This document shows positions 1 through 64,000 of a DNA stretch of 64,000 nt, in pieces (position 1 is the first letter of the stretch; each line of letters starts with the position of its first letter). The notes beneath the pieces are model-generated. The model did not search any database. It saw only the letters and a program-made list of their open reading frames with translations, and was not told the origin of the DNA. Source of the stretch: an uncultured Gammaproteobacteria bacterium (GTDB lineage Bacteria > Pseudomonadota > Gammaproteobacteria > Eutrophobiales > Eutrophobiaceae); contig CALSRS010000001.1 of the NCBI GenBank assembly GCA_943788815.1, forward strand, positions 1,549,501-1,613,500, read 5' to 3'. Both the position numbers and the translations under genes were made by a program.

Positions 1-471
<471 letters not shown>

Positions 472-556
472 TTAGTACAGTTTATTAATTTTATTCAATA
501 AACAATATCACAACCATTTTTGCGGACAACCAGAAAAAAATACCTGGTCAGAATAC

Positions 557-590
557 AAAAAAAAACGACGATAAGCTAAACTTATCACCG
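557..590 (-). terminator. Rho-independent terminator after the Met/His/Cys-rich gene
   Basis: On the minus strand a 10-bp stem (CGGTGATAAG / CTTATCGTCG, two wobble pairs) with a 5-nt loop is followed by a run of nine T. It lies about 30 bp after the stop of the gene at 621-1070 and before the formaldehyde dehydrogenase start, so it separates the two transcripts. Confidence 0.7.
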
Positions 591-620
591 TAATTTATTA
601 ATGCAGAAATTTAATCTATA

Positions 621-1070
621 TTATTCGGCATTCATGCTGCCACCACCCATGCCTTCCATATTGTGGTCCATACCGCCCATGCCTTTCATTCCCCCCATCT
701 CTCCCATGCCTGAGCAACAACTTCCACCCTCCATATTATGCTCCATGCCTCCCATAGCAGCACAGCAGCCACCACCTTCCATGTTATGGTCCATAGCTCC
801 CATCTTATGTTCCATAGGCGCAGAACTGATGACATTTTCCAGGAGGATGCGCATTCCTTCTGCCAGTTTGCGTTCAGCACCACGATGATCGCCATTTTTA
901 TGCAAGGCCAGGCCCTCATCCTTTAATATAATTACCTGTGACCTTTGATCGGTAGACAGCTCCATTCTTACCAGGGCTGCGTCTATAGCCTCGGCATCTT
1001 TTACACAGTGAGCAGCCATTACGCTGACCGTACTTAACAATAATGATAAAAGTAAAATTAATCTGTTCAT
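621..1070 (-). CDS. Exported Met/His/Cys-rich repeat protein, probable metal-binding
   Basis: The 149-residue product starts with a typical signal peptide (about residues 1-20, ending SVMAA), so it should be periplasmic or secreted. Residues 21-80 look like a small helical domain. From about residue 84 the chain becomes a low-complexity tail with three MxHNMEGG-type units, each carrying Met and His, two of them followed by a CC pair (GGGCCAAMGG, GGSCCSGMG). Such Met/His/Cys spacing suggests binding of soft metals such as copper; this is inference from composition. AGGAG lies 9 bp before the ATG. The gene follows pobA on the same strand after an 86-bp gap and ends in its own terminator. I do not recognise a named family. 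Confidence 0.8.
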   Translation of the reverse strand: MNRLILLLSLLLSTVSVMAAHCVKDAEAIDAALVRMELSTDQRSQVIILKDEGLALHKNGDHRGAERKLAEGMRILLENVISSAPMEHKMGAMDHNMEGGGCCAAMGGMEHNMEGGSCCSGMGEMGGMKGMGGMDHNMEGMGGGSMNAE

Positions 1071-1156
1071 ATCGATCCACTCCTAATGTTATGCATTGAT
1101 ACAATTTTAGAATACCTGCATTTCAACAATATGATGCAGGTCATAAAACCAGCTGA

Positions 1157-2338
1157 TCAGAACAGTCCTACGTAGTTTTCGGCCAAAGCGGTTGATGCGT
1201 GCAAAGATGTCGTCACGTGACGTAACTGTGATAATTGTAATTGTGCCTGGTATGGATCATTGTCACTAAACTTATGTAGCATATGGGTCATCGACCATGA
1301 AAAATATTGTGCATGCCACACATGAGGCAGACAATCTTTGGTATAAGAATCTAGATATGATCTATTATTTTTTTTAATTTTTTCTTCAATCGCACTACTT
1401 AGTATCCGCACATCTCTAAGGGCAAGATTAAGTCCTTTTGCACCAGTAGGTGGAACTATATGGGCAGAATCTCCCGCAAGAAATAGATTGCCAAATTGCA
1501 TGGGATCGGCAATAAACCCACGCATTGGGGTAATGCCTTTTTCCAGTATAGTACCTTCATTCAATGTAAAGCCTTCTTCCAGCTCCATTCTGTCCTGTAA
1601 TTCAGACCAGATCCGATCATCGGACCAGTTATTTACATTATCTTCTACATTACATTGAACATAATTTCTGACCAGAGATGGTGATCGCATACTGTGTAAG
1701 GCAAACCCCTTTTCATGATTGGCATAAATTACATTATCGGTTGATGGGGTGGCTTCTGCGAGAATTCCTAACCAGGCAAATGGAAATGCATGCTCATAAA
1801 TTGACAATTTGTTAGTGGGGATAGATTGCCTGGATACACCATGAAAACCATCACACCCTGCAATAATATCGCATTGAATATGATATTCGCTTCCTTCATG
1901 TAAATAACATATTTCAGGTTTATCTGTTTCTATATCATTCAGTTGAACATCGGAGACTTGAAAGTAAATCGGCCTTTTTTCTTTATCAACATGTGCCATC
2001 ACCAGATCCTTGACTATCTCCTGCTGTCCATAAACCATAATTTCCTTGCCAGTTAAACCAGTCAAATCAATCATGTGGCTAGTCTTGTCATACCTAAGTT
2101 CGACCGCGTGGTGGACCATACCTTCCTTCATCATTCGCCCACCCACACCTATTTGATTTAACAGGTCAACCGTCCCAGATTCCAGCACACCAGCTCGCAC
2201 ACGCTGCTCAATATACTCTCTACTTTGATTTTCAATAATGATGGAATCTATTCCACAAAGTGACAAGATACGGGATAGCGTTAAGCCCGCAGGGCCTGAG
2301 CCTATGATTCCAACCTGAGTTTTGACGACTTTTTTCAA
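1157..2338 (-). CDS. pobA: 4-hydroxybenzoate 3-monooxygenase
   Basis: This flavoprotein hydroxylates 4-hydroxybenzoate to protocatechuate using NAD(P)H and O2, feeding the beta-ketoadipate pathway. The 393-residue length fits the family. Motifs are the FAD dinucleotide fold GSGPAGL at 13-19, the GCDGFHG (DG) motif near 160, and the second FAD motif AGDSAHIVPPTGAKGLN near 286-302. The N-terminal stretch QRVRAGVLESGTVDLL is characteristic of PobA. The only reasonable start is a TTG, since the next Met lies beyond the FAD motif. An AEC-family transporter gene is 30 bp upstream on the same strand, probably co-transcribed. No PobR-type regulator and no ring-cleavage genes lie in this window. Confidence 0.93.
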   Translation of the reverse strand: MKKVVKTQVGIIGSGPAGLTLSRILSLCGIDSIIIENQSREYIEQRVRAGVLESGTVDLLNQIGVGGRMMKEGMVHHAVELRYDKTSHMIDLTGLTGKEIMVYGQQEIVKDLVMAHVDKEKRPIYFQVSDVQLNDIETDKPEICYLHEGSEYHIQCDIIAGCDGFHGVSRQSIPTNKLSIYEHAFPFAWLGILAEATPSTDNVIYANHEKGFALHSMRSPSLVRNYVQCNVEDNVNNWSDDRIWSELQDRMELEEGFTLNEGTILEKGITPMRGFIADPMQFGNLFLAGDSAHIVPPTGAKGLNLALRDVRILSSAIEEKIKKNNRSYLDSYTKDCLPHVWHAQYFSWSMTHMLHKFSDNDPYQAQLQLSQLRHVTTSLHASTALAENYVGLF

Positions 2339-2368
2339 TCTACCAATCTTTCTTTTTAAATATCAATG

Positions 2369-3241
2369 CTATGTCAAAATAGCCAATAGCATGGGTATTG
2401 TTATTACGGAAATTACTGTGGAGACAACGACAAAACTTGCAACTTCCTCTGGGTCTTTTTCGTACATTTGTGAATATACATAATTATAAACTGCGACTGG
2501 CATAGAACATTGTAATACAAATGCCCCCTTTGCCGCCCCTGTAAAACCAAATAATTCTGCGATAGTAAATCCTGCTGCCATACCCATGCTGATTCTTAAT
2601 AAGGAAAGCCAGCTGGATCTTGAAATCGTAGTCACTGGTATTGTCGCCAGTGATGTTCCTAACATCAATAACATCAACGGTATCGTCAATCCTGACAGGA
2701 TCTCAAGTGTATTGTCCAACCAAACTGGTAAGGTTAGCTGAAATGCAAATACGATAATACCCAGAATAACAGCAGGAATAACCGGGTTTGACAAGACAGT
2801 ACGCCACTTCCCTGTACCCGCTGAAATTGTCTGTCCTATCGTATGATTACTGATGGCCACCACAGCAAAGATCGCAATGGCATAATTTAATCCGACTTCA
2901 CCAAAGGCATAGTATGAAAGTGGCAGGCCAAGATTTCCTGTATTTGGAAAAGACAATGATGGCAGATAGACACTATAGGGTAAGCCTGTGATTTTTAATA
3001 CTATTGCTCCAACAATCAGAAAAAAAAGGATCGCAATAAAAGTAGCACCACCGACCACAGCCAGTGCCTTGGGATCCACAGTAGTATGGCTAAGATTATA
3101 AAAAATAAGAACAGGCGTACCTATCATTCCTACTAGAAACGTTATGGTTTTTTTATCAAATGGCCGGTTCGTTATAGCGATGAAATAACCTAATAGTACG
3201 GCCAGTAACACTGGAAGTGCTGCTGCGAGTATTACCTGCAT
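2369..3241 (-). CDS. AEC-family (auxin efflux carrier-like) transporter
   Basis: The 290-residue protein is hydrophobic throughout, with about ten membrane segments in two halves, as in the auxin-efflux-carrier/malonate transporter family. Family-typical pieces are FPNTGNLGLPLSYYAFG in the first half and LQCSMPVAVYNYVYSQMY in the second. Members move organic anions across the inner membrane; the substrate here cannot be read from sequence. It precedes pobA by 30 bp on the same strand, so an aromatic acid or a related metabolite is a plausible cargo (inference). GGAAAG lies upstream of the ATG. Confidence 0.85.
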   Translation of the reverse strand: MQVILAAALPVLLAVLLGYFIAITNRPFDKKTITFLVGMIGTPVLIFYNLSHTTVDPKALAVVGGATFIAILFFLIVGAIVLKITGLPYSVYLPSLSFPNTGNLGLPLSYYAFGEVGLNYAIAIFAVVAISNHTIGQTISAGTGKWRTVLSNPVIPAVILGIIVFAFQLTLPVWLDNTLEILSGLTIPLMLLMLGTSLATIPVTTISRSSWLSLLRISMGMAAGFTIAELFGFTGAAKGAFVLQCSMPVAVYNYVYSQMYEKDPEEVASFVVVSTVISVITIPMLLAILT

Positions 3242-3430
3242 AGTGTGCTTTCCATGTAAATTTGAATTTATTGAGTTATTAAATTATTCATATTATATGC
3301 CCCTGCTTCCATAATAACGAAAATATCAAATTTATCGATACGCAAGATCATATAAATAATACCTAATGCCACCTTATTGCATGTAGTTTATTTACTTTTT
3401 CATGATTTAGTTTTATCTTTACCCTATTAA

Positions 3431-3465
3431 TGAAACTGCATTAAGCAAACCCCTATAATAAGACA
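3431..3465 (+). promoter_or_regulatory. Promoter candidate directly abutting the cyclic-nucleotide-domain gene
   Basis: A perfect TATAAT at 3454-3459 is followed by only five bases before the ATG at 3465. Initiation at the usual distance would begin at or next to the A of the ATG, giving a leaderless mRNA. The -35 region (TGAAAC at 3431-3436, 17-bp spacer) is weak. No Shine-Dalgarno sequence is seen. Confidence 0.45.
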
Positions 3466-3968
3466 TGGTCAAAGCTGACTCATACATAGAAACTGGAAAA
3501 GCACTTCCTGTCGAACAGGTCATGGCGCTGATGAACGCTTCTAATTTTTTTTCAGGCTACGATGATGATGACATAAAATTATTATCAGAGTGGGTCAACG
3601 CCTATTCGATCCCTTCCGGTGAGTTTATTTTAAAGGAAGGCAAGGGAGATAACTGTCTATGCATCTTGGTTGAGGGAGCGGTGGACATTTATAAAGAAAC
3701 CGACCCCGATAAACATTTAAAAATTGCCTCAGTCGGTCCCCATGAGCCTATAGGTGAAATGGGTGTGGTAGACGGAGAACCTTTTTCAGCCTCCGTAATC
3801 ACGTCTACAGACTCTACTGTTTTGATCATAACCAAGAGAGATTTTGACACTCTTACAGAGAAAAATGAAAAACTTGGGCTAAGAATGCTCAGAAAGATTG
3901 CACGTATAATCAGTGCAAGGTTACGCAGTACTACCGGCCGTTTGGCAGACCTCCTCTCCAATCGTTAA
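3465..3968 (+). CDS. Stand-alone cyclic-nucleotide-binding-domain (Crp-like sensor fold) protein
   Basis: The 167-residue protein has one cNMP-binding beta-roll (about residues 25-140, with GEFILKEGKGDNCLCILVEGAVDIYKE) followed by a C-terminal helix. There is no DNA-binding helix-turn-helix, so it is not a Crp-type transcription factor. In the phosphate-binding cassette (about 98-112, GEMGVVDGEPFSASV) the Arg that normally contacts the cyclic phosphate is missing. It may therefore bind no cyclic nucleotide or a different ligand, and could act through protein contacts. It is monocistronic between divergent and convergent neighbours. The start follows a TATAAT box by five bases. Confidence 0.85.
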   Translation: MVKADSYIETGKALPVEQVMALMNASNFFSGYDDDDIKLLSEWVNAYSIPSGEFILKEGKGDNCLCILVEGAVDIYKETDPDKHLKIASVGPHEPIGEMGVVDGEPFSASVITSTDSTVLIITKRDFDTLTEKNEKLGLRMLRKIARIISARLRSTTGRLADLLSNR

Positions 3969-3987
3969 AGTGTAAAAAACATTCCCT

Positions 3988-5304
3988 TCAATCAAGCTGG
4001 TCACTTTTAATCAGGTATTGAGCAAGACCGGCGATGACAAATGGAATTGCGAATAAGGTAAATATTAAAAATACAGGCATATCCATACCAATAGCTATAC
4101 CACCCAGGGCAGGTGAAATAACTGCGCCAAACCGTCCAAGCCCGATCCCCCATCCCACCCCCGTAGTTCTGATCTCCATGGGATAGATTCTTGCAGCGAC
4201 AGAATATAGCCCGACAAATCCACCTTGTACAAAAAAACCAAGGACAAACAGTAAGAGCATATATAACATTACACTCAGGTCTACATTTCCAAAAATAATC
4301 ATTAAGACCGAAGATAAAAACATGAATATAAGAATCATACGTCGCAAACCAAACATACTGGATATGTATCCCAGGGTCACAATTCCAAAAAATGATCCAA
4401 AATTGAAAATTGCACCGGAATAAGCGCCTTGCGCCTGAGTTAATCCACTATCTTCTGCAATCTTTGGTATCCAGCTCATCAAAAAGTACAAGGTAAAAAA
4501 AGCCAGAAAGAATGATATCCAGAGTTTGATTGTTGAATCTCGCATCTCACTCGTCATGAGTGATTTTATATTTCCGACCACTGATCCATCTCCTTTCAGA
4601 GAGGAGTTTTGTTTATTATCAGGCAAGGCTTCAATTAAATCATATTTAAGCTTCGCTAGAATTCGGTTTGTTTCCTTAAGTGCGCCAGATGGTTGTTTGT
4701 GTAAAAGAAATTCCAACGATTCTGGCATAAATAAAAATACAAGTGGAAATAACAATGTTGATAACAAACCACCTACAAGAAACATGGAACCCCACCCGTA
4801 AGCCGGTATGAGTTCTGCCGCAAACAAACCGGTTAAGGTTGCACCAACGGGATAGCCGCCCAATACAAAACCGATGGCGAGATTTCGATGTTTATTGGAA
4901 GAAAATTCTGCAGCCATAGATGTCAAGCTAGCCAACATAGAACCTATACCCAGACCGGTAAATAACCTTAGTCCAATTAATTGAGGTATTGTAGTTGCAA
5001 ACGCTGTTAATAACATTCCCGCAGACAGGGTAATAAGACTCAATAAAACCATTTTCCGTCTTCCGATAACATCGGTAAATGGAGATATAAACATTGCACC
5101 AGTTGCCATACCGACCAGTGCCGCGCTGAAGACCATGCCAAAGGATTGCGCTGAAACGCCCCATTCGCTCATAATCCTGGGGGCCACAAAAGACGCAACC
5201 ACAACATCCATACCATCAAGCATATTTAAGGTAAAACATAAAAACAAAATCATCAGCTGAGTATGCGTCATTGGACGTTCACCAATTAATTTCTGAATAT
5301 TCAT
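3988..5304 (-). CDS. MFS transporter, aromatic acid:H+ symporter type
   Basis: About twelve membrane segments and the MFS loop signature GRRKMVLLS (after FTDVI) identify a major facilitator. The N-terminal pattern NMLDGMDVVVASFVAPRIM matches the aromatic acid:H+ symporter family (PcaK/BenK relatives), in which an Asp in the first helix (LDGMD) is functionally important. Imported aromatic acids would feed enzymes such as PobA encoded nearby. The frame can be extended 16 codons upstream, but AGGAG sits just before the ATG at 5304, giving 438 residues, typical for the family. It is divergent from the alpha/beta hydrolase gene across an 87-bp gap, suggesting shared regulation. Confidence 0.88.
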   Translation of the reverse strand: MNIQKLIGERPMTHTQLMILFLCFTLNMLDGMDVVVASFVAPRIMSEWGVSAQSFGMVFSAALVGMATGAMFISPFTDVIGRRKMVLLSLITLSAGMLLTAFATTIPQLIGLRLFTGLGIGSMLASLTSMAAEFSSNKHRNLAIGFVLGGYPVGATLTGLFAAELIPAYGWGSMFLVGGLLSTLLFPLVFLFMPESLEFLLHKQPSGALKETNRILAKLKYDLIEALPDNKQNSSLKGDGSVVGNIKSLMTSEMRDSTIKLWISFFLAFFTLYFLMSWIPKIAEDSGLTQAQGAYSGAIFNFGSFFGIVTLGYISSMFGLRRMILIFMFLSSVLMIIFGNVDLSVMLYMLLLFVLGFFVQGGFVGLYSVAARIYPMEIRTTGVGWGIGLGRFGAVISPALGGIAIGMDMPVFLIFTLFAIPFVIAGLAQYLIKSDQLD

Positions 5305-5391
5305 GTTTCTCCTAAATATACTTTTTATGAAATTATTAATTAATGGAATCAATATAAGATAATATATAAATATTTGACAGGGAAAATTCTA

Positions 5392-6102
5392 ATGAAAACT
5401 TATGTCCTGCTACACGGCGCATGGCATGGTTCATGGTGCTGGAATAAGGTCATCCCTTTACTAAGGACAAAAGGTGATACAGTAATAACGCCTGATATTC
5501 CCTGGACATTTGATAACTTATATCCAAATCGGTCAATAGACATGAATTTATTTGCAGCTCAGTTATGCGAATTAATCGTTGATCTGAATGTTCAGGTGAT
5601 TCTGGTAGGACATTCTATGGCGGGATTATTGTCATCTATTATTATATCCAAAATACCCGATCATATTTCCTCTGCATTTTATATCTGCGGTTTTATCCCG
5701 GCACATGGTCAGTGTATTAATGATCTTGAATCAATAATGTCAAACTCAACGATAGCCTCAAATATGTTTCTTGATCAAAAGAAGCGTTCTATGATTGTGC
5801 CAGATACTTGTATTAAGGAAGGCTTCTTTCATGATTGTAATGAGATTGACTACAATTTCGTAAAACAACGAATTAAACCACAACTGGTTTCTACCTTTTT
5901 GCACACAATGGACATTGATTACAGTAAGCTAACTGATACCAGGAAAATTTATATTGAGTGCAAGGACGACAAGGCAGTCCCAATACTGGCACAACGTGAA
6001 ATGCAAAAGAATACAAATATTGATCAGACATTATCTCTTCCCTGCGGACATTCTCCATTTTTTTCCCTGCCTGAAAAATTAGTCCAATTACTTTATAGCT
6101 AA
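5392..6102 (+). CDS. Alpha/beta-hydrolase, methyl-salicylate-esterase/hydroxynitrile-lyase-like
   Basis: The 236-residue protein opens with the oxyanion-hole motif LLHGAWHGSWCW. It has the nucleophile elbow GHSMAG (Ser at about residue 79), a candidate acidic residue in ECKDDKAVP, and the catalytic His in CGHSPFF near the C-terminus. The HGAWHGSWCW form is typical of esterases related to plant methyl-salicylate esterase and hydroxynitrile lyase. It is divergent from an aromatic-acid transporter, so hydrolysis of an aromatic ester is a sensible guess, not a demonstrated role. An upstream in-frame TTG exists; the ATG with GGAAAA upstream is preferred. Confidence 0.85.
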   Translation: MKTYVLLHGAWHGSWCWNKVIPLLRTKGDTVITPDIPWTFDNLYPNRSIDMNLFAAQLCELIVDLNVQVILVGHSMAGLLSSIIISKIPDHISSAFYICGFIPAHGQCINDLESIMSNSTIASNMFLDQKKRSMIVPDTCIKEGFFHDCNEIDYNFVKQRIKPQLVSTFLHTMDIDYSKLTDTRKIYIECKDDKAVPILAQREMQKNTNIDQTLSLPCGHSPFFSLPEKLVQLLYS

Positions 6103-6229
6103 CAAATACAATAGGCGTTGCTTAATCACAACGGTTAAATAAGGATTGAATTTTAATTCAGTTATAGATAGTGTTTATCACTAAATAGTTTTTATGGATT
6201 AAAAACAATAATAAAGGGGTGTGTTAAAA

Positions 6230-6901
6230 ATGGACCAACTACAGGCATTCCACCATTTATCCAGCCAGGTCAAAATTTTATATAACCAATCGGTTGTTAC
6301 ATTTTTATTTCCTATCGTATTTGCCCCTGCAGTTTGTGGCTTGTTATGGGACATATCCAATCACCAATTACTGCTAATTTGGTGCAGTGTTGTCGTCATT
6401 TACTCCATTGCCCGTTATTTCATCATTTGGATACAGAAGAAAGAGGGCATTACCCCTGACAATGTTAACAAATGGCTGGATTTATTTATCGCCAGTGTAT
6501 TTATATCAGGATTATTATGGGGTGCTGCATGTATTATCCTGGTTCCTTATGAACATGACAGACTCATAGAGTTTACCTTATACAACAGCCTGACCATGTT
6601 AATTGTCTGCGGCCTGGTTGCTGGCGCAGTTGTAACTTACTCAGTTAATAAATGGGTGATCTTTTTTTATGCTTTCCCGGCACTGGTTCCCCCTGCGATT
6701 TATCTTATGATCCTGGGAGATAAATACAATAGCGCACTGGGTGGGTTCGTTCTTTTATATTTTATTTTTATTACTGCATCATCGATTAGATTAAACAAAC
6801 AGTATGTTTACTATATAAACATAGAATTTGAGATGATTATGCTAAAGGAAAAATTACGCAAATATCTGGAACAGTCTGATAAACATAAAATTTCCAGATA
6901 A
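6230..6901 (+). CDS. Six-TM membrane protein resembling a detached sensor domain
   Basis: Six hydrophobic segments span roughly residues 20-190, followed by a short charged helix (FEMIMLKEKLRKYLEQ) that ends the protein at 223 residues. The pattern resembles the membrane input modules that precede GGDEF or histidine-kinase domains, with the tail sitting where a signalling helix would begin, but no output domain follows before the stop. AAGGGG precedes the ATG; a GTG nine bases upstream would sit on top of that sequence and is less likely. A PP2C phosphatase gene follows after 38 bp, so the protein may be the membrane partner of the phosphatase/kinase pair (inference). Family not recognised. 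Confidence 0.75.
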   Translation: MDQLQAFHHLSSQVKILYNQSVVTFLFPIVFAPAVCGLLWDISNHQLLLIWCSVVVIYSIARYFIIWIQKKEGITPDNVNKWLDLFIASVFISGLLWGAACIILVPYEHDRLIEFTLYNSLTMLIVCGLVAGAVVTYSVNKWVIFFYAFPALVPPAIYLMILGDKYNSALGGFVLLYFIFITASSIRLNKQYVYYINIEFEMIMLKEKLRKYLEQSDKHKISR

Positions 6902-6903
6902 TT

Positions 6904-6933
6904 TTAACCGACGTTTCAGTATTAAACTATACT
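6904..6933 (+). promoter_or_regulatory. Promoter candidate for the PP2C-kinase pair
   Basis: TTAACC (6904-6909) and TATACT (6928-6933) are spaced 18 bp apart. The phosphatase ATG begins six bases after the -10 box, so the transcript would be leaderless or nearly so. No Shine-Dalgarno sequence is present before this ATG. Confidence 0.4.
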
Positions 6934-6939
6934 ACACAT

Positions 6940-7755
6940 ATGAGTTCCAACAGTAAGCTTCCATGTGTACTGTGCTGCAAGGAAAATATTTCTGATAGCA
7001 AAAGTATCGCTACTAATCTAGGAGTGGTTTCGTATTTTACTGTTTGTTCTCCTGAAAAAGCTGTGGACAACGAAGACGCTATTGCAATTATTCAACCCGA
7101 TAATGAATCTTTAGTACTTGCAGTAGCTGATGGTGTCGGTGGTCAGCCTTCCGGTGCACAGGCATCTAATAGTCTTGTCAGAAGCATTAAGAAGGCATGC
7201 GCAAGTTATAAAGATGACAATATGGAATTACGAGATGCCCTTTTGTCGGGAATAGAAAAGGCAAATAATGAAATTATCGGGTTAAATATCGGCGCCGCCA
7301 CTACTCTTGCTGCTGTTGAAATACATAATTCATTTATCAGGACATATCATGTTGGTGATTCTGCAATTCTAGTTGTTGGCCAGAGAGGTAAATTAATTCT
7401 GGAAACGGTATTACATTCGCCAACAGGTTATGCAGTCGAGTCTGGATTAATGTCAGAAGATGAGGCGCTACAACATGAAGACAGGAATATCGTATCTAAT
7501 GTTATTGGCACAAAAGATATGCATATTTCCATGAGCATGCCCGTTAAATTAAAAAAATTCGATACCGTTCTGCTTGCTACCGATGGATTAATTGACAATA
7601 TTGATAAAGTTACAATTATTGAATCGATTAGAAAAGGACCATTACAATACTGTCTTAGCAACATGTGCAATATCATAAATAATAAAATTAACTCTGAAGA
7701 TCCTTCATACAAGGCCGATGATACAAGTTGCATCCTTTTTAGAAGAAATAATTAA
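6940..7755 (+). CDS. PP2C-family serine/threonine protein phosphatase
   Basis: The 271-residue soluble protein carries the PP2C metal-binding motifs in order: DNEDA near residue 43, VADGVGGQPSG near 66, TTLAAV near 125, HVGDSAI near 137, LATDGLIDN near 210 and DDTSC near the end. All acidic metal ligands are present, so it should be an active Mn/Mg-dependent phosphatase. A Cys-rich N-terminal tail (PCVLCC) precedes the domain. A kinase gene starts one base after its stop, a pairing usual for opposing Ser/Thr phosphorylation switches. No type VI secretion or cell-wall genes are nearby to suggest a target. Confidence 0.9.
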   Translation: MSSNSKLPCVLCCKENISDSKSIATNLGVVSYFTVCSPEKAVDNEDAIAIIQPDNESLVLAVADGVGGQPSGAQASNSLVRSIKKACASYKDDNMELRDALLSGIEKANNEIIGLNIGAATTLAAVEIHNSFIRTYHVGDSAILVVGQRGKLILETVLHSPTGYAVESGLMSEDEALQHEDRNIVSNVIGTKDMHISMSMPVKLKKFDTVLLATDGLIDNIDKVTIIESIRKGPLQYCLSNMCNIINNKINSEDPSYKADDTSCILFRRNN

Positions 7756-7756
7756 A

Positions 7757-8488
7757 ATGGCAAAAAATAATATTAATTATATTGAGAGCTTTGATCTCAA
7801 TCCAGGCAGAATTATTGCCAATAAGTACGAAATCATTGAAAAACTTGGCGGCGGCTGGGAGGGTGAAGTCTACAAGATTATAGAGCGAGATATGGGAATC
7901 ATCAGGGCCGCAAAATTATTTTATCCGCAGAGAAATTTACGTGACAAAACGGCCAGGCTTTATGCCAAAAAACTTCATTTACTTCGTCATTGCCCTATTA
8001 TTATCCAGTACCACAATAGAGAAAAAATTAGTTTTAGAAAATTACCAATAACCGTATTAATTTCTGAATATGTTGAAGGAGAAAAATTATCTGATTTTCT
8101 TTGCAGGCAAAAAGGAAAAAGATTACAGGCATTTCAGGCAATTCATCTTTTACATGCGCTGACAACGGGCATGGAACAGATACACTCTGCACGTGAATAT
8201 CATGGTGATCTACATACGGATAATATCATCATTAATCGTTATGGACTGGGGTTTGATCTGAAAGTAATCGATTTTTATCACTGGACCGCATCGAAAAGAG
8301 AAAATATGCAAAACGACATTCTAGATATGATAAGAATATTCTATGACGTTCTTGGCGGGGCCAAATACTATCCAAATCAACCAGACAATATTAAATATAT
8401 TTGTTGTGGGCTGAAAAAAGGATTGATACTGAAAAAATTTCCTTCTACAGCCAGATTAAGGGAATACCTGGAAACTATGATTTGGTGA
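7757..8488 (+). CDS. Small divergent protein-kinase-like protein
   Basis: The 243-residue protein is a minimal kinase fold. It has a Gly-rich loop LGGGWEGEVYK near residue 27, a VAIK-type Lys in AAKLFYP near 52, a catalytic loop HGDLHTDNI near 149, and a metal-binding Asp in VIDFYHW near 171 where most kinases have DFG. The HGDxHxxN loop resembles atypical and antibiotic-kinase-like members rather than classic HRD Ser/Thr kinases. There is no transmembrane or sensor extension. An upstream in-frame start would overlap the phosphatase by 38 bp; the ATG one base after the phosphatase stop is preferred. Translation is almost certainly coupled. It likely opposes the neighbouring PP2C enzyme (inference). 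Confidence 0.82.
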   Translation: MAKNNINYIESFDLNPGRIIANKYEIIEKLGGGWEGEVYKIIERDMGIIRAAKLFYPQRNLRDKTARLYAKKLHLLRHCPIIIQYHNREKISFRKLPITVLISEYVEGEKLSDFLCRQKGKRLQAFQAIHLLHALTTGMEQIHSAREYHGDLHTDNIIINRYGLGFDLKVIDFYHWTASKRENMQNDILDMIRIFYDVLGGAKYYPNQPDNIKYICCGLKKGLILKKFPSTARLREYLETMIW

Positions 8489-8503
8489 ATTTAGTATTTG
8501 AAT

Positions 8504-8845
8504 CTAGTCACCAATTTTTTTATTGAAATGAGGTACTGAATCCTTGTCCCCTGATTTCATATATCGTTTTTCACCATCAATAGCTGTGACGTTTTCATAA
8601 ACCCCTTCTTCACGCTTTACAAGTTTTGTAAATCCCGCATTTTTCAACTCACTATTGGATGTCTGTATGGCGATGGCCGGCGCCTTTTTCATTACCCGTT
8701 CTATATGTTCTGTAGGATCGGTATCACCCAGCGATATCTGTCCAACATAACAAAGCTCACCCCAGGTTTTTAATTTTGCCTGTATCGTATGACTGACTTC
8801 TACAGTTTTCCCGTTTGCTTCACAATAGTAGGTATATACTGGCAT
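8504..8845 (-). CDS. FmdB-like protein of the formate dehydrogenase operon
   Basis: The 113-residue protein begins MPVYTYYCEANGKTVEV, matching the opening of FmdB-family zinc-ribbon proteins. The usual paired CxxC knuckles are reduced to single cysteines (Cys8 and the Cys of WGELC), so a complete zinc ribbon is doubtful. It lies 17 bp downstream of fdsD on the same strand and is the last gene of the operon. Its position suggests a role in the assembly or control of formate dehydrogenase, but none can be read from the sequence. Confidence 0.75.
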   Translation of the reverse strand: MPVYTYYCEANGKTVEVSHTIQAKLKTWGELCYVGQISLGDTDPTEHIERVMKKAPAIAIQTSNSELKNAGFTKLVKREEGVYENVTAIDGEKRYMKSGDKDSVPHFNKKIGD

Positions 8846-8862
8846 AGTAATATTATTCGTGC

Positions 8863-9093
8863 TTATTTGGCCTCTACCAATGAATTTTTCAGTCTGGATA
8901 CCGCCTCTTTTACCATCGGAGACAGTTCTTCACCACCTTCATCCAGATAATCTACAATTTGTTTTTGCATCCTGTCTTCCCAGAAACGCTGTATATGATT
9001 CAATATACCGTTTATCGCTTCTTCGCGTTGTGGTTCACTAGTAAAATAATTACCAATGTCATTAGCCATTTCGACCAGATAATCGATGTTCAT
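8863..9093 (-). CDS. fdsD: NAD-dependent formate dehydrogenase delta subunit
   Basis: The 76-residue product has the FdsD pattern: MANDIGNYF, then a Glu/Arg-rich turn, then IQRFWEDRMQKQIVDYL and a closing LSPMVKEAVSRL. This small subunit belongs to FdsABG-type formate dehydrogenases and is thought to help maturation or stability of the complex. Its ATG overlaps the fdhD stop by four bases, indicating translational coupling. Confidence 0.88.
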   Translation of the reverse strand: MNIDYLVEMANDIGNYFTSEPQREEAINGILNHIQRFWEDRMQKQIVDYLDEGGEELSPMVKEAVSRLKNSLVEAK

Positions 9094-9926
9094 TTATCCT
9101 TCCCCACTATACGCTCTGGATGAGCATATATTACACAGGATGCATCACGCGCAAAGCCGATCAGTGTTAAACAACTCTTTTCGGCTATTTCTATTGCCAG
9201 CGAGGTAGGTGCTGATACTGCGACTAATATGGAGACGCCTGCAAATGCGGATTTAGTCACCATTTCATAACTCGCTCGACTGGTTATAACAATAAATCCT
9301 AAATCTAATTTTACTGTGTTGTCTGTATATAGCTTTCCGACAAGTTTATCCAGTGCATTATGTCTGCCTATATCTTCGCGTATATATATCAACTGCCCTG
9401 TTTCACCAAACCATGCTGCTGCATGCACCGCCCCTGTAATGCTTTTAATAGGCTGATTCTGTTCCAGTTGTACCAGCGCTTTAGAAATGATATTCAGACT
9501 CAGACTCAGTGTAGAGTTTACTGTGGGTGTATTTCTAACCGCATCTTCAATTAATGCGGTACCACATAAGCCACAACCAGATCTCCCTGTCAGATTACGC
9601 TGATGCCTTTGCTTATCAGATTTTGTTTGTGCATTAAACCTGATATGAATCTGCAATCCCGTTTCACATGGCGCAATATCAAGATAGCGAATATCCTTTG
9701 CAGTTGTAATAAGATTTTCTGTAATACAAAATCCAATCGCAAAATCTTTCAGATCCTTAGGCGTTGCCATCATAACCACATAGGGCTCGCCATTAATCAC
9801 CAAAGCAATCGGTGTTTCAACTGCAACTGAATCATTTGCATTCGTTGAGCTATTTCCGCTTAGCCGGGTAGCTTGGACATCATGAGCCGACTGTAGCTTT
9901 TCGTTTTGTAATACAGGTGCTGTCAT
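9090..9926 (-). CDS. fdhD: Formate dehydrogenase accessory sulfurtransferase FdhD (FdsC)
   Basis: FdhD transfers sulfur from the cysteine desulfurase IscS to the molybdenum cofactor of formate dehydrogenase. The 278-residue length is normal. The sulfur-carrying loop GRSGCGLCGTALIED, with two cysteines, lies near the middle. Later motifs include GAVHAAAWF, EDIGRHNALDKLVG and ITSRASYEMVTKSAFAG, all family hallmarks. The gene starts directly behind fdsA and overlaps fdsD, as in other fds operons where it is called fdsC. Confidence 0.95.
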   Translation of the reverse strand: MTAPVLQNEKLQSAHDVQATRLSGNSSTNANDSVAVETPIALVINGEPYVVMMATPKDLKDFAIGFCITENLITTAKDIRYLDIAPCETGLQIHIRFNAQTKSDKQRHQRNLTGRSGCGLCGTALIEDAVRNTPTVNSTLSLSLNIISKALVQLEQNQPIKSITGAVHAAAWFGETGQLIYIREDIGRHNALDKLVGKLYTDNTVKLDLGFIVITSRASYEMVTKSAFAGVSILVAVSAPTSLAIEIAEKSCLTLIGFARDASCVIYAHPERIVGKDK

Positions 9927-12845
9927 TTATTCTGTAACAGTTTCCCGTTTCCCTAATAATTCCTTTTGCAAACTGGTAAATTCCTGATGACGTTTTTGCC
10001 AATCCGATGGATTGGTGACTTTAGCAACCTGGACAGCTGTTACCTTGTATTCGGGACAGTTGGTAGCCCAATCAGAATGATTACTGGTAACAACATTGGC
10101 ACCAGATTCTGGAAAATGAAAAGTGGTATACACAACACCGGGCTGAACAAGATCAGTAACTGTTGCCCTCAAAACTGTTTCACCAGATCGACTGGTAATT
10201 CCAATCCAGTCACCTGTCTCAACGCCACGTTCTTCAGCATCATTTGGGTGTATTTCCACAATGTCTTCATCATGCCAGGCAACATTAGCAGTTCTTCGAG
10301 TCTGAGAACCCACATTGTATTGAGAAAGGATCCTGCCTGTTGTGAGGATCAGTGGATATTTTGCATTCACTTTTTCATGAGAAGGAACGTATTCTGTTAA
10401 AAGAAATTTTCCTTTGCCCCTGACGAACGTTTCCTCATGCATGATGGGCGTCCCGTTTGGTGCTTTATCGTTACACGGCCATTGTATGCTGCCAAGTTTA
10501 TCCAGTTTTTTGTATGTTACCCCTGTAAACGTCGGTGTCAGTCTTGCAATTTCATCCATAATCTCTGAGGGATGCGTGTAATTCATAGCATAACCCAATG
10601 CATTCGATAACATACAAGTTACCTCCCAATCAGCATAACCACACTTGGGCGGCATTACCTTCCTGACTGGTGAGATGCGACGTTCTGCATTAGTAAACGT
10701 CCCATCTTTTTCCAAAAAGGTGGAACCTGGAAGAAATACATGAGCGTAATTTGCTGTTTCATTCATAAAAATATCTTGAACGACAATACACTCCATGGCC
10801 TCTAGCGCAGCCTGTACGTGTTTTGTGTCAGGGTCGGATTGGGCGATGTCTTCGCCCTGTATATAAATTCCTTTAAAGCTGCCATCCAGTGAGGCCTCAA
10901 ACATATTAGGTATCCGAAGACCTGGTCGCGATTTAAGCTCAACTTTCCAGGCCTCTTCAAACATTGCTCGTACTGAATCATCGGAGACATGACGATAACC
11001 AGCGAATTCATGTGGGAAAGACCCCATATCGCAAGACCCCTGTACATTATTTTGTCCACGTAGGGGATTTACACCCACCCCTTTTCTCCCCAAATTTGCT
11101 GTTGCCATAGCTAAGTTGGCAATCCCCATCACCATCGTTGAACCCTGGCTGTGCTCGGTGACACCTAATCCATAATAAATTGCTCCGTTATTTGCACTTC
11201 CATACAAGCTTGCCGCGCCTCTAACCAGTTCTGCCGGAACACCAGTAGTAGAGACCGTTGCCTCTGGTGAATGCCGCTCCTGAGAGACAAACGCCTTCCA
11301 CTTTAAATACGAATCCCATTCACATCGCTCTTTTATATAGTCTTCTGAGATAAGATTCTCTGTGACCACCACATGTGCTAATGCTGTAATCAGGGCAACG
11401 TTGGTACCAGGTAATAATTTCAAATGGAAATCTGCATTAATATGAGGTGATTTCACCATCCCTATTGATCTTGGATCGATCACGATTAATCCTGCGCCCT
11501 GTCGAATCCTACGTTTCATTTGTGATGCAAATACCGGGTGTGCCTCAGATGGATTGGCACCGATAATCATAATGACATCAGATTCCATAACTGAATCAAA
11601 ATCCTGTGTGCCAGCAGATTCCCCCAGGGTCTGTTTCAGGCCATAACCCGTTGGTGAGTGACATACCCTTGCACAGGTATCCACATTGTTATTGCCAAAG
11701 GCGGCGCGGACCAGTTTTTGAACCAGAAAAGTCTCTTCATTAGTACAGCGTGAAGAAGTAATTCCGCCAATTGAATTTACACCATGCTCTGACTGGATAC
11801 GTTTAAACTCACTCGCCGCGTAATTGATTGCTTCATCCCAGCTAACTTCTTTCCATGGATCTTTAATTGAGTTACGTATCATGGGTTTGGTGATCCGATC
11901 TTTGTGGGTGGTATACCCAAATGCAAATCTACCTTTTACACATGAATGACCATGATTCGCATGACCGTCCTTATTAGGGACCATTCTCACTACCGTATTG
12001 CCTTTTATCTCGGCCTTAAATGAGCAACCTACCCCACAATATGCGCAGGTCGTCACCACACTATGTTCTGCCTGCCCCAACTTACTTATTGATTTTTCAC
12101 TTAAGGTTGCCGTGGGACACGCTTGTACACAAGCGCCACATGAGACACATTCTGAATCCATAAAAGACTGATCCTGTGATGCTGACACCTTGGATTCAAA
12201 TCCTCTTGATTGTATGGTCAGTGCAAAGGTCCCCTGAACTTCATTGCATGCCCTGACACATCTAGAACAAACAATGCACTTTGCAGGGTCAAAATTAAAA
12301 TATGGATTGGATTCATCTTTTTCAAGTTGGAGATGATTATCACCTTCATATCCATACCTCACATCTCGTAGCCCCACAACTCCTGCCATGTCCTGTAATT
12401 CACAATGCCCGTTGGCATCACAAGTCAAGCAGTCCAGCGGATGATCGGAAATATACAACTCCATAACATCCCGACGCAGTTTCGCCAGCTTGCCATTTTG
12501 TGTAGTGATTTTCATACCCTGTTTGACCGGTGTCGTACATGACGCCGGGTATCCTTTAACTCCTTCGATCTCTACCAGACATAACCTGCAGGATCCAAAA
12601 GGTTCAAGCATATCTGTCGCACAAAGTTTGGGAATATTAATGCCAGCTTGTGTAGCTGCCCTTATTACGGACGTACCCTCAGGAACCTCAACGGAAGTAC
12701 CATCGATATTGACTTTTACCTTTGTCGTGCTATCTACCCTTGGTGTTCCGTAATCTTTGTCGCTGATTGATTGCAATATACTCTCCAGATTCAAGTCCCG
12801 TGTGCTATTAAATATTAAAATCTTCGGGAAAATGTTTGATCGCAC
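9927..12845 (-). CDS. fdsA: NAD-dependent formate dehydrogenase alpha subunit (molybdenum, FeS)
   Basis: This catalytic subunit oxidises formate to CO2 at a bis-MGD molybdenum centre and passes electrons through FeS clusters to FdsB. From the N-terminus it shows a plant-type [2Fe-2S] domain (FGSCRLC), a His-Cys3 cluster motif (DHPLDCLTCDANGHC), two ferredoxin motifs (CIVCSRCVRAC, CVSCGACVQAC), the fourth cluster (CAYCGVGC) and the molybdopterin domain. The Mo ligand is Cys, not selenocysteine, in DTCARVCHSPTG. At the ATG the gene overlaps fdsB by 38 bp and has an N-terminal extension of about 30 residues before the conserved YGTP; TTG codons at 12794 and 12776 (GGAG ahead of the latter) are alternative starts. 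972 residues is close to the family length. Confidence 0.95.
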   Translation of the reverse strand: MRSNIFPKILIFNSTRDLNLESILQSISDKDYGTPRVDSTTKVKVNIDGTSVEVPEGTSVIRAATQAGINIPKLCATDMLEPFGSCRLCLVEIEGVKGYPASCTTPVKQGMKITTQNGKLAKLRRDVMELYISDHPLDCLTCDANGHCELQDMAGVVGLRDVRYGYEGDNHLQLEKDESNPYFNFDPAKCIVCSRCVRACNEVQGTFALTIQSRGFESKVSASQDQSFMDSECVSCGACVQACPTATLSEKSISKLGQAEHSVVTTCAYCGVGCSFKAEIKGNTVVRMVPNKDGHANHGHSCVKGRFAFGYTTHKDRITKPMIRNSIKDPWKEVSWDEAINYAASEFKRIQSEHGVNSIGGITSSRCTNEETFLVQKLVRAAFGNNNVDTCARVCHSPTGYGLKQTLGESAGTQDFDSVMESDVIMIIGANPSEAHPVFASQMKRRIRQGAGLIVIDPRSIGMVKSPHINADFHLKLLPGTNVALITALAHVVVTENLISEDYIKERCEWDSYLKWKAFVSQERHSPEATVSTTGVPAELVRGAASLYGSANNGAIYYGLGVTEHSQGSTMVMGIANLAMATANLGRKGVGVNPLRGQNNVQGSCDMGSFPHEFAGYRHVSDDSVRAMFEEAWKVELKSRPGLRIPNMFEASLDGSFKGIYIQGEDIAQSDPDTKHVQAALEAMECIVVQDIFMNETANYAHVFLPGSTFLEKDGTFTNAERRISPVRKVMPPKCGYADWEVTCMLSNALGYAMNYTHPSEIMDEIARLTPTFTGVTYKKLDKLGSIQWPCNDKAPNGTPIMHEETFVRGKGKFLLTEYVPSHEKVNAKYPLILTTGRILSQYNVGSQTRRTANVAWHDEDIVEIHPNDAEERGVETGDWIGITSRSGETVLRATVTDLVQPGVVYTTFHFPESGANVVTSNHSDWATNCPEYKVTAVQVAKVTNPSDWQKRHQEFTSLQKELLGKRETVTE

Positions 12846-14340
12846 TCATTACAGGGTATGGTGTTAATCCTCCCATTGCACAAAGTGATGCATCTCGCAT
12901 AGTGGTACTAAGATCATCCAGCAGGTTTAAATTAAGTTCTGTGTTTTCTCCGCTAAGAATTTTATCAATGATTTCTGTGCCACGAGTCGATCCAATACGG
13001 CAAGGCGTACACTTGCCACATGATTCAATGGCACAAAATTCCATTGCATAACGCGCCATATTTGCCATATTTACTGTCTCATCAAACACCACGATCCCGC
13101 CATGACCCAGCATGGCACCTATTTGTGCAAATGTCTCATAATCCAATAGCGTATCAAACTGAGATTCTGGTATGTATGCACCTAAGGGTCCTCCCACTTG
13201 CACAGTCCGTATCGGCCTGCCACTGGCGCTACCTCCACCAAAATCATATAAAATTTCATTTAAACTCAGTCCAAAAGCCTTCTCCACCAGTCCACCCTGT
13301 TTAATATTCCCTGCCAGCTGAAATGGCAATGTTCCACGAGACCGACCCATTCCATAATCTTTGTAGTAAGCACCGCCTTTTTCAAGAATCACCGGGACAC
13401 TGGCCAGGGTCACTACGTTGTTAACGACAGTAGGCTTATTAAATAAACCTTTAATCGCTGGTAGAGGTGGTTTAAATCGAACTTCTCCCCGCTTACCTTC
13501 CAGACTTTCCAGTAAGGAAGTTTCCTCACCACAAATATATGCACCAGCGCCTATGCGAATTTCAACATCGAAACAGATGTCACTTCCCAAAATATTCTTT
13601 CCCAGCATACCTTTTTCATATAACAACTGAACTGCATTCCCAAGGACCTCCGCTGACAAGGGATATTCAACTCGTAAATAGATATAAGCCATTGTGGCAC
13701 CCACAGCAATTCCGGCGATTATCATTCCCTCTAATAATAAATATGGATCGCTTTCCATTACCATTCGATCAGAAAAAGTCCCTGAATCACCTTCATCGGC
13801 ATTACAGACGATAAATTTTTGATCTACATCAGTATCATAAACTGTCTTCCACTTGATGCCTGTTGGAAATGCTGCTCCACCTCGCCCCCTTAACCCGGAA
13901 TTTATCACCTCATCCAGTATTGCTTTCGATCCAATTTCAAGTGCTCTCTGTAATCCTTTGAACCCACCATGTTGTTGATAATCAGAAATTGAAAGTGGAT
14001 CTGTAAAGCCCGCTCGGTGAAAAATTAATCTTTCCTGATTTTTTATATAGTCTATGTCTGAGACAGGACCGATTTTTAATGGATGTTCTCCACCGGAAAG
14101 GATATTTGCATCCAACAGGCTGGCCACATCACTTTCTTCAACCGGCCCATATGCAATTCGCACACCATTAACGTCAATAGTAATTAAGGGTTCTAACCAG
14201 CAAATCCCAAAAGAACCTGTACGTATAATTTCAACTTCTATTTGTCGTTTATTTATTTCTTTGTAAAACTCAGCCAGAACCTTGTCCACACCCATTGCGC
14301 TGGCAGAAAAATCTTTCGGGATATATACAGTTTTATTCAT
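12808..14340 (-). CDS. fdsB: NAD-dependent formate dehydrogenase beta subunit (FMN, NAD-binding)
   Basis: FdsB is the NuoF-like diaphorase subunit that carries FMN, binds NAD and holds a [4Fe-4S] cluster. The 510-residue protein has a thioredoxin-like N-terminal region fused to the NuoF core. In the core are the NADH site GRGGAAFPTGIKW, the flavin-binding ADEGDSGTFSDR, GAGAYICGEETSLLESLEG, and the C-terminal cluster motif ESCGKCTPCRIG. It overlaps fdsG by four bases and fdsA by up to 38 bp. Electrons from FdsA reach NAD+ here. Confidence 0.95.
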   Translation of the reverse strand: MNKTVYIPKDFSASAMGVDKVLAEFYKEINKRQIEVEIIRTGSFGICWLEPLITIDVNGVRIAYGPVEESDVASLLDANILSGGEHPLKIGPVSDIDYIKNQERLIFHRAGFTDPLSISDYQQHGGFKGLQRALEIGSKAILDEVINSGLRGRGGAAFPTGIKWKTVYDTDVDQKFIVCNADEGDSGTFSDRMVMESDPYLLLEGMIIAGIAVGATMAYIYLRVEYPLSAEVLGNAVQLLYEKGMLGKNILGSDICFDVEIRIGAGAYICGEETSLLESLEGKRGEVRFKPPLPAIKGLFNKPTVVNNVVTLASVPVILEKGGAYYKDYGMGRSRGTLPFQLAGNIKQGGLVEKAFGLSLNEILYDFGGGSASGRPIRTVQVGGPLGAYIPESQFDTLLDYETFAQIGAMLGHGGIVVFDETVNMANMARYAMEFCAIESCGKCTPCRIGSTRGTEIIDKILSGENTELNLNLLDDLSTTMRDASLCAMGGLTPYPVMSAIKHFPEDFNI

Positions 14341-14828
14341 CCCTGATCTTTCTCCACAATTGTCAAATCACTAAGGATGTTATCAAAGCTCTGCGGAGAA
14401 ACCTGACCATAGATTTGATCATTAATCATAATAGACGGTGTACAGGCGCAGTTGCCGAGACAATAAACAGGCTCCAGGGAATAAGTACCATCAGCCGTAG
14501 TTTGATGATAATCAATGTTTAATGATGATTTAACATGTTGCTCCAGCGACGCGCTGTCCATGGCCTGACAAGCTTCTGCACGACACAATTGTATCCTGAC
14601 TCTTCCCGGTGGCGAGGTCCTGAAATAATGGTAAAAGCTGATAACACCATGCACCTCGGCGCGAGACAGATTTAAGTTCTTTGCAATCTCCGGTACGGCA
14701 TCATCAGGTATGTACCCAATGGCACCCTGAACGGCATGTAAAAGTGGCAAAAGGGCACCAGGCAGATTTTGATATTCATCAAATAGCTTTTGCGGTATTT
14801 TCAAGGCATTTAGGGGTTTATCATCCAT
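14337..14828 (-). CDS. fdsG: NAD-dependent formate dehydrogenase gamma subunit ([2Fe-2S], NuoE-like)
   Basis: This 163-residue subunit belongs to the NuoE family. The four [2Fe-2S] ligands are in CRAEACQAM and CLGNCACTPS, and the N-terminal helical part contains LLPLLHAVQGAIGYIPDDAVPEIA. It is the first gene of the fdsGBA-fdhD-fdsD operon and overlaps fdsB by four bases. It is divergent from miaB across 100 bp, which must contain promoters in both directions. No FdsR-like regulator is adjacent. Confidence 0.94.
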   Translation of the reverse strand: MDDKPLNALKIPQKLFDEYQNLPGALLPLLHAVQGAIGYIPDDAVPEIAKNLNLSRAEVHGVISFYHYFRTSPPGRVRIQLCRAEACQAMDSASLEQHVKSSLNIDYHQTTADGTYSLEPVYCLGNCACTPSIMINDQIYGQVSPQSFDNILSDLTIVEKDQG

Positions 14829-14928
14829 GAGCCTATGCTACCTTTGTTTTGTGTGACTTTTAATCCCTAAAATATGGCATAATATTGTTCTCATAATATA
14901 TTGATTTAAAGGAACTTATTCTCACTAC

Positions 14929-16314
14929 ATGTCCAAAAAACTGTACATCAAGACATTTGGTTGTCAGATGAACGAATACGATTCAGAAAAAATGCACGAT
15001 GTGCTGGCTGAATCTCACCAGGTAAGCCTTACCGATAATCCCGAAACTGCTGATATCATCCTGGTAAATACGTGCTCGATTCGTGAAAAGGCCCAGGAAA
15101 AGTTATTTTCTGAATTAGGACGATGGCGGCCATACAAAGAACTCAACCCCGATTTAATTATAGGTGTGGGTGGCTGTGTCGCCAGCCAGGAAGGCAAGGC
15201 AATACAACAACGGGTGCCTTATGTGGATATCGTATTTGGACCTCAAACACTACACAGACTACCGGAAATGATTAATGAGGTAGAGTCGAAAAAAAGTCCT
15301 GTTGTAGACATTTCATTTCCGGAAATTGAAAAGTTTGATAATCTTCCCGCTCCCAGAGCTGATGGGCCCACCGCGTTCGTTTCAATTATGGAAGGTTGTA
15401 GCAAGTACTGTACATTTTGTGTTGTTCCTTACACGCGCGGTGAAGAGATAAGCAGACCTTTTGATGATGTACTGACTGAGGTCGTGGGGCTGGCAAATCA
15501 GGGGGTAAAAGAAATCACCTTGTTGGGACAAAATGTAAATGCTTATCAAAGTGTTACCCATGATGGCGAAAAGGCCGACCTTGCCTTACTAATAGAATAT
15601 ATTGCAGCAATTGATAATATCGGAAGAATTAGATATACCACCTCTCATCCTATTGAATTTACTGATAGATTAATTGATGCCTATGCCAGGGTGCCAAAAC
15701 TTGCAAACCATTTACATCTACCGGTCCAAAGTGGTTCTGACAGGATTCTATCAATGATGAAACGCGGTCATACCATACTGGAATACAAATCAAAATTACG
15801 AAAACTCAGAAAGGCAAGACCCGATATCAACATTTCATCGGATTTTATTGTTGGTTTCCCCGGTGAATCTGATGACGATTTCAAAGCGACTATGGACCTC
15901 ATAAACGAGATCAAGTTTGATCAATCATTTAGTTTCATTTATAGCCCGCGACCAGGAACACCTGCGGCTAATATGGAAGATGAAGTCCCTATGGATACAA
16001 AAAAGAAGCGTCTATCTATTTTACAAACACGCATCAAGCAATTTGCACGAGATATTAGTAATAACATGGTTAATAATATTGAGACTATCCTGGTAGAAGG
16101 AACCTCCAAAAAGAACCAACATGAATTATTTGGACGCACTGAAAATAATCGAATTGTAAATTTTTCTGCAAATAAAGATATTATTGGGCAATTTACAGAA
16201 ATTAAAATTACTGAGGCATTGACCAATTCATTACGTGGAGTATTATTGGACAACAATACTGACGCCAAACCATTAAACGCCCAATCAAGTTTCGTTTCTG
16301 AACAACATCTCTGA
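14929..16314 (+). CDS. miaB: tRNA-2-methylthio-N6-dimethylallyladenosine synthase
   Basis: MiaB is a radical-SAM methylthiotransferase that modifies A37 of tRNAs reading UNN codons. The N-terminal domain carries three conserved cysteines (Cys12 in [12 protein letters not shown], one in [11 protein letters not shown] and one in GGCVAS) for the auxiliary cluster. The radical-SAM cluster is Cys157, Cys161 and Cys164 in [22 protein letters not shown] domain follows from about residue 375. An AAAGGAA sequence lies about 15 bp before the ATG. It opens the miaB-ybeZ-ybeY-corC-lnt operon, a standard gammaproteobacterial order. Confidence 0.96.
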
Positions 16315-16318
16315 CACC

Positions 16319-17293
16319 TTGCAACCCAACACCACAGAATTTATTCTCACACCTTCAGATAATGACCGTTTGGCAAATCTGTGTGGTCCTATGGATGATC
16401 ATTTGCGCCAAATTGAAAGAAAGCTCGGTGTTGAAATCAATAACCGGGGGAATCATTTCCGAGTCATAGGTGCACAGCAATCTGTAGATTTGGCGAATAA
16501 GGCAATAGAAGATTTATATAAATCGACATCAACCGAGAAACTGTCTACGGAAATAATTCATTTACGTCTCCAGGAGGTCAATACTGACAACGACCTTAAT
16601 CATGAACCTAAAAATGAAATATCTATAAAAACAAAGCTCGGCGTCATTAAAGGCAGAACTACAAATCAGAAACATTATTTATCAAACATCCATAGTCATG
16701 ATATCAGTTTCGGTATAGGCCCAGCAGGAACCGGTAAAACATTTCTCGCCGTCGCTAGTGCGATATCAGCCCTTGAAAGTGAAAAAGTAAGAAGAATCGT
16801 ATTGGTAAGACCCGCTGTTGAAGCCGGAGAGAAACTTGGCTATTTGCCAGGTGATCTAATTCAGAAAGTCGACCCGTACCTGAGACCCTTATATGATGCC
16901 TTATTTGAAATGCTGGGTTTTGAAAAAATTAACAAGTTAATTGAAAGAAATATAATTGAAGTTGCACCGCTGGCTTTCATGCGTGGCCGAACTCTAAATG
17001 ATTCATTCGTCATACTTGATGAGGCTCAGAATACGACAGTTGAGCAAATGAAAATGTTTTTGACCCGAATTGGCTTTTCATCAACTTCAGTTATTACCGG
17101 CGACATCACTCAGATCGACCTACCACATGGTAAAGTCTCAGGATTGCGCCACATAATTGATATTTTGAACAAGGAACCAGGAATTAGCTTTACTTTTTTC
17201 AACTCCAAGGACGTTGTAAGACATCCTCTGGTTGCAAAAATTCTGGATGCCTACGAAAGATATGAAAATAAAAAAAATATAAACAAGCAATAA
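16319..17293 (+). CDS. ybeZ: PhoH-like ATPase YbeZ
   Basis: The 324-residue protein is a PhoH-family ATPase with Walker A GPAGTGKT near 134-141 and Walker B VILDEAQN near 233. An N-terminal KH-like region (NLCGPMDDHLRQIERKLG) precedes the ATPase. A TTG start four bases after miaB is chosen because the residues it adds (TEFILTPSDNDRLANLCGP) align with the start of E. coli YbeZ. YbeZ works with the neighbouring endoribonuclease YbeY in rRNA maturation and ribosome quality control. Confidence 0.93.
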   Translation: MQPNTTEFILTPSDNDRLANLCGPMDDHLRQIERKLGVEINNRGNHFRVIGAQQSVDLANKAIEDLYKSTSTEKLSTEIIHLRLQEVNTDNDLNHEPKNEISIKTKLGVIKGRTTNQKHYLSNIHSHDISFGIGPAGTGKTFLAVASAISALESEKVRRIVLVRPAVEAGEKLGYLPGDLIQKVDPYLRPLYDALFEMLGFEKINKLIERNIIEVAPLAFMRGRTLNDSFVILDEAQNTTVEQMKMFLTRIGFSSTSVITGDITQIDLPHGKVSGLRHIIDILNKEPGISFTFFNSKDVVRHPLVAKILDAYERYENKKNINKQ

Positions 17294-17297
17294 TTCA

Positions 17298-17744
17298 GTG
17301 ATCATCCAGATTGACGTCCAGCATGCAAGTACCTGTGAAAATATTCCAACAGATACCAAAATCATAAATTGGGCCAAACTTGCACTAAGCAATAATAATG
17401 AACCTGCAGAATTTACAATTCGTATTGTAGATGAGGAAGAAATGTTTGAATTAAATCATAAATGGAGAGGGATCGAAAAAATTACCAATGTACTTTCGTT
17501 TCCTGCTGGTGATAATGTGGTTGCGCCAGAATTACTAGGTGATATAGCAATTTGCGCTCCTGTAATAAGCCGGGAAGCAATTGAACAGGAAAAATCATTA
17601 GAAGCCCATTGGGCTCATATGATAATACATGGCGTTTTGCATCTGCTTGGTTATGATCATAATATGAATGAAGAAGCTGAAATAATGGAATCTCAAGAAA
17701 TTGAATTTCTAAAAACATTACATTTCCCCAATCCCTATGAATAA
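17298..17744 (+). CDS. ybeY: Endoribonuclease YbeY
   Basis: YbeY is a zinc-dependent single-strand RNase acting in 16S rRNA 3'-end maturation and ribosome quality control. The 148-residue length fits. The zinc motif HGVLHLLGYDH is at about 111-121, preceded by TNVLSFP, both diagnostic. The start is GTG, four bases after the ybeZ stop, and the end overlaps corC by eight bases. Confidence 0.95.
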   Translation: MIIQIDVQHASTCENIPTDTKIINWAKLALSNNNEPAEFTIRIVDEEEMFELNHKWRGIEKITNVLSFPAGDNVVAPELLGDIAICAPVISREAIEQEKSLEAHWAHMIIHGVLHLLGYDHNMNEEAEIMESQEIEFLKTLHFPNPYE

Positions 17745-18588
17745 TAATACAAACAAGCGAACTGTTAGCTGGATTGATGATTTATGGCGATTCATAAAAC
17801 GTGAACCAAAAAACCAGCAAGCAATAGTTGATCTGTTAAGGAATGCAGAGAAACGTAACTTGCTGGATCCAGATGTTTTATTGATGATTGAGGGAGCCTT
17901 GCATGTTGCAGATTTGCAAGTAAGGGATGCCATGATCGCCAAAGCAAACATGGTCACTATCAATGGCAATGATCCAGTTGAAGACATCATAAAAAATGTC
18001 ATTGAATCAGCGCATTCCAGATTTCCTGTCACCGATGATGATAGTAATGATGTGATTGGTATATTACTCGCTAAAGAGCTACTCGCATACCTTGCTAATC
18101 GCGAAGAGCAAGACTTTGATATCAAGGACATGATGCGCCCTGCGGTATTCATACCTGAAAGCAAGCGCTTAAACGTACTACTACGAGAATTCAGAATAAA
18201 TAGAAACCACATGGCAATTGTAGTAGATGAATATGGCGTCACGGGATTAATTACGATCGAAGATGTTATTGAAGAAATCGTTGGTGAAATTGAAGATGAA
18301 TTTGACGTTGACGAAGAAGAATTTATTTTTCACCACGGAAGAAACAGGTACACGGTTAAGGCCATTACTCCAATCCTGGAATTCAATGAAAAGTTTCAGA
18401 TGTCATTAAGTGATAATGAATATGACACGATGGGTGGATTGATCACTCATGCATTTGGACATTTGCCAAAACGTGGAGAATCGATTGATTTTTCTGGGTT
18501 TAATGTGAAGATATTACGTGCAGACAGTAGAAGAATTCACTTACTTAGATTTGAAAAGCTGCCAGCTAAACACTCTCCAGAAACATAA
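17737..18588 (+). CDS. ybeX: CorC/HlyC-family CBS-domain protein (YbeX)
   Basis: The 283-residue soluble protein has two CBS domains (about residues 70-185, with VRDAMIAKANMVTI and DEYGVTGLITIEDVIEEIVGEI) and a C-terminal transporter-associated domain (about 195-280, MGGLITHAFGHLPKRGE). It has no membrane segment, unlike the longer CNNM-type members. Proteins of this kind have been linked to magnesium/cobalt homeostasis and, through this operon, to ribosome and envelope physiology. It overlaps ybeY by eight bases. Confidence 0.92.
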   Translation: MNNNTNKRTVSWIDDLWRFIKREPKNQQAIVDLLRNAEKRNLLDPDVLLMIEGALHVADLQVRDAMIAKANMVTINGNDPVEDIIKNVIESAHSRFPVTDDDSNDVIGILLAKELLAYLANREEQDFDIKDMMRPAVFIPESKRLNVLLREFRINRNHMAIVVDEYGVTGLITIEDVIEEIVGEIEDEFDVDEEEFIFHHGRNRYTVKAITPILEFNEKFQMSLSDNEYDTMGGLITHAFGHLPKRGESIDFSGFNVKILRADSRRIHLLRFEKLPAKHSPET

Positions 18589-18608
18589 TACAATCCGACA
18601 TACGACCT

Positions 18609-20123
18609 GTGATTTCGGCAACACACCGTTATACCCCTGACAATTTCAAAAATATTGCTATATCACTGGCATGTGGGGCGATCACTCCTTTAGGCTTTGC
18701 ACCGCATGGAATATACCTGATTCCATTTATATCAATATCCATTCTAATTTTACAGTGCAAAGGTTCTCATAAAAAAAACGCCTTACTTTATGGATTTCTC
18801 TTTGGTTTGGGGTATTTTGGATATGGCGTCAACTGGTTACATATCAGCATCAACTTATTTGGTGGTATAAATCTAATTGGTGCATATTTAATTACAACAC
18901 TACTCGTCCTATACCTCTCCATTTACCCTGCTATTTTTTCTCTATTGGTATCAATTCTTGTACGGAATACTAATTTTTCTTATTCCCACCTACTCAGTAT
19001 TCCTGCAATCTGGACTCTGGGAGAATGGATCAGAAGCTGGCTCTTCACTGGTTTTCCCTGGTTGAATCTAGGATATAGTCAAACGGATTCAGCGTTATCG
19101 GATCTTGCACCAATACTGGGTGTGTTTGGGATTGGTTTCCTGGTCGTAATGATTGCTGTCGCAATCGCCATTATTTATAAAAGTGATAAAAAATCAAAAG
19201 CGATATCAATAACCTTGATAATAACGGTATGGGTATCGGCCTGGTTTGCAGGAAACAAAGTCTGGTCTGAGAATCTCAATCAATCAATTTCAGTCGCGCT
19301 AATCCAGGGGGCAGTACCCCAGGAAATAAAGTGGTCTCCTGAAATGCGATTACCGACGAAGCAATTATACCAGGACCTTACAACAGAGAACCTGAATGCT
19401 GACCTGATCATTTGGCCTGAAGCTGCCATACCATCATATTTTCATCAGGAACAAATTTATTTAAACGAAATACATTCAATGGTTCGCGCCAACAATTCAA
19501 TATTGTTAACTGGCATGCCGGTATACGACATACCATCAGCCAAATTTTATAACGGGGCGATATACCTTAGTGATAAAATTGAGTTCTATTTTAAGCAGCA
19601 TCTTGTCCCATTTGGTGAATATCTGCCATTAAAGTGGTTACTTCAGCCAATTGTGGATACATTAAACATTCCAATCGCAGATTTCTCGCAGGGGTTAGAC
19701 TCAAGCCCGGTATTGAAATCAGACAAATTTAATATCGGCATAACTATTTGTTACGAAGACACATTTGGAAATGAAGTAATAAAGTCCTTACCAGAGGCAA
19801 ATATTCTGGTAAACATCAGTAATGATGCCTGGTTTGGTGATTCACTTGCACCACATCAACACCTGGAAATGGCGCGCATGCGTGCGCAGGAAACAGGAAG
19901 ATACCTGCTCAGAGCAACCAATACAGGCATTACTGCAATTATAGACAATAAGGGAAAAATTCTTTCTCGTTCCCCTCAATTTAATGAATCAACATTGAGT
20001 GGCAATGCCAATCTCTATGCAGGACAAACACCCTACTCTCGCTTTGGCAATTATCCGGTGATACTTTTTTGCTTTATTTCATTGATCAGTCTGTCAAGAT
20101 TTCGGAAGAGGAAAAATAGATAA
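18609..20123 (+). CDS. lnt: Apolipoprotein N-acyltransferase
   Basis: Lnt acylates the N-terminal Cys of apolipoproteins in the inner membrane. The 504-residue protein has several N-terminal membrane segments (about residues 10-215), a periplasmic nitrilase-like domain, and one C-terminal membrane helix. The catalytic Glu is in IIWPEAAIPS near 270, the Lys is expected in FYFKQHLVPFGEY, and the Cys is in ITICYEDTFG near 381. The start is a GTG 20 bp after corC. Confidence 0.94.
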   Translation: MISATHRYTPDNFKNIAISLACGAITPLGFAPHGIYLIPFISISILILQCKGSHKKNALLYGFLFGLGYFGYGVNWLHISINLFGGINLIGAYLITTLLVLYLSIYPAIFSLLVSILVRNTNFSYSHLLSIPAIWTLGEWIRSWLFTGFPWLNLGYSQTDSALSDLAPILGVFGIGFLVVMIAVAIAIIYKSDKKSKAISITLIITVWVSAWFAGNKVWSENLNQSISVALIQGAVPQEIKWSPEMRLPTKQLYQDLTTENLNADLIIWPEAAIPSYFHQEQIYLNEIHSMVRANNSILLTGMPVYDIPSAKFYNGAIYLSDKIEFYFKQHLVPFGEYLPLKWLLQPIVDTLNIPIADFSQGLDSSPVLKSDKFNIGITICYEDTFGNEVIKSLPEANILVNISNDAWFGDSLAPHQHLEMARMRAQETGRYLLRATNTGITAIIDNKGKILSRSPQFNESTLSGNANLYAGQTPYSRFGNYPVILFCFISLISLSRFRKRKNR

Positions 20124-20180
20124 TATACTCATAGTCAAGAAAATCTATAACTTGTAAACCTTCTCCTATAAAAATAATAT

Positions 20181-21128
20181 TTATGCAAAATGTTTTATTT
20201 TTTTCTTTCCTATCCAATCTATCAAGATTACCAGCACTAGCCCCAATATCATAAGCCCTACTGAAATTAATAGCCCTGAATTGACATCACCTGGAAATAC
20301 CGGCGTCGACGAAATTAACTTTTGTTTATCGTTTATAGTTTCATACACTCTTTCTTGAAATGGCCAAATAACCCAAAGAGATGAGATTAAAATACCAATA
20401 ATCACAAGGGTTGTATTTCTCAAATAACGATGCATCAACCAAGACAGAACACGACTGAATATAATCAATCCGGTCGCCATGCCAGCAGCAAATGGCAGGA
20501 TGACTGACATATTGAAATGTCCTATCGCATTAAAAATATAGGTATATTTATTTAAAATCAGGAGAATAAATGACCCGGATATTCCAGGGAGCAACATAGC
20601 AGATATAGCAAGACATCCAGACAAAAATACATAGACCGCAGTGTCTGGTATGGATATCGTGCCCAGGTTAAAAAGAATTAATCCTGGAATAATGCCGCCC
20701 ATAATCACAACTATTTCTTTCATTACAAGTTGTTGAACGTCCCGGATTAATACAACACAAGACCCCATAATTAAACCAAAGAACAGGCCGTATACCTGGT
20801 CTGGATGTTGGATTAATAATAAAGGTAACGGAACTACTCGCGTAAAAAATATCAACGCAAAAAAAATGCCAGAGAATAAGGGGATTAGAAATTTAAAGTG
20901 TGGCCTTGAAATTATCTGTACAAATTCAAGTTTTAATAAAGATATAAGCCAGATCCGGTCAAACGATTTTATTGCATCAATTAACTCTCGGTAAATACCA
21001 AGTATAAACGCCATAGTTCCACCACTGACCCCTGGAATCACATCAGCACTACCCATGCAGAAACCTTTTCCTATCAGACTTAATACACGATACTTACTTT
21101 TGTTTGGATTTTCGTCTTTGTTACTCAT
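20181..21128 (-). CDS. DUF368 (PopT-type) undecaprenyl-phosphate transporter candidate
   Basis: The 315-residue integral membrane protein has about eight to nine hydrophobic segments and the family signatures GSADVIPGVSGGTMAFILGIY near the N-terminus and LPGISGSFILLIL in the second half, the two repeated PGxSG motifs of DUF368. DUF368 proteins, like DedA proteins, have been reported to recycle undecaprenyl phosphate across the membrane for cell-wall and polysaccharide synthesis. The gene is convergent with lnt and monocistronic. A long hairpin repeat lies just upstream of its start. Confidence 0.88.
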   Translation of the reverse strand: MSNKDENPNKSKYRVLSLIGKGFCMGSADVIPGVSGGTMAFILGIYRELIDAIKSFDRIWLISLLKLEFVQIISRPHFKFLIPLFSGIFFALIFFTRVVPLPLLLIQHPDQVYGLFFGLIMGSCVVLIRDVQQLVMKEIVVIMGGIIPGLILFNLGTISIPDTAVYVFLSGCLAISAMLLPGISGSFILLILNKYTYIFNAIGHFNMSVILPFAAGMATGLIIFSRVLSWLMHRYLRNTTLVIIGILISSLWVIWPFQERVYETINDKQKLISSTPVFPGDVNSGLLISVGLMILGLVLVILIDWIGKKKIKHFA

Positions 21129-21143
21129 AAAGAAAATTTAAAA

Positions 21144-21216
21144 GACAGGATTAACAAGATTAACATGTTTCTATTAGTGCCAATATCTAAATCTTGTTCA
21201 TCTTGTAAATCATGTC
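21144..21216. repeat. GACAGGATTAAC-family hairpin repeat
   Basis: The left arm begins GACAGGATTAACAAGATT at 21144 and the right arm ends with the near-complement at 21216, ...CTTGTAAATCATGTC. The arms pair over about 26 bp with a few mismatches around a loop of roughly 20 bp. The same family recurs at 22588, 44300, 52901, 53205, 55026, 57575, 58505, 58550 and 63796. The rest of the 276-bp gap (21129-21404) shows no gene. Confidence 0.75.
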
Positions 21217-21404
21217 AAAATTTCTGATTTTTTTTCAATCAAGTAATTGATATGGCGGGGTCTTTATTTGAAGAATTTATATTATTAATTTCATCCTGAA
21301 TAAACCTGTCTATAAAAACCGGATGCCAGACTTAAGTTTATAATCGCTACAACTATGCACCACTACTTAAGCGTTCGCCAGAATGACATGAATAACATTA
21401 CTAT

Positions 21405-22469
21405 TTATTGGTGGTATTCTTTACTCAACTCATGCACTGCATCTACCAGTACAGCAACATGCTCTGGGTTTATCTCGGGATGAATACCGTGTCCGAGATT
21501 AAAAACATGTCCATCTCCATGACCATAAGATTGTAATACATTGCCAACCTCCTCACGAATTCTTTCAGGATTCGAATATAATACAGCGGTATCAAGATTC
21601 CCCTGTAATGCAACCCTGTCTCCTATCTGTCGCCTGGCGTATCCAATATCAACGCCCCAGTCCAGACCGACGGCATTACAACCAGTATCGGCAATTTGGT
21701 CTAGCCACATCCCGCCACCCTTGGTAAACAGAATCACAGGAATATCTTTTGCATTTGATGCTTGTTTGACTTCACAAACAATTTTCTCCATATATTGAAG
21801 AGAAAATTCTGTATAAGCTGAACCTGATAACGCACCTCCCCATGAATCAAACACCATCACTACATCTACACCTGCGTCTATCTGCGCTTTGAGATATTCG
21901 GTTATTGAGTTTGCCAAGAGCTCAAGCAATCTGTGTAAGGTATCAGGATCCTGGTAAATCATGCCCTTTGCATAACTGAATTCCTTACTCGAAGCACCTT
22001 CAATCATATAAGTGCCTACTGTCCATGGACTACCAGCAAATCCTATTAATGGTACCTTGTCATCGAGTTCCTGTTTTATTAATCGGACTGCATCCATGAC
22101 ATATCTAAGATCTGATTCAGGGTCAGGAATACCCAGTTTTTCAACATCGCTTTTTGTCCTGATTACCTTTTCAAAACGCGGGCCTTGTTTTTCAATGACA
22201 CTTAAACCTAAACCCATGGCATCAGGTATAGTCAAAATATCAGAAAACAAAATTGCTGCATCTAATGGAAAACGCCTTAAAGGCTGCAGTGTCACCTCAC
22301 AGGCCAAATCAGGTGTTTGACATAGTTTAATAAAATTACCTGCTTGTTCTCGAGTTTTTCTGTATTCAGGTAAGTACCTTCCTGCCTGGCGCATTATCCA
22401 CACAGGTGTCATATCGACGGGTTTTCGTTGTAGCGCCCTGATAAGGCGATCATTTTTCAGTTTAGTCAT
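21405..22469 (-). CDS. hemE: Uroporphyrinogen decarboxylase
   Basis: HemE decarboxylates uroporphyrinogen III to coproporphyrinogen III in heme synthesis. The 354-residue protein has the N-terminal signature [16 protein letters not shown], the catalytic-site stretch [13 protein letters not shown] and the C-terminal [11 protein letters not shown]. Length and motifs are standard. It is separated from the upstream gltD by a repeat-containing 319-bp gap, so the two are probably not tightly coupled here. Confidence 0.96.
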
Positions 22470-22587
22470 TGAATATATAAGCTGATGATTTAATTAAAGA
22501 AATGATACATTAAAACAGACCTGACACATAGAGTGGGATTTCATTTGGTAGCGATAAACTCCACAGATTTCTCAGATAAAATAACTA

Positions 22588-22762
22588 GACAGGATTTACA
22601 AGATTAATAAGATATAAATATTTGTACGTTCAAAATCTTTTCAATTTTTTTAAAAGATCCGGCAGAATTCCCAGTGTTTATCGTTTATTAAAGAATTTCC
22701 AGGAAGCAAGATCCAGATATTTTTTTACCTGTTTATCCTGAATAAATCCTGTGAATCCTGTC
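22588..22762. repeat. Inverted pair of GACAGGATTTAC-family repeats in the hemE-gltD gap
   Basis: A copy reading GACAGGATTTACAAGATT starts at 22588, and an inverted copy ending ...GTGAATCCTGTC closes at 22762. Together they bracket about 120 bp. The whole gap 22470-22788 contains no credible ORF; it must also hold the hemE promoter on the minus strand. Confidence 0.7.
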
Positions 22763-22788
22763 TATTTCCTAGTGACTACGACCTGAAT

Positions 22789-24234
22789 TTACAGAGGTGC
22801 TGGCAGGTCAGACTCACCCATCAGATACTTATCTATTCCCTTTGCTGCGGATCTTCCTTCGGCAATCGCCCAAACGATTAAGGATTGACCACGTTGCATG
22901 TCGCCCGCAGTAAAAATACCTTCAATGCTTGTCATCCAGTTTTCATCCCGTGCAACATTGCCCCTGTCTGTTAAATCAACATCAAGTTGCTCCAGCATCC
23001 CAGGCTTTTCCGGACCTGTAAATCCCATTGCGAGAAACACCAGATCTGCAGTTAGGCGAAACTCAGATCCCGGCACTTCTTCAATGCTGATTTTTCCATC
23101 AGTATTTTTTATTTCGACTTTTACAAGCTCAAGTTCCTTTAGGTTTCCATTACCATCATCTATAAAATTTTTAGTTGAAACGGAATACACACGTTCCACA
23201 CCTTCTTCATGCGCAGACGCTACCCTGTAGATGTTTGGCCATTCAGGCCAGGGATTATTTTCATCCCGGCTTCCAGGGGGCTTGGGCATAATTTCCAGTT
23301 GGTGAACCGAAGCTGCGCCTTGACGGTTTGCTGTGCCTAGGCAATCTGCACCAGTATCACCACCGCCGATGATGACAACGTGTTTCCCAGCGGCATTAAT
23401 GAAATTATTATCGTCTATATCATCACCTTCGCAGCGCTTGTTCTGCAGTGTGAGATATTCCATTGCATAATGAATGCCGCTTAACTTCCTACCTGGCGCA
23501 GGTAAATCTCGCGGGGCGCATGCGCCTCCGGCAAGTAAAATAGCATCATAATCCTGTTTGAGCTGGTCGACGGAAATATTGTCTCCCACATGCGCATTGG
23601 TTTGAAATTCAACACCTTCAGCCGTCATCTGATCTATGCGCCTGTCTAACTGTCTTTTTTCCATCTTAAATTCTGGAATACCGTAACGTAATAGACCACC
23701 AATTCTGTCGCTACGTTCTAATACGGTGACCATATGTCCTGCTCTTTGTAGTTGCTGGGCTGCGGCAAGTCCTGCTGGACCGGAGCCTACAACAACAACT
23801 TTTTTGCCAGTATTTGATGTTGGTAATTCTGGTTTAATCCAACCGTTCTCCCAGGCCTTGTCTATGATAGACAGTTCTACAGCCTTGATTGTAACTGGAT
23901 CATCATTGATGCCGAGTACGCAGGCGCCTTCACAAGGGGCAGGACACAATGTTCCAGTAAATTCAGGGAAATTATTTGTAGCATGTAATCGTTCTATAGC
24001 TTCCAGCCACTGGTCACGATATACAAGATCATTCCAGTCAGGAATCAGATTGCCCAACGGACATCCTTCATGACAAAAAGGGATTCCACAATCCATACAA
24101 CGTGATGCCTGGGTTTTTAGGGGCGCAACCGGCCAGGGCGACATGACCTGGCTCCAGTCCTTGACCCGTTCTTCAACAGGCCGGTAGGGCTGTTTATCCC
24201 TTTTGAACTCCATAAATCCAGTGATTTTACCCAT
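22789..24234 (-). CDS. gltD: Glutamate synthase (NADPH) small subunit
   Basis: GltD feeds NADPH electrons to GltB for conversion of glutamine plus 2-oxoglutarate to two glutamates. The 481-residue protein has an N-terminal FeS domain with Cys46, Cys49, Cys54 and Cys58 ([13 protein letters not shown]) and further cysteines in [10 protein letters not shown]. It then has an FAD fold ([13 protein letters not shown] near 148) and an NADP fold ([13 protein letters not shown] near 288). It overlaps gltB by eight bases. Confidence 0.96.
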
Positions 24235-27200
24235 GGGCCGCCTCCATTACAGCTTCATCCTCTGACATTCCGGTTTCCTTTGCTTTCTTGACAGCTTCAA
24301 GAACTCGTTTGTAATCAGTAGGCATGACCTTTACAAATTTATTCTGGTAATCTTCCCAGTTATCAATAATTCGTTTGGCGACGCTACTCTGAGTGTATTG
24401 CTGATGCTTTATTAAAAGATTTTTGACGGATTCAATATCTTCTTTCTCAAGTGTTTCAAGATCCACCATCCCCAGATTGCAACGGATGCTGAAATCATTA
24501 TTTTCATCCAGGACATAGGCGATTCCCCCTGACATCCCGGCCGCAAAATTTCTTCCAGTATTTCCGATGACAACAATCTTTCCGCCCGTCATATATTCGC
24601 AGCCATGGTCACCAATCCCCTCTACGACAGCACTAACACCGCTGTTTCTTACTGCAAAACGCTCGCCGGCTATACCGCGGATATATGCCTCGCCACTGGT
24701 TGCGCCATATAACAGCACATTACCAACAATAATATTTTCTTCTGCAACAAATGTGGAATGCCTGGGTGGATAGACAATTATTTTACCGCCGGATAATCCT
24801 TTACCAAGGTAATCATTAGCATCACCTTCCAGGGTTAAGGTCACGCCACGGGGGACGAATGCACCAAAACTCATTCCAGCAGAGCCATTGAAATGTACAT
24901 TTATAGTATCATCAGGCAAACCCTTACCACCAAACCGTTTGGTTATCTCGTAACCAAGAATCGTACCCACTGATCTGTTGATATTATGTATGGGTAATAT
25001 TATATCTACCGGTTTTTCTTCTTCCAGAGCCGGTTTGCATAATGGAACCAGAGTCGTCATATCCAAAGAATTCTCCAGTCCATGGTCCTGGGTAGTAGTA
25101 CAGTAAATTCCAACGCCTGGTTCAGTCTGCGGTTTTTTGAGTAAGCGAGAGAAATCCAGACCCTGCGCCTTCCAGTGGTCAATTGCATTTCTCACATTCA
25201 TTTTCTCTACGTGACCTATCATTTCATCCATAGTCCGGAATCCCAGCTTGGACATGTACTCCCGTATTTCCTCAGCAACAAATTTAAAGTAATTCTCGAC
25301 GAACTCAGGCTGCCCTAAAAATTTCTTTCGAAGTTCTGGATTCTGTGTGGCAACACCTACAGGGCAAGTATTAAGATGACATACACGCATCATGATACAA
25401 CCCATTACAACCAATGGTGCGGTTGAAAATCCAAATTCTTCAGCGCCTAAAAGTGCAGCAACAATTACATCACGTCCTGTTTTTAATTGTCCGTCTGCCT
25501 GCACGACAATACGATCGCGTAGTTTATTCTGAACCAGCACCTGCTGAGTTTCAGCCAGTCCAAGCTCCCAGGGCAAACCAGCATGTTTCAGAGAACTAAT
25601 AGGAGATGCACCTGTTCCCCCGTCATAGCCTGAAATTAAAACTACATCTGAATGAGCTTTAGCCACACCGGCTGCAACTGTCCCCACACCAACTTCTGCA
25701 ACCAGTTTAACGTGCACCCTGGCAGTGGGATTTGCATTCTTAAGGTCATGAATTAATTGAGCCAGGTCTTCTATAGAATAGATATCATGATGCGGAGGTG
25801 GTGAAATCAGCCCCACACCTGCTGTTGAATGCCTTACTTTGGCAATCCATGGATAAACCTTGGTGCCTGGTAACTGACCGCCCTCTCCGGGCTTCGCACC
25901 CTGGGCCATTTTTATCTGGATATCATCCGCATTCACCAGGTATTCACTGGTTACACCAAACCTGCCTGATGCAACTTGCTTAATAGCACTGCGCCGCAAA
26001 TCACCATTCTCGTCTGCTGTAAAACGATCTGGATCCTCACCACCTTCACCAGTATTAGACTTACCGCCAATTCTATTCATGGCAATAGCCAATGTTTCAT
26101 GGGCTTCCTGACTTATGGAGCCATAAGACATAGCACCTGTTGAAAACCGTTTCATTATGTTTTCAATTGGTTCAACTTCGTCTAAGGGGATGGGATTTTG
26201 CTCATATTTAAACTCGAATAATCCACGAAGAGTAGCCAGGTTTTCATTCTGTTTATCAACCAGGCCAGTGTATTCTTTGAAAATATTATACTGCCCGCTG
26301 CGAGTGGCATGTTGTAGCTTGAATACCGTTCGTGGATTGAATAAATGATATTCACCATCTCTTCGCCATTGATACTCACCACCCCACTCCAGATCAGGAT
26401 TTTTTACTTTTCTTTCAGGAAAGGCATTGTGGTGTCTCAGGATGGCTTCTTTTGCAACTATATCCAATCCAATTCCACCTATCCTTGATGCAGTCCAGGT
26501 AAAGTAATGGTCGATTAAATCTTTATTAAGGCCAATCGCTTCAAAGATTTGGGCTCCGCGATATGACTGTACCGTAGAAATCCCCATCTTGGACATGGTC
26601 TTGTTTATGCCTTTGTCCACGGCCTTTATAAAATTCTTCACCGCTAAGGCGTAATCCATTTCCTCTACGAAACCATTCCCGATCATATCGCCTATTGATT
26701 CAAACGCGAGATAAGGGTTGATAGCGCCTGCACCATAACCTAACAATGTTGCAAAATGATGTATCTCCCGTGGCTCACCTGATTCCACTATCAATCCAAC
26801 CCGCGTACGGCATCCTTTTCTAATCAAATGATGGTGCACAGCTGCTGTTGCCAACAGCGCGGGTATTGCTGCAAATTCGCGGCTTACACCTCTGTCCGAT
26901 AGGATAATAAATGAATATCCTTCATTGGCGGCTGTTTCTGCCTGCTTGCAAATATCTATAATTGATTGACCTAGTCCTTCACCACTTTGTTTTACCGGAA
27001 ATAAAATTTCAATTTCTTTGGATCTGTGACCAGCAATATTAATGTCGCGAAGTTTTGCAAGCTCTTCATTCGTTAATACAGGGGAAGGTATTCTGACCTG
27101 TTTACAGCTTTGCGCATCGGGGGCTAGCAGGTTGCCCTCCGGACCTATGGTGGTTGAGATTTGGGTAACCAGTTCTTCACGTATCCCATCTAGCGGCGGG

Positions 27201-28792
27201 TTAGTAACCTGGGCAAAGAGCTGTTTGAAATAGTCATAAAGCAGCCGAGGACGGTTTGATAATACTGCAAGGGCTGTGTCTGTGCCCATAGAACCTATAG
27301 GCTCCAATCCTTTATTTGCCATAGGAGCAAGCAGGATCTTCAGTTCTTCATGGGTATAACCAAATGCCTGCTGCCTTTGTAGCAATGTGTCCGGATCTGA
27401 ACCGTGGATTTGTTTGGGTAACGGAATTTTTTCGATTGGCACCAGATTTTGTTTCAGCCAATCTCCATAAGGATGTGCAGAGACATATCTTCCCTTAAGT
27501 TCTGCATCATCAATTATCCGTCCTTCTTTTGTATCGACCAGGAATATTCTGCCTGGATGTAATCGTTCTTTCACCTCAACATTCTCAGGGGACACTTCAA
27601 GGACACCCACTTCTGAAGCCATAATAACCATATCATCTTTGGTTACATAATAACGGGATGGTCTTAGTCCGTTTCTATCCAATACAGCACCAATTACATC
27701 TCCATCTGTAAATGCAATGGATGCGGGGCCGTCCCAGGGCTCCATCAAGCAAGCATGGTATTCATAAAATGCTTTTCTTTCCTCGTCCATGGTCTCATGT
27801 CCACTCCAGGCTTCGGGTATCATCATTAATATTGCATGAGATAACGGTCGTCCTGTCATGTATAAAAATTCCATAACATTATCAAACGTGGCTGAATCAC
27901 TAGCACCTTCAAATACGATGGGGAATATTTTTTCAAGGTCTTCACCAAACAGAGATGAATCACAAAGTGCCTCTCTGGCCCTCATCCAGTTTATATTTCC
28001 CCTCAGCGTATTAATCTCACCGTTGTGAGCTATAAATCTGAAAGGTTGTGCAAGTTGCCAGGAAGGAAATGTATTGGTTGAAAAGCGCTGATGCACCAGC
28101 GCAAGTGCTGATTCGACGTCGTCCTCAGAAAGATCTGGAAACATGGGTTCTAGTTGACCACCTGTTAACATCCCTTTATAAATAATAGTCTTATTTGAAA
28201 GACTGGGGATATAGAACTGGTCTTTTTCAATCAGTTGGCTATTGGCAATTTCATGTTCCACTCGCTTACGAATGATATATAGCTTACGTTCGAAAACATT
28301 GGGATCATTAACTGATTCACCCTGTCCGATGAACACCTGCTTAAATGCAGGTTCACCGGATATTGCAGTTTCTCCTAATAATGAATCATCGGTGGGAACA
28401 TCACGCCACCCCAGAAAATTCTGGCCTTCTTCAGCGGCTATGTTTTCCATAATCTGCTGGCAGATCTCAGATTCTTCAGGACTATGGGGGAGAAAAACCA
28501 GTCCGGCACCATACTCACCCTCGGCAGGTAAGGTGACATTCATATCACCACATACCCTCTGATAAAATCGATGTGGTATCTGAATCAATATACCGACTCC
28601 ATCACCGGTATTCTCTTCACAACCGCAGGCACCTCTATGAAGTAAATTCTGGAGAATAGTCAGCGCATTTTCTACAATCTTCCGCGACTTTCTTCCCTTC
28701 ATATCCACGACAAAGCCCACACCACAGGCATCGTGTTCCTGTGATGGATCATATAATCCATGGGCAATAGGAGGTCCTACGAATTTCTTCAT
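24227..28792 (-). CDS. gltB: Glutamate synthase (NADPH) large subunit
   Basis: This 1521-residue subunit hydrolyses glutamine and makes glutamate from 2-oxoglutarate. The class II amidotransferase Cys is at 23 (HDACGVGFV) and is probably exposed by removal of a propeptide. The FMN/synthase domain contains [13 protein letters not shown] and the [3Fe-4S] motif [15 protein letters not shown], and the C-terminal beta-helix is GXGXG-rich. A GTG four codons upstream is possible, but GGTGA eight bases before the ATG favours the ATG at 28792. Confidence 0.96.
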
Positions 28793-28937
28793 GTAGTTAT
28801 TCACCGTTAATAAAAATTGGGTCCCTGTTGTTCTTCCAAATGAACCTGAAACCGATTATTCCGTTTTTTTGGGCACTGTTCAGAATACCGCAGCTCCAGC
28901 GATAGTCGTGCCCTTATCATATTTAAAAAGGAATGTG

Positions 28938-28966
28938 ATTATATTCGAGAGCTACAACTAAGTCAC
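28938..28966 (-). promoter_or_regulatory. Probable gltBD promoter; remainder of gap 28793-29136 empty
   Basis: On the minus strand GTGACT and TATAAT are spaced by 17 bp, a good sigma-70 match, about 145 bp upstream of the gltB start. The other bases of the 344-bp gap between gltB and dgt show no ORF, no strong hairpin and no repeat that I can see; purine-rich AGAAGA runs occur at about 28995-29075. Confidence 0.45.
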
Positions 28967-29136
28967 GGTGTACGTTTAAAATAACTGTGAAGATAAGAGA
29001 CAATTAGAAGAAGATAGAAGAATATAGAGGTATTTTTATGCAATTAGACGGAGTTTAATGAGAAGAATAAGAGATTTTCATAGACTCAGGTCCAAAATAT
29101 CAATTTCGGTATATTAAATAGATGATACGGCATATT

Positions 29137-30264
29137 TTAGGATACAACCCTCTGTGATTCTGCTATTGCAAAGCGGTCTGTCATGCCAGCGATATAGTTA
29201 GCAATAATACGTGCTCGATCTCCCGTATCTTGAACTGAAGCAAGATAGCGATTTAACTCATCATTTAATGAAGATTTATCTTCCATGTATGCCTTGAATA
29301 AAATGTGAATAATTTTGCCGGCCTGTAATGACATTTCCATGACCTTCTCATGTCGATACAGATTTTTTGATAGAAACCGTTTTAGTTCCAGATGCCTCTC
29401 TTTTATCTCGTCACTAAAAGAGACCAGGGGATATGCAAGATCCCTGACATCATCTATATGATGGATCTCTTCACCTTGAATATTTTTCAAGGTGTTTTCA
29501 ATTAGATCCAAAACAAGCTTATTAATCATCCTGCGTATTAATTCATGCTTTACTCTTTTTTCATCAAGTTGGTCCCATTGTTTAATAACATACTGATATT
29601 GCTCTCGAAACAATTCACAGTCTGACAATTGTTCAAAATTTAAAAGGCCGGCTCTAATTCCATCGTCCACATCATGATTATTGTAGGCAATCTCATCGGC
29701 AAGATTAGCAATTTGCGCCTCAAGACCAGGCATCTTCTTTTCAGTAAATCGCAAACCAATCTCACCAAGTTTTTCTGCATTTTTTTTCGAACAATGCTTT
29801 AGTATTCCCTCCCTTGTTTCATACATCAGATTCAAGCCGGGAAAAGCTGCATATTTTTCTTCAAGTTCATCTACTACTCGCAATGATTGCAGATTATGCT
29901 CAAAGCCATCATAAGTTTTCATGCATTCGTTTAACGCATCTTGTCCCGCATGTCCAAAAGGCGTATGACCAAGATCATGTGCAAGACAAATTGCCTCGGT
30001 AAGATCTTCATTTAAATGCAGACATCGGGCTACAGTCCTGCCAATCTGGGATACTTCGAGTGAGTGAGTGAGGCGAGTCCTGAACATATCGCCTTCATGA
30101 TTAACAAATACCTGAGTTTTATATTCTAGCCTTCGAAAAGCAGAGCTATGGATGATCCTGTCTCTGTCACGCTGAAATTCATTTCTCAGGCCAGCGTCTG
30201 ATTCAGGATGAACCCTGCCTCTGGAGTTTTCTTCTCTGGCAGCGTATTCAGCCAGTTCAAACAT
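29137..30264 (-). CDS. dgt: Deoxyguanosinetriphosphate triphosphohydrolase-like HD protein
   Basis: This HD-domain enzyme releases triphosphate from dNTPs, usually dGTP. The 375-residue protein has the FRTRLTHSLEVSQIGR segment with the first metal His and the HDLGHTPFGHAG motif near 95-106. The later segments GLNLMYETREGILKH and EIAYNNHDVDDG complete the metal and nucleotide site. Length matches the short Dgt subfamily rather than the 505-residue E. coli Dgt. It starts 12 bp after aroB and is the last gene of aroK-aroB-dgt. Confidence 0.9.
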   Translation of the reverse strand: MFELAEYAAREENSRGRVHPESDAGLRNEFQRDRDRIIHSSAFRRLEYKTQVFVNHEGDMFRTRLTHSLEVSQIGRTVARCLHLNEDLTEAICLAHDLGHTPFGHAGQDALNECMKTYDGFEHNLQSLRVVDELEEKYAAFPGLNLMYETREGILKHCSKKNAEKLGEIGLRFTEKKMPGLEAQIANLADEIAYNNHDVDDGIRAGLLNFEQLSDCELFREQYQYVIKQWDQLDEKRVKHELIRRMINKLVLDLIENTLKNIQGEEIHHIDDVRDLAYPLVSFSDEIKERHLELKRFLSKNLYRHEKVMEMSLQAGKIIHILFKAYMEDKSSLNDELNRYLASVQDTGDRARIIANYIAGMTDRFAIAESQRVVS

Positions 30265-30276
30265 GTATAAACCTTT

Positions 30277-31353
30277 TTATTTAAAATTCTCTATAGTGTT
30301 ACTAAGATTATTCTCATCAAATGAATCCGTGACAATTGCCTCACCTATAGACTTTAACAAGACCAGTTTTAACTTACCATGACTTACTTTTTTGTCCACA
30401 GACATAAGTCCACGTAGATCGTTGACATCTAGTGACGCTGGTATTTTTTCAGGCAAACCCGCTTGTCTCATCAGGTTAACAATCCTTTCATACTCATCCT
30501 TCGTTAACCAACCCTGCAATTTTGACATATATGATGCCATCACTAATCCCAACCCTACCGCTTCACCGTGCAACCACTGAGAATAATTTAAAGCAGTTTC
30601 AATCGCATGTGCAAATGTATGTCCAAGGTTTAATATTGCCCTCATTCCTTTTTCAGTTTCATCATCACTAACCACCTCTGCTTTATTAATGCAGGAACGC
30701 TCTATTGCATATTCCAAAGCCTCGGGCTGCTGGCTTAATAGACTATCCATATTAAGTTCTAACCAATCAAAAAATGAAGAATCTCGAATCAATCCATATT
30801 TAATAATTTCTGCTACACCTGCTTTGAATTCCCGTTCAGGCAATGTCTTCAATACACTGATATCTGCCAGCACACCGCATGGCTGATGAAATGCACCGAT
30901 CATATTTTTTCCTAATGGATGATTGACTGCTGTTTTCCCACCGACAGATGAATCTACCTGAGCAAGCAAAGTTGTAGGTAACTGCAGAAACTGAATTCCT
31001 CTTTGATAACAAGCTGCTGAAAATCCTGTCATGTCACCTATCACACCACCTCCCAAGGCAATTAAGCAGCTTGTACGAGCAAAACGTTGACTTAATAACT
31101 CTGTGATAATGAGATTAAAGTTTTCCAGATTTTTTTGCTCTTCGCCTGGCGGCAAAACATAGGACGTCACATCAAATTCGCTGAGCGCTTTAATAACGAT
31201 ACCCATCTGTAATTTACTTACATTGGAATCTGTTACAACCATGACCTGTTTAGTCTTTATTAATTCCTTGTAATATTTTGTTTGAGACAAAATGTCAGAT
31301 CCAATATAAATTGGATAACTTCTCTGCTCTAAATTGACTATTACTTCTCTCAT
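30277..31353 (-). CDS. aroB: 3-dehydroquinate synthase
   Basis: AroB makes 3-dehydroquinate from DAHP using NAD and a divalent metal, the second shikimate step. The 358-residue protein has PPGEEQKNLENF, ALGGGVIGDMTGFSAACYQRG and the metal-ligand region NLGHTFAHAIETALNYSQWLHGEAV. The ATG at 31353 overlaps the aroK stop in an ATGA, so an in-frame ATG five codons upstream is unlikely to be used. Confidence 0.96.
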   Translation of the reverse strand: MREVIVNLEQRSYPIYIGSDILSQTKYYKELIKTKQVMVVTDSNVSKLQMGIVIKALSEFDVTSYVLPPGEEQKNLENFNLIITELLSQRFARTSCLIALGGGVIGDMTGFSAACYQRGIQFLQLPTTLLAQVDSSVGGKTAVNHPLGKNMIGAFHQPCGVLADISVLKTLPEREFKAGVAEIIKYGLIRDSSFFDWLELNMDSLLSQQPEALEYAIERSCINKAEVVSDDETEKGMRAILNLGHTFAHAIETALNYSQWLHGEAVGLGLVMASYMSKLQGWLTKDEYERIVNLMRQAGLPEKIPASLDVNDLRGLMSVDKKVSHGKLKLVLLKSIGEAIVTDSFDENNLSNTIENFK

Positions 31354-31874
31354 TTTGTATCTATCCAATCACATACTTCACTAGATATTCTGTCTGCAGA
31401 TTTCTTATCTACGTTAACTGTGTAATCTGCACAATTTTCATAAATGGGTATTCGTGTCTTTAACAACTCCTTGATAGTTTCAGCTCGGTCTTCTGTGTCT
31501 AGTAGTGGTCGACTGTTATCATAGGCAGTACGTTTTAAAATTAATTCAGGACTAGCTTCAAGATAAATCACCAGGCCTTTCTTCATTAAGATTTTACGAT
31601 TAGATTCCGAAAGTATAGCGCCGCCACCTGTCGCCAAAACAATGTCATTTTCTTTCGCTAATTCTGCTAATATTTTACTCTCCCATTCCCTGAAACCACT
31701 TTCACCCTCTACGTCAAAAATCAGGCTGATGGATGCGCCAGTGCTTTTTTCGATTTCCTTGTCTGAATCAATAAATTTTTTATTTAGCTTTTTAGCCAGT
31801 TTTTTTCCAACAGTAGTTTTACCAGCGCCCATAGGCCCAATGATAAAAACATTGCCATTTTTTGATTTAGTCAT
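31350..31874 (-). CDS. aroK: Shikimate kinase
   Basis: AroK phosphorylates shikimate. The P-loop GPMGAGKTT is at 13-21, DSDKEIE at about 34, and the Arg-rich shikimate-binding part FREWESKIL follows. The Walker B-like GGGA is in LATGGGAILSE. Starting at the ATG at 31874 gives 174 residues, the normal length; a longer frame would run through the terminator hairpin that ends the pil operon. It overlaps aroB by four bases. Confidence 0.95.
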   Translation of the reverse strand: MTKSKNGNVFIIGPMGAGKTTVGKKLAKKLNKKFIDSDKEIEKSTGASISLIFDVEGESGFREWESKILAELAKENDIVLATGGGAILSESNRKILMKKGLVIYLEASPELILKRTAYDNSRPLLDTEDRAETIKELLKTRIPIYENCADYTVNVDKKSADRISSEVCDWIDTK

Positions 31875-31910
31875 AGAGTTAACTTTGCCAAGAATATCAT
31901 TAAACTGTAA

Positions 31911-31948
31911 ACAAAAAAAAATGTGACTGGGTAATCCAGTCACATTTT
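31911..31948 (-). terminator. Terminator between pilQ and aroK
   Basis: A perfect 13-bp stem with a 5-nt loop (arms 31918-31930 and 31936-31948) is followed on the minus strand by a T-run, total nine T including the stem end. It lies about 26 bp after the pilQ stop and before aroK. It should end pilMNOPQ transcription, so aroK would need its own promoter or read-through. Confidence 0.85.
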
Positions 31949-31973
31949 AAGGTTTGTATACAACTTTTTATTA

Positions 31974-34115
31974 TTATAAAGACAAATCTTCTTTTATAAT
32001 TCTGGGCGTTACGAAAATAAGTAACTCTGACCGTGATTTCTCGACGCGGTTTTTCTTAAACAAAAATCCAAGGTAGGGAAGTTCACCAAAAAATGGAACA
32101 CGATCGAGTGAGTTTCTATCGACCTGGTTATAAATACCACCCAATACAATCGTTTCTCCATCATCTACCAGTACATTTGTTGCAACATTTCTCGTATTAA
32201 TAGGTGGTGTTCCCAAAACATCTGGTGAACCCCTGGAATTCTGTGTCACATTTAAATCCAGCAGAATACGGTCATCCGGCGTTATCTGCGGTGTCACTGT
32301 GAGTGACAAGGTCGCATCGATAAAGGCTACCGATGTTGCGCCACTGGATGTTGCCGCCTGATAAGGAATCTGAACGCCTGACTCAATAACAGCCTCGGAT
32401 TGGTTAGCGGTAATTACTTTAGGACTGGCAATATCTTCGCCACGGCCTTCTGCTAAGAGTGCAGATAATTCAAGTTGTAATAAATATGATCCAATTTTAC
32501 CAACGGCCAGGTTAAATGTAGATGTTGCACCGCCTACAGGTAAATTTACCATCAAATTATCTATCCCACCTGTGTTAAAAGATGTCGCCGCTGGTTCAAA
32601 AGCCGTCCTTCCCGGTAACCCGCCACCGACTGCACCAAATAAATCACCATTAACCTGATCCAATTGACTAGTATGCTTACTATATCCAAACTGCACGCCC
32701 AGATCCCGGGTAAAATTTTCATCAGCATTGACGATACGGGATTCAATCATTACCTGCCTTACTGGGATATCGAGCATAGAAATCATATCTCGGATGGCCT
32801 CAAGGCTGGCTGCAACATCCTGAATGATTAATGTGTTAGTTCTTTGATCAATTGACACGCTGCCTCGGTCTGATAACAAACTCTGCTCTCCCGAAGAAAT
32901 CAAGGTGGCAAAATCGCTGGCTGTTGCATAATTTATCTGCATAAACTCGGTCCTTAGCGGCGATAGTTCTTCTACCTGCCTTTGAGATTCAAGTTCCAGT
33001 CTTTCTCGTGCGGCTATTTCTTCCTGCGGCCCCACCATCATGACGTTTCCAGCCTGGCGCATAGCCAAACCCCTAGACTTGAGGATAATATCCAACGCCT
33101 GGTCCCAGGGAACATTACGTAATCTCAGCGTAACACTTCCAGATACAGTATCGCTTGCAACCAGGTTTAAGCCTGTGAAATCTGCAATCAGCTGCAGAAC
33201 TGCGCGAACTTCAATATCCTGGAAATTAAGTGAAAGTCGTTCGCCAGTAAAGCCAAACTGTTTGCGTTGCAGTTCTTCTTGTTCTTCAAGCGTCAACGGG
33301 GTGACTTCAATTGTAAAAACATTACCCGACTGATAAGCCAGATGATCATATTGATCATCAACAGTGCTAATCACCATACGTGTACCTTGAGAATTGGAAG
33401 TTGTATCAATCTCTTTTACGGGTGTGGCGAAATCTATCACGTCCAGTCGTCTATCAAGATTAGAAGGCAAGGAAACGGATATAAAATCGACGAAAATACT
33501 TCCAGCCTCTTCCCCCAGATTCACAGCCGCATTTGGATCTGACAAGGTCACAATGATCCTGCCTTCGCCACTATCTCCACGACGAAAATCAATATTCTCT
33601 ATGGATGGCCCGGAACTATTTGTACTTGACTGACGTTCGGAAAAAGAGGAAGAAGATGTCGAAGTCTGAGAAGCTGCGACTCCACCTGCTGACCCAATAG
33701 TTAAAATTAAGGAGGAGCCTTGAAGGTTCATCTCATACCCAACTGACCTGACAAGATTAACCACCACGCGTGTACGACCGGCTGCTTCTACCGCAACTAT
33801 CCCAAGTACGTCTCCTATACCAATCGTCTGATTATTGTCTTCAAGATTCAATTCGACTTCTGGCAAATCAATCGCAATACGGGCAGGATTATCAATTGTA
33901 AAATTAACTGGTTCATCACTAAGGGATTCTGAAAACATCATATTGATCTGAACTCTTTCACCCGGCAGAGATGAGTATTCGACATTATCCAGAGATAGTG
34001 CATACACATTGCACTGGAAAATTATGCCTAACACCATAGTGCCAGATAGTTTGAGCAACGTGTTAATCGACATTTTCGATAAACCCGTCTGTGTCAATAA
34101 TTTTATAAAACTCAT
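31974..34115 (-). CDS. pilQ: Type IV pilus secretin PilQ
   Basis: PilQ forms the outer-membrane channel through which the type IV pilus passes. The 713-residue precursor has a signal peptide (about 1-40), two AMIN domains (about 45-260), an STN/N0 domain (LNFQDIEVRAVLQLIADFTGLN near 295), an N1 domain and the C-terminal secretin domain (VPFFGELPYLGFLFKK near 680). A second Met 14 codons in (MSINTLLKLSG) is an alternative start for the signal peptide; GGGGT upstream supports the first. It is the last gene of pilMNOPQ. Confidence 0.95.
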   Translation of the reverse strand: MSFIKLLTQTGLSKMSINTLLKLSGTMVLGIIFQCNVYALSLDNVEYSSLPGERVQINMMFSESLSDEPVNFTIDNPARIAIDLPEVELNLEDNNQTIGIGDVLGIVAVEAAGRTRVVVNLVRSVGYEMNLQGSSLILTIGSAGGVAASQTSTSSSSFSERQSSTNSSGPSIENIDFRRGDSGEGRIIVTLSDPNAAVNLGEEAGSIFVDFISVSLPSNLDRRLDVIDFATPVKEIDTTSNSQGTRMVISTVDDQYDHLAYQSGNVFTIEVTPLTLEEQEELQRKQFGFTGERLSLNFQDIEVRAVLQLIADFTGLNLVASDTVSGSVTLRLRNVPWDQALDIILKSRGLAMRQAGNVMMVGPQEEIAARERLELESQRQVEELSPLRTEFMQINYATASDFATLISSGEQSLLSDRGSVSIDQRTNTLIIQDVAASLEAIRDMISMLDIPVRQVMIESRIVNADENFTRDLGVQFGYSKHTSQLDQVNGDLFGAVGGGLPGRTAFEPAATSFNTGGIDNLMVNLPVGGATSTFNLAVGKIGSYLLQLELSALLAEGRGEDIASPKVITANQSEAVIESGVQIPYQAATSSGATSVAFIDATLSLTVTPQITPDDRILLDLNVTQNSRGSPDVLGTPPINTRNVATNVLVDDGETIVLGGIYNQVDRNSLDRVPFFGELPYLGFLFKKNRVEKSRSELLIFVTPRIIKEDLSL

Positions 34116-34132
34116 ATTTAATACCCCGATGA

Positions 34133-34690
34133 CTATTGTTCAATTAAGGCGAGAGCTGCTTGTCGTTCTTCCCAGCGTCCCTGGTTATTTTTGACGATTT
34201 CTCTTAGCTCAATTCGATCTTCAAAAACATTTACAATTTTACCAATATTCCGCCCCATATAATTTCCAACACTGACCCTGTGTACAATGCCATCAGGATC
34301 AATAACTACACCCCAGTTTTCTTTCTGATCTTCCATGGTTCCAACCATTTTAAGACTGTCGAGTTCAAAATCTTCCAACTCTTCACGATTTCTATTTTTA
34401 ATCTCCATCTCCATTTCACGAGTCAATCCGGTATCAACCACTTCTTCCTGTTGTGGTGGCCGCTGTTCGTAAAAAAGTTCAAATGGATCGATACAGTCAT
34501 TAATGCTGCATTGATAACTATATGCTTCGTAGGGCCGAATCTCTGGAAGCGGCTCTATTCGACCACCCGGCCTGGCCAGCATCTCCTGTGTATATTGTTC
34601 AAGATCACTAATATCAGTAGATACACACCCTCCAAGTATGATTGACGTAATCAGGAGTATGTAAATTTTAGACATTTTCCTGACAAACAT
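34133..34690 (-). CDS. pilP: Type IV pilus inner-membrane lipoprotein PilP
   Basis: PilP links the inner-membrane PilMNO platform to the PilQ secretin. The 185-residue precursor has a lipobox (IILGGC, Cys22), a disordered linker and a C-terminal beta domain (MVGTMEDQKENWGVVIDPDGIVHRV ... ENNQGRWEERQ-type). A Met five residues in (MSKIY) is an equally good start. It abuts pilO and is 17 bp from pilQ. Confidence 0.92.
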   Translation of the reverse strand: MFVRKMSKIYILLITSIILGGCVSTDISDLEQYTQEMLARPGGRIEPLPEIRPYEAYSYQCSINDCIDPFELFYEQRPPQQEEVVDTGLTREMEMEIKNRNREELEDFELDSLKMVGTMEDQKENWGVVIDPDGIVHRVSVGNYMGRNIGKIVNVFEDRIELREIVKNNQGRWEERQAALALIEQ

Positions 34691-35277
34691 TATTCATTCT
34701 CCCCTATCGCCCTGTAGGTAACTGCTACCGCTGACATAGTCAGTCGACCTGCCTCTGACTTAATAATATTTATATTATGAGTAGTCACAATTCGTGGTAA
34801 TTGTGCAATACCACTAATAAATTCACCAAACTGATGATAGTCACCATTGACACGTATATCGATAGGCAACCTTGCATAAAATTCTGCGGGCTGCTCTGGG
34901 CGTGGCTTGAATAAATCAAATTCAAGACCTGCAGACAACCCCGTTTGAGACACATCAACGATGAGTCCTGCGATCTCAGTCTGATTAGGCAATTGTCGAA
35001 TCATATCCCCAAAAGACTGCTCCATCTCAATCATTTGCTCCTTCAATGCATCCAGATTCGCTGCTCTACGCTGCTTAAGGTCAAAAGTTTCTCTGTGCTC
35101 ATTTTCTTTTACTTTCTCGGCATCAAGTTCTATTCGTTGTTGACTCAAATCGAAATGCCAGCCTGCATATATCAATGCAATCATAACGATGACACCCAAA
35201 GCAAACTGGAAAGGCAAAGGCCAAAGACCAGGGTTTTGCGGGTCAAGCTTTTGAATATCTTCTATTATGTTCTTCAT
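34690..35277 (-). CDS. pilO: Type IV pilus assembly protein PilO
   Basis: PilO pairs with PilN in the inner membrane. The 195-residue protein has one membrane segment (about 25-45, FALGVIVMIALIYAGWHF), a coiled coil (about 50-95) and a ferredoxin-like periplasmic domain (LPIDIRVNGDYHQFGEFISGIAQLPRIV). It overlaps pilN by four bases and pilP by one. Confidence 0.93.
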   Translation of the reverse strand: MKNIIEDIQKLDPQNPGLWPLPFQFALGVIVMIALIYAGWHFDLSQQRIELDAEKVKENEHRETFDLKQRRAANLDALKEQMIEMEQSFGDMIRQLPNQTEIAGLIVDVSQTGLSAGLEFDLFKPRPEQPAEFYARLPIDIRVNGDYHQFGEFISGIAQLPRIVTTHNINIIKSEAGRLTMSAVAVTYRAIGENE

Positions 35278-35837
35278 CCCTCTTCACCTTCTAACTTGGG
35301 AATAACTTGATTGAACCGTAGCGTAAATTGACTAACGCGCGTCCCTACTTCGTCAGTGGCCTGTATAATGTCAAGTGCGGGGTTGGCAAGCCACTCTGAT
35401 AATTCCAGATTTCGCATCAATGAAGAAACCCTCGCATTGGATTGTGCTACTCCAATAATAGTAATATTTGCTCCGCGCTGCGAGATGCTATAAATGCTTA
35501 CACCTTCAGGCAAATTATTTACCAACTCATCAAAAAACCGAACGATTAGAGGTCGGTTTGTTTGTAATTGTTCAATCGCACGCATCCTGTCCAATAAGCG
35601 ACGTTTTTCTGCTTCAAGATTCTGGATTTCCTGAATTTTAGTATCCAGAAACTCGATTTGTCCTACCATATACTGGTTGCGCATGTTCTGTGCATCAATC
35701 AACTGCGAGTTATAGACATGCACAATACCAACAATAATGGCGGCAACTGCGGCAAAAAAACCAATCAGTATCCCAAATTCCTGGATCTTCTGTTTTAGGG
35801 CTTCTTCGCGCCAGGGTAATAAATTAATTCTAGCCAT
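35274..35837 (-). CDS. pilN: Type IV pilus assembly protein PilN
   Basis: PilN begins MARINLLPWREE, the short cytoplasmic tail that binds PilM. A membrane helix (about 22-45), a coiled coil and a ferredoxin-like periplasmic domain follow, 187 residues in all. Ten further in-frame codons lie upstream within pilM, but the conserved INLLPWRE start and the one-base TAATG overlap with the pilM stop fix the ATG at 35837. Confidence 0.94.
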   Translation of the reverse strand: MARINLLPWREEALKQKIQEFGILIGFFAAVAAIIVGIVHVYNSQLIDAQNMRNQYMVGQIEFLDTKIQEIQNLEAEKRRLLDRMRAIEQLQTNRPLIVRFFDELVNNLPEGVSIYSISQRGANITIIGVAQSNARVSSLMRNLELSEWLANPALDIIQATDEVGTRVSQFTLRFNQVIPKLEGEEG

Positions 35838-36898
35838 TAGTCGAAACTCCTTAACGCGAGCCCACAAGACACCATCAGGGCCGGGGCGTCATTTGCCAAG
35901 GTTTGCGCGGGCACTTTTGATGACAGCGACATATTTGCAAATGGATTGGCAACAACGGTTGGCACACCAGTTCTTTCTTGAATTACCTCTGCAATACCCT
36001 CTATCGAAGCACAACCACCAGCAAGAATTAGGTGGTCGATCTGGGTAATTTGACTAGATGAAAAAAAGAACTGTTCTGCACGGCTGATTTGCTGCGACAT
36101 ATTCTCCTTAAAAGGTTCGAGGACTTCCGGGATATAGTTCTCAGGCAAGCCCCCCTGCTTCTTCGCCAGACCGGCTTCCTCGTAGGATAGTCCATACCGT
36201 CTTTGTATTTCTTCGGTTAGCTGAGCGCCTCCAAAATGCTGTTCTCTTGAATAAACTATCTTTAAATTTTCGAAAACACTGAACGTCGTTACGGATGATC
36301 CTATATCAGCAACAGCAATGATCTGACCTTCACCTCCTCCCAGTTGCTGCTCAACGATAAGCTGAACTGCATTTTCCAAAGCAAATGCTTCAATATCGAT
36401 AACCTTAGCTGTTACGCCACCTAATTCAAGTGCAGCTACTCTATTATCAACATTTTCAACTCGAGAGGCAGCAAGCATTACCTTGACGCGATCAGGGTTA
36501 TCTTCATTAGGACCCATAATTTCAAAATCCAATGCAACTTCTTCGAGAGGGAAAGGGATATATTGATCCGCTTCAATCTGTATCTGTGATTCCATATCCG
36601 CATCGGAAATATCTGCCGGCATTTCAATAATCTTGGTTATTACGGAAGATCCGGCGACCGCTGCGGCTGCCATCTTTAATTTAGTACCGGACTTTTTAAC
36701 TGCCCTGGCAATGACCTCGCCTACTGGTTCAATTTCAGCTATATTCTTATCTACAACTGAATTGGCCGGTAGTGCTTCAGCAGCATAGCTTTCTACACGA
36801 TAAGTGTTACCAGTTTTGGTAAGTTCGAGCAGTTTAATTGCAGTAGCGCTAATATCAACACCAAGCAAAGGTATGGATTTTTTCTTAAATGGAAACAC
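35837..36898 (-). CDS. pilM: Type IV pilus assembly ATPase-like protein PilM
   Basis: PilM is the cytoplasmic actin/FtsA-like member of the pilus alignment complex. The 353-residue protein has LLGVDISATAIKLLEL at the N-terminus, ADIGSSVTTFSVF in the middle and ILAGGCASIEGIAEVI near the C-terminus, the phosphate and adenosine motifs of the fold. It heads the pil operon and is divergent from mrcA across 190 bp, as in Pseudomonas. Confidence 0.95.
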   Translation of the reverse strand: MFPFKKKSIPLLGVDISATAIKLLELTKTGNTYRVESYAAEALPANSVVDKNIAEIEPVGEVIARAVKKSGTKLKMAAAAVAGSSVITKIIEMPADISDADMESQIQIEADQYIPFPLEEVALDFEIMGPNEDNPDRVKVMLAASRVENVDNRVAALELGGVTAKVIDIEAFALENAVQLIVEQQLGGGEGQIIAVADIGSSVTTFSVFENLKIVYSREQHFGGAQLTEEIQRRYGLSYEEAGLAKKQGGLPENYIPEVLEPFKENMSQQISRAEQFFFSSSQITQIDHLILAGGCASIEGIAEVIQERTGVPTVVANPFANMSLSSKVPAQTLANDAPALMVSCGLALRSFD

Positions 36899-37088
36899 AA
36901 ATTTTTCCTTTTAATATCATATGTTATATCGCTTTCGTATAATGTGACTTTAACTTCCTTAAGCAACTATAGTCAACATAAATATATAAAACAAACACTT
37001 TTTAATGAATGTTAAGATTAGTTATCAAAAAAACATATTTTCTTCAAAAAACGGAACATATAGGTATTTTTAATTTAAACTACACAAC

Positions 37089-39560
37089 ATGTTGAGGTTT
37101 TTACTTAAATCACTGCTTATCTTGACCGTTTTGGGTGTACTAACCCTGGGCGTAATATCGGCCATTATTATTCCGGATCTGCCTGAGATTGAGACATTAA
37201 AAGATGTGCGTATGCAGATTCCATTGCGCGTTTATTCAAACGATGGCTCATTGATTGCAGAGTTCGGTGAGAAAAGACGCGTTCCCATCACGTTTGAAGA
37301 AACACCCGAACTTATGGTCCATGCATTCATTGCTGCTGAAGACGATCGTTTTTATGAGCACCCTGGAGTTGACTGGCGAGGTATCACTCGCGCAGTTGTT
37401 AACCTCATCCGCACAGGAGAGAAGACTGTTGGTGGAAGTACCATTACCATGCAATTACCAAGAAATTTCTTTTTATCAAGAGAACGCACCTTTCTTCGAA
37501 AGATAAATGAAGTATACCTCGCATTTAAAATTGAAAAGGAATTGACCAAAGAGGAAATTCTTGAGCTCTATTTCAATGTGATTTTTCTCGGACAACGTGC
37601 ACATGGCATCGGCGCTGCTGCACAGGTTTATTACGGGACAACTGTTGATAAATTAACACTAGCTCAAATTGCAATGATAGCGGGTTTACCTAAAGCACCC
37701 TCTACACTAAACCCGGTTACTAATAGAGATCGAGCAAAAATCCGGAGGAGCTATGTACTCAGACGCATGTATGAAGAAGGATATATTACGCAACAACAAT
37801 TCCAGGAGGCAGATGCTGACCCGATTACCGCGAGTCTCCATACACCAACTATAGGTCTTGAAGCGCCTTACGTTGCCGAAATGGTCAGAAGAGATATGGT
37901 GACTCAATATGGGGAGGATGCCACGACCATGGGTTACAGGGTATATACAACTATTCGTGATAAGAACCAGATTGCTGCCAACCATGCGCTACGTTCAGCT
38001 GTGCTTCAATATGACAATCGTCATGGTTTTCGAGGACCTGAAAGTCACATTGATTTTGAGAATGAAGAACCACAACAACGCCATCTGGACTTACTAGCTT
38101 CCTATCCTGTAATTGCGAATCTCTATCCGGCATTGGTAACTGATGTTCGCGATCAATCAATAACTGCTCACCTTACAGGTATAGGTCCTATAGACATTGA
38201 ATGGGATGGATTGAGTTGGGCAAGAAAATATGTCAATGAAAACATTCGAGGCAAGCAACCTGAGTTTGCCAATGAAATTGTTGCACCAGGAGATGTCGTA
38301 CGCGTTATAGAAGATGATCTAGGTCAATGGGTATTATCACAACTACCAAAAGTAGAAGGCGCCATGGTTTCATTAAACCCATTAAATGGTGAAACGATGG
38401 CACTAACTGGTGGGTTTGATTTCTATAGAAGTAATTTTAACCGCGTAATACAGGCACAACGTCAACCTGGATCGGGCTTTAAACCGTTTATCTATTCTGC
38501 TGCACTTGAGGAAGGTTTTACCGCGGCAAGTATAATAAATGATGCGCCTTTGGTGAGAGAATATCCGGGCATAGAAGATGTATGGCGACCGGAAAACTAC
38601 AGTGGAAAATATTTTGGGCCCACACGCCTTCGTGAAGCATTAATTGCATCTCGTAATATTATTTCTATACGCCTATTGGATTCTATAGGGATAGATAAAG
38701 CGATGAAGCATTTTGAGAAATTTGGGTTTGATACAAACAAATTACCTCACAGCTTGTCTTTGGCACTGGGAAGTGGCGACCTGTCACCCTGGGAAATGGC
38801 TACTGCCTATTGTGTTCTCGCAAACGGAGGATACCAGGTTGAACCTTATTTCATTGCAAAAATTACAGATGACAATGATGAGCTCATTTTTGAAGCAAAC
38901 CCTCTGATAGTTTGTGCAGAATGTATTGAGCAGGATAAACCAGAATTAAATTCTATTACTGCAGATAACGCCAGCTTAATGACTGATACTGAGACAGATG
39001 TGGCTGAAGTAATGAACGGCACTCATGATCAAACGGAACATAACAAATCTATTCGATATGCACCTCGCGTCGTTGATCCTGACAATATCTGGATTATGAA
39101 TAGCATTACCCGGGATGTGATTCGCCGAGGTACTGGCACCCGGGCGCTGATTTTAAATAGAAAAGACATTGGTGGAAAAACCGGTACCACAAATGATCAA
39201 AAAGATGCCTGGTTCTTTGGTTACAACCCATCCATAGTAGCTGTTTCCTGGGTCGGTTTTGATGATTTCAGGGAGCTCGGGAGAATTGAGGTGGGTGGTC
39301 GCGCAGCACTGCCAATGTGGATTGATTACATGCGCGTTGTCCTCCCTGAAATACCTGAGCAACCTATTATTCAGCCGCCCGGCCTAATCACGGCACGCAT
39401 AGATCCCAAGACCGGTAAGCTTGCAAACCCAGATAATCCCAATGCAACATTTGAAGTATTCAGAGCAAAAAATGCCCCCTCTGAGATTGAAGAGTCAACC
39501 AAACCCGATCCCTTTACAAATAATCGGAACGAACCTGATTCACCTGTACAATTATTTTAG
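37089..39560 (+). CDS. mrcA: Penicillin-binding protein 1A
   Basis: This bifunctional enzyme polymerises and cross-links peptidoglycan in the periplasm. After one membrane anchor (about 5-25) comes the glycosyltransferase domain with EDDRFYEHPGVDW, GGSTITMQLPRNFFL and ELYFNVIFLGQ. The transpeptidase domain has the nucleophile motif SGFK near 461, SRN near 521 and KTGTTND near 697. An 823-residue length and an OB-like insert are typical. No Shine-Dalgarno is seen; TAAACT at 37076-37081 stands seven bases before the ATG. Confidence 0.96.
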   Translation: MLRFLLKSLLILTVLGVLTLGVISAIIIPDLPEIETLKDVRMQIPLRVYSNDGSLIAEFGEKRRVPITFEETPELMVHAFIAAEDDRFYEHPGVDWRGITRAVVNLIRTGEKTVGGSTITMQLPRNFFLSRERTFLRKINEVYLAFKIEKELTKEEILELYFNVIFLGQRAHGIGAAAQVYYGTTVDKLTLAQIAMIAGLPKAPSTLNPVTNRDRAKIRRSYVLRRMYEEGYITQQQFQEADADPITASLHTPTIGLEAPYVAEMVRRDMVTQYGEDATTMGYRVYTTIRDKNQIAANHALRSAVLQYDNRHGFRGPESHIDFENEEPQQRHLDLLASYPVIANLYPALVTDVRDQSITAHLTGIGPIDIEWDGLSWARKYVNENIRGKQPEFANEIVAPGDVVRVIEDDLGQWVLSQLPKVEGAMVSLNPLNGETMALTGGFDFYRSNFNRVIQAQRQPGSGFKPFIYSAALEEGFTAASIINDAPLVREYPGIEDVWRPENYSGKYFGPTRLREALIASRNIISIRLLDSIGIDKAMKHFEKFGFDTNKLPHSLSLALGSGDLSPWEMATAYCVLANGGYQVEPYFIAKITDDNDELIFEANPLIVCAECIEQDKPELNSITADNASLMTDTETDVAEVMNGTHDQTEHNKSIRYAPRVVDPDNIWIMNSITRDVIRRGTGTRALILNRKDIGGKTGTTNDQKDAWFFGYNPSIVAVSWVGFDDFRELGRIEVGGRAALPMWIDYMRVVLPEIPEQPIIQPPGLITARIDPKTGKLANPDNPNATFEVFRAKNAPSEIEESTKPDPFTNNRNEPDSPVQLF

Positions 39561-39631
39561 CCCATGGTGCTGATTTAAGTTTTATTCCTGTTTCAGTAAT
39601 TAATAATTCATCGTTACTACATTAAGATTAT

Positions 39632-41845
39632 ATGACCAAATCTAATCGGATAATTGCGCACGTCGTTTTGCCTGTTCCGGTTCGTCGTCATTTTGATTAC
39701 CTGATCCCAGATAATCAAAGCACCAGGCATCCGCTGATAGGCAAACGGGTTCTGGTTCCATTTGGGAAAAGTCGCAAGAAAGTTGGCTTAGTTATTGGTC
39801 AGTCTAATCTATCTGAAATACCACCAGACAAACTCAAAGCGATAGAAAATGTCATTGACGAATCCCCACTATTGAACGACAAACAATTAAATCTTCTCCA
39901 ATGGATAAGTAATTATTACCTTGCCCCTATTGGTGACCTGATTTTTTCAAGCTTACCTCCCATACTCAGACTTGGTCATAAGCTGGAAATAAAGCGTGAG
40001 ATATTCTGGCAGGTGTCAGCAACAGGAAAAACCACAGATAAATCTTCCTTGAGCAGGGCAAAAAAACAGTTAGCAATCCTGGGATTTTTATCGAATCTCG
40101 ATGGACCAAGTTCCCGATTTGCACTGAATGAACAATTTCATGACTGGCGAAATCCAGTAAATGAATTAATCAAAAAAGGTTTGGTGGAAACAATTGAAAG
40201 GGAAAGCTCACACCTTGATCATCAATCAGACTTTATAGACATTATCCTTAATGCTGAGCAACAAAATGCATTTGAATTAATTTGCAAAGGCATGGAGACA
40301 AACGGACGCTTTCTCCTCGATGGTGTGACTGGCAGTGGTAAAACAGAGATTTACATCAAGGTAATACAAAAAGTAGTTAACCTGGGTAAACAAGCACTCG
40401 TCCTGGTGCCAGAGATTGGATTAACGCCACATTTTATAACCCGGTTCAAAAAAAGAATAAACGCAGAGATTGTATTAGTTCATTCTGGGCTTACGGATAA
40501 CGAAAGACTGCAGGCTTGGATCAAGGCAAAAAATGGAACGGCAAAAGTAATTATAGGAACACGCTCTGCAGTTTGGACTCCCATGAAATCACCGGGAGTA
40601 ATAATAGTTGATGAAGAACATGACCCATCCTACAAACAACAAGAAGGTGTCCGCTATTCTGCAAAAGACATTGCTATCTTAAGGTCCAGGGATGAAAAGG
40701 CTACTATCATACTTGGGTCTGCAACCCCTTCATTGGAATCATTGCACAATGTTGAAAAAAATAAACTTAACCGCATTACTTTGTATACGCGCGTAGAAAA
40801 TGCTCAGCCACCAAAGTTCAAACTAATAGATTTAAGAGGGAAAAAACTACATGGCGCACTCTCTGATGAACTAATCGAATCTATGCGCCAGGTCATAGGT
40901 GACAAAAAACAAGTATTACTATTTCAAAACAGGCGCGGATATTCCCCTGTGCAAATGTGCCATGAATGCGGATGGATACATAAATGTGATCGCTGTGATA
41001 TACCCTTGACTTTCCACAAGCACCTTAACCGACTTTTATGTCATCACTGTGGCATACAGCGGCCTCAAGGAGATGCCTGTCAAGAATGTAGCTCCACTGA
41101 AATTATTCCAGTAGGTCATGGTACTGAAAGATTATATGAAACATTGAGTGAGCTTTTCCCTGATGCAAATATTTTACGGATAGACCGCGATACCACACGT
41201 CATAAAGGTGCCATGAACTCTTTTACGGATAAAATTCTCTCGGGTGAAATAGACATATTGGTTGGGACACAAATGCTTGCCAAGGGTCACCATTTCCCCA
41301 ATGTTACATTGGTTGGCATTATTGATGCGGATATGGGCCTTTATAGTAATGACTTTCGTGCAGGAGAGAAAATGGGACAGATGATAACCCAGGTAAGCGG
41401 TCGGGCAGGCAGGGCCAGCCATCCAGGCACAGTTATGATTCAAACACATTATCCTGATCACCCATTGATTAGGCTCCTGATTCAAAATGATTATCAGAAT
41501 TTCGCTCAAATTCAACTTACTGAGAGAAAAATGGTCAACCTGCCTCCTTATATATACCAGGTACTACTAAGAGCAGAAGGATATGAAATTGATCAGCCCT
41601 TAAATTTCCTGAGGCAATCGGAAACAAAACTAAGAAATATAGCTGATAATCTGGAAATATTTGGTCCATACCCTTCTCCCATAGAAAAAAGACGGGGCCG
41701 TTATCGCTTCCAACTATTAATTCATTCAGAGAAACGCAGTGAACTACAAAAATACATGCATGAGTGGGTAAATAAACTGGAACAGATTAAAATAGGAAAT
41801 AAAGTTAGATGGTCCCTTGATGTAGATCCTATTGACTTACTCTAG
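39632..41845 (+). CDS. priA: Primosomal protein N' (replication restart helicase PriA)
   Basis: PriA reloads the replisome at stalled forks. The 737-residue protein has an N-terminal DNA-binding region, Walker A GVTGSGKTE near 231, the DEEH box VDEEHDPSYKQ near 326, and the eight-cysteine zinc-binding insert between about 442 and 490 (CHECGWIHKCDRCD ... CHHCG ... CQEC). Length and layout are normal. It is followed by argS and a SPOR gene, the Pseudomonas order. Confidence 0.96.
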   Translation: MTKSNRIIAHVVLPVPVRRHFDYLIPDNQSTRHPLIGKRVLVPFGKSRKKVGLVIGQSNLSEIPPDKLKAIENVIDESPLLNDKQLNLLQWISNYYLAPIGDLIFSSLPPILRLGHKLEIKREIFWQVSATGKTTDKSSLSRAKKQLAILGFLSNLDGPSSRFALNEQFHDWRNPVNELIKKGLVETIERESSHLDHQSDFIDIILNAEQQNAFELICKGMETNGRFLLDGVTGSGKTEIYIKVIQKVVNLGKQALVLVPEIGLTPHFITRFKKRINAEIVLVHSGLTDNERLQAWIKAKNGTAKVIIGTRSAVWTPMKSPGVIIVDEEHDPSYKQQEGVRYSAKDIAILRSRDEKATIILGSATPSLESLHNVEKNKLNRITLYTRVENAQPPKFKLIDLRGKKLHGALSDELIESMRQVIGDKKQVLLFQNRRGYSPVQMCHECGWIHKCDRCDIPLTFHKHLNRLLCHHCGIQRPQGDACQECSSTEIIPVGHGTERLYETLSELFPDANILRIDRDTTRHKGAMNSFTDKILSGEIDILVGTQMLAKGHHFPNVTLVGIIDADMGLYSNDFRAGEKMGQMITQVSGRAGRASHPGTVMIQTHYPDHPLIRLLIQNDYQNFAQIQLTERKMVNLPPYIYQVLLRAEGYEIDQPLNFLRQSETKLRNIADNLEIFGPYPSPIEKRRGRYRFQLLIHSEKRSELQKYMHEWVNKLEQIKIGNKVRWSLDVDPIDLL

Positions 41846-41920
41846 GGTCAAAGAGATCCAATCAAGATCTACTCGGTATTATTCACCGTTAAAGGATATA
41901 ATTTATAATAAGGACATTAC

Positions 41921-43672
41921 ATGAAAGAGATAATTGAAAATCATCTGGCATCAGCTGTTGAAACCTATATAAAACAGCAAAATGTATCAATAAATGCTGC
42001 TCCCTCCGTTGAAATTGATCACACAAATGATCCTCAACATGGGGACTTTGCATCAAATATCGCCATGATACTGGCCAAGCCCATAGGCTTGCCCCCTAGA
42101 GAAATTGCAAACGGCATTATCCAATGCCTGTCAGAATTCCCCCTCCTGGATAAATGTGAAATTGCCGGTCCGGGATTTATTAATTTTTTCCTGACAAAAG
42201 ATGCTTATTATCAAATTATCCCTGAAATACTAGAACAAGCTAAAGACTATGGAAAATCCGAATCAGGAAATTCAAAAAAAATCCTGCTTGAGTATGTCTC
42301 ATCAAACCCCACTGGACCAATACATATTGGTCACGGCAGAGGGGCTGCTTATGGGTCGGTGCTGGCAAATTTATTGTCTACCACCGGGCATAAAGTAACC
42401 CGGGAATACTACGTTAATGATTATGGAAGACAGATGGACATCCTTACCATCAGTGTATGGTTAAGGTATTTAAATTTACAAAATGGTCATGACATCCCTT
42501 TTCCCCAAAATGCCTACCATGGTCAATATATTAGTGATATCGCATCTGCCATTTATAATAAAGCTAAAAGTCTTCCACAACCAGAACCTGGAGAGTTGCA
42601 ATCTATTATCAATGGCCACACAGAAGAAGATAAAAAGCTGGACGAAATAATTGAACTTGCCAAAAACACACTGAAACAACAATACCATGAAGTGGTGTTT
42701 ACTCATGCTCTAGATGATATTCTTGCGGGCATTAAACAGGACCTCAATGAATTCGGTGTAGGATTTGATCGCTGGTATTCAGAACGGTCTCTTGTAGATA
42801 AAAATTTAATTTCTGAATGCATGGATAAACTTGAGTCTACTGGCGACATCTATGAAAAAGAGGGGGCCAGGTGGTTTAAATCTACTGCTTATGGAGATGA
42901 AAAAGACCGTGTAGTCGTCAGGGAAAATGGCCTAACCACCTATTTTGCATCGGACATTGCCTATCACGTAGATAAGTATAATCGAGGCTTTGATGAGATT
43001 ATTAATATATGGGGAGCTGATCATCACGGCTACATCAGCAGAGTCAAGGGTGCCTTAAAAGCATTTGGTAAAGATCCAGCCAAATTAAAAATTTTACTGG
43101 TTCAGTTTGCTACATTATATAAAGGTGATGAAAAACTACAGATGTCCACACGATCCGGCGATTACGTCACCTTAAAGCAGCTACGTGATGAAGTGGGCAA
43201 TGACGCGACCCGATTCTTCTACGTGATGCGCAAAGCGGAACAACATCTTGATTTTGACCTGGAATTGGCAAAATCTGAGTCTAACGCGAATCCCGTTTAT
43301 TATATTCAATACGCCCATGCCAGGATCTGCAGCGTCTTCAAACAAATGACGGAGAGAAATTTGAATTTCGATATTGAAACGGGAATCAAGTCCTTATCAT
43401 TATTAGAAACTGAATCTGAATTAAAACTGGTTAAGGCTATTGCCCGCTACCCTGAAGTCATCAACATTGCTGCCAGAAACCTGGAACCACACCAGCTATC
43501 ATTTTATCTACGTGAATTAGCAAATGACTTTCATGCTTACTATAATTCCTGCCAATTTCTGGTAGAAAATGATGCATTACGCCAGGCGAGGTTTTGCCTG
43601 ATATCAGCAACACGTCAAGTAATACAGAACGGATTAGGCATCCTGGGCGTATCCGCACCTGAGGAAATGTAA
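41921..43672 (+). CDS. argS: Arginyl-tRNA synthetase
   Basis: This class I synthetase charges tRNA-Arg. The 583-residue protein has the HIGH motif in SSNPTGPIHIGHGRGA (near 136) and a degenerate KMSKS equivalent in LQMSTRSG (near 406), usual for ArgS. The anticodon-binding DALR domain ends the protein. AAGGAC lies upstream of the ATG. The stop overlaps the next start by one base (TAATG). Confidence 0.97.
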   Translation: MKEIIENHLASAVETYIKQQNVSINAAPSVEIDHTNDPQHGDFASNIAMILAKPIGLPPREIANGIIQCLSEFPLLDKCEIAGPGFINFFLTKDAYYQIIPEILEQAKDYGKSESGNSKKILLEYVSSNPTGPIHIGHGRGAAYGSVLANLLSTTGHKVTREYYVNDYGRQMDILTISVWLRYLNLQNGHDIPFPQNAYHGQYISDIASAIYNKAKSLPQPEPGELQSIINGHTEEDKKLDEIIELAKNTLKQQYHEVVFTHALDDILAGIKQDLNEFGVGFDRWYSERSLVDKNLISECMDKLESTGDIYEKEGARWFKSTAYGDEKDRVVVRENGLTTYFASDIAYHVDKYNRGFDEIINIWGADHHGYISRVKGALKAFGKDPAKLKILLVQFATLYKGDEKLQMSTRSGDYVTLKQLRDEVGNDATRFFYVMRKAEQHLDFDLELAKSESNANPVYYIQYAHARICSVFKQMTERNLNFDIETGIKSLSLLETESELKLVKAIARYPEVINIAARNLEPHQLSFYLRELANDFHAYYNSCQFLVENDALRQARFCLISATRQVIQNGLGILGVSAPEEM

Positions 43673-44283
43673 TGGCAAAAGATTACAAACATGCACCCAA
43701 ACCTGGACAAGAAAAAAAAGGGAGTACCTTTGGCGCAATCATGACCTTTTTAACGGGCCTTGCGCTGGGACTGTTTGCTGCATTATTCATGTACCTGAAT
43801 CAATCAAATAGTGGATATATCCCATTCTTCTCAAAATCTGAAACATCGATTCAAACAGAACCCACACAAATACCTGAGACCGTAGTAGAAGTTAATGAAC
43901 CTGAACAATCCCTGGAACCTCAATTTGATTTCTATAACATCCTACCCAATAAAGAAATCAACATATCTGAATGGATAGCTGAAGATCAAACGCTTGGCAA
44001 TGCAGTCAGTGAAAATGATAACAGCGTCTATCTCTTGCAAGTGGGTTCGTTTAACCAACTAGAAGCCGCGGATCAGGTAAAAGCCCAACTTGCCTTGCTG
44101 GGGATCGTTGCTGATATACAGAGGGTGGTAATTAATGGTCAGGACACCCGCTTTCGCGTCAGAGTAGGACCTTATGCAGATCAGAAGAAGTTAAACCAGG
44201 AGCGACGACGTCTTCAAGAAAACAACCTTGAATACATGTTGCTCAAACTTCAGGCGGATGATCCAAGCATCAATAATCAGTGA
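43672..44283 (+). CDS. SPOR-domain membrane protein (FtsN-like)
   Basis: The 203-residue protein has a short cytoplasmic N-terminus, one membrane helix (about residues 20-42), an acidic linker rich in Glu and Pro, and a C-terminal SPOR domain (about 120-195: VYLLQVGSFNQLEAADQVKAQL ... RFRVRVGPYADQ). SPOR domains bind denuded glycan strands at the septum, so a role in cell division or envelope remodelling is likely. It is coupled to argS by a one-base overlap. In Pseudomonas hslVU follows at this point; here the order breaks. Confidence 0.88.
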   Translation: MAKDYKHAPKPGQEKKGSTFGAIMTFLTGLALGLFAALFMYLNQSNSGYIPFFSKSETSIQTEPTQIPETVVEVNEPEQSLEPQFDFYNILPNKEINISEWIAEDQTLGNAVSENDNSVYLLQVGSFNQLEAADQVKAQLALLGIVADIQRVVINGQDTRFRVRVGPYADQKKLNQERRRLQENNLEYMLLKLQADDPSINNQ

Positions 44284-44299
44284 GACGAATAATGTAATA

Positions 44300-44363
44300 G
44301 ACAGGATTTACATGATTCTGAATGTGCAAGGATATAATTCTTCTTAATCTAGCAAATCCTGTC
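44300..44363. repeat. Inverted GACAGGATTTAC-family repeat between convergent genes
   Basis: GACAGGATTTACATGATT at 44300 faces an inverted copy ending GCAAATCCTGTC at 44363. The stem would lie between the stops of the SPOR gene and the opposing sulfotransferase-like gene, where it could serve as a two-way transcription stop. Confidence 0.65.
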
Positions 44364-44372
44364 CATTTTGTT

Positions 44373-45593
44373 TTATTCAGTATCACTGAGCTTTAATTTC
44401 TTCCTATACTCATCAAACTTTTCATTTATAAGAACCCCATCTGGCCTAATTAATTTCGCCAGTTTTATAAATTGATATGCTCTGCCTGGATCTTTCTTTT
44501 CCCACATAATTGCTGTATCCCGAAGAACATCAACATCCATCAGGTCATCACTCGTATTAAAAAAGCGCTTTTTTTCATTTATTGAGGCATCTGAATTTGC
44601 CTCAATATATTCCCAGACTAAAACTTTCATCCAGACATTAATCCCGACTGATTTTTGAATGATTGTTTCAACTTCCTCTATAGTTAATCTGGGATCTCCA
44701 GAATATTTCATTTCGGTTGTGAATTCGATACCAGTCAACGATTTTATCTTATTATTTTCTTCAGCAAGATATTCAGTAAACTGTGCGGCCTCATCTTTTG
44801 TTAAATAAAATTTATCGTTATTAAACTCCAGGTCTCTCAGACGAAAATACCGTCTGACTGGATTAGGTTTATTATTAATCATTAACGGTTCGATGTTATT
44901 GATGTATTCACCCAACCGAGTTAGCTTATTGCTAATACTGTTGTTATCTCTATATTCCTCAAGATTAGATAAATCATTAATGCCTAGAATATTAAAAAAC
45001 TTAACTACCGGACCGCCTTCATTTAAACTTTCATCAAATGAGTAAAATTCGGATTCAGCAAAGACATTTTTAAACTTTTCTATCATCCTGGAAGCTACCC
45101 GGAAATTTTTATCCTCAGGATGTAAATCATCCACAAGCTTCTTTCCACCTCTTGAAATCACATGTGCCAACCAGGAATTTATGGCTTCATATGGATCACG
45201 AACAAAAACTATTATCCTGATATTAAAATCCGTAAAATAATCTTTAAGACGCTCTAATCCGTCCTCATTCAGGCTACTGATACCCTCACCACTTATGAGC
45301 AGTCTCTCACCACCTAGATTACTAATACTTTTTTTTAGTTGCTGCTCGTAAAATTTTCCAACCTCATCCGCTATCCAATTATTTTTCTTATTCAAATAAT
45401 GTTCTTCCGGATTATCTCGAAACAGATTAATGATGACGCTGGAATGGTTTTTCAATTTTCGTTTATCTGGTTTTATAACATCTAAAAATTGATAACCATT
45501 CCTTTTTAGAATTTGCTGATTAAAAAACAGCGAGCGCTGAATTGAGGTAGAACCAGTTTTATGTAGACCAGCATGGATGATGACTTCTTTCAT
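44373..45593 (-). CDS. Sulfotransferase-like protein
   Basis: The N-terminus carries the PAPS 5'-phosphosulfate loop in HAGLHKTGSTSIQRSLF. The probable 3'-phosphate motif is IRIIVFVRDPYEAINSWLAHVISRG near 120-145. The 406-residue length exceeds the minimal domain; the C-terminal third is helical and not recognised. The likely reaction is transfer of sulfate to a saccharide or other surface acceptor. A neighbouring fragment of an SGNH acyltransferase hints at a former polysaccharide-modification locus. The ATG lacks a Shine-Dalgarno sequence. Confidence 0.75.
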   Translation of the reverse strand: MKEVIIHAGLHKTGSTSIQRSLFFNQQILKRNGYQFLDVIKPDKRKLKNHSSVIINLFRDNPEEHYLNKKNNWIADEVGKFYEQQLKKSISNLGGERLLISGEGISSLNEDGLERLKDYFTDFNIRIIVFVRDPYEAINSWLAHVISRGGKKLVDDLHPEDKNFRVASRMIEKFKNVFAESEFYSFDESLNEGGPVVKFFNILGINDLSNLEEYRDNNSISNKLTRLGEYINNIEPLMINNKPNPVRRYFRLRDLEFNNDKFYLTKDEAAQFTEYLAEENNKIKSLTGIEFTTEMKYSGDPRLTIEEVETIIQKSVGINVWMKVLVWEYIEANSDASINEKKRFFNTSDDLMDVDVLRDTAIMWEKKDPGRAYQFIKLAKLIRPDGVLINEKFDEYRKKLKLSDTE

Positions 45594-45632
45594 TTTTAAA
45601 TTATGAAGTAAAGTCGTAATAAATAATACATG

Positions 45633-45842
45633 CTATTGGTTTTCCAAAAATACATTCCCATTGGTTGCAGTACCCATCAAAGATCGAATTTGAGGTGAAA
45701 GATATCGTACAAAGGAATCAGTCAAATGTTGACCGTCACGAAATACCACCACGCCATCTCCTGTAATGGCCCGACAGATTTCATCCGGACATATCAGCTG
45801 GTTTAAATCCAGGATATGTAATCTAATCCCTACACTAATTCC
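45633..45842 (-). pseudogene. C-terminal remnant of an acyltransferase-3/SGNH protein
   Basis: An open frame of 69 codons ends at a TAG at 45633-45635 and is closed upstream by an in-frame TAG at 45843-45845, with no credible start. It reads like the end of the SGNH domain fused to OafA/OatA-type acyltransferases: ILDLNQLICPDEIC, then GDGVVVFRDGQHLTDSF with the catalytic DxxH pair, then VRYLSPQI. The rest of the gene is absent: the tRNA-Gly gene lies 24 bp beyond the closed end. It looks like the stump of a gene removed by rearrangement at the tRNA. Confidence 0.65.
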
Positions 45843-45865
45843 CTACAGATTCCGCGAAGTTAAAC

Positions 45866-45939
45866 TGGAGCGGGTGATGGGAATCGAACCCACGCTATCA
45901 GCTTGGGAAGCTGAAGTTCTGCCATTGAACTACACCCGC
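45866..45939 (-). tRNA. glyU: tRNA-Gly (anticodon CCC), copy 1
   Basis: The 74-nt minus-strand sequence folds as a cloverleaf with acceptor GCGGGTG/CACCCGC, D-arm GTTC/GAAC, anticodon stem TCAGC/GCTGA, loop TTCCCAA (anticodon CCC), a TTCGATT T-loop and an encoded CCA. It closely resembles E. coli glyU. Confidence 0.95.
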
Positions 45940-46296
45940 AATTTATTTAAATTCCCATCATATGTTATGGGCTTATTCTGTACGTCCTTGTACTCCACCT
46001 TTTCGGGGCCAGTGTCGCTCCGCTCCACTGTTCAAATTTCTTCCAGACAAATTTGTCGAACCCACGTTACCAGCTTGGGAAGCGCTTTTCTGTGGAAATT
46101 CAGGTCATATCTCCCACTAAAATCACGGGGTTATAGTAGGCCATTTTGGTGAACCAATCTATCCCGCGTATTTGGCGGGATTGTGCGTGTATCCAGAAAT
46201 TTTCCCACATATACAGAGTTTTCAAACTTTACTGAGCAGGTAAAACCAATATATCCTTTAATCTCGATAAATCGCTTGATGGAAAGTATTAAGAAT
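45940..46296. other. Intergenic stretch between tRNA-Gly copy 1 and the exported-protein pair
   Basis: This 357-bp gap holds no credible gene; one plus-strand ORF across the tRNA is an artefact. It contains an AAATTT inverted repeat at about 46033-46056 followed directly by the tRNA fragment. An in-frame extension of the next gene upstream of 46297 lacks conserved features and is not used. Confidence 0.6.
46056..46083 (-). repeat. 28-bp tRNA-Gly fragment
   Basis: These 28 bp are identical to 49296-49323 inside the second tRNA-Gly gene, in the same orientation. They cover the anticodon loop, the 3' side of the anticodon stem, the variable loop and most of the T-arm. Flanks on both sides are unrelated to tRNA. 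It matches copy 2 (CTGGTAACG) rather than copy 1 (CTGATAGCG) at the variable positions. Confidence 0.85.
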
Positions 46297-47382
46297 ATGA
46301 AATCTTTATACATAGTTATATGTTTCGTTATTTTAAGTAATATTTATATACCTCCTATAACCATGGCTCAAGATCAGCAGCTCACATCACATCCTGATTA
46401 CGCTACAGTTAATGTAAGGCTAAATAACAGCACAATAGAATTTCTTAATATAAACGTTAATGATCAGGATATAGGAAAAATATATAGAAAAAACGATTTG
46501 TTAACCATTCAGCTCGTTCCCGGATTTTATAAATTTAAAACTAATGACCAATATTGGGCTAGCAATACCCCCGCTCCAGCGCCGGAATTAATGGCTCTAT
46601 TTGATCTTGAAGTATCTCCTGGTTCCGTAGTGTTACTTGAATGTTACTCTGAGATGGGTGGTGTTATTTTTAAAAAAATACCAAAGGATGCCGTACTGCA
46701 AGAATGGGACAACTATTGCCCTGGAGGCGACCTAACAGAAAATTCTAATGTCAAAGCCTGTGTTAAACCTTATCGAGAGACCAATGTCGGAATGCTTGAA
46801 AAACAAGGTCTGGGTACAACAATTCCGCAAAGCGCCTGTTACCTTTCTGATAACCATGAAGTATTAAAGACCTCTAATCTGGTTGAATCTGAGATTGATT
46901 TCATTACCAATGAAGCTTTTGAGTTTGCGCAAGCGGAAGAACTAAATACTGTTTCCGCCTACCAGGATTTTATAAACACGTATCCAGATGGCAAATTAAC
47001 CAGCAATGCCTTTGATATGATCAATCACCTGGAAATGCAAAATACAATCGCTGCCCAGGAGCAGAAAATCAGAGAAACTCAACAGCGGGATGCTGCACTC
47101 CCCTTGCAGGTGAGAAAGGACAAGTATCTGATCGCGCTGACCGGCCATCTGAAACAGCAGGAGTTTGAAGATGCATTATTTTATATAGATCTGCTGGATC
47201 AACTTAATGTGGAACTATCCCCTTCTTTTGAATTCTTCTGGGGTGAAGCGTTGCTTCGAACCGGCCAGACCGACCTGGCGGTTGAGAAACTGTATTCCTA
47301 TATTAACAATGCTGGGACAAATGGCACTTATTACAACCAGGCGTTGCAACTGACTCTCGAGGCCGAGAGCATGGGCCAATGA
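46297..47382 (+). CDS. Exported protein with TPR-like C-terminal region, function unknown
   Basis: A signal peptide (MKSLYIVICFVILSNIYIPP, cleavage likely after MAQ) opens the 361-residue protein. Residues 30-150 look like a beta-rich domain with a PEGA/DUF2846-like flavour (LTIQLVPGFYKFKTND), which I cannot assign firmly. A helical C-terminal half (LKQQEFEDALFYIDLLDQL, FFWGEALLRTGQTDLAVEKLYSYI) resembles TPR repeats. GGAAAG ten bases upstream supports the ATG at 46297; other in-frame starts exist upstream. The stop overlaps the next gene in ATGA. Base composition appears to rise in GC from about 47030 onward. Confidence 0.7.
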   Translation: MKSLYIVICFVILSNIYIPPITMAQDQQLTSHPDYATVNVRLNNSTIEFLNINVNDQDIGKIYRKNDLLTIQLVPGFYKFKTNDQYWASNTPAPAPELMALFDLEVSPGSVVLLECYSEMGGVIFKKIPKDAVLQEWDNYCPGGDLTENSNVKACVKPYRETNVGMLEKQGLGTTIPQSACYLSDNHEVLKTSNLVESEIDFITNEAFEFAQAEELNTVSAYQDFINTYPDGKLTSNAFDMINHLEMQNTIAAQEQKIRETQQRDAALPLQVRKDKYLIALTGHLKQQEFEDALFYIDLLDQLNVELSPSFEFFWGEALLRTGQTDLAVEKLYSYINNAGTNGTYYNQALQLTLEAESMGQ

Positions 47383-49172
47383 ATACACCATTAATAAGGT
47401 CTGTCCTGCTGTTTTCATTGTGTTTCGCTTTCACAGGTTCATCTGCCCAGGGCCTGGACGAGGCAACTGCAGAGTCCATCAAAACCGCCTGTCATGGCAA
47501 CCTGCTGGACAGGAATTCAGACCCTTTATCGGGTTTAATTTATGAAAATTCCCCAGTATGTGAAGAGGTCATTCAACAGGGCGAAGATGCGGATATCTGG
47601 CCGATACTGCAAAGACATAACTTCAACCTCACCCAGGAAGACCTCAACCGCATGTATGGCGATAATGATGCCTATTCCAGACGGGCTTCGAATATCGAGC
47701 TTGAATGTACCGTCAGGGACCCATTGAAAGAACAGGGGATAGACGGCGAGTGCATGAGAAGGCGGCAACGCCTCGAAGCAAACGGCACACCAATGACCCA
47801 GCAACAGTACGAGCAAATCGCCACCTATTGTGAAGGCGAACCTACGCAAAGCGGTTGCATTGAACAATGGATCAACGAGGAATGGGTTAGGAATGGTAAC
47901 CGTCAGTTACCTTCCCGGAAAGTTGATGTAGGTGGCCTGGATATTGATTCCCTGATGGGGGGCGGACAAGCTACAACAACCGCATCAGAACCTGCACCAC
48001 AAGCAGCAGAGGGATCACTGAGCATCGACGACCTGATGGGAAGTACCCCTTCACAAGGACCACAGAATATTGAATCGGAATTTGCCGAATTAGGCACAAC
48101 GGATCAAAACACCCGTATCAAGGCCGGTGAAACCAGTTTTGATAATATTTACGAGGGCCGTACACAGATTAATCTGGATAACCACAAACAATACCTGGCT
48201 TTACTTAATGAGCAAATTTCCATCACGTGTCAATGTGCAATTGCAAATAACACATGTTATGTCCCGGCAAACTTCCAATTTGAACAGTTAAGCAGTGCTG
48301 CACAACAGCAGGCTGCAGACTTTTCCCAAAGCAAGGCAAACGTGTGTAATGGCTGGGTAAGTAACCTGCGCGGCAAGACCTCAAACGATATCGGCGCGGT
48401 GAACGGCTATATTGTAAATGCCGAGATTATCCAGTCCAACTTAGACAGGCTGGATACAGGATACAATGCTCTAGTCGCACAATTGCAAAACCAGGAACAG
48501 ACCATTAAAAATGAAATTGCCCGCAGGGAGGCCGAACAGAGACGCATTGCAGATGAACAGGCCGCCGAGGCCCGCTATAACGCAATAGGCGCAGCTATTG
48601 CAATTGGCGCAGCGGGTGTCGCCGCATCCAGTCTACCTACAGAACAAGGCATGGAATTGTTTACCAATATCACTCGGGATGTACTCTCGGAAAGTGGAAG
48701 CGCATCAAATACAATCAGCATGATGCAAAACTATGGTTATGGATCAATACAGCTAGAACAACCAGATTTTAACATGACGAATAACGCAATGGACAACGTC
48801 AATACATTTCCACAGGAACCGGTCCAGACCGCATCCATATCTCAATCAAGCACTATCAATCAAAATACCCAATCTTTAACAAATAGCCAGTTGTGTAATG
48901 CCAGTGGTCAAAGCGCTGACCCAAGCCAGGTCATATTCTGGAATGGGAGTTCATTAGAATGCGCAAATGGATCGGCGCCCTACCTTAATATTGGCAGCCG
49001 ATGGGGACATGTTACCTGCAATTCACCACAACCTGTGCGTAATGACGTACGCATGTGCAACCGGCAGGAACTTCGCGAATCTTATACCGCTAACTGTAAT
49101 TATTTACCGGATAACGAAAACACAATGCCAAATAAAAGAACCTGTCTGAGTGTCATTGAGTTGAATTTCTAA
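47379..49172 (+). CDS. Large exported Cys-containing protein of unknown function
   Basis: The 597-residue protein has a signal peptide (about 1-24, ending TGSSAQG) and no recognised domain. Cysteines cluster in the N-terminal 170 residues and in the last 100 (CNASGQSAD, LECANG, HVTCNSPQ, RMCNRQ, NCNYLP, RTCLSV). Two copies of an LxIDxLMG motif (about 187-194 and 213-220) lie in a Gly/Ala/Gln-rich linker. A predicted coiled coil (QNQEQTIKNEIARREAEQRR) is followed by an Ala/Gly-rich hydrophobic stretch near 405-420. Its start overlaps the upstream exported protein, so the two are probably made together. It sits directly before tRNA-Gly copy 2. Confidence 0.72.
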   Translation: MNTPLIRSVLLFSLCFAFTGSSAQGLDEATAESIKTACHGNLLDRNSDPLSGLIYENSPVCEEVIQQGEDADIWPILQRHNFNLTQEDLNRMYGDNDAYSRRASNIELECTVRDPLKEQGIDGECMRRRQRLEANGTPMTQQQYEQIATYCEGEPTQSGCIEQWINEEWVRNGNRQLPSRKVDVGGLDIDSLMGGGQATTTASEPAPQAAEGSLSIDDLMGSTPSQGPQNIESEFAELGTTDQNTRIKAGETSFDNIYEGRTQINLDNHKQYLALLNEQISITCQCAIANNTCYVPANFQFEQLSSAAQQQAADFSQSKANVCNGWVSNLRGKTSNDIGAVNGYIVNAEIIQSNLDRLDTGYNALVAQLQNQEQTIKNEIARREAEQRRIADEQAAEARYNAIGAAIAIGAAGVAASSLPTEQGMELFTNITRDVLSESGSASNTISMMQNYGYGSIQLEQPDFNMTNNAMDNVNTFPQEPVQTASISQSSTINQNTQSLTNSQLCNASGQSADPSQVIFWNGSSLECANGSAPYLNIGSRWGHVTCNSPQPVRNDVRMCNRQELRESYTANCNYLPDNENTMPNKRTCLSVIELNF

Positions 49173-49277
49173 TGGCCTGGACTTCGAGCGGAGCCAGTAT
49201 TGCAACCATATTCAAACCGTCTCACACCAATCAACAATTTACATATCAGCTTTTTTAAATATACCATGTAGTTAGAC

Positions 49278-49351
49278 TGGAGCGGGTGATGGGAATCGAA
49301 CCCACGTTACCAGCTTGGGAAGCTGAAGTTCTGCCATTGAACTACACCCGC
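49278..49351 (-). tRNA. glyU: tRNA-Gly (anticodon CCC), copy 2
   Basis: The 74-nt cloverleaf matches copy 1 except at two bases in the 3' side of the anticodon arm and variable loop (GCTGGTAACG against GCTGATAGCG), which turns the outer anticodon-stem pair into a U-G wobble. The anticodon loop TTCCCAA and encoded CCA are intact. Confidence 0.95.
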
Positions 49352-49603
49352 AATTTCCTTCAAAATTGGAACTTTATCACAATGTTGATCAGGGTTGAGT
49401 GCTAGAATCAACTCTGATTATGAGGCAATCATCGAGGGAATTTCAGAGATTATTGGTGTAGAATCGTAATCTAAGGGGAAATTAGCTGGTATATCGTTTG
49501 CTTGTTTTCATCGTTTAATTATAAAATCAATAAAATTCATAAGCTTATGTCATGATGGCGAATTGCAATTGATATATAAGGCCTCCAAGAAATATTAATA
49601 ATA

Positions 49604-49984
49604 ATGGCAGATAATAATCAAAAGATCGTAGTGGTAGTCGATGATAGCCCGAGCCTGGCCACATTGTTTGAACGTGCGATTATCGATATGGATATTTCTC
49701 TCCAGATATTTGATAAAACGTCTGCTGCCGCTGAATATCTTAAGGACAATAAGCCCGATCTGATTTTTATGAACATCAAAATGCCGGGGAAAGATGGACT
49801 GGCCACATTGAAAGAGATCAGAAAACAGCCCCTCCACAGTGATACCCTTGTTTTAATGATCAGCTCTAAGGATTACGCTCAAGACCGATCTATTGCCAAG
49901 GAATTGGGTGCAATTGAGTTTATTACCAAGCCCATGCCTATCCAGGTAATCAAGGATGCTCTGATAAAGCATCTAAATTTTTGA
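49604..49984 (+). CDS. Stand-alone receiver-domain protein lacking the phospho-accepting Asp
   Basis: The 126-residue protein is a single CheY-like receiver. The acidic pair Asp13-Asp14 (VVVDDSPS), Ser87 (LMISS) and Lys109 (ITKPM) are present, but the phosphorylation-site Asp is replaced by Asn57 in FMNIKMPGKDG. It therefore should not take an aspartyl phosphate and may be a constitutive or ligand-sensing pseudo-receiver. There is no output domain. An MBL-fold hydrolase gene follows after 33 bp on the same strand, suggesting a functional pair. Confidence 0.88.
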   Translation: MADNNQKIVVVVDDSPSLATLFERAIIDMDISLQIFDKTSAAAEYLKDNKPDLIFMNIKMPGKDGLATLKEIRKQPLHSDTLVLMISSKDYAQDRSIAKELGAIEFITKPMPIQVIKDALIKHLNF

Positions 49985-50017
49985 TTCACCTTACTATTTC
50001 TAATAATATAACTCTCT

Positions 50018-50929
50018 ATGAGTAATGCATATCTCCGATTTTGGGGAGTACGTGGTTCCTATTCTGCGCCCTTTGAATCCCACCTCGGTGTAGGGGGGAA
50101 TACTTCATGTGTTGAAATACGCGTGGATGATCACGTCCTGTTGTGTGATGCCGGTACTGGCATTATTCCTTTTGGTAATGAAATTCTGAAGGATCCAAAT
50201 GTCAGGGAACTTATGATCGCCCTGACTCATTATCATTGGGACCATATATGCGGCTTACCATTCTTTGTCCCCGCATTTATTCCTGACTGGAAAATCAAAT
50301 TCTTTGGACCGGGAGATTCGAGCCTGGATATTAAAAACGCGGTATCTGCACAGATGCGAGCACCCTTCTTCCCTGTCGGCACAGAAACCTGGCTGGCTAA
50401 CATTGAATACATGGATCCACCAGAAGAAAACAAGATCGACCATGGGCCGATTTCTTTTACCTTTCAAAGCGTCCATCACCCTGGCACGACCTTTGGTTAC
50501 CGGATCCATGTGAACGGTAAGGATATCCTGTATGTATCAGACAACGAATGCCTGTTCTTGAATAAAGCAATCCGTCAGAAATATGCAGAATTCAGCAAGG
50601 AAGAAAAAGAACTATACGATGCCATGCAACAGGAAGAATATGATGCGGAACTGGATCTAATTAAAGATGCCGATATTCTCATTCATGATGCCCAGTACAC
50701 ACCTGAAGATTATCGTAAAAAAACGGGTTGGGGCCATTCCTGTTACATAGATACCGTCAACACTGCTATTGATGCTGGCGTTAAAGAGTTGTATTTGTAC
50801 CATCATGATCCTAATTATGATGATGATGCCATAAAAATAATTGAAGAAAATGCACTTAAAATTATTGATGACCGAAGCTCTGATCTCAAATGCCATATCG
50901 CAAAAGAAGGTCTCACGGTCGAACTATAG
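50018..50929 (+). CDS. MBL-fold metallo-hydrolase (COG1235-like)
   Basis: The 303-residue protein has the beta-lactamase-fold metal motif THYHWDH near 70-76 and further ligands in VHHPGT, YVSDNE and HDAQYTPEDY/WGHS. The opening MSNAYLRFWGVRGSY and GGNTSCVEI are typical of COG1235/RNase Z-type phosphodiesterases, some of which are fused or linked to response regulators. The substrate is unknown. TATAAC lies five bases before the ATG, so an internal leaderless promoter is possible. It follows the pseudo-receiver gene. Confidence 0.85.
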   Translation: MSNAYLRFWGVRGSYSAPFESHLGVGGNTSCVEIRVDDHVLLCDAGTGIIPFGNEILKDPNVRELMIALTHYHWDHICGLPFFVPAFIPDWKIKFFGPGDSSLDIKNAVSAQMRAPFFPVGTETWLANIEYMDPPEENKIDHGPISFTFQSVHHPGTTFGYRIHVNGKDILYVSDNECLFLNKAIRQKYAEFSKEEKELYDAMQQEEYDAELDLIKDADILIHDAQYTPEDYRKKTGWGHSCYIDTVNTAIDAGVKELYLYHHDPNYDDDAIKIIEENALKIIDDRSSDLKCHIAKEGLTVEL

Positions 50930-50959
50930 TCTTTAAGTAAGAATTAAATAACCGCTGTC

Positions 50960-51157
50960 ATGCAAGTCACCATTAACGGCGAGACCCGAAACCTCCCAGA
51001 AAAAATAACAGTGAACGATCTGCTCAATGAAATGAAGATTGAGGGCAAGATCGCAATTGAATTAAACCAGGAAATTTTACCTCGCAGCCAATTCAGTGAA
51101 TACCAGATCAACCCTGGTGATACACTGGAAATTGTTCATGCCATTGGCGGCGGCTAA
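50960..51157 (+). CDS. thiS: Sulfur carrier protein ThiS
   Basis: The 65-residue ubiquitin-like protein ends in Gly-Gly-Gly (HAIGGG), the thiocarboxylation site used in thiazole synthesis. INGETRNLPEKITVNDLL at the N-terminus is typical. It precedes thiG by 34 bp. I see no TPP riboswitch upstream. Confidence 0.93.
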   Translation: MQVTINGETRNLPEKITVNDLLNEMKIEGKIAIELNQEILPRSQFSEYQINPGDTLEIVHAIGGG

Positions 51158-51191
51158 TAACTATAACTTATTCTATTCGGAGTAAAATCAA

Positions 51192-51977
51192 ATGCCCAAG
51201 GATGACAGTCTGATAATTGATGGTCACCCCTATACATCCAGATTGCTGGTAGGTACGGGGAAATACAAGGATTTCGAGGAAACACAAACGGCTATTGAAG
51301 CCAGTGGCGCACAAATCGTCACAGTCGCAATACGACGAACCAATATTGGTCAGGAAAAGGGAGAGAAAAACCTTCTGGATTATATCCCGCCCGATAAATA
51401 TACCCTGCTCCCCAATACCGCCGGCTGTTATGACGCAGATTCTGCGATACGAACGTGTCGACTGGCAAGGGAGTTACTTGATGGTCATGACCTCGTCAAA
51501 CTTGAGGTGTTGGGTGATGAAAAAACCCTTTTCCCCGATGTGCCGGCAACACTACAGGCCGCAGAAACTCTGGTAAAAGAGGGATTCAAAGTCATGGTAT
51601 ATACCAATGATGATCCCATCATGGCAAAACGCTTTGAAGAACTGGGATGTATCGCAGTGATGCCACTAGCCGCACCTATAGGTTCTGGTCTTGGGATACG
51701 AAATCCCTATAACATACGCACTATCGTTGAAAACGCCTCTGTGCCTATCCTGGTAGATGCCGGGGTTGGCACCGCATCAGATGCCGCCATCGCAATGGAA
51801 TTGGGTTGTGACGGTGTATTAATGAATACCGCCATTGCCGAGGCAAAAGATCCTGTGCTGATGGCATCGGCCATGAAAAAGGGAATTGAAGCGGGGCGAG
51901 AAGCCTATCTTGCAGGCAGGATGCCACGCCGCGCCTATGCCAGTGCGTCATCACCCATTGATGGGGCATTCTTTTAA
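51192..51977 (+). CDS. thiG: Thiazole synthase ThiG
   Basis: ThiG condenses 1-deoxyxylulose 5-phosphate, dehydroglycine and ThiS-thiocarboxylate to the thiazole of thiamine. The 261-residue TIM barrel has the Schiff-base Lys near 103 in [17 protein letters not shown], plus [12 protein letters not shown] and [16 protein letters not shown]. An ATTCGGAG sequence precedes the ATG by about ten bases. The thiS-thiG-trmB order is common in Pseudomonas relatives. Confidence 0.96.
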
Positions 51978-51992
51978 GTAAATGCAACATAA

Positions 51993-52201
51993 CGTCATGC
52001 TGGCGGATGCCAGTATCCAATCTCATTAAAGAGTCCGCTTCGCGGACACTTATTTTCACTGGATTCCCGCCTCGGCTCGGGCTCCTGCTTCGCTCTAACG
52101 CCTACATCCATGTAGGCGTACGCGGGAATGACGGGATTAACACATAATAATTGCTGAAACATAATGATCCTGTTAATCCTTTATAATCTTGTAAAACCTG
52201 C
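51993..52201. repeat. Composite hairpin repeat between thiG and trmB
   Basis: The gap starts with a CGTCATGCTGGCGGATGCCA hairpin (51993 on, ending ATCCA at about 52018). It continues with GTCCGCTTCGCGGAC at 52031-52045, a perfect 10-bp stem ACGCCTACAT/ATGTAGGCGT at 52098-52119 nested inside a GGATTCCCGC ... GCGGGAATGACG outer pair. It ends with a degenerate ATCCTGTTAATCC block at about 52169-52200. No gene is present. Confidence 0.75.
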
Positions 52202-52218
52202 CTACTAACTTTTCAAAA

Positions 52219-52911
52219 ATGGATACAACAAAAAAAAGAACCATACGCAGTTATGTTCTACGCCAGGGCAGAATGACTGATGCACAGACCAGAGCATTAG
52301 AACAACACTGGACATCATATGGAATTGATCGCGAAGAAAACCAACTGGATATTGATCTAGTATTTCAGCGCACCGCTCCACGGATACTCGACATTGGTAG
52401 TGGCATGGGAGAAACACTAATCAAGTTTGCAGAACGGCATCCGGAGAATGATTACTTATCCGTCGAAGTGCATAAACCCGGAGTGGGTAGTTTGATTGCC
52501 ACAGCAGATGTGAAACAACTACATAATATCCGAGTCTTTAATCATGATGTTATGGAGGTGCTTCAATATCAATTACCTGATAGATCACTGGATGAAGTTT
52601 ATATTCTTTTCCCGGATCCCTGGCCTAAAAAACGACACCATAAACGCCGCCTGGTGAATTCACACTTTATAAAATTGTTAATACCAAAGCTAAAATCACA
52701 TGCGCGGATATTTTTAGCCACTGATTGGGAAGACCTGGCAGAACATATGCTCGAGATATGTGATGGAAATGATGAGTTACTTAATCTTGCCGGGGAAGGC
52801 CATTTTGCACCAAGGCCCGTCTGGCGACCGTTAACCAAGTTTGAAAACAGAGGAATTAAACTTGGTCATAATGTATGGGACTTGTGTTACGGAATTAATA
52901 GACAGGATTAA
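52219..52911 (+). CDS. trmB: tRNA (guanine-N7)-methyltransferase
   Basis: TrmB methylates G46 of tRNA with SAM. The 230-residue protein has the SAM motif LDIGSGMGE near 57, FPDPWPKKRHHKRRL (the TrmB signature) near 132 and the C-terminal FENRGIKLGHNVWDL. The last codons and the stop (AGA CAG GAT TAA) lie inside a GACAGGATTAAC repeat, so the insertion supplied the end of the protein. Confidence 0.95.
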   Translation: MDTTKKRTIRSYVLRQGRMTDAQTRALEQHWTSYGIDREENQLDIDLVFQRTAPRILDIGSGMGETLIKFAERHPENDYLSVEVHKPGVGSLIATADVKQLHNIRVFNHDVMEVLQYQLPDRSLDEVYILFPDPWPKKRHHKRRLVNSHFIKLLIPKLKSHARIFLATDWEDLAEHMLEICDGNDELLNLAGEGHFAPRPVWRPLTKFENRGIKLGHNVWDLCYGINRQD

Positions 52912-53225
52912 CAAGATTGAATTAGTTAAGACTTAGCAATAATCTGGATCTGTCATGCCGGGCTAGCCCCGGCATCCAGTCGTCATAAAGAGCGCCGTTG
53001 GGCTTCTACGTCATGCTGGCGAAAGCCAGCATCCAGTATTAATACGTGTCCGCTATGCGGACTCTTAGATACATTGGATTCTGGCTTTCGCCAGAATGAC
53101 GAGAGTGATTAACTCCTTACTCTTTACTCCTCACTCCTCACTCCTCACTTATCATTTATCACTTCTTACTTCCTACTTCTTAGTTCTATCTCTTAAAAAA
53201 ACACATCCTGTGAATCCTGTCTATT
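52901..53225. repeat. Repeat-filled gap between convergent trmB and cysQ
   Basis: The gap is bracketed by GACAGGATTAACAAGATT at 52901 and an inverted copy ending GTGAATCCTGTC just outside cysQ. Between them are GCCGGGGCT-type and GCTGGCGAAAGCCAGC hairpins (about 52955-53035), an inverted CGTCAT element ending CGCCAGAATGACG near 53102, and the heptamer array. No gene is seen. Confidence 0.8.
53112..53195. repeat. Degenerate 7-bp tandem array (12 units)
   Basis: Reading from 53112, twelve consecutive heptamers fit ACTYYTY with few deviations; ACTCCTC occurs three times in a row at 53126-53146. The top strand is almost pure pyrimidine apart from the first base of each unit. Two similar units occur at about 62926-62939. 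Confidence 0.8.
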
Positions 53226-54059
53226 TCACGCCCCAGCCTCTTCAAGATACTTATCCCAGTCAAACGAGGGATCACCCATCACCAGAAATTGTGGATTAAG
53301 GATTGAATCCTTGGTGTTATACCGTAAAGGTTGCAGTGTTAAGTCTGTGACCTCTCCACCTGCCTGCCTGACAACACAATGCGCAGCAGCCGTGTCCCAT
53401 TCAGACGTCGGACCAAAGCGACCGTAAACATCCACCCGCCCTTGTGCAATCAAACAAAACTTAAGAGAGCTGCCTCGATTAATTGTTTCCGTGTCTGGTC
53501 CGAGTGCTTTAAAAAATCGTTGTTGTATCTCGTTGGCATGGGACCGACTACCTGCGACTGTCAAGGAATGGGCTGATGCTTGACGGGTTTTTATTTCTAC
53601 CGGACTATCTTCACCCGATTGCATATAAGCCGTGGTATCGACACTGGCATAATAACCCACGTCTGTAACAGGCACATGGACAACGCCAAGTATGGGCTCA
53701 TTGTTATTAATTAATGCGATATTGACAGTAAATTCCCCATTTCTTTTAATGAATTCTTTTGTCCCATCTAATGGATCAACCAGCCAGTAGGTATCCCAGG
53801 CCTTACGCGTCTCATAAGGTAGTCCGGCGGATTCTTCTGACAAGATGGGCACGTCCGGTGTTAATTCCATCAGGGCAGTACAGATTGTTGTGTGGGCTGC
53901 CATATCAGCTGCTGTCAGTGGGGAATTGTCCGCCTTGTTCTCTACTTGAAAATCTGAATTATAAATATTCAGGATCTCTTTTGAGGCTAGTCGGGCAATT
54001 TCAAGCACCGGTAATAAAAGTTGTTCCGGCGTGGTACCGGATAATCCTTTATAATGCAT
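53226..54059 (-). CDS. cysQ: 3'(2'),5'-bisphosphate nucleotidase
   Basis: CysQ hydrolyses PAP to AMP, relieving inhibition in sulfate assimilation and by sulfotransferases. The 277-residue protein has SPLTAADMAAH, the metal motif DPLDGTKEFIKRNGEFTVN near 91 and WDTAAAHCVVRQAGG near 220, the inositol-monophosphatase-fold signatures. It is divergent from yrfG and convergent with trmB; a repeat begins within six bases after its stop. Confidence 0.94.
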   Translation of the reverse strand: MHYKGLSGTTPEQLLLPVLEIARLASKEILNIYNSDFQVENKADNSPLTAADMAAHTTICTALMELTPDVPILSEESAGLPYETRKAWDTYWLVDPLDGTKEFIKRNGEFTVNIALINNNEPILGVVHVPVTDVGYYASVDTTAYMQSGEDSPVEIKTRQASAHSLTVAGSRSHANEIQQRFFKALGPDTETINRGSSLKFCLIAQGRVDVYGRFGPTSEWDTAAAHCVVRQAGGEVTDLTLQPLRYNTKDSILNPQFLVMGDPSFDWDKYLEEAGA

Positions 54060-54094
54060 AAAAAATAATCTCGTATTATTGGGTATATCTATTT

Positions 54095-54751
54095 GTGATT
54101 ATATGGAAAGAAATCGATACCGTCCTCCTGGATATGGACGGAACCTTGCTAGACCTGCATTTTGATAATTACTTCTGGCATGACTATCTCCCTAAAAAGT
54201 GGGGAGAAATGAACAATCTTGATCTTGAAGCGGCAAGAGCTGCGTTAATGCCGGGTTTTTACGAATGGGCGGGGACTCTGAGCTGGTACTGCCTGGATCA
54301 CTGGTCTGATCACCTGAGCATGGACATTCTAAAACTAAAAGAAGATGTGGGGCATCTTATTAAAGAAAGACCCGGCACACTTGAACTACTGCAATTTCTA
54401 TCAAACATTAATATGCGCAAGGCAATCGTGACCAATGCTCATGCCGGCCTCATTTCCATGAAATTTAATGTAACAAGTATTGGTGATTATTTTGATGATG
54501 TGTTCTGCTCCCATGATTTCGGGTTTCCCAAAGAAGACCCTGAATTCTGGCCGGAACTGCAGAAGACTTATCCATATAACCCCAACAAGACACTACTGAT
54601 TGATGACAATATCAGCGTATTGCATTCAGCGAGGAAATTTGGAATTAAGCACTTACTATGCATTGCCCAACCAGACCTTAGCAAACCAATCAGAACAGAA
54701 AATGATTTTCCAATGATTAAATCCTTTTTGCATTTAATTGATGGAACATAA
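54095..54751 (+). CDS. yrfG: HAD-family GMP/IMP nucleotidase YrfG
   Basis: The 218-residue haloacid-dehalogenase-fold protein has the nucleophile motif LLDMDGTLLDL, then the YrfG-type FDNYFWHDYLPKKWGE, the Thr/Ser motif AIVTNAH and the acid motif LLIDDN. E. coli YrfG dephosphorylates GMP and IMP. The start is GTG (shown by alignment of IWKEIDTVLLDMDG with E. coli); TATATC stands five bases before it. It is divergent from cysQ over 35 bp. Confidence 0.92.
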   Translation: MIIWKEIDTVLLDMDGTLLDLHFDNYFWHDYLPKKWGEMNNLDLEAARAALMPGFYEWAGTLSWYCLDHWSDHLSMDILKLKEDVGHLIKERPGTLELLQFLSNINMRKAIVTNAHAGLISMKFNVTSIGDYFDDVFCSHDFGFPKEDPEFWPELQKTYPYNPNKTLLIDDNISVLHSARKFGIKHLLCIAQPDLSKPIRTENDFPMIKSFLHLIDGT

Positions 54752-54835
54752 AAAAGACCAAATATATTTTCTTTACAGGACTAGCAAAATTAACTTGTCA
54801 GAGATAATAAGTAAGACTTTATCAAGCTGGTGAAT

Positions 54836-55320
54836 AGCAGAATCCAATCCTAATAAAGCCCCGCTTTGTGGACTCTAACACCGTCATTCCCGCGCAGGCA
54901 GGCATCCCCTTCCCCTGGGGAAGGCACATCAGTGAAAGAAGTGCGCCGCAGGCGCTCATAGTTTAATTGGATGCTGGTTTACACCAGCAAGACGTTGTCT
55001 ACAAGCTTACTCACTCAATATTTCTTAATCATGTTAATCTTGTAAATCCTGTCAATTCAGTCTTCGTCATACGGGCGAATGCGACACACAGGATGTGGAA
55101 AATATCGCGAGACGCTTACATGAATGTAAGCGGTACAACAACGCTGGAGCTAAAGTCAAGGACACAACGCTTGATGCGTCTAGCATCCAATTATAAAAAA
55201 CCGCCGTTAGGTGGTCTTTTTTTCATCTTGTTAATCTTACAAATCCCGTAAATTCAGTACCCGTCATACTGGCGAATGCCAGTATCCAATTATAAAAAAA
55301 CCGCCGTAGGCGGTCATTTT
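54836..55320. repeat. Repeat mosaic between yrfG and the small membrane protein
   Basis: The 601-bp gap 54752-55352 has no gene. It contains: a CGTCATTCCCGCGCAGGC element near 54894; GCGCCGCAGGCGC near 54944; GATGCTGGTTTACACCAGCA at about 54970; a GTTAATCTTGTAAATCCTGT block near 55030; a CGCTTACATGAATGTAAGCG hairpin at 55113-55132; CCGCCGTTAGGTGG plus T7 near 55200-55222; another GTTAATCTTACAAATCCCGT block; a CGTCATACTGGCGAATGCCA element at 55263; and ACCGCCGTAGGCGGT at 55300-55314. The two ACCGCC hairpins with T-runs could act as terminators. Confidence 0.75.
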
Positions 55321-55352
55321 TGTGCTCCTAAAAGTTCTTTCCTTTCTTCTAA

Positions 55353-55586
55353 TCAACTATTCTTTTTTATCTTAGCGAGTTCCATACGCAGCCGAGTTAG
55401 TTTTGTAACACTGTATCGACCTAACATATGTAAAAGCCACAGACCTGCCAGAGCAATCAACCCATACTTTGCTGGATCATCAGAATACAGCACCGCATAG
55501 ATACCCATTCCAAATACACCAAGGAGTAATGTCCAATCGATTAGCTGAATAATCAGAATTTTGACTTTTATTGAACCTGCGGTCAT
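55353..55586 (-). CDS. Small two-TM membrane protein
   Basis: The 77-residue product has two hydrophobic helices (about residues 9-32, IQLIDWTLLLGVFGMGIY, and 38-57, KYGLIALAGLWLLHMLG) and a basic C-terminal tail (LTRLRMELAKIKKN). I do not recognise the family. No clear Shine-Dalgarno is present. It is monocistronic and ends beside a hairpin repeat. Confidence 0.55.
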   Translation of the reverse strand: MTAGSIKVKILIIQLIDWTLLLGVFGMGIYAVLYSDDPAKYGLIALAGLWLLHMLGRYSVTKLTRLRMELAKIKKNS

Positions 55587-55728
55587 TTGTGAAGTATATA
55601 TGTAATAATATGAATATGTGAAAAAATCTCTGGAATTACTTCACTATTTGGCGAATTTAAATACCTGCACGATTAGCAATTCCAAAACCATATAATAATT
55701 ACGTTATTAAAACCCATTCAATTGACCT

Positions 55729-56103
55729 ATGCCCACTGATCAAACAAAACAACGTACCGCTTGGACCCTGCTCATCCTCATTAGCCTTGCCCTCCTCATC
55801 GAAGCCAGTTTTCCCTCCACTGTGCCTGATAGTAATATCCCCTATTTAGATAAGGCCCTGCATTTTCTCGTCTACGGATTGCTAGCCTGGTTAAATGCCT
55901 ATGTCGTAATAAAAAGCGAATTCTCAAAGAATTACAATCCCTACATCATTAGCATCGTATATATACTTCTCATTGGCATTGCGACTGAAACCATTCAGTC
56001 CATTACACCTGAAAGGGACGCCGGCATCGCTGACATACTTGCAGACTTATTAGGCGCAGGATTTTTTCTTTACATCTTTAAACAGCAATTTAAATTAAAC
56101 TGA
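55729..56103 (+). CDS. VanZ-like family membrane protein
   Basis: The 124-residue protein has four hydrophobic segments and the VanZ-like hallmarks: SFPSTVPDSNIPYLDKALHFLVYGLLAW and a later TETIQSITPERDAGIADILADLLGA. Bacterial VanZ-like proteins are mostly uncharacterised membrane proteins. It lies alone on the plus strand between repeat-rich gaps; 56104-56282 has no gene. Confidence 0.82.
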   Translation: MPTDQTKQRTAWTLLILISLALLIEASFPSTVPDSNIPYLDKALHFLVYGLLAWLNAYVVIKSEFSKNYNPYIISIVYILLIGIATETIQSITPERDAGIADILADLLGAGFFLYIFKQQFKLN

Positions 56104-56282
56104 GTACCAATCTCTTAGTATCAGGAAATTTATATACACCATAAAACCATTCATCTTCTTTATCCTGTCCATTTCATTTTTACACCTTAAGCCAAAGCCC
56201 AAACTCATCACTTTTCAAATAATGCTTTTAGTTTCCAATAAAGGTAAAATCTCTAAAAATTCGAACAACAGCAATATAAGCA

Positions 56283-57368
56283 ATGACAAAAAAAGCCTTC
56301 ATTACCGGAGTTACCGGCCAGGACGGAGCCTACCTTGCAGAGTTTTTATTAAATAAAGGCTATGAGGTGCACGGCTTAAAACGGCGAGCATCGTTATTTA
56401 ATACCGCCCGTATCGACCATCTTTACAAAGACCCACATGAAAAAGGGGTCAAGTTTTTCCTGCATCATGGTGACATGACCGATTCCTCCAGTCTGGTCCG
56501 CGTCATCCAGGAGACCCAGCCAGATGAGATCTATAACCTTGCAGCACAAAGCCACGTAGGTGTGTCTTTCGAACAGCCCGAATACACAGCCGAGACCGAT
56601 GGGGTGGGTACGTTACGTATTCTGGAAGCCATCAGGATCCTCGGAATGGAAAAGAAAACCCGCATTTACCAGGCATCAACGTCTGAACTTTACGGCAAGG
56701 TCCAGGAAACGCCACAAACGGAGACAACCCCATTTTATCCAAGGTCCCCTTATGGCGTTGCAAAAATGTATGGGTACTGGATAACAGTGAACTACCGTGA
56801 AGCCTATGGTCTGTATGCCTGTAACGGCATACTCTTCAATCATGAGTCCCCTATTCGAGGCGAAACCTTTGTCACTAGAAAGATCACCCAGGGCCTTGCC
56901 AGGATTAAGGAAGGACTACAGGAGCGACTGTACATGGGTAACCTTAACTCCCTGCGCGATTGGGGCCATGCAAAAGATTATGTGGAGATGCAATGGTTGA
57001 TGTTGCAGCAGGACGAACCAGAAGACTATGTCATAGCGACAGGCGAACAACATTCCGTCAGGGAATTCATAGAAGAGGCCGCCAGTCATTTAAACATAGA
57101 AATTACATGGAAAGGCGAAGGCAGTGAGGAGAAAGGTTACGACCAGGACAACAACTGCATCGTCGCTATTGATCCCAAGTATTACCGCCCCACCGAAGTC
57201 GATACATTATTAGGAGATCCCAGCAAGGCAAAAGAAAAACTTGGCTGGGAACCCAAAGTGACATTCAAGGAGCTCGTCAAAGAGATGATCGAATCTGATT
57301 TCCAACTTGCCAAAAAAGACGCCCTGCTCAAACAACACGGCCACAAAGTCCTCGACCAACACGAATAA
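56283..57368 (+). CDS. gmd: GDP-mannose 4,6-dehydratase
   Basis: Gmd converts GDP-mannose to GDP-4-keto-6-deoxymannose, the first step to GDP-L-fucose and related 6-deoxyhexoses. The 361-residue short-chain dehydrogenase has [10 protein letters not shown] at 9-18, [16 protein letters not shown], and the active-site YGVAK near 157. [20 protein letters not shown] and [11 protein letters not shown] are Gmd-specific. Its partner fcl lies 1.4 kb downstream, separated by a tandem array and a toxin-antitoxin pair. Confidence 0.96.
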
Positions 57369-57377
57369 CTATATAGT

Positions 57378-57535
57378 CGTCATACTGGCGAATACTCTCA
57401 CTCCGACATACTGGCGAATACTCTCACTCCGTCATACTGGCGAATACTCTCACTCCGTCATACTGGCGAATACTCTCACTCCGTCATACTGGCGAATACT
57501 CTCACTCCGTCATACTGGCGAAAGCCAGTATCCAG
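57378..57535. repeat. 26-bp tandem array seeded by a CGTCAT hairpin element
   Basis: Five consecutive 26-bp units start with CGTCATACTGGCGAATACTC (CGACAT in the second), at 57378, 57404, 57430, 57456 and 57482. They end in one intact element at 57508-57535 (CGTCATACTGGCGAAAGCCA then GTATCCAG). The tandem units are the left half of the element plus TCTCACTC. The array starts ten bases after the gmd stop. Confidence 0.9.
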
Positions 57536-57539
57536 TTAA

Positions 57540-57602
57540 ACAATCCGCCCTCAGGCGTCCTTATTTTTTAATAAAATCTTGTTAATCCTGTAAATCCTGT
57601 CT
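57540..57602. repeat. Hairpin plus AATCCTGT block downstream of the 26-bp array
   Basis: AATCCGCCCTCAGGCG with a following T-run, then ATCTTGTTAATCCTGTAAAT and CCTGTC, repeat the module order seen at 55195-55258 and 58470-58540. The hairpin and T-rich tract could end gmd transcription. Confidence 0.65.
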
Positions 57603-57657
57603 ATTAATTTTTCTCCTAAACTCCTGAAATAACCTAATTAATTTACGCCTTTAAAAT

Positions 57658-57677
57658 ATAGCACTAAGTGCTATACT
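57658..57677 (+). promoter_or_regulatory. Palindromic operator overlapping the toxin-antitoxin -10 box
   Basis: ATAGCACTAAGTGCTAT (57658-57674) is a perfect 7-3-7 palindrome. TATACT at 57672-57677 overlaps its right arm. Binding of the downstream HTH antitoxin here would block RNA polymerase, the usual autoregulation of such operons. The in-frame GTG at 57683 is five bases after the -10 box. Confidence 0.6.
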
Positions 57678-57694
57678 TGTTTGTGAGATCAAGG

Positions 57695-58075
57695 ATGAAA
57701 ACTCGCATATTCAAAACCAGGGAATTTAACCGTTGGGCAATTAAAGAAGGCCTGCCTGACAGTACATTAATATCAGCGGTAACCGAAATGGAAACTGGTT
57801 TAGTCGATGCAAATCTGGGAGGCTTTGTTTATAAAAAACGAGTGCCGTTACAAAGCCGTGGCAAACGCGGCGGTGCACGCACACTAGTCGCGTTCAAAAC
57901 TGATGATAAGGCCTTTTTTATATATGGGTTCGCAAAAAACAAACGGTCAAATGTATTACCCGTTGAACTAAAGGCATTAAAATTATTAGCAACACAATTA
58001 TTATCGTATACCGATACAGAATTAACCATTGCGATAAACAAAAAAGAATTAATAGAAATTTACAAACATGAATGA
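57695..58075 (+). CDS. RelE/HigB-like toxin of a type II toxin-antitoxin pair (COG4737-like)
   Basis: The 126-residue protein starts MKTRIFKTREFNRWAIKEG and has a GGFVYKKRVPLQSRGKRGGARTL core, followed by FFIYGFAKN, the pattern of the COG4737 branch of RelE-type mRNA-cleaving toxins. Family start conservation favours the ATG at 57695, but the only Shine-Dalgarno-like bases touch it. A GTG at 57683 would suit a leaderless transcript and add four residues. It overlaps the antitoxin gene by eight bases, toxin first. Confidence 0.82.
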   Translation: MKTRIFKTREFNRWAIKEGLPDSTLISAVTEMETGLVDANLGGFVYKKRVPLQSRGKRGGARTLVAFKTDDKAFFIYGFAKNKRSNVLPVELKALKLLATQLLSYTDTELTIAINKKELIEIYKHE

Positions 58076-58373
58076 TTCAATCTTATCAACTGTCCACAAA
58101 ACTGCCAGAGGACTGAAAAAGGCGGGGCTATTAGAAGAAACCACCATGCGTGAGTTTGATGCCTTATGCTTGCCGCCTGTTCAGGAATTCAGCGCAAAGC
58201 AAATCAAACGCATCAGACTTAAACAAAAAGCCAGCCAGGCCGTATTTGCTGCTTATCTGAATACCAGTAAATCTACCGTACAGAAATGGGAACAAGGCCA
58301 AAAAAAACCCAACGGCCCCTCTTTAAAGCTACTTAATCTTGTAGATAAAAAAGGCCTCAAAGCCCTGGCATAA
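58068..58373 (+). CDS. HTH antitoxin (COG2944-like) of the toxin-antitoxin pair
   Basis: The 101-residue protein has a C-terminal XRE-type helix-turn-helix (about residues 44-98: SAKQIKRIRLKQKASQAVFA, LNTSKSTVQKWEQGQKKP) typical of antitoxins paired with COG4737 toxins. It should neutralise the toxin and repress the operon at the palindrome at 57658. Translation is coupled by the eight-base overlap. Confidence 0.85.
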   Translation: MNDSILSTVHKTARGLKKAGLLEETTMREFDALCLPPVQEFSAKQIKRIRLKQKASQAVFAAYLNTSKSTVQKWEQGQKKPNGPSLKLLNLVDKKGLKALA

Positions 58374-58383
58374 ACAAACCTTT

Positions 58384-58735
58384 CGTCATTCTTGTGCATA
58401 CCCTATACTCGTCATTCCCACGCAGGCGGGTATCCCCTTCCCTTAGGGAAGGTAGGATGGGGTCATTTACAATCCCGCCATCAGGCGACCTTATTTAAAA
58501 GTAAAATCTTGTTAATCTTGTAAATCCTTTCTATTAAACATTTTCCTTACATCCTGTTAATCCTGTAAAATCCTGTTAATCACACCAGCCGTCATTCCCG
58601 CGAAAGCGGGTATCCACTTCCCATAGGGAAGGTAGGTTGGGGTCATTTACAGGGCCGCAGGCACACACATTAACGTCATTCTGGCGAAAGCCAGAATCTA
58701 ATAGAACAAACCCATCCGTAGGATGACATTATTAA
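58384..58735. repeat. Repeat mosaic between the antitoxin gene and fcl
   Basis: The 372-bp gap has no gene. In order it holds: a CGTCATTCCCACGCAGGCGG element (58408); CTTCCCTTAGGGAAG (58437); a CCCGCCATCAGGCG hairpin (58473); ATCTTGTTAATCTTGTAAAT (58506); ATCCTGTTAATCCTGTAAAA (58552); a CGTCATTCCCGCGAAAGCGG element (58591); CTTCCCATAGGGAAG (58617); and CGTCATTCTGGCGAAAGCCA (58674). The first and second halves are diverged copies of one another. Confidence 0.8.
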
Positions 58736-58745
58736 TACAATAACA

Positions 58746-59678
58746 ATGAAACAAACCTCAAAAATCTACATCGCTGGCCACCGCGGCCTGGTCGGCTCCG
58801 CGATCACTCGCCACCTGAAAAAGAATGGTTACAAAAACATCATATCCCGCACTAGTAAACAACTGGACCTTCGTGACGAACGCAAAGTAAATCGTTTCTT
58901 TGAAAAAGAACAGCCAGAATTTGTTTTTCTTGCTGCCGCCAGGGTCGGCGGCATTCTAGCAAACGACAGCTATCCAGTAGATTTTCTACAGGACAACCTG
59001 CAGATCCAGACCAACATCATCAGTAACGCATACCAAACTGGTACAAAAAAACTCCTCTTTCTCGGCTCCTCCTGCATCTACCCCAGAGACTGCCCCCAAC
59101 CCATGAAGGAAGAATACCTCCTAACAGGCCCACTGGAAAAAACCAACGAATGGTATGCCATCGCCAAGATCGCTGGCATTAAACTCTGCCAGGCCTATCG
59201 TAAGCAATACGGTTTCAATGCCATCAGCGCCATGCCCACTAACCTGTATGGCCCCAACGACAATTTTGATCTGCAAACCTCCCACGTACTCCCGGCACTC
59301 ATTCGAAAGTTCCATGAAGCAAAAGTAAACAATGAGCCGGAAGTCATTATCTGGGGAACAGGGACACCAAAAAGAGAATTTCTTTACATTGACGACCTGG
59401 CCGATGCCTGTCTATTCCTGATGCAAAACTATAATATCGAAGAGATCATCAATATCGGCGCAGGCGAAGACATTACCATCAGGGAGCTCGCGGAATTAAT
59501 TGGCACAGTGGTTAGCTACACCGGGAAATTGAGCTTCGATTCGAGCAAACCCGATGGCACCCCAAGAAAACTTCAGGACGTCACCAGATTAAATTCCGCA
59601 GGCTGGCGACATAAAAAGAACCTAAAAAATGGAATCAAATCCACCTACACCTGGTATTGCAAGAACCTGCCTCAATAA
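58746..59678 (+). CDS. fcl: GDP-L-fucose synthase
   Basis: Fcl (WcaG) epimerises and reduces GDP-4-keto-6-deoxymannose to GDP-L-fucose using NADPH. The 310-residue protein has the cofactor motif GHRGLVGSA at 11-19, FLGSSCIYPRDCPQP, the catalytic YAIAK near 137 and MPTNLYGPNDNFD. It completes the route begun by gmd. The next gene starts three bases after its stop. Confidence 0.95.
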   Translation: MKQTSKIYIAGHRGLVGSAITRHLKKNGYKNIISRTSKQLDLRDERKVNRFFEKEQPEFVFLAAARVGGILANDSYPVDFLQDNLQIQTNIISNAYQTGTKKLLFLGSSCIYPRDCPQPMKEEYLLTGPLEKTNEWYAIAKIAGIKLCQAYRKQYGFNAISAMPTNLYGPNDNFDLQTSHVLPALIRKFHEAKVNNEPEVIIWGTGTPKREFLYIDDLADACLFLMQNYNIEEIINIGAGEDITIRELAELIGTVVSYTGKLSFDSSKPDGTPRKLQDVTRLNSAGWRHKKNLKNGIKSTYTWYCKNLPQ

Positions 59679-59681
59679 ATA

Positions 59682-60650
59682 ATGATGAGCGCATTATCAA
59701 GACTCAGACATTCTCTATTACCTAAAGTCTTTTCCAGTATTGGTTGGCTTACAGTCAGCGCAACGCTTGTCTGGCTGCTCCTATTCACCCTGACGGGCGA
59801 AAAAATTACCCTGGTCCGCTGGGTAAGCTATGTCCTCCACTGGTTATCTGGACTACTGTTAATTCAAGCCATTCCATCATTCATTCTCAAAAAGAAGAAA
59901 TTGACAATTGCTCTGCTTTTACCAGGGATATTGCTCTTCCTTCCATATATCCATCTCTTCATCCCTTCTGGAACAGAAACACCACCAGGTCAACCCGTAT
60001 ATAAAGTCATGACCTACTCCAAGATGGGACGAAATCGAGATATCGAAGCCGTAGCCAATGTCGTCCTATCAGAAAGCCCTGACATTTTATTCATGCAGGA
60101 GATCAACCAGGAAGATTCAGAAAAACTCGTTACCCTGGTAAGCGATATGTATAACGGCAAACCTGTACATTATTATGCAGATCCCTTTAAAGGACTCATA
60201 TTAAGTCGATTTAGCATCACATCCAAAATGAAAAAAGGAGATTACTCACTGGTGGCTGAGATAGACATAGATGGAACCAAAACCTCTGTCTGGAACGTAC
60301 ACTTGCAAAAATCCATAACAGATACGCAGTTACAAGATAAGATGATTCAGCAATTGGTCAGTCAGGTCGAAAATACAGCAGGACCAATAATTGTCGCGGG
60401 TGATTTTAATGCGACAGAGGTTAACTATCCCTATCTTATGATGAAAAAGTATCTCAACAATGCATTTGAAGAAGCAGGATTTGGGTTCACTTTTCCATCA
60501 CCAGCAAGGCGCATGGGATCACTCACTCCATTTATGAGAATAGATTATATTTTCTATAGCGTACATTTTAATACAAATAAAACATATGTATTAAATGATA
60601 CTGGTGGTTCAGATCATTACCCTGTCGTTTCATATTTATATATGAATTAA
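59682..60650 (+). CDS. Membrane-anchored endonuclease/exonuclease/phosphatase-fold protein
   Basis: Three N-terminal hydrophobic helices (about residues 18-105) precede an EEP domain (about 108-322). EEP motifs are MQEIN (metal Glu) near 140, VWNVHLQ, VAGDFNATE near 240 and GGSDHYPV near the end. The first metal Asn of the family (usually TYN near the domain start) is Ser here (MTYSKMGRN). The layout matches membrane-attached EEP proteins of unknown substrate. It lies three bases after fcl and ends one base before the IS element, so a few native residues could be missing. Confidence 0.8.
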   Translation: MMSALSRLRHSLLPKVFSSIGWLTVSATLVWLLLFTLTGEKITLVRWVSYVLHWLSGLLLIQAIPSFILKKKKLTIALLLPGILLFLPYIHLFIPSGTETPPGQPVYKVMTYSKMGRNRDIEAVANVVLSESPDILFMQEINQEDSEKLVTLVSDMYNGKPVHYYADPFKGLILSRFSITSKMKKGDYSLVAEIDIDGTKTSVWNVHLQKSITDTQLQDKMIQQLVSQVENTAGPIIVAGDFNATEVNYPYLMMKKYLNNAFEEAGFGFTFPSPARRMGSLTPFMRIDYIFYSVHFNTNKTYVLNDTGGSDHYPVVSYLYMN

Positions 60651-60724
60651 GTGTAAGTCGTCAAAAGATTTGGGACAAAATAGCGTAAATATTAAGAGAG
60701 ACTTTTAACTATTATAGTCTTGTT

Positions 60725-61711
60725 TCACTGATTTATATATATTCTTAAATTTTCCTTTCTCCTCTGTTGTAATGTTTCGTATTTGATAATGGTTCTTCTA
60801 TCCATAATTTCATGATAGCGGCCAAAATACATATCTGCCGGCGTAATATTATCAAGTGACTCATGGTAACGTTCATGATTGTAGTATTGTACAAATTGCC
60901 GGATAGCATGTTCGAGTTCCCACGGATAATAATAGTGCTCCAGCTTCACGACGTTCTTCATGGAGCGGTGATATCGCTCTATCTTGCCTTGTGTCATGGG
61001 ATGGTACGGTGCGCCACGGGTGTGTTGCATCTGATATTTACTCAGATAATCCTTCAATTCCGAGGAGATATAACAAGGCCCGTTATCACTCAGTAAGCGA
61101 GGTCGGTGTTTGACCGTTATCTCGTTGACTCCCGTGGTCTCAATCGCCGCATCCAGCGTCTGCTTCACGTCATCAGCTGCCATGCTGGTTGTTAACTTCC
61201 AGGCAATGATGTAGCGGGAGTAATCATCTAGAACAGTGGACAGGTAATACCACCCCCAACCAACAATACGAAAGTAGGTGAAGTCAGTCTGCCAAAGCTC
61301 GTTGACTCGTCGTGTTGGATTCTGAAACGAATCACCCGCTTGCATCAGGATATAAGCAGGACTGGTAATGAGATCGTACTGCTTTAACAGTCGATAAACG
61401 CTGGATTCCGAGATGAAGTAGTTGTGCTCATCGGTGATGGTCCAGGCAAGTTCCCGAGGCGATTTGTCAGGGTACTGTAACGCGAGCTCCAGACACTGCT
61501 CCTTCACCATCTCAGGTATCTTATTCCAGAACTGTCTCGGGGACCGATTATCTGGCTCCAGGCCCTCTGGACCATCATCCAGGTATTGCCGATACCAACG
61601 ATAGAAACTGCTGCGGCTCACACCTAACTCGGCCAGAGTGCGTTTCACGGGTAATTCCGACGCCTCTACCAAGCGGATCACTTCCAGCTTTTCAGCTGCT
61701 GAAAGACTCAT
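60725..61711 (-). CDS. IS3-family transposase OrfB (DDE integrase)
   Basis: The 328-residue protein has an N-terminal helix-turn-helix (LGVSRSSFYRWYRQYL), an HTH_21-like segment and an rve integrase core. The DDE triad lies in WQTDFTYF (about 142), LLSDNGP (about 206) and GKIERYHRSM (about 242). It appears complete. Its ATG overlaps the OrfA stop in ATGA, in the -1 frame relative to OrfA. Confidence 0.93.
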   Translation of the reverse strand: MSLSAAEKLEVIRLVEASELPVKRTLAELGVSRSSFYRWYRQYLDDGPEGLEPDNRSPRQFWNKIPEMVKEQCLELALQYPDKSPRELAWTITDEHNYFISESSVYRLLKQYDLITSPAYILMQAGDSFQNPTRRVNELWQTDFTYFRIVGWGWYYLSTVLDDYSRYIIAWKLTTSMAADDVKQTLDAAIETTGVNEITVKHRPRLLSDNGPCYISSELKDYLSKYQMQHTRGAPYHPMTQGKIERYHRSMKNVVKLEHYYYPWELEHAIRQFVQYYNHERYHESLDNITPADMYFGRYHEIMDRRTIIKYETLQQRRKENLRIYINQ

Positions 61712-62067
61712 TCGTCTTCCCAGGTCGACTCCAAGCCAAGCACACTTTTTTTAAGTACCTCGTTCTTCAGCATGATGTCAGCCACCAGGCGTTTGAGCTG
61801 GTCATTTTCTTTCTTCAGGTCGGTCACTTCAGTGGAGTTTGCTTCCCGTTTTATATCGCCCGCCAGACGCTGTTTACCCGCTTCCAGGAACTCCTTACTC
61901 CAGCGGTAATACACGTTTTGATTCAATCCTTCACGGCGACACAGCTCGGCAATGCTTTCTTCTCCACGCATCCCTTCCAGTACAATTCGGATCTTTTCTT
62001 CAGAGGAATACTTCTTACGGGTACGACGACGTATATCTTTAACTAATTTCTCGCTATTATTGCTCAT
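61708..62067 (-). CDS. IS3-family transposase OrfA (HTH protein)
   Basis: The 119-residue protein is a HTH_Tnp_1-type DNA-binding component (RRTRKKYSSEEKIRIVLEGM, ELCRREGLNQNVYYRWSKEF) with a Leu-zipper-like C-terminus (LKKENDQLKRLVADIMLKNEVLKK). A run of seven A precedes the stop by about 35 nt, and the -1 frame is open from there into OrfB. Confidence 0.92.
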   Translation of the reverse strand: MSNNSEKLVKDIRRRTRKKYSSEEKIRIVLEGMRGEESIAELCRREGLNQNVYYRWSKEFLEAGKQRLAGDIKREANSTEVTDLKKENDQLKRLVADIMLKNEVLKKSVLGLESTWEDE

Positions 62068-62156
62068 AATGAGACTCCTATTTATAAGTTTAACTTATCA
62101 GAAGTCTCTCTTAGAAATCAGCTCAATTCTGTCTCATATGCTTTGACGGGATACAC

Positions 62157-62245
62157 ACGGGACTACTTAGGGGCGCCGATGCCAGTCCACCAATTGAGAG
62201 TGCCTTGATGACTTCACGACGGCTATAAGATTGAGGAATTTTCAT
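62157..62245 (-). pseudogene. N-terminal stump of a Tat-exported protein cut by the IS element
   Basis: An ATG at 62245 begins a frame with a twin-arginine signal: SYSRREVIKALSIGG then LASAPLSS. After about 29 residues it enters the IS terminal repeat and stops at a TGA a dozen codons later. No continuation is found beyond the left IS end, where an unrelated plus-strand gene ends. Tat signals usually belong to cofactor-loaded redox enzymes. Being divergent from nsrR, the lost gene may have served nitrogen-oxide metabolism (inference). Confidence 0.7.
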
Positions 62246-62275
62246 GTCTTCGCCTATAATTTTTTTGATTACATT

Positions 62276-62300
62276 AAACAGGTATTTAATATACCTCTTT
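62276..62300. promoter_or_regulatory. Palindromic operator candidate in the nsrR divergent region
   Basis: AGGTATTTAATATACCT (62280-62296) is a 6-5-6 palindrome that extends by three more A/T pairs after one mismatch to 62276-62300. It lies between the Tat gene stump and nsrR. TATAAT boxes for nsrR are at 62301-62306 and 62324-62329. The AT-rich palindromic form suits an Rrf2-family regulator such as NsrR. Confidence 0.5.
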
Positions 62301-62343
62301 TATAATGTATAGTATTTTTTCTCTATAATTTCGTCAAGTAAAG

Positions 62344-62775
62344 ATGCAACTTACGACTCATACTGACTACTCTCTAAGATTGTTAATATACCTGGCTATA
62401 ATAGGTGACGATACAACTGGGACCATACAATTAGCTGCAGACAGCTACGGAATTTCTGCAAATCATCTCGCAAAAGTAGCACAAACACTGGTCCAGCTTG
62501 GTTATATTCAAAGTCTTAGAGGTCGAGGCGGCGGGTTAAAACTGGCACTTCCTGCAAACAAAATAAACCTGGGTGACGTTGTACGAAACACTGAAAACCT
62601 GCGTTTGTTGGAGTGTTTTGGGGAAGATTCCAGTTGTCCTATAGTGCCTGCCTGCAACTTAAAACGGGTCCTGGCGATTGCCCAAAATGCTTTTTTAGAA
62701 ACGCTGGATGATTATTCACTAGCGGATTTGGTATCGAACAGACGGCAGTTGAATAAGTTACTAGAGGTGTCATAA
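62344..62775 (+). CDS. nsrR: Nitric-oxide-sensing transcriptional repressor NsrR (Rrf2 family)
   Basis: The 143-residue protein has an Rrf2 winged helix (MQLTTHTDYSLRLLIYLA, SYGISANHLAKVAQTLVQLG) and a cluster-binding loop with Cys91, Cys98 and Cys104 (ECFGEDSSCPIVPAC). Spacing and positions are close to NsrR of E. coli (Cys91, 96, 102), so a NO-sensitive FeS cluster is likely. GRGGG at the wing is also typical. It probably regulates itself and the divergent gene through the palindrome at 62276-62300. Confidence 0.9.
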   Translation: MQLTTHTDYSLRLLIYLAIIGDDTTGTIQLAADSYGISANHLAKVAQTLVQLGYIQSLRGRGGGLKLALPANKINLGDVVRNTENLRLLECFGEDSSCPIVPACNLKRVLAIAQNAFLETLDDYSLADLVSNRRQLNKLLEVS

Positions 62776-63004
62776 AGAAGGTGAGGGCTTAGGATCGGAG
62801 GGTGATGTGCTATTTATTGAACATTATAATGTAAATTTTGTTTTATAGTGTTCTGAATGATCAGTCTTGTCCGTCATGAAAAATTTTCATGCATGTTTCG
62901 AAAAATTTATCGCGCTGATACTTAACTCCTAACTCCTTACATGTTTATAAACAATAATCATTCCTACTCTTAAATATTTAACTTTCTTTTCATATTCTTA
63001 ACGC

Positions 63005-63041
63005 TATAATTTTTAAAATATTAATCGATGATTTAAAGGGG
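63005..63041 (+). promoter_or_regulatory. Promoter -10 and ribosome-binding site of the cytochrome b gene
   Basis: TATAAT at 63005-63010 and AAGGGGA at 63035-63041 precede the ATG at 63047. No good -35 is seen. The remaining gap from 62776 contains two ACTCCTA/ACTCCTT heptamers at about 62926 and nothing else recognisable. Confidence 0.5.
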
Positions 63042-63046
63042 AACTC

Positions 63047-63778
63047 ATGTCAGGATTAAAATCCTATGCAGTCTGGGACAAGACAACGCGAATATTCCAT
63101 TGGCTAAATGGCATCTGTATTTTATTACTGCTCATGTTTGGCGTGATGATATTAAATCACAATGCCATTGGCATTGATGGCACGGAAGAAATTATATTAA
63201 AGAAATTACATACCTTGGTTGGTTACGTTTTTCTCACCAATCTTATCTGGAGATACATATGGGGTTTTATTGGTAACCGTTATGCACGTTGGGGAGCAAT
63301 CCTTCCAGTTGGTAAGGGATTTATTGCATCACTTAAAGCATACCTGGCAGGATTCAAATCTGGTAAGCCAGTGCATTATCTGGGCCATAACCCGGCTGCA
63401 AGAATTAGTGTCACCTTGTTGTTTGTGTCGATCACTATTCAAGGGGCCACGGGTTTAGTTATTGCGGGAACTGACATTTTTTATCCGCCATTTGGTGGGT
63501 TTATACAGGAATGGATAGCCCCTGCTGGTGTTAACCCCGCAGATCTCTTGCCGGGGACTCGTGAATTATACGATCCAGATGCCTATGGCGAGATGCGAGC
63601 ATTTCGTTCACCTATTATCACAACACATTTATACAACTCGTATTTTCTCATGTGCATGATTCCTCTACATATCATTGGTGTAATCGTAACGGATATCAAA
63701 GAAGGCAGTGGTTTGATCTCTGCCATGTTTACCGGACGTAAGGTGTTTGATAGCGAGCCGGTGGATAGTGAAAAGTAG
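63047..63778 (+). CDS. Diheme cytochrome b561-type membrane subunit
   Basis: The 243-residue protein has four to five membrane helices. Candidate heme-ligand histidines are in RIFHWLNG (His18), LKKLHTLVGY (about 54), THLYN (about 199) and IPLHIIGV (about 211), the pattern of Ni/Fe-hydrogenase/thiosulfate-reductase type b cytochromes. It would pass electrons between the quinone pool or a c-type cytochrome and a partner enzyme; none is in view. It starts 270 bp after nsrR, so NsrR control is possible but not shown. Confidence 0.85.
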   Translation: MSGLKSYAVWDKTTRIFHWLNGICILLLLMFGVMILNHNAIGIDGTEEIILKKLHTLVGYVFLTNLIWRYIWGFIGNRYARWGAILPVGKGFIASLKAYLAGFKSGKPVHYLGHNPAARISVTLLFVSITIQGATGLVIAGTDIFYPPFGGFIQEWIAPAGVNPADLLPGTRELYDPDAYGEMRAFRSPIITTHLYNSYFLMCMIPLHIIGVIVTDIKEGSGLISAMFTGRKVFDSEPVDSEK

Positions 63779-63795
63779 TATTTTGACAGGATTAA

Positions 63796-64000
63796 CAAGA
63801 TTTACAGAATAATATTTTGCCATTTTGAAATTCATCTATTACCGTCATTCCCGCGAAAGCGGGAATCCAGTTAAAGATGTGCGCCTCAGGCACACATTAA
63901 CTGATTAGATGCTGGTTTACACCAGCATGACGAGTAATTGCACAGTACAAATCAGGCCGTCATTCCCGCCTCGACTTTGTCTCCTCGAACGCTGTTCCAG
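63796..64000. repeat. Repeat mosaic at the right window edge
   Basis: GACAGGATTAACAAGATT (just after the cytochrome stop) is followed by CGTCATTCCCGCGAAAGCGG (about 63843), GTGCGCCTCAGGCACAC (about 63877), GATGCTGGTTTACACCAGCA (about 63908) and the start of another CGTCATTCCCGC element at about 63959. No gene is visible before the edge. Confidence 0.75.

Follow-up and report, generated by a model that had tools for sequence, protein, structure and literature searches.

Gene content of the tRNA-Gly locus

The window, i.e. the whole stretch of 64,000 nucleotides that was analyzed, carries two tRNA-Gly(CCC) genes on its minus strand, identified with ARAGORN and here called copy 1 (45866..45939) and copy 2 (49278..49351). 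As stated in the original prediction, they are near-identical and in the same orientation, with 72 of 74 positions in common and differences at positions 42 and 45 only. Their leaders show little similarity (P 0.18 over 25 nt and 0.04 over 16 nt). Between them, a sequence match revealed a 28-bp piece of tRNA-Gly (46056..46083, minus strand), corresponding to positions 29-56 of copy 2, from the anticodon stem to the T-loop. The predicted identity to copy 2 holds over the full length (28/28), compared with 26/28 for copy 1. Read along the minus strand, the fragment passes directly into a repeat starting GACAAATTTGTCTGG (45974..46057, minus strand), which was delimited with the covariance model R1. 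This repeat of ~84 bp, which resembles the tRNA-linked repeats (TLRs) of E. coli, has four hairpins and is inserted after the T-loop sequence GTTCGA. Between the repeat and copy 1 lies a short hairpin, CCCATAACATATGATGGG (45954..45971, minus strand), the first half of which equals the 3' strand of the tRNA T-stem. At the other end of the fragment the break is clean, with no residual trace of tRNA positions 1-28 upstream of it (P 0.42).

The fragment is the remainder of a third tRNA-Gly copy, broken by the repeat in its T-loop. It had been proposed as an att-like core, but it is not simply that: a bare core was ruled out, as the fragment continues into a structured, dispersed repeat, of which it forms the tRNA end and which is found at many other tRNAs.

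Two overlapping genes for exported proteins had been predicted between the tRNA genes, and both were recovered on the plus strand, namely ORF1 (46303..47382, with the start set at 46303) and ORF2 (47379..49172). They overlap by 4 bp and share signal-peptide-like N-terminal stretches, as judged by eye. ORF1 encodes an exported protein of unknown family with a weak TPR-like C-terminus, and ORF2 an orphan exported coiled-coil protein whose match to DUF4407 falls below the cut-off. Weak partial matches to ORF1 were found in three class genomes, the best of them (in G268) being a short exported protein with no ORF2-like gene adjoining, while viral and plasmid collections gave no match. For ORF2, no homologs were found in the relatives, the class genomes, the genome itself, or viral, plasmid and phage collections. 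AlphaFold2 single-sequence models of both proteins were poor (mean pLDDT 45.5 for ORF1 and 42.2 for ORF2).

Just beyond the 3' end of copy 1, the predicted stump of an acyltransferase gene proved to be a C-terminal remnant of an AT3 acyltransferase (45636..45833, minus strand), comprising the end of its SGNH domain. It matches the last 44 positions (204-247 of 248) of PF19040, the SGNH domain fused to AT3 acyltransferases, with an E of 7.5e-8. Next to it is a sulfotransferase-like gene (44373..45593, minus strand), labeled as such from an N-terminal HKTGSTSIQ motif judged by eye; a Pfam search gave no match, and the only relatives of the gene are one in G038 (34%) and a short match in G023. 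The locus is framed by conserved genes. On the left, a SPOR-domain protein gene (43672..44283, plus strand) lies downstream of argS, an order kept in 20 relatives, and on the right a response-regulator (RR) gene (49604..49984, plus strand) is followed by MBL, thiG and trmB.

Acquired DNA next to a resident tRNA gene

The argS-SPOR-RR locus was read in 20 relatives. A single tRNA-Gly(CCC) lies between SPOR and RR in 15 of these and no tRNA in the remaining five. None of the 20 has two tRNAs, and neither ORF1 nor ORF2 occurs at the locus in any of them; an arrangement common to all relatives, with both genes between two tRNAs, had been named as the observation that would speak against an insertion. 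DNA homology to the nearest relative (G002) stops at 44264, after the SPOR gene, and restarts at 49274, at the 3' end of copy 2. Between 44284 and 49277, only the tRNA and short dispersed sequences match that genome. Copy 2 has G42 and A45 in common with G002, while the sequence of copy 1 is that of the tRNA in G001, G003 and G004. From the single-tRNA sites and the limits of homology to G002, it is well supported that 44284-49277 is acquired DNA and that copy 2 is the resident gene, in agreement with the original prediction of an island gained at tRNA-Gly. The predicted break in synteny also exists, but in the comparison with G002 it falls after the SPOR gene and not at copy 1.

The 3' side of the resident tRNA-Gly looks like a hotspot for foreign DNA, as G002 holds another sulfotransferase-like gene there and G047 holds ~2 kb. 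In two relatives (L076:4980-6580 and L077:4740-6320), the tRNA-Gly is gone and the gap is filled by a protein-kinase-like gene with a cyclic-nucleotide-binding end, as judged by eye. Just past the SPOR gene of the window, positions 44294-44340 recur in the nearest relative downstream of thiG, and therefore look like another dispersed repeat.

A structured repeat dispersed in Gammaproteobacteria

A second copy of the repeat is joined at the same T-loop point to tRNA-Arg(CCG) in the same genome. BLAST detected a copy in this genome with 76% identity. R1 identifies three copies in this genome, all situated at tRNAs, i.e. Gly(CCC), Ser(GCT) and Arg(CCG). It had been suggested that the fragment be sought elsewhere in the genome. 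A search with copy 2 matched the fragment itself and three tRNA-Gly genes, the third full match being tRNA-Gly(TCC), and nothing else; what does recur, at Ser(GCT) and Arg(CCG), is the adjoining repeat.

BLAST searches (E up to 0.5, at which the weakest matches may be due to chance) placed the repeat in 31 of 53 genomes of the family, representing 16 of 18 genera, and R1 detects it in 39 of 58 relatives. An exact degenerate pattern matched at least 119 stretches of GTDB genomes, including such genera as Vibrio, Serratia, Klebsiella, Citrobacter, Rheinheimera, Methylomonas, Gilliamella and Pseudomonas, and no viral contigs. Alignment of 50 copies yielded the four hairpins, in which 16 of the 20 model pairs show a two-sided change in one or more sequences. 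The window copy, which is itself among the 50 sequences from which R1 was built, scores 69 bits (E 2e-14), and in its predicted fold the T-stem stays closed around the repeat, with a modest z of -1.95. Both the identity of the repeat and its wide occurrence in Gammaproteobacteria are thereby well supported. No report of a wider distribution of such repeats was found in the open-access papers searched, which is not proof of absence, and exact words of the repeat led to unrelated papers only.

Among 40 loci in the relatives, hand-picked from high-scoring R1 matches, a tRNA was present within the ~1-kb stretch in 19 and, in our own reading, had the same orientation as the repeat in 16 of those 19. 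About half of the repeat copies are consequently not at tRNAs. Among 81 pattern matches (L211-L290), 12 were within 400 bp of a tRNA, and 16 fall in ERIC-like sequence according to a rough pattern test; insertions of ~70 bp in ERIC were reportedly described by Wilson and Sharp in 2006.

Position of the repeat at tRNA genes

When the sequences on either side of the repeat were aligned with the neighboring intact tRNA, two layouts could be distinguished. In the first, a 5' part of the tRNA that stops in the T-loop (56-59), the D-loop (~14-22) or the anticodon loop (37) adjoins the repeat, beyond which lie ~10 nt from the 3' strand of the stem concerned, a spacer and the intact tRNA. In the second, the intact tRNA comes first, and the repeat stands between it and a piece consisting of the last 19 nt of the tRNA. 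In all, the repeat occupies an arm loop beside an intact copy of the same tRNA at ~38 loci. The leader or trailer is also duplicated in several of them, with 89-100% identity over 35-158 bp, and some loci form short arrays, as the duplicated stretch takes in part of the repeat. The window copy follows the first layout minus tRNA positions 1-28. At the same locus in G015, which belongs to another genus of the family, the order is tRNA-Gly(1-56), repeat, hairpin and tRNA-Gly (L072/L130), including the placing of the hairpin between repeat and intact gene. The tRNA is in the opposite orientation to that of the window, so common ancestry of the two arrangements is not established.

The tRNA-Arg(CCG) mentioned above is split in its T-loop by the repeat at C1:1652280-1652359 (L209, G000:C1:1651500-1653500). 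It is the only Arg(CCG) found in the genome, in which the 44 other tRNAs include Arg(TCG) and no intact Arg(CCG). In G002, tRNA-Arg(CCG) is intact, with a repeat copy downstream. At L196 (G000:C1:952500-953600), a partial copy upstream of tRNA-Ser(GCT) holds the repeat in its D-loop, and leader and tRNA start are duplicated over 35 bp with 97% identity. In G013 (L079:4917-5212), at the locus that corresponds to the one in the window, a 116-bp stretch of tRNA 3' end and trailer downstream of tRNA-Gly(CCC) is present on both sides of a copy of the repeat that is inverted.

Comparison with known repeats

The repeat was compared with the TLRs of E. coli (Rfam RtT RF00391 / RttR), known since 1978 and, according to PMC8144298, of no known function. 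Both are structured repeats beside a tRNA gene in the same orientation, with T-arm sequence at the border, and the E. coli tyrT units have their parts in the order found here, i.e. GGTTCGA, hairpins, GCCCGAAGGG, a hairpin, AATAATCC and the tRNA 3' end. In contrast to these, the window copy is mirrored (tRNA 5' part, repeat, intact tRNA), and the similarity in sequence is slight. R1 detects four E. coli units weakly (11.9-13.6 bits), and the Rfam RtT model gives 40.3 bits for a copy in G014 (L151), against a cut-off of 45, and leaves the window copy unmatched up to an E of 1. The repeat consensus found no match when BLASTed against E. coli genomes. It is the order of parts, together with the weak model scores, that links the repeat to the E. 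coli TLRs. The published hallmark of a TLR is 18-19 bp of a tRNA or rRNA 3' end (PMC8144298). Other copies in the family, e.g. L126, L131, L138 and L148, do have the last 19 nt of a tRNA at the repeat end, whereas the window copy is preceded by tRNA positions 29-56 and followed by an intact tRNA. For this reason, it is treated as a variant resembling TLRs and is not filed as a member.

ERIC and YPAL repeats of enterobacteria are likewise small, structured and dispersed, but the repeat described here has another sequence and a four-hairpin structure. The targets of YPAL span or adjoin dyad symmetry and give duplications of 3-26 bp (PMC2229807), while the stretches duplicated at tRNAs here are longer, up to ~150 bp.

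Origin of the locus

The account that we favor, with somewhat better than even confidence, is that a tRNA-Gly copy was interrupted by a TLR-like element and that foreign segments then joined at tRNA-Gly sequences. The resident copy 2 is a gene beside which foreign DNA has gathered, on the 3' side. Insertion of a TLR-like element would duplicate either the leader and the 5' part of a tRNA or its 3' part and trailer, keeping one intact tRNA. The repeat in the window lies in the T-loop of such a partial tRNA-Gly duplicate just upstream of copy 1, and the 28-bp fragment is what survives of the duplicate. For the ORF1-ORF2 segment, recombination within tRNA positions 29-56 is the most likely way in. 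This is the simplest reading of two observations, namely that the 28-bp piece is the sole repeat of at least 10 bp common to both ends of the segment, and that tRNA positions 1-28 do not precede the fragment; the piece may accordingly have been the recombination site. Such an entry would have placed the fragment at one end of the segment and, at the other, a copy 2 made whole with incoming sequence. A second segment, with the sulfotransferase-like gene and the acyltransferase remnant, would have become attached to copy 1 at its 3' end. An enzyme may have been supplied in trans or since been lost.

In favor of this account are the empty sites, the spread and structure of the repeat, the arm-loop insertions beside intact tRNAs and the arrangement in G015. 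Several observations count against it: no integrase is found within ~60 kb, copy 1 does not match the fragment at positions 42 and 45 where a fresh duplication should give identity, the leaders of the two complete tRNA genes have little in common, and the G015 tRNA is inverted. With the resident allele in the fragment and another in copy 1, the duplication linked to the repeat would have to be either old or remodeled.

A classical integrase-made island, in which ORF1-ORF2 is a decayed integrative element with copy 2 as the regenerated tRNA and the 28-bp piece as the displaced one, the repeat having invaded the fragment later and the integrase having been lost, seems to us rather unlikely. The locus does resemble such islands, as collected by Islander (PMC4383910), in its complete tRNA, its fragment in the same orientation and the foreign genes between them, and the fragment begins at the anticodon stem, near a known crossover site (PMC4383910). 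Fragment and copy 2 are both on the minus strand and ~3.2 kb apart, within the 2-200 kb that Islander allows, and relatives have the one-tRNA empty site. Ordinary tRNA islands also exist elsewhere in this genome, as integrase genes lie within ~1 kb of tRNA genes at C1:1099135 (Arg(ACG)), C1:779290 (Ser(CGA), interrupted by stop codons) and C1:1534251 (Met); a further integrase-like frame is found at C1:241918. However, a PF00589 search of the genome found none in the segment or within ~60 kb of it, the nearest being that at C1:1534251; loss of an integrase was one of the possibilities named in the original prediction. Furthermore, Islander rejects fragments internal to a tRNA and asks that a displaced fragment reach a tRNA end (PMC4383910), while positions 29-56 of 74 reach neither, and the fragment here runs on into a dispersed repeat. 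On two counts, integrase gene and tRNA end, Islander would turn the locus down. The full tRNA (copy 1) just downstream of the repeat, as at ordinary repeat-bearing tRNAs, also makes it more likely that the repeat came first.

Acquisition of the whole 5-kb stretch at once from another lineage, copy 1 and repeat included, by homologous recombination at tRNA-Gly, we regard as improbable. It would explain why copy 1 has the sequence of the G001, G003 and G004 tRNA and not that of G002, and would account for the near-total lack of matches to the nearest relative over 44284-49277. Against it, the fragment beside the repeat has the resident allele and not that of copy 1, and G+C shifts inside the stretch from ~34% at the sulfotransferase-like gene to ~48% in ORF2. 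An old, vertically inherited arrangement lost in the relatives, in favor of which it can be said that the two tRNAs differ at positions also variable between lineages of the genus, is largely refuted by the 20-relative comparison and highly improbable, as it requires parallel loss in all 20 and ORF2 is not found in the other 368 class genomes sampled.

Splitting of a tRNA-Gly copy by a TLR-like element, which we prefer, can be placed in a wider setting, although we put this forward only tentatively, at slightly less than even confidence. TLR-like repeats may be small mobile elements occurring throughout Gammaproteobacteria, which target the arm loops of tRNAs (T-, D- and anticodon) and duplicate the adjacent part of the tRNA together with leader or trailer, leaving one intact tRNA in place. 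Both layouts, 5' and 3', would then be mirror-image outcomes of a single mechanism, and foreign DNA could join at the partial tRNA copies. With related elements present at arm loops and with duplications that can be read, the origin of TLRs becomes testable by comparison alone. A tRNA fragment beside a tRNA is, moreover, not always the footprint of an integrase, which bears on the automatic calling of islands.
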